A stretch of 31,019 nt of DNA from positions 1-31,019 of the IMG/VR virus record IMGVR_UViG_3300030339_000175. One strand, 5' to 3'. This document shows positions 1 through 31,019 of this stretch, in pieces; position 1 is the stretch's first letter, and the number at the start of each line of letters is the position of its first letter. A program made the position numbers and the translations under genes. The DNA comes from a virus. A model generated the notes under the pieces. The model had not been told where the DNA came from and did no database searches. It saw only the letters and a program-made list of their open reading frames with translations.

Positions 1-908
1 CTACCAGCTCTAATACATTTGTAACTCTAGATACAGCTAGAGGGATTGCAAGTTGTCCTAATGGATTTATTGCGGCAACTCCTACTTCTAAGGCCTTGGT
101 TGTTTCAAACGCAGTTGGCTTGTCATTAATTGGATTCATTCTAAAAACAAAGACAATGCGAATAGTTCCAGTCGCAGAATCAATAAGCTCCGCGCTTTCT
201 GACCTTTTTGTTTCTACTTGGAGTGAAACTTCAATTTCGACTCCAGTGTCTAGTGCAATTGGATCACTCCCGCAGAATATTGAGGAAAATACTGGGACTG
301 GAGTTTCTTTGCCAGTGTCTGATGCAGCTAGTGAAATTTTATACAACTGGACCGTATTGCACAACGGGTATGTGGACGTAATTGTCGCGGAAGCTATTGC
401 TGAAAATCTTACTGAGATAGAAGTATCTACAGATACGAAATCAGCTTTTATTCCAATTTCAAATGCGGCGGCTTCTAACTTAAAACAAATTAATTGGATT
501 ACAGATACTTTGGCTAATATCCTTTCAACTGAGGCTATTGCCGCAGTTTATGGTTCTATTAAGTATACAGATGATACTTTAGTACAGGTACTGATTACAG
601 AGTCAATAGCGGATATTTTAGCTAATATTCTAGCTTTGACTCCTACTTTTATCTCTTTAGTAGTCGCTAAAGCTATTGGTGGTATCCCGAGTGGAATGCC
701 AACAGAAGTTATTACTAAACTTCAAATATTAGACATATCAGTTTCTACACAGATCCCTTCAACAGAGATAGAAGTAGACACTTCTCTTCTACCTGTTTTA
801 TTTGTAGATACTAATATTGCTTTATTAGAGATAAGTGTTGATACTCGAATTAAAGAAATTGAAATAGAAGTTAACACTTATATAAAAGAACGAGAAAGGG
901 GTGTTTAA
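1..908 (+). CDS. Repetitive solenoid-like virion protein, 3' end only
   Basis: The reading frame is open from the left edge (first whole codon at position 3), so this is the C-terminal part of a longer gene. A TTG at 96 could be read as a start, but the protein is continuous before it and shows the same repeats, so I treat the gene as truncated by the window. The visible protein is built of about nine imperfect units of 23-24 residues. Each has a half like PVSDAASEIL and a half like IEVSTDTKSA. The last 60 residues carry shorter 11-12 residue units (ISVST, IEVDT, FVDT, ISVDT, IEVNT). This periodicity suggests a beta-solenoid. It sits one base before a BppU-like gene and upstream of the lysis genes, which suggests a tail, baseplate or fibre component. 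I do not recognise the family, and the function is inferred from place and repeats only. Confidence 0.75.
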   Translation, partial: TSSNTFVTLDTARGIASCPNGFIAATPTSKALVVSNAVGLSLIGFILKTKTMRIVPVAESISSALSDLFVSTWSETSISTPVSSAIGSLPQNIEENTGTGVSLPVSDAASEILYNWTVLHNGYVDVIVAEAIAENLTEIEVSTDTKSAFIPISNAAASNLKQINWITDTLANILSTEAIAAVYGSIKYTDDTLVQVLITESIADILANILALTPTFISLVVAKAIGGIPSGMPTEVITKLQILDISVSTQIPSTEIEVDTSLLPVLFVDTNIALLEISVDTRIKEIEIEVNTYIKERERGV

Positions 909-1280
909 ATGGATAGTATCAAAAGAAATAGCACTTATCCCTATCTTGAATTCCAATTTAGAGATAAAGATGGTCCAAAGGATTGCACTCCTTTCCAAAT
1001 TAGATTAGTCTCAAAAGATCGTCTTGGAAACGTCATTATAGATGCAATTATTGGAGAGCCCGATAGCGGGGCAATCTGGCTAGATGAAGAAAAAGGACTT
1101 GGAGAATATCATTGGAAGCTGGGAGATACACAAACACATGGAAGATTTTATTATGAATACAAGTTTATTCGATTAGTAGACGGTGTTGAATTCTCTCTAC
1201 CTCCTTCAGATTTAGACAGTTTGACAGATTCTTTCTTCACTTATGTAGTAATAGACGATATAGAGACAGAAACGGAGTAA
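909..1280 (+). CDS. BppU-like baseplate upper protein domain
   Basis: A 123-residue protein starting directly after the previous stop, with the ribosome site GAAAGGGG inside the end of that gene. The sequence resembles the N-terminal domain of lactococcal-phage BppU proteins. It has a start like YPYLEFQFRDKDG (about residues 10-22), a middle GEYHWKLGDTQTHGRFYYEY (about 76-95), and a late proline/phenylalanine segment. That order (Ig-like beta domain, W/Y..GDT..G.Y..E) is the family signature as I know it. The length equals the domain alone, so the receptor-binding partner may be another protein. The likely role is a virion adaptor between baseplate and fibres. The family call rests on pattern recognition, not on a search. 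Confidence 0.65.
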   Translation: MDSIKRNSTYPYLEFQFRDKDGPKDCTPFQIRLVSKDRLGNVIIDAIIGEPDSGAIWLDEEKGLGEYHWKLGDTQTHGRFYYEYKFIRLVDGVEFSLPPSDLDSLTDSFFTYVVIDDIETETE

Positions 1281-1283
1281 ACA

Positions 1284-1556
1284 ATGACAACAAACTTTAA
1301 GCAACAAATGTGGGAGGCCGCAGGGTGGACCTTTTTAGAAACTTTCTTAGTGACTATTGGTCCTACTATGGTAACAGTACAAATAGGAGATTGGCATGCT
1401 TTATTGGGAGTAGCAGCATCTGCGGCTATGTCTGCTGGGGCCGCAGCTGTGTCTCTTGTTAAATCTATGATAGTTAAGAATGTAGGCGCGAAAGATTCTA
1501 CTCTTATCACTGGAGACGCGCCTTGCGAAGATACTGCAACAGAGGAGGTGCAATAA
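1284..1556 (+). CDS. Phage holin, r1t type
   Basis: A 90-residue membrane protein that would form lesions in the cytoplasmic membrane so that endolysin can reach the wall. Two hydrophobic segments are visible, about residues 13-32 (WTFLETFLVTIGPTMV) and 37-62 (an Ala/Gly-rich helix, ASAAMSAGAAAVSLVKSMI). A polar C-terminal tail follows. The first helix starting with W..LETFL, the Ala-rich second helix and the total length match r1t-like holins (Phage_r1t_holin). It starts four bases after the BppU-like gene. Its stop TAA overlaps the next start as TAATG, and the endolysin follows one gene later, which supports a lysis role. Confidence 0.85.
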   Translation: MTTNFKQQMWEAAGWTFLETFLVTIGPTMVTVQIGDWHALLGVAASAAMSAGAAAVSLVKSMIVKNVGAKDSTLITGDAPCEDTATEEVQ

Positions 1557-1747
1557 TGCCAGATGAACTTATCTTAACAGATATTGATACAGATGTAGAA
1601 ATGCTAGAGCCTACTGCCACTGACAATGGAGTAACTCCAGAAGATGGGGCTCAGCCTTCTGAAGAAGAAGTTGAAGAGCTTATCGCAACTCTTCTCGCCG
1701 AGAGCGAAGATGAAGCAGATGAGGAGGATGATACTACCGATGAGTAA
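1556..1747 (+). CDS. Very acidic 63-residue protein inside the lysis cassette
   Basis: The start is the ATG at 1556, which overlaps the holin stop (TAATG) and is preceded by GAGGAGG. The in-frame ATG at 1523 lies inside the holin gene and lacks that signal. The product has 63 residues, of which 26 are Asp or Glu, with no Lys, Arg or His. The C-terminal 25 residues are almost entirely acidic (for example ESEDEADEEDDTTDE). There is no signal peptide or membrane segment. Its last eight bases overlap the endolysin start. I do not recognise a family. Position suggests lysis timing (a holin partner), while composition would also fit a nucleic-acid mimic. Both are speculation. Confidence 0.75.
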   Translation: MPDELILTDIDTDVEMLEPTATDNGVTPEDGAQPSEEEVEELIATLLAESEDEADEEDDTTDE

Positions 1748-2429
1748 AGTAACAATGAAACATGTTATTGACAAGGCTTTAAGTCAAAAAGGGAAAAAAG
1801 AGTCTCCCGCGGGTAGTAACAAAACTCCATATGGCGCTTGGTATGGAATGAATGGAGTGCCTTGGTGCGCGGAATATGTCTCTTGGTGTTTTAAAGATGA
1901 TTTATCCCTCATACATGGTAAATATGCTCGAACAGACGCTAAGGCGAAAGCTTTGCATAAAAGAAATCTTCTGCATATTGGAACTTCAGGATTAAAGAAA
2001 GGCGATGTTGTTTTCTTTGACTTTGGAAGATCTAGTTTTGAGGGTCGCTATCTGGCAATCTGTCATACGGGTATCTGTCTTGGTCGCTTGAGCGATGGAC
2101 GATATATCTTTATCGAAGGAAATACAGGTGTCGGAAACAATGCCAATGGCGGGCAAGTTATGGTTAGATATCGTAGCGCCAGTAATGTTGCGGCCTATTT
2201 CCGTTCACAGTACAAAACTGTCCCAAAGAAAAAGCCGACAACTAAAGCTACAGTGAAAACTGTTACTGCTTCTAAGCTAAACGTTAGAACAGGAGCCGGT
2301 TCAAATCATAGGGTTATAGGACATTTGAATCATAAAGCAAAAGTGACTGTTCTTTCTAAACATGCTGGATGGTATAAAATTAAATTCGGTAGCAAGACTG
2401 GGTATGTTTCTGCGGCATATGTGAAATAA
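1740..2429 (+). CDS. Endolysin: CHAP domain plus SH3 wall-binding domain
   Basis: I place the start at the ATG at 1740, which has GAGGAGG 12 bases upstream. An earlier in-frame start at 1644 would run through the acidic gene. The protein has 229 residues. An N-terminal CHAP amidase/endopeptidase domain spans about 1-155, with catalytic Cys43 in PWCAEYVSWC, His109 in CHTGICLG and Glu126/Asn128 in IEGNTG. A Lys/Pro/Thr linker (about 160-172) leads to a bacterial SH3 domain at about 174-229 (KLNVRTGAGSNHRVIGHL to GYVSAAYVK), which would bind peptidoglycan. There is no signal peptide, so export depends on the holin two genes upstream. A strong terminator follows directly, which ends the lysis operon. 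Confidence 0.93.
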   Translation: MSKVTMKHVIDKALSQKGKKESPAGSNKTPYGAWYGMNGVPWCAEYVSWCFKDDLSLIHGKYARTDAKAKALHKRNLLHIGTSGLKKGDVVFFDFGRSSFEGRYLAICHTGICLGRLSDGRYIFIEGNTGVGNNANGGQVMVRYRSASNVAAYFRSQYKTVPKKKPTTKATVKTVTASKLNVRTGAGSNHRVIGHLNHKAKVTVLSKHAGWYKIKFGSKTGYVSAAYVK

Positions 2430-2432
2430 AAG

Positions 2433-2464
2433 AAAGGGGTCTCATATAATGAGACCCCTTTTTT
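2433..2464 (+). terminator. Rho-independent terminator after the endolysin
   Basis: A perfect 13-bp stem (AAAGGGGTCTCAT with ATGAGACCCCTTT) around a 3-base loop at 2446-2448, followed by a run of T to 2464. It lies four bases after the endolysin stop. I found no convincing sigma-70 promoter between it and the next gene, so downstream tail genes depend on read-through, antitermination or an unrecognised late promoter. Confidence 0.93.
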
Positions 2465-2538
2465 GGTCTATTCTCTTCTATCCCAATGATTCAAAACTTA
2501 AATATATTAGTAAAGCTATTTCAAGAGAGAGGTGTTTA

Positions 2539-3030
2539 ATGACTAATATATTAGACTTTTTTCACACCTACTCTGTGCCAGATATTATTATCATTTTAGT
2601 TTTTCTTGCGAGTGCTATTATGGGAGCTGGAAAATTCGTAGAGGGAACTGTAAAACGTCTTAGAATAATATTTGGTAAAGAGTATCAAGATAAGAATAAA
2701 GAGACTGCTCTGGAAGAAAGACTCGTGGCTATTGAAAATAAAAGTACTCGAACTCAAGCAGAAGTAGAAGGTTTAAAGAATTCTATGGATTTTTTCTCAG
2801 ATAAATTAGAAATTTTAGTAGACTCTGATAAAGATAGTATCAAAGCCTATTTAACAGATAAACATCATTACTATTGCTATGAGAAGAAATGGATTGATGA
2901 TTATAACTTAGATTGTATTGAACGACGTTACGTTCATTATAAAAAAGCAGGCGGAAACTCATTTGTAGATCATCTTATGGATGAATTGAGAATGTTACCA
3001 ACGCAACCGCCCGAAGAACAAAAGAAGTAA
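2539..3030 (+). CDS. Membrane-anchored coiled-coil phage protein
   Basis: The start is the ATG at 2539, with AGAGAGAGGTG upstream. The longer reading frame begins inside the terminator hairpin and is not credible. The protein has 163 residues. One N-terminal transmembrane helix (about 14-34, DIIIILVFLASAIMGAG) is followed by a basic stretch and a heptad-rich helix (about 48-98). A conserved-looking C-terminal block follows, with YYCYEKKWIDDYNLDCIERR and GGNSFVDHLMDELR. I have seen this C-terminal pattern in unannotated gut-phage proteins, but no function is known to me. It follows the lysis cassette and precedes the tail genes. A holin accessory, spanin-like or membrane-signalling role is possible, but none is shown by the sequence. 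Confidence 0.8.
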   Translation: MTNILDFFHTYSVPDIIIILVFLASAIMGAGKFVEGTVKRLRIIFGKEYQDKNKETALEERLVAIENKSTRTQAEVEGLKNSMDFFSDKLEILVDSDKDSIKAYLTDKHHYYCYEKKWIDDYNLDCIERRYVHYKKAGGNSFVDHLMDELRMLPTQPPEEQKK

Positions 3031-3058
3031 GATACTAGGAGAAAAAGGAGAGGAGCTT

Positions 3059-6000
3059 ATGAGCATCATTGGAACGCAGATACTATTTCCTCCTGCGATA
3101 GAAAGTTACATGCCTGCCTTTCTCGCGGAAGAATCTTGTTTGATTTATTTCTCTATGACAAGATTTAATGATCCGACAACGATAAAGCATGTTCAGCTTT
3201 CATTAAATTACATGAATAGTAATTTAACCGCATTAGATAGAACATTATGGCCCAATGCTTATAAGCCTTGTGCTATATATAAAGATAATACCATAGCAAC
3301 CGATCATTGCTATTATATTAAGATTGATCCTCAAGATTTAGAAGGCACAGACGCTTTTCAAATTCAACAATATTATAAGGTGCAATTACGTTTTAGCAGT
3401 GTAGATCCTATAAACATGACTTACACTACTGAAACCGATGAGGCTAAATTAAGTTTTTATCCTTCTGGAAGTTTTCCTAATTACACCGAAGATCCTGGAG
3501 CCTCATGGTATCAGACCCAAATAAATTTAGGCTACTTTTCAGAATGGTCTTCAGTTTGTTTAATTAAAGGGATACCAGAGCCTTACATTAGTATTCAAGG
3601 ATTGAAACAAACTAATCAAACATTAGCAGGAGCGTATGATAATTTAGGACTTTCTGTAACTGAATATGAAACAGATATAGACGAGGACCCCGCAAACGGG
3701 TATCAGCATTTAACTGCGGATCAATTTGATGGTAATACTCTTGGACCTTTCATGAATGAAACTGTTTACTTCACAGGACAAGATATAGGATATGGGAGTA
3801 TGGTATTCTCAGGTCAGTATAGCAATGGAGATACTTCTGAAGTTTTAGATACTTTTCAAGCGACTCTTTACTATGCGGGAATCTTAAACAATCCCGTATC
3901 AGATACTGGGATTCAGCATCCTTACTCTACTTATCGCAATGGAGATAAGTACAATTCAGATGGCAGTATCAATTATGATACTGTTGCTGATGCCGCAATC
4001 TTTAATAGTATCAGATTCAATTTTGATACTATTTTGGAAGATGGCGTAGACTATGAATTACAATTCAAATACACAACTAAGAATGGATACACTCATACTG
4101 AAATATATCCTTTTACAACAGCATTTTCCAATATTTATTTCCCATCTTTGACTCTTGTGCCAAAAGTTGACGAAGAAAATGGGAGACTTGGAATTACAGT
4201 ATCAAGTTTAGATACAAGTGGAACTGGAAAGTTAGTCCCAGTTTCAGGAGTGCTGTTAATGAAACGTGCGGACCATCGCTCTAACTTTACCTCTTGGAAG
4301 ACTATTTACGAAAAACAGATTTCTAATGAAGTTTTGAATGAAACTATTTATGATTACGCCGCAGAGAGTGGCGTGTTCTACAAATATGCTATTAACAATA
4401 CAGTCATTCCAGATCCTATTATGGCAGTATATGAAGATATTTTTATCATTGGTGCGGATAAGCAACTAAAAGTTCAATTTAATCCGCAAGTATCTTCTTT
4501 CAAAATTGTAGTCCAAGATAGTAAGACTGAGACTCTTGGTGGAAGATATCCTATTATTACTAGAAATGGTAATATAAAATATCGAGAAATCTCTATCGGC
4601 GGATTAATTTCCGCGCAAAGTGATGAGAACAATTTGTTTACCAATGAGGAAGAATTGTATGGAAATTATTCTACCAATTACTCTCAATATAATCAAGACA
4701 ATAATATTACAGAGCAAATAGATAGAATACGTGAAAAAGAATTTAGGAATAAAGTCTTAGATTTTCTTCATGATGGGAAAGTAAAATTATTTAAATCAAC
4801 AACAGAAGGAAATGCATTGGTTAGAGTTACTGATGTGTCTCTATCTCCTATTGATACTTTAGGCAGAATGCTATATTCTTTTTCCGCGACTTTAACAGAA
4901 GTAGCAGAAACTACTATTGAGAATTGTAAGAATAGTGGAATTGAGTTGTGCGGAGTTTATTCTGATTTGGTCTATATGACTGTCGCAACAATTATGGCTG
5001 GAACAAACGGGAAAGATATTATTTTGGGCAATGCTTGGACATCTCCAATTACTATTTCAGGGAATGCGCCGGCAATTACTAGCTATAATAAGAATTTGGT
5101 TTATATTTATATTCGTAGCACAGAAATTCCAATATTACCAACATCTCTTTCTAAGTATGTATTTAGCTCAGACTCTTTAACGAATTTGAATAATGGATGG
5201 TCATATACAATCCCAGTCCCTAATGGAAATCCTCTATATACCTCTGTGGCGATCGCCAGTTCAAAGACAAATAGTGTTATGTTAAAATCTTCTGAATGGG
5301 GATTCCCTGTTAAGTTGGCTATGAACATTTCTACAATAGCGCTTTTTAAGAGAGGAAGCTCAAGTCCATCTTTGCCTGCTGGCAATCTTATGTATAATTT
5401 TCCTTCTAAAACTGGGACTTTAGCTGATAATTATGATGGACTGGATTTAACAGCCTCTTCTTACGATTCTTTTGTTCATAATGAATTGACCACTGTTGAG
5501 ACTGAAAGTAATTTAACTGCTATTGAATTTGACAAGGGAAATTTAATAACAAATTCTATTTTCGGGACAGGGACTTTAACTGGGAATTTAGATGGATGGA
5601 GTATGGAAATTCCTTCGGGAACCGCCAATCTTTATTCAACCTTAGTGACTGTCTTTTCTAATCAAGACAATACAATTATTTATCCTTCTCAATGGTCAGC
5701 TCCAATTGTTGTTATTGTAACTAATAATGAAATAAATGAATTTGCTAAAAACAAAATCATCTATATCTATAAAGAAAAAATGGGAGATAAACCACCAACT
5801 CCTTCAGGGAATCTCTTTTACAACTTTAATACAGATACAATTTCATCTGGGAATTTAGAAGGTTGGAGCACAACAAAACCTTCTACTAACACGCTACCTC
5901 TTTACTTTTCAGCCATAACGGCAATAGGAAGTTCAACTGCTTCTACAGTAACTCTGTTACCTTCAGGCTGGACTCCACCAGATTTTATTGGATATTACAG

Positions 6001-6157
6001 ACCAGTTTACTCTTCTCAGATTCGTCTTTTCGCTAAGCAGTCTGGGAAAATAACACCTAAGCCTCCAATAAATATAATAGAGTATTCGTTTACTTCGAAT
6101 CAAATTTCTGGTTATTTAGGGAATTGGTCTAGAACAAATCCTCTTGGAACAGGGTAG
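3059..6157 (+). CDS. Large tail/fibre protein with C-terminal repeats
   Basis: A 1032-residue protein with a strong ribosome site (AGGAGAAAAAGGAGAGGAG) before the ATG. No catalytic motif is seen. Residues 1 to about 500 look like beta-rich structural domains. A segment at about 555-620 (REKEFRNKVLDFLHDGKVKL, then GRMLYSFSATLTE) matches a pattern common in tail-tip proteins of gut siphophages. From about 637 to the end are imperfect repeats of 85-130 residues. Each combines YIY or LFKR, a Pro-rich P.PSGNL.YNF, GNL.GWS, PLY.S....S and S.W..P. The last repeat stops midway at GNWSRTNPLGTG. The stop is TAG, and the next gene is in the same frame four codons later. Together with its neighbours it probably builds the tail tip, baseplate or fibre. 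The exact role is inferred from position. Confidence 0.8.
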   Translation: MSIIGTQILFPPAIESYMPAFLAEESCLIYFSMTRFNDPTTIKHVQLSLNYMNSNLTALDRTLWPNAYKPCAIYKDNTIATDHCYYIKIDPQDLEGTDAFQIQQYYKVQLRFSSVDPINMTYTTETDEAKLSFYPSGSFPNYTEDPGASWYQTQINLGYFSEWSSVCLIKGIPEPYISIQGLKQTNQTLAGAYDNLGLSVTEYETDIDEDPANGYQHLTADQFDGNTLGPFMNETVYFTGQDIGYGSMVFSGQYSNGDTSEVLDTFQATLYYAGILNNPVSDTGIQHPYSTYRNGDKYNSDGSINYDTVADAAIFNSIRFNFDTILEDGVDYELQFKYTTKNGYTHTEIYPFTTAFSNIYFPSLTLVPKVDEENGRLGITVSSLDTSGTGKLVPVSGVLLMKRADHRSNFTSWKTIYEKQISNEVLNETIYDYAAESGVFYKYAINNTVIPDPIMAVYEDIFIIGADKQLKVQFNPQVSSFKIVVQDSKTETLGGRYPIITRNGNIKYREISIGGLISAQSDENNLFTNEEELYGNYSTNYSQYNQDNNITEQIDRIREKEFRNKVLDFLHDGKVKLFKSTTEGNALVRVTDVSLSPIDTLGRMLYSFSATLTEVAETTIENCKNSGIELCGVYSDLVYMTVATIMAGTNGKDIILGNAWTSPITISGNAPAITSYNKNLVYIYIRSTEIPILPTSLSKYVFSSDSLTNLNNGWSYTIPVPNGNPLYTSVAIASSKTNSVMLKSSEWGFPVKLAMNISTIALFKRGSSSPSLPAGNLMYNFPSKTGTLADNYDGLDLTASSYDSFVHNELTTVETESNLTAIEFDKGNLITNSIFGTGTLTGNLDGWSMEIPSGTANLYSTLVTVFSNQDNTIIYPSQWSAPIVVIVTNNEINEFAKNKIIYIYKEKMGDKPPTPSGNLFYNFNTDTISSGNLEGWSTTKPSTNTLPLYFSAITAIGSSTASTVTLLPSGWTPPDFIGYYRPVYSSQIRLFAKQSGKITPKPPINIIEYSFTSNQISGYLGNWSRTNPLGTG

Positions 6158-6169
6158 GGAAGTGATATT

Positions 6170-8020
6170 ATGTCTAAATCAATAGTATCAAATCCTTACC
6201 TCCAAGATAAAGAATTCTTAAAATTACTAGATGAGACAAAAACAAAAGAACTTTTTGTGAAAATAGTTGTCCTTGACAGACAAGAGGATGTAGTTGAAGA
6301 AATTCAAGGAAAAGTTTCTTCTGGAAGTCTTAATATAGATGGAACTGCTTCTTTGCGGAGAACTGGCAACTTAACTTTTATTCCTAATGTTTATGAAGGT
6401 AATCTTACTGATGTGAATAATATCATTTCAATTAATAAAAAGGTGCAAGTTGAAATTGGTCTTACTAATACTCTAACTTTAATTTATCCTTTTTATAATG
6501 ATTATCCTATTATCTGGTTCCCGCAGGGAATTTTCGTTTTGACTGATGTCAATATGAGTCAAACAACAACCGGGTCTTCAATTTCTATTCAGATCCAAGA
6601 TAAAATGTGCTTATTAAATGGAAGTAGCGGAGGAACTATCTCTGCGGCAGCGACACTCCATTCGGCCACCTACCTAGACGGAGATGGAAAACAAGTAGAA
6701 GAATGGGTTCGTATATACCAGATTATTAGAGAATTAGTAAATCATTTCGGAGGCGAAGATCTTGATAAGATAATCGTTAGTGATATTGAAGCAAGAGTGA
6801 AACAATTGATTAAGTGGACTCCTTCAAGTCCACCTGATAAGCTATATAAGTATCCTAATGGGGATCATGAATATATCTTATCAAAAATCCTTATGGAAGG
6901 TCGAAATGATGAAGAAGAAATAAGTCCTGAAGCCAACTTTGGTTATAGGTTTACAGATTTTGTTTTTCCAGAAGAGCTTACTGCTGACGTAAACCAGAGT
7001 GTTTGCGATATTTTAGATAAGATAAAATCTGTTTTAGGAAACTATGAATACTTCTATGACATTAATGGAAACTTTATCTTCCAAGAGATTAAGAATTATT
7101 TAAACACTTCTTCTTCTCAGGTTCTAATAGATCAGACAAATAGTAAAGCTTATATGAAAGATATTGGAGTTAGAAGTAAGACTGTCTATGACTTTAAAGA
7201 TGGTAATTTAATCAACTCCTTCTCTAATACTCCTTCATATGCTACTGTAAAGAATGATTTCGTAGTTTGGGGCGCTCGCACAGATTCCTTAGGGACTTCG
7301 ACTCCAATTCGATTCCATCTAGTTTTAGATCAAAAACCAAAGCCCGTTCTTAAAAATGGGAATGGAGACTTTGAAGATTGGAGAAATGTTCTCTATCGAC
7401 AAGGAGTGGCCGCAAGTCCTTATGGGATAGATTCTAATTATTACTATAAAGAACTTACCAACGAATGGCCTAAGCTATATGATTCAACGAATTTAGTTTG
7501 GAAAGAAGATGTTCTAAAAGATTCTTCTGCAATCGACTACTATTTAGATTTTATAGATACGACACATAGTTTGAATGAACTTAGTGTTAGTAATATTGGA
7601 AGAAGAATAAAAGTAATTCAAAATCAAAATATTAACTGTTTATTTGCTCCTGTCATAGCAGATTTAATCGTAATTGAGATGGGGAGTTTGACAGAAGTAG
7701 ATGATATACAAAGTGCAATAAATCAAGGGATGGATTATACTGTTGTCTCTTCTAATCTCTTCAAAGAGTTCAATCAGGGGGTTGCGGCACAAGATGCCTT
7801 TTCAACTGTGAGAGATATGCTTTATGAAGGAACAAGCTACAATACTTCTATTACCTTGCAAACAATTCCTATTTATTATCTAGATGCGAATACAAGAATC
7901 AGTGTCTGTGATAAAGAGACTGGAACTAATGGGGACTTTATGATAAAGTCTATTGGACTTTCTTTTTCAACTTCTGATACAATGTCAATTAGCGCAATTG
8001 AAGTGCTAGAGAGAATATAA
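6170..8020 (+). CDS. Minor tail / baseplate hub-like protein
   Basis: A 616-residue protein with the ribosome site GGGAAGTGAT before the ATG at 6170. The first 170 residues have the pattern of a phage tail hub domain: KIVVLDRQEDVVEEIQGKVS, then GTASLRRTGNLTF (R-R after a glycine-rich turn), then WFPQGIFVLTDVNM and a following SIQIQDKMCLL. This arrangement (derivative statement, RR, W.P.G.FV, Q..D...L) recurs in siphophage tail proteins related to the gp27/Tal hub. The middle holds a predicted alpha/beta region. The C-terminus (SIGLSFSTSDTMSISAIEVL) is typical of hub proteins ending in beta strands. It lies between the large fibre-like gene and the tail-collar gene. I see no peptidase motif. 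The hub role is inferred. Confidence 0.75.
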   Translation: MSKSIVSNPYLQDKEFLKLLDETKTKELFVKIVVLDRQEDVVEEIQGKVSSGSLNIDGTASLRRTGNLTFIPNVYEGNLTDVNNIISINKKVQVEIGLTNTLTLIYPFYNDYPIIWFPQGIFVLTDVNMSQTTTGSSISIQIQDKMCLLNGSSGGTISAAATLHSATYLDGDGKQVEEWVRIYQIIRELVNHFGGEDLDKIIVSDIEARVKQLIKWTPSSPPDKLYKYPNGDHEYILSKILMEGRNDEEEISPEANFGYRFTDFVFPEELTADVNQSVCDILDKIKSVLGNYEYFYDINGNFIFQEIKNYLNTSSSQVLIDQTNSKAYMKDIGVRSKTVYDFKDGNLINSFSNTPSYATVKNDFVVWGARTDSLGTSTPIRFHLVLDQKPKPVLKNGNGDFEDWRNVLYRQGVAASPYGIDSNYYYKELTNEWPKLYDSTNLVWKEDVLKDSSAIDYYLDFIDTTHSLNELSVSNIGRRIKVIQNQNINCLFAPVIADLIVIEMGSLTEVDDIQSAINQGMDYTVVSSNLFKEFNQGVAAQDAFSTVRDMLYEGTSYNTSITLQTIPIYYLDANTRISVCDKETGTNGDFMIKSIGLSFSTSDTMSISAIEVLERI

Positions 8021-8030
8021 GGAGAAAACG

Positions 8031-9107
8031 ATGACAATTGCTAAAACTTTTTATGCTAAGCTTAGCCAATTTGTTGGGAGTGATATTCCCAAATGGGTTG
8101 GCGGAGTAGGAGTGAAGACAACTGCATTAATCGCAGATGATGTAAGTTCTGATGCTTTATTGGGGACTTACAATGGGGACATGCAAAAGATTGAGTATAT
8201 GTTTACCGCGCATAAATCTTTACTAGATTCAATTACTAGTAATGGAACCATTTTTTCTTTTCTTGCTAAAGCTACTGGAGGAAAAACAGTAGCTGGTTCT
8301 GATTTAATGGATAAAACTATAACTCATACTCAGATTCAAGATAAGACATTGTTAACTGGAAATTATGCAGATGAGTCAGTGACAACTGATATCTTAGGAG
8401 ATTTGAGCGTAACTAATGAGAAAGTTGCTCTTAAAGCTATTCAAGGGAAAAATATAGAAGATCATACAATTACAGAACAGCAAATTGATCCTACTCTTAT
8501 GTCTGATCTTCAGACTGCGGGGACAACACCTACGGGCACAATTACTATGTTTGCTGGCGACTCTACTAAGATTCCTCTTGGGTGGTTAAATTGTGTCGGC
8601 CAACCAGTTTCTAGAAGTGGCTATGCAGGACTCTTTGAAGTTATTGGGACTATTTATGGCGTTGGAGATGGATCTACTACTTTCGGGATTCCTAACTTAA
8701 AGGGAAGAGTCCCGGTGGGATTCTTAGATGGAGATACAAGTTTTGGAGCATTAAATAGACAAGGTGGAGAAAAAGCTCATATTCTAGCTGATGTAGAACT
8801 GGCTTCTCATGCACATGTGATTCCTGTTCATACTCATATCGCCGAAAGTCACAATCATGAGATGAGTCATAGACATACGATTCCTCATGCCGCAACCACT
8901 ATAGAACATGGCAAGTCTGGCGGAGACACAGAGCTAGCGAGAGGTACTGCTGGAAATACGGGCGCTAGCGATAGGGAGTATACTGAAGGCGAAATTGTTA
9001 CCATCCAAAATTCCCCAGCTGACACTTCTGTAGCCGCAATAGGATCTAATCTTGCTCATAATAACTTACAACCATATATTGTTCTTAATTACATTATCAA
9101 AACATAA
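8031..9107 (+). CDS. Tail fibre protein with phage tail-collar domain
   Basis: A 358-residue protein preceded by AAGGAG. Residues 1 to about 160 are rich in Asp/Thr/Lys with short repeats (DKTITHTQIQDKTLLTGNYA), as expected for a trimeric shaft. A tail-collar domain follows at about 165-232. It has TGTITMFAG, IPLGWLNCVGQPVSRSGYAG, GTIYGVGDGSTTFGIPNLKG and RVPVGF, the classic signature of collar/fibre tips. After it comes a His-rich section (about 258-293) with HAHVIPVHTH and HNHEMSHRH. Such HxH motifs bind iron along T4-type long tail fibre tips, so metal binding in a receptor-recognition tip is likely. The end LQPYIVLNYIIKT matches collar-type fibre C-termini. The likely role is host adhesion. 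The gene ends at the convergent terminator. Confidence 0.9.
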   Translation: MTIAKTFYAKLSQFVGSDIPKWVGGVGVKTTALIADDVSSDALLGTYNGDMQKIEYMFTAHKSLLDSITSNGTIFSFLAKATGGKTVAGSDLMDKTITHTQIQDKTLLTGNYADESVTTDILGDLSVTNEKVALKAIQGKNIEDHTITEQQIDPTLMSDLQTAGTTPTGTITMFAGDSTKIPLGWLNCVGQPVSRSGYAGLFEVIGTIYGVGDGSTTFGIPNLKGRVPVGFLDGDTSFGALNRQGGEKAHILADVELASHAHVIPVHTHIAESHNHEMSHRHTIPHAATTIEHGKSGGDTELARGTAGNTGASDREYTEGEIVTIQNSPADTSVAAIGSNLAHNNLQPYIVLNYIIKT

Positions 9108-9146
9108 AAAAAAGGAGAGCCTTTAATTAGGTTCTCCTTTTTTTTA
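9106..9146. terminator. Bidirectional terminator between convergent transcription units
   Basis: Poly-A, then AGGAGAGCCT, a TTAATT loop, AGGTTCTCCT and poly-T. The stem has one G-U or A-C type position depending on strand. A-tract and T-tract flanks let it work in both directions. It overlaps the stop codons of the rightward fibre gene and the leftward RuvC-like gene, so it separates the late and early blocks. Confidence 0.92.
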
Positions 9147-9635
9147 TGCCCAGTTAAGTTCATTCTTATCATTTTTCGATACTGAGTATCCAATACAAAT
9201 AGCATCTACAATATCTTGTATTGCTTTAATTCCAAACTCTTCTAAGACGAATCTTTGCGCGTCTTTCTTCTGGTCTGTGCGTGCGCGCCCTTTTACACCA
9301 CAGACTGATTTCCAAGTAGATGAGGCTACTACTTCATACGGAATAGCATTTTCATTGCACAGAATAAGAATGGCACTTTGTACAGTAGCTAAAACTTTGA
9401 AAGTCACTACATTATTTATGTTAGATTGTAATTGAATTTCTTCAAGAACAACATGAGTGATATTTTCTTCCTCGATTAATTCTTTTACTGCCTTCCGCAA
9501 TTTAACTACTCTTGTAATCATATCTGTATCAGTAAAACTAAATTTTCCATATTTTTCTAACAGACCATTATTATAGATGGCCCACCCCGTGACTTTGCTC
9601 GATTGATCTAGGGCTAGTAATCTTTTATTTTCCAA
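9144..9635 (-). CDS. ruvC: RuvC-like Holliday junction resolvase
   Basis: An RNase H-fold nuclease expected to cut branched DNA (Holliday junctions or replication forks) before packaging. In the numbering of the longer form (GTG at 9644) the acidic active site is complete: D13 in LLALDQSSK, E68 in VVLEEIQLQ, and D144 and D147 in QDIVDAICIGY. The length (163-166 residues) fits RuvC. The start is ambiguous. I prefer the TTG at 9635, because AGGTGAT sits at good distance, whereas the GTG at 9644 overlaps that site. It is a single-gene unit with its own consensus promoter at 9659-9687 and the shared terminator at 9106-9146. It is the last gene of the leftward block, just before the late-gene boundary. 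Confidence 0.88.
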   Translation of the reverse strand: MENKRLLALDQSSKVTGWAIYNNGLLEKYGKFSFTDTDMITRVVKLRKAVKELIEEENITHVVLEEIQLQSNINNVVTFKVLATVQSAILILCNENAIPYEVVASSTWKSVCGVKGRARTDQKKDAQRFVLEEFGIKAIQDIVDAICIGYSVSKNDKNELNWA

Positions 9636-9658
9636 TATTATCACCTACCTTCAACCAA

Positions 9659-9687
9659 AGTATAGCATAAATTTTAGAGTTTGTCAA
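9659..9687 (-). promoter_or_regulatory. Promoter P1 for the ruvC-like gene
   Basis: On the minus strand, TTGACA (9682-9687), 17 bases, then TATACT (9659-9664), with TGC just before the -10 hexamer (extended -10). It lies immediately downstream of the dUTPase-operon terminator, so ruvC is an independent unit. One of six matching promoters in the window. Confidence 0.92.
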
Positions 9688-9691
9688 ACAC

Positions 9692-9729
9692 AAAAATGGC
9701 GTGAGAAATTAATCTCACGCCATTTTTTT
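9692..9729 (-). terminator. Terminator ending the dUTPase operon
   Basis: A perfect 15-bp stem AAAAATGGCGTGAGA / TCTCACGCCATTTTT with the 6-base loop at 9707-9712. Flanking A and T runs allow function on either strand. For the leftward genes it ends the dUTPase transcript about 90 bases after the dUTPase stop, and P1 begins a few bases later. Confidence 0.92.
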
Positions 9730-9819
9730 ATTATGGAGTAGGCTTCATTTTAACCGTCCTCAGTTTTCATCTCTGCCACGACCTATCATCATTTTCCATA
9801 CTAATCACCAATATCCATT

Positions 9820-10293
9820 CTACTTCACTCCCGTCGAACCGAATCCCGATCTATCTGCGTTCCCTAAATGGTCCACAGTCTCAAAGAATAAATGTGGCTG
9901 GTGTTCAACAATGCGGAATTGACAAATCCTGTCGTTCTTTTTTATAAGGGTGTCTCTAGTAGCATAAGCTGCAAATTTCCACATATCATTATCGCCGCAA
10001 TAACTCTCATCAATTACTCCAATAGAATTAGTTTCCATAATACCATAATTCTTAAAAGTAGAACTACGGGGAGCCATGATAGCCTCATATCCTCTAGGTA
10101 ATTGGATTGCAATACCAAGAGGAAGAAGTTTAAATTCACCTTCATTCATCCATACATCTTCTGAGCATCGTAAATCAATCCAATTTGATTTTGTATCTTC
10201 TATAACCTGAAGAGGAGGCATATCCTTATTAAAGTATTTGATTTTTAATGTCTTGGCTTTAACTTCGCAAGGCTTGCAATCCTGACTATCCAT
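9820..10293 (-). CDS. dut: dUTPase (trimeric type)
   Basis: Hydrolyses dUTP to dUMP and pyrophosphate, keeping uracil out of phage DNA and supplying dUMP for thymidylate synthesis. The protein has 157 residues, the usual size. All five motifs are visible: WIDLRCSED (about 38-46), APRSSTFKN (74-82), GVIDESYCGDN (92-102, with catalytic Asp95), DRICQFRIVEHQ (121-132) and the C-terminal RSGFGSTG (148-155), the arm that closes the active site. It overlaps the upstream 75-residue gene by eight bases. It is the last gene of the P2 operon and is followed by a terminator. It would act with the ThyX-like, kinase and reductase genes of the same strand. Confidence 0.95.
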   Translation of the reverse strand: MDSQDCKPCEVKAKTLKIKYFNKDMPPLQVIEDTKSNWIDLRCSEDVWMNEGEFKLLPLGIAIQLPRGYEAIMAPRSSTFKNYGIMETNSIGVIDESYCGDNDMWKFAAYATRDTLIKKNDRICQFRIVEHQPHLFFETVDHLGNADRSGFGSTGVK

Positions 10294-10513
10294 AAGTAAT
10301 AGTCACTTCTGTGCTAGGCTCTTTCACATCATTAAAGACTTTTGTGGTCTGCATTAAAACATACTCAGTTTCTGTTGCTTTAATGTACTTTTCGATCTTA
10401 ACACACTTTGTTACAGTATAGTGCCCGTCCTTGCGGAATTGAGTTTCAAGTTCATCGGCATCTGCCATTGTAGGAACTCGATACTCTTCAACAACTTTAA
10501 CTAAATAATTCAT
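10286..10513 (-). CDS. Small phage protein of unknown function (75 aa)
   Basis: A 75-residue protein starting at an ATG preceded by AAAGGAGACATAAGG. No cysteine motif, signal or membrane segment is seen. The middle (MADADELETQFRKDGHYTVT) looks like an alpha/beta fold and the end is beta-rich (STEVTITYG). The start MNYLVKVVEEYRVPTMADAD resembles many short phage proteins with a beta-strand followed by an acidic helix. It is translationally linked to dUTPase by an eight-base overlap. Function unknown. Confidence 0.8.
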   Translation of the reverse strand: MNYLVKVVEEYRVPTMADADELETQFRKDGHYTVTKCVKIEKYIKATETEYVLMQTTKVFNDVKEPSTEVTITYG

Positions 10514-10531
10514 CCTTATGTCTCCTTTGGT

Positions 10532-10792
10532 TTATATCGCATTAATTTGCAATTTATGGGAACTATATTGGGTCATCTCTTTTGTCTCGGCGTCTTGTTT
10601 TACTTTTGCGACAAATTGAGCGTCCCCTTTTAAGTTAACGTTCATAACATCATTGGCATAACAAAAAGCTACTAACTCTTCAGATAAATCTTTAAGAGGT
10701 ACTTCGAAGTGATTTACAATATTGGTTCCTTCAAAAAGATACACTTGCTGATTGAGAATAAAAGGCTGTACTGAAACAATAACTTCTTTCAT
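10532..10792 (-). CDS. Small phage protein of unknown function (86 aa)
   Basis: An 86-residue protein whose ATG overlaps the stop of the upstream gene as TAATG (10790-10794), so it is probably translated by coupling. It has no recognisable motif or membrane segment. It begins with alternating hydrophobic residues (MKEVIVSVQPFILNQQVYLF), which suggests beta strands, and ends in KLQINAI. It sits between two other unknown genes in the P2 operon with dUTPase. I do not recognise a family. Confidence 0.8.
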   Translation of the reverse strand: MKEVIVSVQPFILNQQVYLFEGTNIVNHFEVPLKDLSEELVAFCYANDVMNVNLKGDAQFVAKVKQDAETKEMTQYSSHKLQINAI

Positions 10793-11160
10793 TATATTTC
10801 TACTACTCCTTCATCATAGGGGAAGAAAAGATAAAGAACACTTTTACCATCCATTCTTAACCAGATAGAATAGTAATTTGCTTCATAATCAATACTGATT
10901 ACTTCGCCTCGGGTTTGTAAAGTCTCTAATAGCTCTTGACTAGCCTCATGAATCTTTTTGTTGCTACCAACAAAATGGAAAAGAGTATAATCTCTCAACT
11001 CATGACAAAGTAACATAAAGTATTTATCTTGAACAAAAGAAGTCCAAGAAGCGATATCTGCGATATCTCTAGCTAGAAGAGTATCAGTGAGCGGATCTTT
11101 TTTATCCATTAATTGTTTGTTGACTTCATATAGAGTGATCTCTGCATCTATGTTTGCCAT
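10792..11160 (-). CDS. Unknown protein, first gene of the P2 operon (122 aa)
   Basis: A 122-residue soluble protein with GAAGGAGG before its ATG and promoter P2 just upstream. The N-terminal part (about 1-90) looks helical, with a patch DKYFMLLCHELRDYTLFHFV. The C-terminus looks like a small beta unit (EANYYSIWLRMDGKSVLYLF, then PYDEGVVEI). No catalytic motif is recognised. Being first in an early operon that ends with dUTPase, it could be an early takeover protein, but nothing in the sequence shows this. Confidence 0.8.
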   Translation of the reverse strand: MANIDAEITLYEVNKQLMDKKDPLTDTLLARDIADIASWTSFVQDKYFMLLCHELRDYTLFHFVGSNKKIHEASQELLETLQTRGEVISIDYEANYYSIWLRMDGKSVLYLFFPYDEGVVEI

Positions 11161-11182
11161 TTTAACCTCCTTCTTTTATTTA

Positions 11183-11211
11183 ATTATATCATAATTTTTT
11201 ATTCTTGTCAA
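11183..11211 (-). promoter_or_regulatory. Promoter P2 for the 122-aa to dUTPase operon
   Basis: On the minus strand, TTGACA (11206-11211), 17 bases, then TATAAT (11183-11188), with TGA before the -10 hexamer. Both hexamers are perfect consensus. The -35 lies one base from the nrdG stop codon, and there is no terminator between, so nrdG transcripts may also run on into this operon. Confidence 0.94.
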
Positions 11212-11212
11212 T

Positions 11213-11677
11213 TTAACTAATAACTTCTGCGTATTGGCTATCACTGGCTAAATTAACTCCTAGGACTGGATCGAAATGCGGCTCTTGATTAGGAATATAT
11301 CTGCCATATTTCATAATAATATTTGAGAAATCTTCTTGCAATCGTTGCACTTCTGGATAGATTTCATGCTCTTCATATCCAGTATAAATAACAATATAAT
11401 CGGCACAGTATTTTCTAAAAGCCTCTACTATTTCGTATATGGTTTCAAAATCTATCATAGGTTCTAGCCCAGAAAGAACAATTGCAGAAGTCAAAGAGTT
11501 CTTTCTGTACCTGACTGCAAGATCCTCGATCTTATATTCTATAATTGGAGCCTTAGCGAGAGGGCTATTTTGACATAAATCCTTACCACATTTCCAGTCA
11601 CAATAAGGCATCATTAATACCATACTCGGTTTTTTAAAGTTAACAAAGTCTTCTTCAACTAGCCCTCTCAGTTTCAT
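11213..11677 (-). CDS. nrdG: Anaerobic ribonucleotide reductase activase
   Basis: A radical-SAM enzyme that would install the glycyl radical on NrdD. The protein has 154 residues. The start (MKLRGLVEEDFVNFKKPSMV) and the LSGLEPM segment (about 69-75, the GGEP-type SAM-binding element) fit the family. The cluster-binding cysteines are C26, C30 and C35 (CDWKCGKDLC), a CX3CX4C spacing instead of the usual CX3CX2C. I recall longer spacings in other phage NrdG-like proteins, so it need not be inactive. The ATG overlaps the homing-endonuclease stop (TAATG), and the ribosome site AAGGTGATC lies inside the end of that gene. Its partner nrdD is one gene upstream. Confidence 0.88.
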   Translation of the reverse strand: MKLRGLVEEDFVNFKKPSMVLMMPYCDWKCGKDLCQNSPLAKAPIIEYKIEDLAVRYRKNSLTSAIVLSGLEPMIDFETIYEIVEAFRKYCADYIVIYTGYEEHEIYPEVQRLQEDFSNIIMKYGRYIPNQEPHFDPVLGVNLASDSQYAEVIS

Positions 11678-12336
11678 TAAAGATCACCTTCTTCGAAGAA
11701 AACCCAAGATAAAGGTTCATTTGTGTCAGGATGCTTCCCACAATGAAAACGAGTTCCTCGACAGCACTCTCCAATTTTACCAGGTTTCCCTTTTATCCCA
11801 CACCACAATCCAGCCTCTTTTTGGCTATCAAATTTTTGTCCAGTATTTACACAAATAACCGCAGTCTTTTTAGCTTTTTGAGAAATAATTTCTCGCCATT
11901 CTTTGTTGTGACCTTTGCCTTTATTTCCTTCACTAATTTTATTTCGATGTTCTATTGTTAATTTTTTCCCATAACAAGGATTTTTTTCTCCTGAATTTAT
12001 TTCTCTCATATGAGCTTTCCATTCTTCAGTTCTTTCATAACCTTTTCGTCCTCCGGTTGTCTTATTGTATCCAAAATTTGGATTAATAGTATCAAAGGTA
12101 GTAATTAATAATGTTTCGACATCACGAGCTTCTTCCTCGGAACAACCAGAAAAAATTATAATATGGGAAAATCTATCCCACCCATATTTATTGATAGCAC
12201 TAAAAAAATGTCTATTATTAGAATAACCATTTCCTTTCTGCCATCTTTTATTAACATCTTGTTGTCGAGTAATGCCAACATATTTTTTATCGTTATATAA
12301 ATTTATATGAATATAAACACTGTAATTGTTATTCAT
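11677..12336 (-). CDS. GIY-YIG homing endonuclease (free-standing)
   Basis: A 219-residue site-specific DNA nuclease. The GIY-YIG domain spans about 5-95: YIH at 8-10, YVGIT at 19-23, Arg31, catalytic Glu74 in RDVETLLI and Asn91 in GYNKTTGG are all present. DNA-binding modules follow. A NUMOD3-like segment lies at about 116-137 (GEKNPCYGKKLTIEHRNKIS). A NUMOD1/IENR1-like segment lies at about 160-212 (AVICVNTGQKFDSQKEAGLW, ending LSWVFFEE). It lies between nrdD and nrdG with TAATG at both junctions. It has no clear ribosome site of its own, so it probably relies on coupling to nrdD. In T4, nrdD also hosts a homing endonuclease (I-TevII, intron-borne), so the locus is a known target. The likely role is self-propagation. 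Confidence 0.9.
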   Translation of the reverse strand: MNNNYSVYIHINLYNDKKYVGITRQQDVNKRWQKGNGYSNNRHFFSAINKYGWDRFSHIIIFSGCSEEEARDVETLLITTFDTINPNFGYNKTTGGRKGYERTEEWKAHMREINSGEKNPCYGKKLTIEHRNKISEGNKGKGHNKEWREIISQKAKKTAVICVNTGQKFDSQKEAGLWCGIKGKPGKIGECCRGTRFHCGKHPDTNEPLSWVFFEEGDL

Positions 12337-14264
12337 TATAGTTCTGAAAAATTGTTCGCATTGTACCAGTCTCGCATTTGGAATTCTTTTTTACGAGATT
12401 CAGAATAAGAAGACTCCCTAGTAAGAAAACCAACGATACGCTGATAGGTAGTAATGACTGGTTTACCACATTGAGGACAGGTGGAGCCGTAGAACCCGTG
12501 GTTATGCTCGCAAGCACTAATCCGAGTACAGAATGCAAAATAAACAACTCCTTCATCTGCTATATAGTTTAATAACTCCCAAGCGGTATCTGAATCCGTT
12601 AATGGTGCATCTAGGTTAATATGAGCTATTGATCCGCCATTACAAGCTTTGTCTAAAATTGCACTAAGTCTAATCTTTTCTTGTAAAGTACATTTAGTTC
12701 CTAAGCCTATCCATTGATTAGCATACAATGGAAGATCATAAGCTTGGTTCGGATAGAGAAACTTATCTTTCTGCATTAAGATGGCAGCAGCGCGCTCTCC
12801 TGGTATCTCTTCAATATTAATGCTGTAGTCTGTATCAATAGCAAATTCATCTTTAGCTTTATTCAGAGTCTTGAAGATTTCTTGCGCGAAACGGATTCCA
12901 TCATCTGAATAAGACACATATCCAAACTCATCTGTCTGAGTAAGACCAAAAGCTTGTAGTGCTTCATATACTCCTATAATCCCAATAGTATTATACTGAG
13001 AAGCAAGATTGATAATTTCATAAGTATAGTTAGGTAGCAATCCTTTTTCGATATTGCGCTTGATAATATCTCGAATAACATCAAGAGTCTTCATTACCAA
13101 AATTACTTTTTCTCTTAGGAGAGTGAGATAATCTCCCCAATTTCCTTCGGTTTCGTAAGCAATTCGAGCTAGGTTAATAGTATTAACTTTGATACTTCCT
13201 ACCTCTAGAGCGGTCCCGCCAATTGAGTTAAAGTATCCTAGATCTTTCACATCTGATACTAATCTGCAACAGTTGCTAAGACTAGTTACATCCTTACTAA
13301 TGAAGAAGTTGCTATCCGCCCATTTCATATTATGGTCAGAAGCCCACCGTGCCCACTCTTCATTTACGAATTTTCCATCTTCACCTCGAAGAAGAGCAAA
13401 AGTAAGAACTGGCCAGGTCATAACATTTTGTTCTCTGATTTTACTGACAACATCCATAAATGCTTTTTGATACTCAAGAATCTCATCAATATAATCTATG
13501 ATAAATGTTCCATCTGGGAATTCTTTACCTCCAAAAAGAGCTTCTAAGTAGGAGCGATCGAAGATAGAAAAGTTGCTGAAAGCAGACTGGTTAACTCTTA
13601 AATAGGGCTGGTTGAGTTTATATACTATACGCTGAAACTCTTGATCTCGATAACGTTCTGGAGTGTCTGTATAGTATCCCTCTGAGACGTCTTTCTTCCA
13701 AAAGTAAAAAGAATAAATTAAGAAGGAAGGAAGGCCGCAGGCGCCAGATGTCCTATTAGAAGTCCAACTCACGAACTCTCCGACAAAATCGGTATATGTT
13801 ACTAAATGCTTAGGAGCTTGATTATTGAATCCTTCAACAAAGTACAATCCTTTGGTTACTAATCCTTCAAGATCATAAGCGAAACAATAAGGAATGAAGG
13901 TCGAACTCGCAGCATCATGTAGATAGAAATGTCCGTCCCATTCATTTGCTAACCATTCATTCGCGGTCTTAAACCCATATTTCTTATTCAGTTCATGGTA
14001 AATCTTATTGAAAGCAAGAAGCTTAGAATGAGGCTTACTCATTTCTGTTGTCAAGGAGCAAATATCATTGATGCTTGCATTCGCGCTACCATCAATGCTT
14101 GCATCCGCGACTTGCTGCTTATCTACAAAATTATCAATGAAATCTGTATAACTAAGCTGGCTATCTGCAAAACCATTCAGATGAGCCATTTCATCTCCAT
14201 GCTCATTCATCATTTTATTGATTTGAGTAACAAAGTTCTTGCTCAACTTAATATCTATCTTCAT
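12336..14264 (-). CDS. nrdD: Anaerobic (class III) ribonucleoside-triphosphate reductase
   Basis: Reduces ribonucleoside triphosphates to deoxy forms without oxygen, using a glycyl radical made by NrdG. The protein has 642 residues and no N-terminal ATP-cone, as in compact phage forms. Visible landmarks are NEWDGHFYLHDAA (about 107-119), TSGACGLPSF (172-181, Cys176), SNCCRLVSD (330-338), and a zinc site with C585, C596 and C599 (CPQCG). The glycyl-radical motif is RIVGFL, with Gly612, about 30 residues from the end. The reading frame is uninterrupted, so no intron is present. The stop overlaps the homing-endonuclease start. A glutaredoxin gene lies just upstream, a fitting electron donor. The enzyme indicates an anaerobic host. 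Confidence 0.95.
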   Translation of the reverse strand: MKIDIKLSKNFVTQINKMMNEHGDEMAHLNGFADSQLSYTDFIDNFVDKQQVADASIDGSANASINDICSLTTEMSKPHSKLLAFNKIYHELNKKYGFKTANEWLANEWDGHFYLHDAASSTFIPYCFAYDLEGLVTKGLYFVEGFNNQAPKHLVTYTDFVGEFVSWTSNRTSGACGLPSFLIYSFYFWKKDVSEGYYTDTPERYRDQEFQRIVYKLNQPYLRVNQSAFSNFSIFDRSYLEALFGGKEFPDGTFIIDYIDEILEYQKAFMDVVSKIREQNVMTWPVLTFALLRGEDGKFVNEEWARWASDHNMKWADSNFFISKDVTSLSNCCRLVSDVKDLGYFNSIGGTALEVGSIKVNTINLARIAYETEGNWGDYLTLLREKVILVMKTLDVIRDIIKRNIEKGLLPNYTYEIINLASQYNTIGIIGVYEALQAFGLTQTDEFGYVSYSDDGIRFAQEIFKTLNKAKDEFAIDTDYSINIEEIPGERAAAILMQKDKFLYPNQAYDLPLYANQWIGLGTKCTLQEKIRLSAILDKACNGGSIAHINLDAPLTDSDTAWELLNYIADEGVVYFAFCTRISACEHNHGFYGSTCPQCGKPVITTYQRIVGFLTRESSYSESRKKEFQMRDWYNANNFSEL

Positions 14265-14267
14265 ATA

Positions 14268-14480
14268 TTACCTAACCTCTCTTGTGTTAATCCATTTTGC
14301 GGCATCAGGGAATGTCAAGAAAGTATCTTCATCAATTTGAAGAAGAGGAGCTTCTCGGAAACCTGCATCTATCATTGCTTGAATATCATCATTTTTATGA
14401 TATTTAATCCCATTTTGGTCTAACTTTTTTTCTAGGATACGACATTTAGGACAATCAGTAGTGTGTAAAATTATCTCCAT
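14268..14480 (-). CDS. Glutaredoxin/NrdH-like thiol protein
   Basis: The start is the ATG at 14480, directly after a near-perfect AAGGAGG. An upstream in-frame start at 14498 would place that site inside the gene. The product has 70 residues. The redox motif is CPKC (Cys10, Cys13) after a first beta strand (MEIILHTTD). The cis-proline segment is APLLQID (Pro45), and a helix follows. This is the minimal glutaredoxin fold. It lies three bases before nrdD, so it is most likely a reductant for the phage reductase or a general dithiol donor. The 60 bases upstream hold no promoter I would defend. Confidence 0.88.
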   Translation of the reverse strand: MEIILHTTDCPKCRILEKKLDQNGIKYHKNDDIQAMIDAGFREAPLLQIDEDTFLTFPDAAKWINTREVR

Positions 14481-14539
14481 ATTTAGCCTCCTTTTCAAAT
14501 TATTCTTGTGCTATAGATATGAAAAGTAAGATAAGTATG

Positions 14540-15124
14540 TTAATCAAAGAAGTCCAAAGAATACTCTAGCATGGTATCTACAATTTCAAAATCAGTCATA
14601 GAGTCTCTATCATTAAAAAGGTTTAAATGAAAATAATTGATATCTTTAAAATCTTCTTCATCAGCAAAGAATCGCCGACAGATTTCTTTGACATTAGGGT
14701 TATCTTCTCTTTCTAAAGTTCGCATTATTCGAGTTTTGTCGCAGGCTTTGATATAAATGGGCAATACTTTTAAATTATATTCATCTTTAGTGTTAAGCAA
14801 AGACTTTACTCCTTCAGGAGTGAAAATTCCAATATTGATTTTCTTAGGATCTAGTTCAGTAACTGTTGCCCCATAGAACCATCCGTTAAACTCTAAAGCT
14901 TCAATGAATTCATTCCTTAGCATTCTCTCCGTGAATTCTTCTCTTGTTAAATAGTGATAGTCTACATCTGCAGTTTCATTATCTCTAATGGGCCTAGTGG
15001 TACAAGAGACAATTCCATGGAAAAGAGCAGAGTACGGAGATTGGAGGAGAAGTTTTTCCACAGTGTCTTTACCCGCACCGCTTTTCCCGAATAAAGCAAC
15101 AATAGCAAATTTATCTCTTGACAT
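14540..15124 (-). CDS. gmk: Guanylate kinase-like deoxynucleoside monophosphate kinase
   Basis: A 194-residue P-loop kinase that would phosphorylate GMP/dGMP or another dNMP to feed dNTP synthesis. It has the Walker A motif GKSGAGKDT (13-21), where K-D replaces the usual K-S. The guanylate-kinase signature SCTTRPIRDNE lies at 40-50 and DVDYHYLTREEF at 53-64. The lid and C-terminal region (RTLEREDNP, about 145-153) also fit. The overall order is that of the Gmk family, but phage members can act on modified nucleotides, so the exact substrate is open. It overlaps the NADAR gene by 14 bases and is part of the P3 operon. Confidence 0.85.
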   Translation of the reverse strand: MSRDKFAIVALFGKSGAGKDTVEKLLLQSPYSALFHGIVSCTTRPIRDNETADVDYHYLTREEFTERMLRNEFIEALEFNGWFYGATVTELDPKKINIGIFTPEGVKSLLNTKDEYNLKVLPIYIKACDKTRIMRTLEREDNPNVKEICRRFFADEEDFKDINYFHLNLFNDRDSMTDFEIVDTMLEYSLDFFD

Positions 15125-15548
15125 AAATTTCTCCTCTATACTCAGCTCTTAAATGCATTAGATACTTTCCTAAATAATTTGAGCCCACCCCATTGCAAAC
15201 TCCCCAAAAAGTATCGCCCCAATCATTCCCTTCGCTTAGAATCCTATTCCCAGTAAGAAGGAGCATCTCTTTTAAAGAAGGGTAAGTATCAAATTTAATA
15301 CGAAGAAGCTGATACATGACCAAGCCTTTAATTTCATCCCAGTCTGATCGCATTGCCACTGTTTGTCCTAATTTTTTAGCAATGCCAGGAGTTAAACTAG
15401 TGAACGCATTCCTATCTGAGAGGTTAGCGCACTTAGCCGCTTGATACGCAGCTTCCGTGCTCCCATATTGCAATCCTTCATAGATGATTGGTGCGGTAAA
15501 GAAATTACTTAAGAATCTATATTGTCCATCAAATGAGTTAATTGTCAT
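15111..15548 (-). CDS. NADAR-family (YbiA/RibX-like) N-glycosidase
   Basis: The start is the ATG at 15548, with GGAG six bases before. A TTG 12 bases further upstream would place that ribosome site inside the gene. The product has 145 residues. Family motifs are FDGQYRFLSNF (about 6-16), IYEGLQYGSTEAAYQAAKC (22-40), WDEIKGLVMYQLLRIKF (about 71-87) and the C-terminal GSNYLGKYLMHLR (about 122-134). NADAR proteins cleave N-glycosidic bonds. Studied members act on riboflavin intermediates or remove ADP-ribose from guanine in DNA, and some pair with DarT toxins. A phage copy next to the polymerase could therefore protect phage DNA from ADP-ribosylating defence. That role is inferred. The gene overlaps the end of dnaE by 11 bases. 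Confidence 0.88.
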   Translation of the reverse strand: MTINSFDGQYRFLSNFFTAPIIYEGLQYGSTEAAYQAAKCANLSDRNAFTSLTPGIAKKLGQTVAMRSDWDEIKGLVMYQLLRIKFDTYPSLKEMLLLTGNRILSEGNDWGDTFWGVCNGVGSNYLGKYLMHLRAEYRGEIYVKR

Positions 15549-18500
15549 CTGTTTCTCCAAATCTTTTATGTGTTAAACTTATTTCCTTTTTATTTACTTC
15601 TGTGATCTTGTATAATTGATGGTTAGCAGTCTTCTTATAAGATTTTGCTTGGAACTGGTCTCCTCGACGAATTCCAGTAATCATCAACATTGTCCCTCTT
15701 GTAAACCATCCTTTTTCCGCTATCTTCTTAGTCCCATCTGGTTGAGGGATAGAAATTTGTCTATTGAACTTCGCGAAATAATCTTTAGTAAATCTGACTG
15801 GGACGACGCCTGTAGCAGTTAGAATTGTGATTGTGGATTTAGTGTCATTCTTGTCAATAACAGTCCCAATAATTGTATTGGTTTTAAAGATAGGAATTTG
15901 CTGTCCATTTCGATTAAAGAAATAATCTACTTCTGGCTCTCGATTAAGTTTAAAGAAATCTACCAAACCATAAAGATTCATATCAACATCTTTTAACTCA
16001 TGTTCAGTATAATAGAATCCAAGACTAGTCATTTCCCATGTGGCGATAGTTCCTGCCGCATATTTATTCCACATTTCCTTGAATAGAACTTTGTTATATT
16101 TAGCAAGTTCTTCCTCTTGATTTGCTTTTAACCAATTACTTGCGGCAACCATACACTTCTTATAAATCTTTTCCCAAGTAGCTTGTTTAATATGCGCGAA
16201 TCCATCTTTGATTTCAATTAAATCCATATCAAAAAACTCTTCATAAAAGATTAAGCATTGATCCCGCAAGATGAAATAATCTCCTCGCTTGCAATAAGCT
16301 TTTAACCACTTATTGTAAACAAAAACTCTTTTCTGAAATTCTAGTTCTTCTGGAATCATATCTCTTTCCATCAAACCATTGAAATTTTGAAGAGTAAGTC
16401 TTTTCTTCCTATCACAATTAAGCCAAATATATTCTGCCATAACTTGACTTCTGTTCTTATTCTCTAAATTATCAAAAGCACCAGCTTTAATCAAAGAGAA
16501 CATTACTGTTTTATTAACTTTGACTTTATTCATAAAGTCTATCATATCCAAGTAAGGACGATTTTCTAATATTGTAGAAATAGCACCTGCTCCGACCCCA
16601 TTCAATGCCTTCATTCCATAGAAAATGGAATTGCTTTCTATATCAGGCAAGAAGGTGTATCCTGACTTGTTAATATCTACAAGAGAAACTCCTATCCCTC
16701 TTGAGTTAATTTCTCCAATCGCTTTTGCGATTTTGCCATAGTCAGTATTGCGTTCTTCATCAATGTCAATTGCTCCGCTATTAACCTGCAAACATGCAGT
16801 ATTCCAATAAATAGGGTTAAAGGAAGTCGCAAGAACAAGAGTTTGAATACCGACGAAAGAATAAGCCAAAGAATGATTGAGAGAGAAAGCGTAGCCAAGT
16901 TGAGGTGCAATAGCAGAATCCCAAACATAATCTGCAAATCGCTTACTTTCCATTTTGCCATACATTTTCTCCTTCAACTCAGGGATTCGCTTCATTTGTT
17001 TTTTAGCTACAATTTTTCTCGCGTCATTGGCTTCCGCAAGAGTAAAGTTTGCAATATCTTTATCCATCAGGATAACCATAAGGTCTTCTTGAAGCGGCGG
17101 ATTCCCATAAGACTTTAGATAATAAGGTTTTAACAAGTTTACTTGATGCTCTATTAAATGGTAAGCATCCATTTCTCTATACCAAAGAGAAATATCATTC
17201 TTAAATCTTGCATACTTATCAATAGGAGACTCATGGCCTCGCTCGGCCATAAGCCGCATAAGAGCATTCGCGTCCGTCATTTCTAGTGGAGTCTGCGGCT
17301 TAAGCTTCTTAGCTGCCATAAGACCTACATCAGTTGAAAATTGGAAACAATCCAAGACAGAGCCATTTCCTAGAGCGTCCCAAATCTTTTGGTTCTTAGT
17401 GTCAATTGCGCTAGGATGTAGATATGTATCGTATTGCTCTCGTAACGATTTCTTTTCAATAACCCCATCTTGTTCTAATAGTTCAATACATTGAATAATC
17501 TTATCACTAACTTCGGTTACTAGATAATCATACTTAGTCATTCCCGCAGATTCTGATTGATGCAGGTCCCATTGAGTAATAACTTCTCCTCTTGGAGTTC
17601 GCATGAAACAGCCTAGTTCATATGGGTCTTCTCCAAACATAATAACACCAGATGCATGACTAGATCTCTTGTTAATCAAACCCTCAATAGCAAGCATAAT
17701 ATTGAGGAGACCATCAAACTGTCTTACCTCTTTAATAAAGGTGTGGATTGGATTGCGGTCTTTATCCTCATTCCCATTTACAACATCAGACAACGGCCAA
17801 AGGAAGCCTCGCTCTGACGGAATAAGACTAGACATATACTGAGCGGTATCAACATCAATACCATCAGGGTATTCTTCACTTCTATATCCTCGGCATGCAG
17901 TGAGGATAGTAGACCGAGTTCCTTCTGTGCCAAATGTCGCCACCAACGTAAGGCCAAGTTCTCCACCCCGCTCCTCCTTAATTTTCTGTAAAATCTGAGG
18001 GCGCTTAGATGGCGCCAAGTCAATATCAATATCAGGTAATTCCGCTCGCTCTTTGTTCAAGAATCTCCAATAAGGGAGCCCCCAAACAATAGGGTCTAGT
18101 TGAGTGATGCCAAGGAGATAGTTGCTGAGGAAGCCAGTTGCTGATCCTCGACCAGGGCCAACGATACTGCCCTCTTCCCAAAACATATCAATATAATGTT
18201 TCATTGTATTGAAGTAAGAATAAAGATTGTCTCCAAGTTGATTAGAAATATAAGTAATAATGTCTGCTTCAATTTCTAGTCTTTCTAAGTAATCTTCTCT
18301 TGTCCCTTTAAATTCATTGTAGAAGTCCATTTTATGGATAGCTTCTACACATTCATTAATCCAATATCGTTCTTGGATATTTTCAGACTCCATAAGCATG
18401 CGGAGAGTTGGGTATGGTTCTACTAGGGTCATCTTGCAAGGCCCATAATCTTTTACCTCAACTCGTGGAATAACAGGTTTGTGCTCTAAACTGTATCGCT

Positions 18501-19380
18501 CAATTTTGTCGTAGATTTCATTTGAGACCGCAACCATTGCTTCATAGTTAAGGCCGGCCTTTTGAAGGATTTCCTGTGCCTCTTCTTCGGATTGCAGATA
18601 GGTGCCTTCATAGAATGCGTCAACTTCACGTTCGCCGCCTTTTGAATTGAGGTATGCTTTGTGGACAAATCGATCCTCCTTCGTAAGATAGTGAGCATCT
18701 GTACTTACAACTAATTTGACGTCAAATGTCTCAGCTATTGCGGATACTCGTTCATTGAAAGCAACCTGGTCCTTACTAGGACTAGGCATTGCCTCAATAT
18801 AAAAGTCATCACCAAATTGTTCCTTGCCCCACAGCAAGAAATTAACTATATTATTATGACATTTTTGTCTTGTGTTTTCATCTCCAACATGCTCAGCATC
18901 AACCATTTCCAAAACATTTTGTCCTAGTTCTCCACCAAGACAAGCAGTTGACCCGATAAGTGAATTAGGATACTTTTTAAGGATGTATTCAATATCTGAT
19001 TTAAGGGTCACAACTCGTTGCATCCCTCTATCAAAATAGGCATTTAACCAAGCAACAGAAGAAAGTTCTCTTAACGCCTTATGTCCTGCGGCATTTTTTG
19101 CCAACAGAATAAAGTGATAATATCTTTTATGATTATCTCTTGAGTCACAAAGATAAATTTCATTCCCTAGACCAATTTTAAAGTCTGGATTAGTCTTTGC
19201 TAATTCTTTTGCGTAAAGATTAACTTCCATTGAAGAAGATAAACTTTCATGCTCTGTAATACAGATGCCGGTCAGCCCTAGTTCGATAGCTTTATTAATG
19301 AGAGTCTTAGGTCTATTAATGGAATCTAGTAAACGCAAATTTGAGTAATGACTATGACTGTGTATTTCGAATCTATTCAC
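15538..19380 (-). CDS. dnaE: C-family replicative DNA polymerase (DnaE type) with PHP domain
   Basis: I choose the GTG at 19380, which follows a perfect AAGGAGG. The ATG at 19416 would put that site inside the gene. The protein has 1280 residues. The PHP domain (about 1-260) keeps all nine expected metal ligands: H7, H9, D19, H44, E74, H89, C147, D228 and H230. The polymerase core has GPGRGSATG (408-416), LPDIDIDL (448-455), SSHASGVIMFG (573-583) and KYDYL with Asp618. These supply the palm aspartates. An OB-like region lies near 1165-1205. I see no separate 3'-5' exonuclease gene in the window, so PHP proofreading is plausible. Promoter P3 lies just upstream, and the DNA-metabolism genes continue downstream without a gap. 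Confidence 0.93.
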   Translation of the reverse strand: MNRFEIHSHSHYSNLRLLDSINRPKTLINKAIELGLTGICITEHESLSSSMEVNLYAKELAKTNPDFKIGLGNEIYLCDSRDNHKRYYHFILLAKNAAGHKALRELSSVAWLNAYFDRGMQRVVTLKSDIEYILKKYPNSLIGSTACLGGELGQNVLEMVDAEHVGDENTRQKCHNNIVNFLLWGKEQFGDDFYIEAMPSPSKDQVAFNERVSAIAETFDVKLVVSTDAHYLTKEDRFVHKAYLNSKGGEREVDAFYEGTYLQSEEEAQEILQKAGLNYEAMVAVSNEIYDKIERYSLEHKPVIPRVEVKDYGPCKMTLVEPYPTLRMLMESENIQERYWINECVEAIHKMDFYNEFKGTREDYLERLEIEADIITYISNQLGDNLYSYFNTMKHYIDMFWEEGSIVGPGRGSATGFLSNYLLGITQLDPIVWGLPYWRFLNKERAELPDIDIDLAPSKRPQILQKIKEERGGELGLTLVATFGTEGTRSTILTACRGYRSEEYPDGIDVDTAQYMSSLIPSERGFLWPLSDVVNGNEDKDRNPIHTFIKEVRQFDGLLNIMLAIEGLINKRSSHASGVIMFGEDPYELGCFMRTPRGEVITQWDLHQSESAGMTKYDYLVTEVSDKIIQCIELLEQDGVIEKKSLREQYDTYLHPSAIDTKNQKIWDALGNGSVLDCFQFSTDVGLMAAKKLKPQTPLEMTDANALMRLMAERGHESPIDKYARFKNDISLWYREMDAYHLIEHQVNLLKPYYLKSYGNPPLQEDLMVILMDKDIANFTLAEANDARKIVAKKQMKRIPELKEKMYGKMESKRFADYVWDSAIAPQLGYAFSLNHSLAYSFVGIQTLVLATSFNPIYWNTACLQVNSGAIDIDEERNTDYGKIAKAIGEINSRGIGVSLVDINKSGYTFLPDIESNSIFYGMKALNGVGAGAISTILENRPYLDMIDFMNKVKVNKTVMFSLIKAGAFDNLENKNRSQVMAEYIWLNCDRKKRLTLQNFNGLMERDMIPEELEFQKRVFVYNKWLKAYCKRGDYFILRDQCLIFYEEFFDMDLIEIKDGFAHIKQATWEKIYKKCMVAASNWLKANQEEELAKYNKVLFKEMWNKYAAGTIATWEMTSLGFYYTEHELKDVDMNLYGLVDFFKLNREPEVDYFFNRNGQQIPIFKTNTIIGTVIDKNDTKSTITILTATGVVPVRFTKDYFAKFNRQISIPQPDGTKKIAEKGWFTRGTMLMITGIRRGDQFQAKSYKKTANHQLYKITEVNKKEISLTHKRFGETDDN

Positions 19381-19429
19381 TAAATTCCTCCTTAAATAAT
19401 TGCTTTGTATTCCCATTTCCTACTTCTTA

Positions 19430-19458
19430 AGTATACCATATTTATTCTAATAAGTCAA
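19430..19458 (-). promoter_or_regulatory. Promoter P3 for the polymerase operon
   Basis: On the minus strand, TTGACT (19453-19458), 17 bases, then TATACT (19430-19435), with TGG before the -10. The -35 hexamer lies within the last codons of the upstream P-loop gene. The predicted transcript starts about 40 bases before the polymerase ribosome site. Confidence 0.88.
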
Positions 19459-19806
19459 ATTTGAATGATTCAAGATAGACTGGATTGACTGTAATTTTTT
19501 CTTAAGCTCTATATTTTCTGCTCGAAAAGCTGAAGCAAGACTTGCTTCTCTTTCAATATCATAATGGTCTCGGAAAATAAGCACGTTATCTGAGAGTCCC
19601 ATAGTCGCACTTTGATGGTTAGGACCAGTAACCCATGTAATATTAGCATCGGGCTTACCACCAAAAGCTCGATACATTACTCTTAAATTTTGAACTTCTC
19701 TGTGGATAGTTCCAACGACAACAGTTCTTTTGCCTTCATGGGCCGCATTTACAATCTCCGCTACCATTCTCATAGTGCGGCCAGTCCCTCTGTTTCCATC
19801 TATCAT
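19447..19806 (-). CDS. Small P-loop protein (119 aa)
   Basis: The start is the ATG at 19806, which overlaps the previous stop (TAATG) and has GGGAG upstream. A longer frame to 19857 lacks support. The product begins with a P-loop, GNRGTGRT (residues 4-11), followed by a helix and VVVGTIH. A hydrophobic LIFRDHYD (76-83) could be a Walker B. The C-terminus (about 95-115) is a charged helix that may form a coiled coil. The protein is too short for a full AAA+ or kinase fold, so it may be a minimal NTP-binding protein acting with the adjacent helicase. I do not recognise the family. The P3 -35 element overlaps its end. Confidence 0.75.
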   Translation of the reverse strand: MIDGNRGTGRTMRMVAEIVNAAHEGKRTVVVGTIHREVQNLRVMYRAFGGKPDANITWVTGPNHQSATMGLSDNVLIFRDHYDIEREASLASAFRAENIELKKKLQSIQSILNHSNLTY

Positions 19807-20030
19807 TAAACATCTCCCTCTCTGATAACCAATGGTATTCGTCTTGTTTCTTTCCATTTGTATTGGACTCTATCAAAAGCACTGAGCCAGCCACCATATT
19901 CTCGGACAGAGAAATAACTCTCAAGCCATAACCATCTTCCATCTTCTAACCTAATTGGAAATAAAGCAAAGACTTCAATAGTTGCTTTTTGTCCTATCTT
20001 AGGAAAAATTCTATAAGATCCCCAAATCAT
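19806..20030 (-). CDS. Unknown small protein (74 aa) next to the helicase
   Basis: A 74-residue protein starting one base after the helicase stop. It is aromatic-rich and looks like a small beta-barrel (MIWGSYRIFPKIGQKATIEV, then DGRWLWLESYFSVREYGGWL). The W-rich strand pattern recalls short phage proteins of unknown role found near replication genes. It overlaps the following P-loop gene by TAATG. Another frame over the same bases shows no such signals. Function unknown. Confidence 0.75.
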   Translation of the reverse strand: MIWGSYRIFPKIGQKATIEVFALFPIRLEDGRWLWLESYFSVREYGGWLSAFDRVQYKWKETRRIPLVIREGDV

Positions 20031-20031
20031 T

Positions 20032-21198
20032 TTATTTTTTCACCACCACAATCTTTTCACTAGCTCTTGTTATTCCAGTATACAGATATCGCCTATGGTC
20101 TTCTGTTTTCCAGGGAAAACTTTCTTCAAACAAGAGTATATTATCCCATTCGCTTCCTTGTGCTTTCCAAGTGGTAATAGCATATCCATAAGCAAATTCT
20201 TTAGGAATTAATGCTTTTGTGGATGGATTTTTAGAGAGTCGGATAAAATCTTGTTTAGATAATCCAGATTCGTTCTGAGTTAATAATTTATAATCTATTG
20301 TTAAACCTGAGTAAGTGTCTCCTAATTCAGTCTCCATAGATATATTAAGGACATCAATGCCTAACCCATGGTTGTAATATTTATAGCATTCAGTAATCCA
20401 TCCAAGAGTTCCATTGACTAGAGGATCTTGCTCTTTATCACTCAAATCTTCCCAATAATTAGTAAGACAGATAATCTTATCGCCCACCTCTGGCTCTTCA
20501 CTTCGACATGCGTATTTTCGCATTTCATTGTTTAAGTTGAATCTTGTGTCATTTTTCGCGCAAAGAATCTGATCTGCCCATTCTAGCATTCCCGCAGAAA
20601 ATTCATTAGATTCGATAACTCTTACATGTTGGCCATCAAAAGGAAGTAGTGGATGACCTGTCCTAATATCCATAGAAAGTTTAATAATCTCATTTCCTTC
20701 TGCTTGCCTCATAATCTCATCAAGAAATACATGCGGCTTCTTAAGCATACCAGTATCATTGCTTTCCTTGATTGGCCCTAATTGACCTGGGTCCCCAAGA
20801 GCAATTACAAAAATCTTATGTTTTAGAATTAACTCCCACATATCTTTAGGCACCATAGATAACTCATCTATAACAGCAACTTTATAAGGATATTCTAAAC
20901 ATTCTCTTGGAAAGAAGGAATATTTTCCAGTTAATCTATTTAATCTTGCTCTATATAAAAATTTATGAAGAGTTGAAACATTCTTACATCCTTTGCGGGA
21001 AAGGACTAAAGTTGCCTTTCCCGTATAAGCACAATAAACTACATCTCGTTCATTAACTTGGAGGGCTGCAATAATATGCTGGACTAATGTGGACTTCCCT
21101 GATCCCGCGTAGCCGCTAATAACGACATATCTTTTTCCTGCTTTATATTTTTCAACTGCTAATTTCAATCCTTCTTCTTGCTTATCAGTTAATTGCAT
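20032..21198 (-). CDS. SF1B DNA helicase (RecD/Dda type)
   Basis: A 388-residue ATP-driven 5'-3' helicase by family, likely used to remodel or restart forks and in recombination. The motifs are in order: GYAGSGKST (29-37, Walker A), VAVIDELSMVP (107-117, Walker B), GDPGQLGP (135-142, motif III), and near the end YAITTWKAQGSEWDNILLF and YTGITRASEKIVVV (motifs V-VI). The length matches Dda-like phage helicases and is much shorter than cellular RecD. There is no nuclease domain. The ATG has AAAGGAGGG upstream and P4 drives it. RecJ and the polymerase operon flank it, which places it in the replication and recombination module. Confidence 0.92.
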   Translation of the reverse strand: MQLTDKQEEGLKLAVEKYKAGKRYVVISGYAGSGKSTLVQHIIAALQVNERDVVYCAYTGKATLVLSRKGCKNVSTLHKFLYRARLNRLTGKYSFFPRECLEYPYKVAVIDELSMVPKDMWELILKHKIFVIALGDPGQLGPIKESNDTGMLKKPHVFLDEIMRQAEGNEIIKLSMDIRTGHPLLPFDGQHVRVIESNEFSAGMLEWADQILCAKNDTRFNLNNEMRKYACRSEEPEVGDKIICLTNYWEDLSDKEQDPLVNGTLGWITECYKYYNHGLGIDVLNISMETELGDTYSGLTIDYKLLTQNESGLSKQDFIRLSKNPSTKALIPKEFAYGYAITTWKAQGSEWDNILLFEESFPWKTEDHRRYLYTGITRASEKIVVVKK

Positions 21199-21242
21199 TT
21201 AATCTTACCCTCCTTTAATGTAATTAAATCATTTATATTTAT

Positions 21243-21271
21243 AGTATACCATTTTATAAGGATTTTGTCAA
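21243..21271 (-). promoter_or_regulatory. Promoter P4 for the RecD-type helicase operon
   Basis: On the minus strand, TTGACA (21266-21271), 17 bases, then TATACT (21243-21248), with TGG before the -10. It lies in a 140-base AT-rich gap (21199-21338), whose other content is the inverted repeat at 21313-21339. Confidence 0.92.
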
Positions 21272-21312
21272 TTTTGAAATTTTGGTCTGAAAAATGTGCT
21301 ACGTGTGTTTAG

Positions 21313-21339
21313 ATTCAACTCCGTTTTCGAAAGTTGAAT
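21313..21339. repeat. Inverted repeat after the 110-aa gene
   Basis: ATTCAACT and AGTTGAAT (8 bp, perfect) flank an 11-base centre. With a bulged base the stem can extend toward an AAAA loop. It touches the stop codon of the leftward 110-residue gene. No T-run follows on that strand, so it is not a standard terminator. It could be an RNA 3' structure or a protein site upstream of P4. Confidence 0.55.
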
Positions 21340-21671
21340 TAACCCCAATAAGAAGCTAGATAATAGTCAGGCTGTGAATAAGGTAATTCATACTTTTCAC
21401 AAAATCTTTGAATACGTCTAACATCAAGATCCTTTTCTTTTGCTTCATTAATTAATTTAGGGAATCCTCGATCTGCTCGTATAATTAGATACCCTACGAA
21501 ATACATAAGATAACTATCTGAACAGTGTTCAATTAATCCAAATCCATCTTCATTATCATAGAAGGAATCAATCAATTCATCCCAAGCTTCACCATCAAGC
21601 CTTTCCCGCAGCTCTTCGATCTCTCCAACTTCAACCCCATACACAATTAAAGCATCTGTAGAGACTCCCAT
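21339..21671 (-). CDS. Unknown phage protein (110 aa)
   Basis: A 110-residue acidic protein with AGGAGG before its ATG. The N-terminus MGVSTDALIVYGVEVGE is a pattern I have seen at the start of short phage proteins of unknown function. An acidic middle (ERLDGEAWDELIDSFYDNED) and a C-terminal helical part (INEAKEKDLDVRRIQRFCEK) follow. The LMYFVGYLII stretch is hydrophobic but short and flanked by charges, so it is more likely a core strand than a membrane helix. It is the last gene of the P5 replication operon, after recJ. Function unknown. Confidence 0.8.
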   Translation of the reverse strand: MGVSTDALIVYGVEVGEIEELRERLDGEAWDELIDSFYDNEDGFGLIEHCSDSYLMYFVGYLIIRADRGFPKLINEAKEKDLDVRRIQRFCEKYELPYSQPDYYLASYWG

Positions 21672-21691
21672 CTAAACCTCCTAAATTTTTG

Positions 21692-23473
21692 TTAAAAGTA
21701 ATATTGACTAGATCCTGTGACTTCATAATCTTTAATGAAAATCTGCGGCGATATATTGCCCATCCATTCATTCTGATTACAAGTTCCTACTAAATTAATT
21801 TCCACATAACCGTCTAAAGAGAATAACTTATCATACTCTTCTTGTGACGACTTAAATTTAAGAATACTTGTTCCACCTGGGAGAGCAATCTTTAGAGTGG
21901 GATTCTTATCTGGAGACATTAAAGTAAGCATTCCATTGGTAATCTTCAATCCTTTTATTGCGACTAAAGCTTCTGGCATATCTTGACCCCAAAGATTATT
22001 TAATCTAGCAATATCCAAAATAGCTTCGTTTTTGACAGAGTGACTGTCAAATTCATAATCTACAAAATAACTAGCTTCTCCACTATCATTCTCCAAAATC
22101 TTATCCGTTGCCGCGAGAAATGCATCCATGTTAGAGTCAAGGATTTCGACACCAAAGGCCGCAGCATGCCCTTGTGCAAATTCAACTAATCCAGTTTCTT
22201 CACACATATCTTTGAAACTTGCAATTTCAGATTTACTATATCCTCTTGCGGAACCTCGCCAAGAGACGATTCCATTTTCTGTGGTTTCAGTTAAAATCAT
22301 TGTATTGCGCTGGTACTTAGACATAAACTTGTTAGCTACCAAACCAGCAATGCTTTTCCCTACTTTGCCTGGCTTGACTTTGAACAAAAGAACTTTATGA
22401 TCTAGAAGATTTTGATCTTCTATCATACTCTCAAAGATTTCCATACCAGTAACTTGCGCTTTAGTTTGACGACTTTTCACATTGGTAACTGCGCGAAGAG
22501 CCTGGTCTACAATTCGCTCCGTATCTCCTATCTTTTTCCCTCGTTTAGTAGAAGGGACAATTTTGAATGCCTCATGCTTAAGCATTGATTGAAAAAGCAA
22601 TCTTTTCTCTGGCATTGTCCCACTTCTGGTCATGGCGTTAACATAAGGAGCGATATAGAAGGCCACCCCAATAGGTGTCAGCTCTCCCTTTAAAGAAAAT
22701 GAGTTCTTTTCTTTTAATCCATAGAAGAATGGGTTAGTGACATTCTGAGACTCTAATCCTTTATTGATAAGATGTTTAGTTTCTATAGATTTTAGACTCA
22801 TCATATCTGCGTCTAGTCCTAATGCTACCATATCTAAATATTTGTCAGCAAAATCATTTCCTGCGATCTCATCTAGATATCTGCAAAATTGCCATACAAT
22901 TCCAACTCCAGAAAATTCTTTGTTAGGATAAGAACTAAGCTGATTGTTAATAACAATAGCTTTTTCACTTACTTTTTCTGCTTCATGATGGTCTAAGATA
23001 ATAAGATTGATTCCTAGATTTTCCAAAATGGCATGTTCATCATAATCATTGCTCCCAGCATCTGGCATAATAATTAACTGAACAGAAGGGACAATCGGAT
23101 TACCATTTGATTCAAGATAAACAATATCTTTTAACCCATGCTGCTTCCCTTCATGTAAAATATAAGTAACATGATTTGAAACCCATTCTGGCTGCCAATC
23201 ATATAAATAATTAATCATAACCGCCGCACTTGTAAATCCATCGCAATCAGAGTCAACAACAATCAAACAATCTTCATTATTTTTTATTGTTCGAGCCAAA
23301 ATCAAATAAGCTTGATTTAATAACTCTGGTCCCAAGAGATTGTAGTCATTAATTACTGCATCTGTTGTATTCAAATACTGCGGAATCTCTTCAAAAGTGA
23401 TTCCTCTATTAGTTAAGACTTGCTCAATAGCAGAGTAATTTTCATTAATGGTATTCAATAATTGATATTTCAT
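21692..23473 (-). CDS. recJ: RecJ-like single-strand 5'-3' exonuclease
   Basis: A DHH-family phosphoesterase of 593 residues, expected to degrade 5' single strands during recombination or fork processing. Its metal-binding motifs are VVDSDCDGFTSAA (72-84), IMPDAGSND (135-143), ILDHHEAE (159-166), FSGVGIVWQF (187-196) and ALGLDADMMSL (217-227). A DHHA1 domain with QGHAAAFGVEI lies at about 435-445, and a C-terminal OB-like part follows. The DHH and DHHA1 pairing and overall length fit RecJ rather than a small nanoRNase. AGGAGGTG precedes the ATG. It lies in the P5 operon behind primase and helicase, so supply is coordinated with replication. Confidence 0.93.
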   Translation of the reverse strand: MKYQLLNTINENYSAIEQVLTNRGITFEEIPQYLNTTDAVINDYNLLGPELLNQAYLILARTIKNNEDCLIVVDSDCDGFTSAAVMINYLYDWQPEWVSNHVTYILHEGKQHGLKDIVYLESNGNPIVPSVQLIIMPDAGSNDYDEHAILENLGINLIILDHHEAEKVSEKAIVINNQLSSYPNKEFSGVGIVWQFCRYLDEIAGNDFADKYLDMVALGLDADMMSLKSIETKHLINKGLESQNVTNPFFYGLKEKNSFSLKGELTPIGVAFYIAPYVNAMTRSGTMPEKRLLFQSMLKHEAFKIVPSTKRGKKIGDTERIVDQALRAVTNVKSRQTKAQVTGMEIFESMIEDQNLLDHKVLLFKVKPGKVGKSIAGLVANKFMSKYQRNTMILTETTENGIVSWRGSARGYSKSEIASFKDMCEETGLVEFAQGHAAAFGVEILDSNMDAFLAATDKILENDSGEASYFVDYEFDSHSVKNEAILDIARLNNLWGQDMPEALVAIKGLKITNGMLTLMSPDKNPTLKIALPGGTSILKFKSSQEEYDKLFSLDGYVEINLVGTCNQNEWMGNISPQIFIKDYEVTGSSQYYF

Positions 23474-23482
23474 TTACACCTC

Positions 23483-24577
23483 CTATAGTATAATTCTATT
23501 GTAATATAGTTGTTCGAATATTTCTCTTCCTTTATCAAGAGGACTGTCTTTATAATCAAGTAGTCCGAGATTATCAAAAAGAAAACTAATTTGGACACAA
23601 GAACCATATTTCTTTTCTATATTGATAAGTCTTTTAATGACTTTTTTATAATCTTCATCTCCATCGACTTTCCAATCCTTATCAAATCCAATGATGATTT
23701 CTTTCACTCCTAAATCTACAAGAAGTTGATATTGGAAATTGATAAGGTTGCTGCCGCAAGTAGCGCAGGCAATTGAGTTCTCAATACCAAAGTAAGTATT
23801 GTATAGTAAAACACTTTTTTCTGCTTCAACCACCAATGCAGTTCCCATTGCTTTAATATTATCTTTTGAGTTATTCAATCCATATAAATTAAATCCTAAG
23901 GGGTGAGAATATTGGATTTTATTAATGATAGAAGGAAGGTACTTACCTCTTGCCTCATTATCTTTAATTAAAGTTCTTTCTCGGATTCCTACTAAATCCC
24001 CATCTATATTAAAATGAGGGATAAGAATACCACCTGTTAATGGATTATAAGCGATCCCGGCTTCTTTCATTGTTTGCTCACTTATCCCATCCTGGAGCCA
24101 AGGAAGAATTCTAGGTTGAGGATAATATTTAAGCAAATCTTTATTATAGGTTTTTAGTTCTACTACTTTATTTTCTAAATTAAGATTAGCAATTCTATCA
24201 TAGTTATGAATAACTCGCCAGTCCTCGGTTAAATCTTCATCATGTGCGAACTCTTCTGAAATTCCAAAGAAAGAGGCTACAAATTCCATGGCTTGCGGTA
24301 ATTGCATATCTATTTCCTCTTGGAGTTTTTTTACTTTAATAACTAATTCAAAAACATCTAAAATATCACAATTACTATAGCATTTGAATAACTTCGTATT
24401 TTCATAGTAATATAGTTTATGGGAACCTTCTCCAAAGTCGTTATGACAAATTGTTTTAGCTACAAAATGCCCATTTTTCATAATAGGTTCTCCGCCAAAA
24501 TGGGAAACTAATGATGCAACACTTTCCATATCTAAACTTTCTTTAAGTTTGTCTTTGTCATATTTAAAGTATTGCAT
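23483..24577 (-). CDS. dnaG: DnaG-type primase with TOPRIM domain
   Basis: Would synthesise RNA primers for lagging-strand DNA. The protein has 364 residues. An N-terminal zinc-binding domain of CHC2 type has C44 and H45 (TICHNDFGEGSHKLYYY), then C66 and C70 (LFKCYSNCDILDVFELV). A catalytic core follows with GILIPHFNIDGDLVGIRERT (183-202). The TOPRIM site is ALVVEAEKSVLL (Glu251) and IIIGFDKDW (Asp299, Asp301). It lacks the long C-terminal helicase-binding domain of cellular DnaG, which is common in phages. It ends a few bases before recJ and follows the replicative helicase by seven bases, the usual helicase-primase pairing. Confidence 0.9.
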   Translation of the reverse strand: MQYFKYDKDKLKESLDMESVASLVSHFGGEPIMKNGHFVAKTICHNDFGEGSHKLYYYENTKLFKCYSNCDILDVFELVIKVKKLQEEIDMQLPQAMEFVASFFGISEEFAHDEDLTEDWRVIHNYDRIANLNLENKVVELKTYNKDLLKYYPQPRILPWLQDGISEQTMKEAGIAYNPLTGGILIPHFNIDGDLVGIRERTLIKDNEARGKYLPSIINKIQYSHPLGFNLYGLNNSKDNIKAMGTALVVEAEKSVLLYNTYFGIENSIACATCGSNLINFQYQLLVDLGVKEIIIGFDKDWKVDGDEDYKKVIKRLINIEKKYGSCVQISFLFDNLGLLDYKDSPLDKGREIFEQLYYNRIIL

Positions 24578-24584
24578 TATTTAC

Positions 24585-26105
24585 CTACCCTTCTACAATG
24601 ATTCTAGTTTCAGTGATTGGAAGTAATTCAAAGTTCCATTTTGTGGCAAATATAGTTTCAAATCGACTAGTTCCTTTATCTGCTCGCATCCATAAATAAA
24701 TGCCTTTATAAGGTCCGCCACGATTTTTATAGATACTCATTTTCACTGTCGGAGCCTCAAACCCATTATCTCCAAGAACAGTCTGCAATGAATCTAAATC
24801 TGCTTGTGTAACATCAAGCATAATACAGCCAAAGTCTGCTTTATCCGCAATAGCTTTAGCTCCTCGCAGAAGGTTTTGGTCCGGAGTTTTAGAAGTAACA
24901 TAATCTCCATTTAGCTGAGTCGCACTCATAATAAAGACTTTGTACTTATTTGCGATATCTTTTAACTTAACAGAAATCATAAACAAGATATTATCTTCTC
25001 GAAGTTTAACTCCTCCGCTTCGACGAGTAACTTCTTCTAAAATCTTCATAGAAGTGTGAATATAGTCAAGGAAAATATATCGAACATCTCGCTCTCTAAT
25101 ATTTTTCTTAATAGTAGTTTCAATATCTTTTAAAGAAAAATCTGGCAATTGCTCCACATAGATTGGAGATTCTGAAATAATTTGAGCCGCTTTGTGGACT
25201 TTTTCTGTTTGTTCAAAACTGAGGGTGCTTTCAACAATGTGAGTTTCATTTACACCAGAAACAAAAGCTAAAGAAATAGTCTGAAGCTCTTCAGATTCAA
25301 GTTCAGTAGAAATAAGTAGGGTTGGCTGTTTGGTTGTAAGAGGAATCCATTCTTGTGCTTTTTCATTCCACAACTCATTACAAGAACAAAAGAGAGAGTC
25401 CGCAATCATAGAACGACTCTTTCCCACTCCAGTAGGCGCAGACCGCAAATAAAACTTACCTAATCTAGCGCCTCTTGTGACTGTATTAACAATAGGTCCA
25501 TAGAGAGGAATTCCCACATCTGGAGTTTCTTTCAATCTTTCCAACAAATCAAAGATTCCATCGCCAAGATGCGAAGATGAATCTTCAATATCATTAACGT
25601 ATGCATCTCTAACTTCTTGAATTTTCCCATCTATGATATCGGCAATTTCTTCAAGGGCAGTTCTATCTAGCCAATCCTCTTGCGCCTGTTTCTTTTTTAC
25701 ATCTATAATATTGTTTACATCATATAGCCAAGATAAATCCATTCCGATGTTACTATATTCCCGCATTAAAGTCATTTTCTTTAGTTTGTTGTAATAGTAA
25801 TCAAAAGAGGCAAATGATGACTGTTCTCGAATTTTAGTTAAATACTCTGCGCCATGATTAGCTTTGTAAATGGCTAATTTTGTAGGTCTTTCAGCTAAGT
25901 AATCTTCAATAGTATTTATATTGATCTTACTGACTCCTAGGGCATGAAGATTATAAATAGACCCGAAAATAATTTTATGGAAATCTGTAGTAAAATCACT
26001 TTCGTGGAAAAAGTACTTATCTTCTGAGTCTAAAAGATTTGGATCATTATAGATACTTCCCATAACTTGCATTGTAGCAGGAATATCTACATATTTTTTA
26101 CTCAT
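24585..26105 (-). CDS. dnaB: DnaB-type replicative helicase
   Basis: A ring helicase expected to unwind DNA at the fork. The protein has 506 residues. A helical N-terminal domain (about 1-175) is followed by a RecA-like core. The core has SAPTGVGKS (222-230, Walker A), ISTELESEEL (265-274), YIFLDYIHTS (343-352, Walker B), FIMSATQLNG (391-400) and LRGAKAIADKAD (413-424, the arginine-finger region). All the usual hallmarks are present. GGAGGGG precedes the ATG at short spacing. It is flanked by a zinc-ribbon gene upstream (a possible loader) and the primase gene downstream. Confidence 0.93.
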   Translation of the reverse strand: MSKKYVDIPATMQVMGSIYNDPNLLDSEDKYFFHESDFTTDFHKIIFGSIYNLHALGVSKININTIEDYLAERPTKLAIYKANHGAEYLTKIREQSSFASFDYYYNKLKKMTLMREYSNIGMDLSWLYDVNNIIDVKKKQAQEDWLDRTALEEIADIIDGKIQEVRDAYVNDIEDSSSHLGDGIFDLLERLKETPDVGIPLYGPIVNTVTRGARLGKFYLRSAPTGVGKSRSMIADSLFCSCNELWNEKAQEWIPLTTKQPTLLISTELESEELQTISLAFVSGVNETHIVESTLSFEQTEKVHKAAQIISESPIYVEQLPDFSLKDIETTIKKNIRERDVRYIFLDYIHTSMKILEEVTRRSGGVKLREDNILFMISVKLKDIANKYKVFIMSATQLNGDYVTSKTPDQNLLRGAKAIADKADFGCIMLDVTQADLDSLQTVLGDNGFEAPTVKMSIYKNRGGPYKGIYLWMRADKGTSRFETIFATKWNFELLPITETRIIVEG

Positions 26106-26116
26106 GCCCCTCCTTT

Positions 26117-26617
26117 CTAATCATCAAGGTTAAATAATTTGAATCTAGATATATCTTTCTCAGGAGGCTTAATGCGGACTTCTCTAATTTTGAGATTTTT
26201 ATACTCTTGCAAGTCTTTTCCTATATTAATTTGATTTGCATTAAATTGTGCTAAATAATAATTATAAGCCTGTTTATAACAAAAAGGAACAATTCCTATG
26301 CGGCCTTCCGCCTTTTCTAAAGAACCATCTTTAATCTCATACCAATAGATAAGAGTTTTTAAGATTCCAGAATAGGTGAATCCGTTATTAGCAACAAATC
26401 CTTTTATCTGTCTATCTAAAGTTAAATAATCATAGTTTTCTTTAAACAAGTCTTTCAAATAATGATGTAACGCAGCTAAGTCTTTAGACTCTTGGGTTTC
26501 TTCGTACCCGTCTGCGCAAGTTGCATGAGCATACCTCCGAGAGCCAACAGAAACTGCTTCAATTTTATCTCGATCAAATTTTACGCCGCAAACCTTACAG
26601 ATAACAAAATGCGCCAC
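26117..26617 (-). CDS. Zinc-ribbon protein, candidate helicase loader
   Basis: It starts at a GTG at 26617 with AGAGGTGG upstream. The protein has 166 residues. The first 35 residues form a zinc-binding ribbon: FVICKVCGVKFDRDKIE with CxxC, then RRYAHATC with His and Cys. The rest is helical (about 40-130), with a basic C-terminal stretch (IREVRIKPPEKDISRFKLF). It has no ATPase motif. It is first in the P5 operon, before the replicative helicase, the spot where phages often put helicase loaders or primosome factors. The loader role is inferred from location. I have seen similar unnamed proteins in gut phages. Confidence 0.75.
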   Translation of the reverse strand: MAHFVICKVCGVKFDRDKIEAVSVGSRRYAHATCADGYEETQESKDLAALHHYLKDLFKENYDYLTLDRQIKGFVANNGFTYSGILKTLIYWYEIKDGSLEKAEGRIGIVPFCYKQAYNYYLAQFNANQINIGKDLQEYKNLKIREVRIKPPEKDISRFKLFNLDD

Positions 26618-26647
26618 CTATTCCACCTCTTTTCTTTGCATAGTTAT

Positions 26648-26676
26648 ATTATACCATAATTTAAGTGAAATGTCAA
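26648..26676 (-). promoter_or_regulatory. Promoter P5 for the replication operon
   Basis: On the minus strand, TTGACA (26671-26676), 17 bases, then TATAAT (26648-26653), with TGG before the -10. Both hexamers are perfect. The -35 starts one base after the stem of the terminator at 26678-26711, so stop and restart signals are packed together. Confidence 0.95.
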
Positions 26677-26677
26677 G

Positions 26678-26711
26678 AAAGGGAGGCACAATTATTAATG
26701 TGCCTCCCTTT
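26678..26711 (-). terminator. Terminator after the Sak4-type gene
   Basis: A perfect 13-bp stem AAAGGGAGGCACA / TGTGCCTCCCTTT with an 8-base loop (26691-26698). On the leftward strand only three T follow before the -35 of P5, so termination may be partial. On the plus strand TTTCC then TTTT follows. It ends the SSB-Sak4 operon. Confidence 0.82.
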
Positions 26712-26725
26712 CCTTTTAAGCTAGT

Positions 26726-27763
26726 TTATGAACTTGGTGGTGTCACTGCTGTCATACCATTAGCAATAAGATCTTTAAGAGAGGAAACAACCAAATCAAG
26801 TACCTCTACTTGGTCTCTCGTGCAATCTCCTACTTTTCGTCCTTTTCCGAGATGCTTCTCAGTCAATTGAACAATTCTTGGAGCCCAATAAGAAGCGAAC
26901 TCTTCAGGAGAATAAGTCTCTTGGAGTTTTTCAATTTCATTTTGGAACTCAGACATTAGAGTATCATAATCAAGTTCTAATGCGGTTGCCGCATAAACAT
27001 TCTCTTTTCTTTCTGTGAAGAAACTTGAATCTACATCTTCCATTTGGCGGTCGATCGCTTCAACGATGGACTGGACCAAATTCTCATAAGTAAAATCAAT
27101 GAAGTCAGGAGAGTATTTAAAGCGGGACCCTGCCATAAAACGAGTGGATCCTCTAAGGAACAGTTTAGTCCCAAGACTTCCATCTTCTTCTTGCACTGGT
27201 CTGGCATACCCGATAATATCGCAAAGTCGTGAAACAATATTTAAAGGGCGTTTTGTGAGAGTAGGAACAATCATTTGATATTCTTTACCCTCTTGGTCTG
27301 TAAATGTCTTGTCTTGTGAGTGACTAATTAGAACCAGGCCATATCCTAATTGAACAATACGACGAAGTGATTCATCATATTCTTTTGCTAAGGCCGCATA
27401 TCCTTGCCCATAAGGCATATCACCAATAGAGTCTACACTATTATTCGCGCAAATAAACTTTTCTGCATAGTCCCAAGCGATATCTGCGGTATCAATAATA
27501 ATAGTCTCATAAGTTTTCATAACATCTGGATTTTTTAATTGGGTGAGAACTTTCTTAAACTCTCCCCAAGTATTCATAGGTTGGGCCATAGCGCCAGGAA
27601 TAGCGCTATAGCCCTTTTCAAATGCTAGAATCAAGTGATGAGGGAAACGGCTCGCGATAGTAGTTTTACCACTTTTAGGTTCGCCATAGAAGAATACAGA
27701 ATATCCTTGCATATTTCGGCTTACTTGATGAGGTTCAACTGCTAGTAGATTAATTTCTGCCAT
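26726..27763 (-). CDS. Sak4-type RecA-like ATPase (AAA_24)
   Basis: A 345-residue single-strand annealing or strand-exchange ATPase of the phage Sak4 group. It has GEPKSGKTT (27-35, Walker A), ILAFEKGYSAIPG (45-57), TIIIDTADIAWDY (87-99, Walker B) and VLISHSQDKT (about 143-152, sensor-like). A central RecA core is followed by a helical C-terminal tail (about 250-340) that may bind DNA or partners. It sits directly after the SSB-like gene, and Sak4 proteins are known to act with a phage SSB. GAGGGG precedes the ATG. Confidence 0.88.
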   Translation of the reverse strand: MAEINLLAVEPHQVSRNMQGYSVFFYGEPKSGKTTIASRFPHHLILAFEKGYSAIPGAMAQPMNTWGEFKKVLTQLKNPDVMKTYETIIIDTADIAWDYAEKFICANNSVDSIGDMPYGQGYAALAKEYDESLRRIVQLGYGLVLISHSQDKTFTDQEGKEYQMIVPTLTKRPLNIVSRLCDIIGYARPVQEEDGSLGTKLFLRGSTRFMAGSRFKYSPDFIDFTYENLVQSIVEAIDRQMEDVDSSFFTERKENVYAATALELDYDTLMSEFQNEIEKLQETYSPEEFASYWAPRIVQLTEKHLGKGRKVGDCTRDQVEVLDLVVSSLKDLIANGMTAVTPPSS

Positions 27764-27779
27764 TTATTTCCCCTCTTCT

Positions 27780-28739
27780 TTAGAATACGTATGGTTTACC
27801 TGTTGCAGAAGTCTGCGGGGTTCCTGCAGGAACTCCAGTAGGAGTAGCATTTGCCGCAGTAGCATTTTTATTCTTCATCCAAGTATCATGACTAGTCTTA
27901 GTATCAGCTAAGAAAGTCTCTCTTTTGCCCATTGCTTCTTTAACCTCAGCATCGGTAAGAACTCCATCTACACCAAAGTCATAAGGAGTGGCTGCCGCGC
28001 CAGTGATTTCCCACTCACGGATATTTCTAGTAGTAATCTTAACAGATGGGCCTCCGAAAGCCGACTCTTCTGAAGTCTCAGTCTCTACGGTAGTAGAAAC
28101 AACCTTACCCCAAACCTTCATAAAGACTGGTTCAGAAGTTGTAGCTCCAAGATCTTCAAAGTACTGACGTCCGCCGTCATTCTTTACAACAAGCTCAATA
28201 GGAAGTAGGCTTCCCATAAAGTTGAAGGTCGCTCCCTTAACTACTACCATCGCTGGCTTATCATGCTCTTCATCAGCTTCTTTCAACTGAGTGCCTGTGA
28301 TAAGCATGTCCACTTCGAAACGATTGCGCTCAGACCCGAATGTCTGGCCAGAAGTTAGAATATGAATAAAACCGCCATCATTAATCTTATAAGAGATAAG
28401 CTCATTCTCTTGATTGTAGAAATCATTAAGGCCAATAGTAGTGTCTGCTCGCAACTTCATCGCTGCAACGCCAACATCTTGATAGGTTGCATTTGTACTA
28501 TTCATAATATTGAACAAACTCTTATAAGTAAGATTATCCTTACCGGCCTTTGTCTTTTCCACTACATAACGATAATTAATGGGAACAATATTAAGACCAT
28601 CTTCATCTGTCAAAATTTGAACTGTTCCAGAAATGAACTCTACTCCTGGATTCTTAGCTGCAGCCTTTGTAACCTTGATCTGAAGATCATGGCCCCAAAG
28701 ATAACCTTCAAAATGAGTAGTATTAAGAATCTTTTTCAT
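27780..28739 (-). CDS. SSB-like single-stranded DNA-binding protein
   Basis: A 319-residue protein with an apparent OB-fold at its N-terminus: FEGYLWGHDLQIKVTK (about 10-25), VEFISGTVQILTDEDGLNIV (33-52) and YRYVVEKTKAGKDNLTY. It resembles the phage SSB-like proteins usually placed before Sak4-type ATPases. A C-terminal low-complexity region (about 290-319) rich in Ala/Thr/Gly/Pro ends in GKPYVF, not in an acidic tip as in bacterial SSB. The long size suggests extra domains at 150-270. P6 and a strong AAAGGAG site imply high expression. Function is inferred from fold pattern and neighbours. Confidence 0.72.
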   Translation of the reverse strand: MKKILNTTHFEGYLWGHDLQIKVTKAAAKNPGVEFISGTVQILTDEDGLNIVPINYRYVVEKTKAGKDNLTYKSLFNIMNSTNATYQDVGVAAMKLRADTTIGLNDFYNQENELISYKINDGGFIHILTSGQTFGSERNRFEVDMLITGTQLKEADEEHDKPAMVVVKGATFNFMGSLLPIELVVKNDGGRQYFEDLGATTSEPVFMKVWGKVVSTTVETETSEESAFGGPSVKITTRNIREWEITGAAATPYDFGVDGVLTDAEVKEAMGKRETFLADTKTSHDTWMKNKNATAANATPTGVPAGTPQTSATGKPYVF

Positions 28740-28754
28740 TTTTTCTCCTTTGTT

Positions 28755-28788
28755 TTATATCTATTATTTTCTATCTTATATCTATTAT
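28755..28788. repeat. Two 13-bp direct repeats, possible operator over P6
   Basis: TTATATCTATTAT occurs at 28755-28767 and again at 28776-28788, a start-to-start distance of 21 bases, two turns of the helix. The right copy covers most of the P6 -10 element. The left copy lies in the untranslated leader. The gene just upstream encodes a winged-helix protein, a natural candidate to bind here. Confidence 0.7.
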
Positions 28789-28812
28789 ATCACAATTTTT
28801 TAGTCTTGTCAA
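28784..28812 (-). promoter_or_regulatory. Promoter P6 for the SSB-Sak4 operon
   Basis: On the minus strand, TTGACA (28807-28812), 17 bases, then TATAAT (28784-28789), with TGA before the -10. Both hexamers are perfect. It lies in the 79-base gap between the winged-helix gene and the SSB-like gene. Confidence 0.95.
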
Positions 28813-28818
28813 ATCTAA

Positions 28819-29193
28819 TTACAGGACAGCAGAAGGATCACAATCTAGAGCATAAAAAGTTGTAGCCCCTCCTGGATTTCCTTTTTTAGCAAAACCATCT
28901 TTAATAAGTTTCCGCATGCCACCCGCAACACTCGCAGAGGTAAGACCGATGCTTTCTCCAATTTCTTTAGCAGTCCACATATCTGCTTTTGTGCCTTGCA
29001 ATTGTTGCATCGCTTGGAGAATTTTTTTCCCATTAGCCGTAAGAGATATTGTCGGAGTTGCAGCGCCTCCTTTTTCTATTTCTTCAAAATATGACCAGGC
29101 ATCTGTTAGATTATACTTTCCAAGATCTCTGTCTCGATAGGCATCTCTCCATAGATGATGCATCATAATTATGAATTCTTCTCTTGCTGCCAT
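28819..29193 (-). CDS. Winged-helix DNA-binding protein (MarR-like fold)
   Basis: A 124-residue protein with a C-terminal winged helix-turn-helix. Helices WTAKEIGESIGLTSASVAGG (about 73-92) and MRKLIKDGFAKKGN, then a wing GGATTFYALD, form the pattern. An N-terminal helix (EFIIMMHHLWRDAYRD) could serve dimerisation. It starts by TAATG overlap with the preceding gene. It ends six bases before the -35 of P6, so autoregulation or control of the SSB operon is plausible. It does not look like a Cro/CI repressor. Confidence 0.82.
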   Translation of the reverse strand: MAAREEFIIMMHHLWRDAYRDRDLGKYNLTDAWSYFEEIEKGGAATPTISLTANGKKILQAMQQLQGTKADMWTAKEIGESIGLTSASVAGGMRKLIKDGFAKKGNPGGATTFYALDCDPSAVL

Positions 29194-29468
29194 TAAAGTC
29201 TCTCAATTGTTTTACCATCATCATTCATAACATAGGCATATCCAAACTCAACACACACCCATTTCCAATTATCATCTTCCATATGAATAGACAATGATTT
29301 TACTTTAAGAGGCTCCTTATCAGCTCCTAGAAAATAAGAATCGAAATTTTGCTCATAGGCATAATCTCGGGTCATTTCTTCTGTGGTTAAAGACTTTATA
29401 TGGTCAATAAATACCCACACAGGCTCTCCGTTATTAGCTGATTCTGGTTGTTTAATTTTCAATATCAT
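29193..29468 (-). CDS. Unknown small protein (91 aa)
   Basis: A 91-residue acidic protein with AAAGGAAG before its ATG. No metal or catalytic motif is seen. Beta-rich parts (MILKIKQ, EPVWVFIDHIKSL, NWKWVCVEFGYAYVMND) suggest a small beta-barrel or PH-like fold. It is followed by the winged-helix gene with a TAATG overlap, so the two are probably co-translated. Upstream lies the pyrimidine-rich tetranucleotide tract of 29485-29521. Function unknown. Confidence 0.78.
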   Translation of the reverse strand: MILKIKQPESANNGEPVWVFIDHIKSLTTEEMTRDYAYEQNFDSYFLGADKEPLKVKSLSIHMEDDNWKWVCVEFGYAYVMNDDGKTIERL

Positions 29469-29484
29469 TTTACTTACTTCCTTT

Positions 29485-29521
29485 CTGTCGTTCTCTCTGT
29501 CTATCTGTCTGTTTGTTTCTT
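29485..29521. repeat. Imperfect CTGT tetranucleotide tract
   Basis: On the plus strand the bases run as imperfect CTGT/CTAT/TTGT units (for example CTGTCTATCTGTCTGTTTGT). On the leftward transcript this is a purine-rich ACAG/ATAG leader just upstream of the 91-residue gene. No promoter is seen in this 57-base gap. Such tracts are prone to slippage but are too short here to claim phase variation. Confidence 0.6.
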
Positions 29522-29525
29522 AATA

Positions 29526-29993
29526 CTAAATAGTCTTAGTAATTGCTGTATTGATAACTCCTTGAATCAATTCTTCTAAAGAATTTACCAAAGGTATCCC
29601 ATATCTTTCACAAACAATTTCTACATTGCCTTTTCTCCAGAATCCATCTGGGCAACAGACAATCATTTTTCCAGAACTTGCATATAGCCCCAGCTCTAGG
29701 AGAGAAATAGGAGATTGCGTATTTGGATCAAAATACATAGCAATGATATCCGCATAGTCTTGACTGTTTAGTTCCCTACTAACTTGCTCATAGAATTGAG
29801 CGTTATCTATTGACTGAATCCAAGAAGAATCCCAATCATCTCTTCGAGGATTTAAGACAGTAACACTATCTGGAAGTCCTTTCTCAACTTTTACTTGCCA
29901 ATTTTCAGCAACTCCCATTTCAATACTGCCCGCAGTAAATACTAGGAAACTATCTAAAGAATATGGATTAGGTGCTTTAATTACTTTTGCCAT
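29526..29993 (-). CDS. Nucleoside 2-deoxyribosyltransferase-like protein
   Basis: The start is the ATG at 29993 with GGAGG upstream. A longer frame to 30041 begins inside the previous gene without a site. The product has 155 residues. Family pattern of the Nuc_deoxyri_tr2 group: FTAGSIEMG (19-27), LNPRRDDWDSSW (47-58), YADIIAMYF (80-88), SPISLLELGLYA (94-105, with the likely catalytic Glu100) and CPDGFWRKGNV (114-124). The fold moves deoxyribose between bases or hydrolyses nucleosides, so a salvage or altered-nucleotide role is possible. It overlaps the ThyX-like gene by 17 bases, which suggests joint use. Confidence 0.85.
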   Translation of the reverse strand: MAKVIKAPNPYSLDSFLVFTAGSIEMGVAENWQVKVEKGLPDSVTVLNPRRDDWDSSWIQSIDNAQFYEQVSRELNSQDYADIIAMYFDPNTQSPISLLELGLYASSGKMIVCCPDGFWRKGNVEIVCERYGIPLVNSLEELIQGVINTAITKTI

Positions 29994-30819
29994 TAGCCAC
30001 CTCCAAAATAGCCTGTGCATTCGCGGAGACATTCGATCCATGCATAAAAATCTCTACATGGTTCATACCAGATCCGCCTTCTAAGCTTATAGATCTATCA
30101 TCTGTAAGTCCGGTGTCCGTATCTGATTTAGTAATATGTAAATCTTTTGGCAAACTTCCCTTTTTCTTTTCTTTATTTGGCTTTGCGGCCTCAATAAAGA
30201 ATTGCATATAAGGTAAAGTGTTAATCCAATCACAGTATGAATGCCATTCGGTTAACTTATGATTATGACGATGATCATATTGAGACAAAAGCACTTCATA
30301 ATCAAAAGTAATCGTTCGCGTTTGTAACCATGCTTCTGGAAGAATTCTAATTAATTCTTTCCACACCATTTTAGCATTGTAAGAATCTTGTCTGCTTATA
30401 TAAAGAAGATATTTATCTCTTAAAAGATTTAGTATCTTAATAGTTGCACTCCAAGTATCTAAAATTCCACTAAAAGGCATAAAATCATCTATTTCAAACA
30501 TGTCTATAGAAATTGGATTCGCCATTACTTTGTGCATCGTACTAGTTGAATTTGCAGTTGTTCCTACTTTATAAGTATCAAATTCCTTCCAAAAATATAA
30601 AGGAGCAGTAATATCAACACATACTAAAATTTGTCTCATAAATTTACGATGTGTTGTTCCAGCATGGATTAATTTACAAGCTAATGCCATATCATTTTCG
30701 CCTATGATAAATCCTTCTGGCTCTTGTATACTATCACTCTTTGCCCAGCTTTCCAGGGGATTTCTTAGCCCCCGGAAAGCGCCGGCCATGTTCATTACTT
30801 CTGTATTACTGAATTTCAA
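29977..30819 (-). CDS. Divergent ThyX-like (FAD thymidylate synthase) protein
   Basis: A 280-residue protein beginning at a TTG with AAGG seven bases upstream, directly after the previous stop. Residues 57-84 (HRKFMRQILVCVDITAP, then FWKEFDTYK) and 84-97 (KVGTTANSTSTMHK) line up with the ThyX region that normally reads RHR..S.NE.S.R. Here the arginines and the glutamate are replaced. Further on, LPEAWLQTRTITFDY (160-174) and HNHKLTEWHSYCDWIN (185-200) fit the rest of the fold. A low-complexity Lys/Asp/Ser tail covers about 212-280. Many phages have this altered form, often listed as thymidylate synthase. Whether it makes dTMP or a modified base is open. Fold call moderate, function uncertain. 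Confidence 0.62.
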   Translation of the reverse strand: MKFSNTEVMNMAGAFRGLRNPLESWAKSDSIQEPEGFIIGENDMALACKLIHAGTTHRKFMRQILVCVDITAPLYFWKEFDTYKVGTTANSTSTMHKVMANPISIDMFEIDDFMPFSGILDTWSATIKILNLLRDKYLLYISRQDSYNAKMVWKELIRILPEAWLQTRTITFDYEVLLSQYDHRHNHKLTEWHSYCDWINTLPYMQFFIEAAKPNKEKKKGSLPKDLHITKSDTDTGLTDDRSISLEGGSGMNHVEIFMHGSNVSANAQAILEVANGKSN

Positions 30820-31019
30820 TTAAGAACCTTCCTCCATATTCTTCACAAATATCTTGGCCATTCCAGGCAAAGCCTCGAATAGAGTGTTAAAGGTATCTGT
30901 GACTCCTGCTTCTCGGACTGCTGAAAGAGGCCCAAGAGAGTTAGCAAGTTGTGCGGCGAGCATCTTATTACCCATAACCGTAATTGCTTCAGTCAACTGC
31001 GGGCTAATTGCAGCAGCTC
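30820..31019 (-). CDS. C-terminal end of a gene cut by the right edge, possibly SPFH-family
   Basis: The minus-strand frame read from 31017 is open down to the TAA at 30820-30822, giving 65 residues of a C-terminus with no start in the window. It contains ISPQLTEAITVMGNKMLAAQ and VTDTFNTLFEALPG. The pattern ISP.L..A....G.K.LA..L, a short loop, then a leucine-rich helix ending LPG recalls the C-terminal part of SPFH/band-7 (flotillin-like) proteins in phages and bacteria. The frame has no stop in the visible part. The stop directly abuts the TTG of the ThyX-like gene, so the two are in one operon. The family call is tentative. Confidence 0.55.
   Translation of the reverse strand, partial: AAAISPQLTEAITVMGNKMLAAQLANSLGPLSAVREAGVTDTFNTLFEALPGMAKIFVKNMEEGS

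Follow-up and report, generated by a model that had tools for sequence, protein, structure and literature searches.

A free-standing GIY-YIG homing endonuclease (HE) gene occupies the joint between nrdD and nrdG in a phage class III ribonucleotide reductase operon. In our reading, to which we give a probability of roughly three in four, it arrived by homing in register with the old junction, is weakly translated by reinitiation, supplies the Shine-Dalgarno (SD) sequence of nrdG and is favoured for retention. The window analysed is the whole IMG/VR virus record IMGVR_UViG_3300030339_000175 (31,019 bases). Its gene arrangement, the empty junctions of relatives, the recurrence of endonucleases at this junction and the positions of the SD sequences are direct observations. 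The features concerned are as follows.

12336..14264, minus strand: nrdD, anaerobic ribonucleotide reductase large subunit, 642 aa (Pfam NRDD, 6.9e-86; PHROG anaerobic ribonucleoside reductase large subunit)
12337..12356, minus strand: last 20 nt ahead of the endonuclease ATG, no SD (duplex energy -1.3 kcal/mol)
12334..12338, minus strand: TAATG stop-start junction from nrdD to the endonuclease, 1-nt overlap (sequence)
11677..12336, minus strand: free-standing GIY-YIG HE gene, 219 aa (Pfam GIY-YIG 5.9e-7, NUMOD3 2.1e-7; PHROG homing endonuclease 1.3e-29)
12088..12324, minus strand: GIY-YIG catalytic domain, aa 5-83 (Pfam)
11932..12042, minus strand: NUMOD3 motif, aa 99-135, DNA-binding part (Pfam)
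11682..11690, minus strand: AAGGTGATC, the SD of nrdG inside the last codons of the HE (sequence; -15.9 kcal/mol for the 20 nt)
11675..11679, minus strand: TAATG stop-start junction from the endonuclease to nrdG, 1-nt overlap (sequence)
11213..11677, minus strand: nrdG, anaerobic reductase activase, 154 aa (Pfam Fer4_12 4.1e-6; PHROG anaerobic ribonucleotide reductase small subunit 3.6e-7; adjacent homologs in relatives)

Both joints have the form reported in the first-pass annotation: base 12336 is common to the nrdD stop TAA and the HE start ATG (CTATAATGA), and base 11677 to the HE stop TAA and the nrdG start ATG (CTTTAATGA). Excision of the 659 bases that separate the HE ATG from the nrdG ATG leaves a single TAATG, as had also been proposed. 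The window nrdD is intact and uninterrupted, and with nrdD and nrdG complete on both flanks the HE is borne by neither an intron nor an intein; no Rfam family reached its gathering score within the window. The TAATG form alone is not rare in the window, since two further 1-nt TAATG overlaps occur at 10792 and 29193, making four among 25 adjacent minus-strand pairs. The NrdG protein had no match in annotated phages, and its cysteine loop (CDWKCGKDLC; gene at 11213-11677) is shortened, most aligned relatives being up to six residues longer.

The HE protein scores 30.1 bits for GIY-YIG (Pfam cut-off 22.6) and 31.2 bits for NUMOD3 (cut-off 20.4), the latter representing a separate NUMOD-type module. 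Residues Y8, Y19, R31, E74 and N91, which we take to be the catalytic set of the GIY-YIG family, are all present in an alignment of relatives, with N91 just beyond the Pfam stretch. The best match in annotated phages is the GIY-YIG endonuclease of Lactobacillus phage LL-Ku (38.2% over residues 1-200), which differs in its insertion site, beside a terminase gene; a PDB sequence search with the HE gave no relevant match. A GIY-YIG domain with its key residues, a NUMOD module, a free-standing gene and patchy occurrence at the site are the attributes of a Seg-like free-standing HE, and nuclease activity is predicted from the protein sequence.

Virus and genome contigs were fetched using NrdD, NrdG and their alignments, and the 215 rows obtained were reduced to 174 distinct junctions by grouping on the 60 nt ahead of the nrdD stop (loci are designated by L numbers). 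Each locus scan gave at most 80 of the 98, 488 and 492 confirmed candidates, respectively, so the junction frequencies are not unbiased; the counts include L123, which has a different nrdD (26.6%), and L220, which has odd coordinates, and the inserts of L033 and L291, which lie inside the last nrdD codons, were not counted as junction HEs. The 174 distinct junctions among the matches listed comprise 25 TAATG joints, 33 4-nt overlaps, 42 overlaps of 5-30 nt, nine abutting pairs, 16 gaps of 1-40 nt, 31 gaps of 41-300 nt, 17 gaps longer than 300 nt and one odd case. The same site is tight and empty (-30 to +3) in 117 of these listed junctions, filled by other HEs in five and occupied by a remnant in one. 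Among the 16 nearest loci listed, seven have an empty TAATG joint (L264, L201, L199, L196, L265, L198 and L294), three abut (L181, L008 and L007), four overlap by 4 nt (L162, L186, L031 and L290), the two genes of L197 are 2 nt apart and L200 is filled by another gene. The expectation that relatives lacking the endonuclease would show the same junction thus held in part: empty sites exist, and those in TAATG form make up 25 of the 174 listed junctions and seven of the 16 nearest, but several near relatives have TAAATG, TAATTG or ATGA instead. The window's ancestral junction was likely TAATG. Among the matches listed, none is an empty twin close to the window, the highest identity over the NrdD C-terminus being 69.8%; insertion, target site and co-conversion are therefore not seen for the window itself. 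An exchange of nrdG together with the HE was also considered, and across 165 loci identity to the window in NrdG was uncorrelated with that in the NrdD C-terminus (Spearman -0.02); no exchange is claimed, because the NrdG identities between the window and the near clade (42-55%) fall within the range inside that clade.

The SD energy of a start was taken as that of the duplex between the 20 nt before it and the 3' tail of 16S rRNA; for random minus-strand positions in the window the median is -3.0 kcal/mol and the 5% limit -8.6. Against this background the HE start, at -1.3 kcal/mol, has no ribosome site of its own, and the nrdG start, at -15.9 kcal/mol, is the second strongest among the 34 starts listed in the window, its site lying inside the last codons of the HE; both points bear out the first-pass annotation. 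No hairpin hiding the ribosome-binding site was found at the HE start (z +1.15), and the nrdG start gave z -0.86. Whereas the nrdG SD lies in the last codons of the HE in the window, it lies in those of nrdD in empty junctions: the 117 tight empty junctions have a median nrdG SD energy of -8.1 kcal/mol, which comes from the nrdD tail, and among these listed matches only two bind no better than -1.3 and none binds as strongly as -15.9. In all 16 nearest loci listed the nrdD tail binds the anti-SD at -5.1 kcal/mol or better, compared with -1.3 in the window. At the starts of the other five junction HEs the SD energy is -6.2 to -10.3 kcal/mol; the SD-less HE start is peculiar to the window, and among the HE-filled junctions only the window's nrdD tail lacks an SD. 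Removal of the insert in silico keeps the TAATG but leaves almost no SD for nrdG (-1.3 kcal/mol).

The five other HE-filled junctions among the matches listed hold GIY-YIG genes in L021, L216 and L287 and HNH genes in L022 and L153, where the HNH_3 score of L022 (23.7) is just below the Pfam cut-off of 24.8 and the GIY-YIG call for L287 comes not from Pfam but from its match to the window HE (33% identity, E 4e-15). By parsimony on a NrdD C-terminal tree, built with FastTree from 170 of the 175 rows, the junction must have switched state at least five times. L021 and L287, 97.3% alike in the nrdD C-terminus, carry different endonucleases, and their DNA diverges at the nrdD stop. An empty-versus-filled comparison at this joint, the check suggested at first pass, was obtained in another phage pair, the near-identical L210 (empty) and L216 (occupied), which show no indel once the insert is skipped: the HE ATG of L216 stands at the exact position of the L210 nrdG ATG, an ATG-for-ATG insertion, and the nrdG SD passes from the nrdD tail in L210 (-7.0 kcal/mol) to the HE tail in L216 (-6.4). 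The two differ by four mismatches in 615 nt and then by 25 across the final 85 nt of nrdD, and their nrdG genes by four in the first 500 nt, the first at +47. The diverged nrdD tract beside the insert is such as homing with nrdD-side co-conversion would leave, and the footprint hints, for L216 and not for the window, at cutting of the HE-less allele and over-inheritance; recombination of other kinds may also have produced the tract. The tail of the L216 HE (NETNLHN), considered as a captured nrdD tail, is the same frame read across the nrdG start, and for this reason only the exact ATG boundary is claimed. A decayed allele is seen in L149, which is 92% identical to L153 over the nrdD side but retains 121 nt of the HNH gene found complete there; the remnant keeps roughly the first and last 60 nt, including the SD of nrdG, and may persist by chance.

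In our reading, the HE very likely arrived by the copying of a donor allele and would have settled in exact register with the old junction, its ATG where the nrdG ATG stood. Ribosomes finishing nrdD would reinitiate weakly on the HE at an overlapping TAATG with no SD, and the HE would therefore be kept low; those translating nrdG would use the strong SD in the last codons of the HE, aided by the second TAATG. Reinitiation and low dosage, like lock-in, are what we infer from this layout. With no SD left in the nrdD tail, a phage that lost the HE cleanly would translate nrdG poorly; this would favour retention, and the HE may in this way be locked in by capture of the ribosome-binding site. The earlier suggestion that the HE entered so as to preserve coupling gains from the empty TAATG relatives and from the register-true insertion in L210/L216; the double TAATG did not hold up as a signature of homing, because L200 has the same form around a gene that is not an endonuclease. 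Our reading is weakened by L200, which makes ordinary packing of the operon a possible source of the joints, by the SD-like starts of the other five junction HEs, and by the lack of a close empty twin among the matches listed. The joint adds phages far from T4 to the record of the nrdD-nrdG boundary as a repeated homing site and provides examples from nature of a single joint in empty, filled and decayed form. It offers a testable case of a selfish gene entering an operon without breaking its translation, in which capture of a ribosome-binding site may retain it.

The alternative that survives best, at slightly under even odds, is ordinary operon packing, in which TAATG or ATGA joins any gene here and the double TAATG is silent on how the HE arrived. 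L200, the sister of the window on the NrdD C-terminal tree (support 89, 170 rows), carries between nrdD and nrdG an unrelated gene of 79 aa that matches no Pfam family and has TAATG on both sides; whichever gene becomes established in this operon may adopt the same arrangement. The four TAATG joints in 25 minus-strand pairs point the same way, as do the many small genes (about 50-106 aa) that occupy the junction with tight overlaps in other loci, the finding that only two of 45 HE relatives in all contexts have a -1 overlap on both sides, and the frequency of short -1 and -4 overlaps described for prokaryotes in PMC10666635. However, packing does not explain the exact ATG-for-ATG insertion and the diverged tract in L210/L216, and it is largely compatible with homing, as it accounts for the form of the joints and not for arrival. 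Small Cys-rich proteins (CPC ... CMCK ... GECHCGLY) that look like small redox proteins are encoded between nrdD and nrdG in L010 (5932-6108) and L285 (5905-6131). One endonuclease relative with 1-nt overlaps on both sides (L107:2804-3438) adjoins apparent phage tail or structural genes and has no start duplication.

It is also conceivable, though unlikely, that the insertion duplicated an SD-stop-start element, so that both TAATGs derive from one and the upstream SD copy later decayed. Such an event is suggested in L102, a distant HE relative flanked by a repeat of roughly 45 nt with SD, TAATG and nine codons (score 68; maximum of 2340 mismatched pairs 35), and the HEs of L305 and L306 also start like their own downstream genes. 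In the window, the 20-nt HE tail finds its best match in the nrdD tail of L162 (13/20, rank 1 of 117), which among the matches listed is the window's top relative by NrdD C-terminal identity; yet the tree does not place L162 among the nearest rows, and the likeness may be convergence on an SD, as 17 of 2441 ORF starts match L162 equally well. Moreover, the window flanks hold no significant repeat (score 16; mismatched-pair 5% level 23) and L216 shows no duplication; across the flanks of 50 HEs, direct repeats are clear in L102, borderline in L092 and not significant in the window. In L092 (1300-2030) a 21-nt near repeat stands just before the endonuclease start and across its end (score 32; mismatched-pair maximum 35). 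The genes at L102:2944-3525, L305:1477-2070 and L306:269-799 are related GIY-YIG endonucleases whose N-termini approximate copies of those of the downstream tail genes (HE/tail gene: MASIKLKGD/MASIKLKGD, MSSIKLTGD/MSSIKLQGS and MSSIVIQGD/MSSLVIQGD, respectively). It is a tentative and rather doubtful generalisation that phage HEs habitually invade stop-start joints, either ATG-for-ATG or with a duplicated SD-TAATG-start as in L102, and capture the downstream ribosome-binding site while the old one decays; if true, the operon would be in register from the first generation and clean loss of the HE would silence an important neighbour.

Domestication of the HE as a regulator that sets the NrdD:NrdG ratio is very improbable: the unusually strong nrdG SD, stronger than at any tight empty junction listed, does lie in the HE frame, but the patchy presence, the differing endonuclease families at one joint and the deletion remnant fit selfish-gene turnover, and the expected catalytic residues are retained.

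Arrangements of this sort are known from phage T4; the relatives examined here add rare before-and-after views of one. SegH reportedly replaces mobC in other T4-like phages; both are set beside the window HE by description rather than by sequence. T4 mobC is likewise a free-standing homing endonuclease gene at the nrdG/nrdD joint, as the T4 account in PMC2988022 records, but mobC is an HNH gene with a 24-bp overlap, and T4 is unrelated to the window phage. According to passages in the same source, the start of mobE (between nrdA and nrdB) overlaps the stop of the upstream reductase gene nrdA as UAAUGA, read there as coupling that limits the endonuclease, and initiation signals are absent at six of 12 free-standing endonucleases; mobE differs in being HNH, and those passages do not describe its downstream joint as TAATG. 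They also name promoters of downstream genes embedded in endonucleases (segG and others) as a cause of retention, where the window HE has a ribosome-binding site in place of a promoter. Among the open-licence papers listed, none was seen to report an endonuclease gene that harbours the SD of its downstream neighbour. Split reductase genes are reviewed in PMC3653736, whose text cites the SegH/Hef paper, and PMC10448857 describes endonuclease genes near essential genes, including reductases, and their interchange.

The family of the L216 junction HE also includes endonucleases carried by inserts that interrupt nrdD near codons 223 or 333-345 in 12 loci (L290, L035, L006, L121, L033, L298, L294, L030, L004, L025, L295 and L026), and those inserts that were tested gave no credible Rfam match to group I introns. 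In the endonucleases of L021 (3428-4102) and L287 (5946-6548), in-frame TAG codons fall at typical Q sites (YIG-Q-T; GE-Q-KT), a pattern suggestive of TAG being decoded as glutamine in these phages; both reading frames need TAG = Q. At L287:6500-6530 the GGAGG SD of nrdG is spelled by the codons of the conserved HWRY motif (CAT TGG AGG TAT) with which the endonuclease ends.
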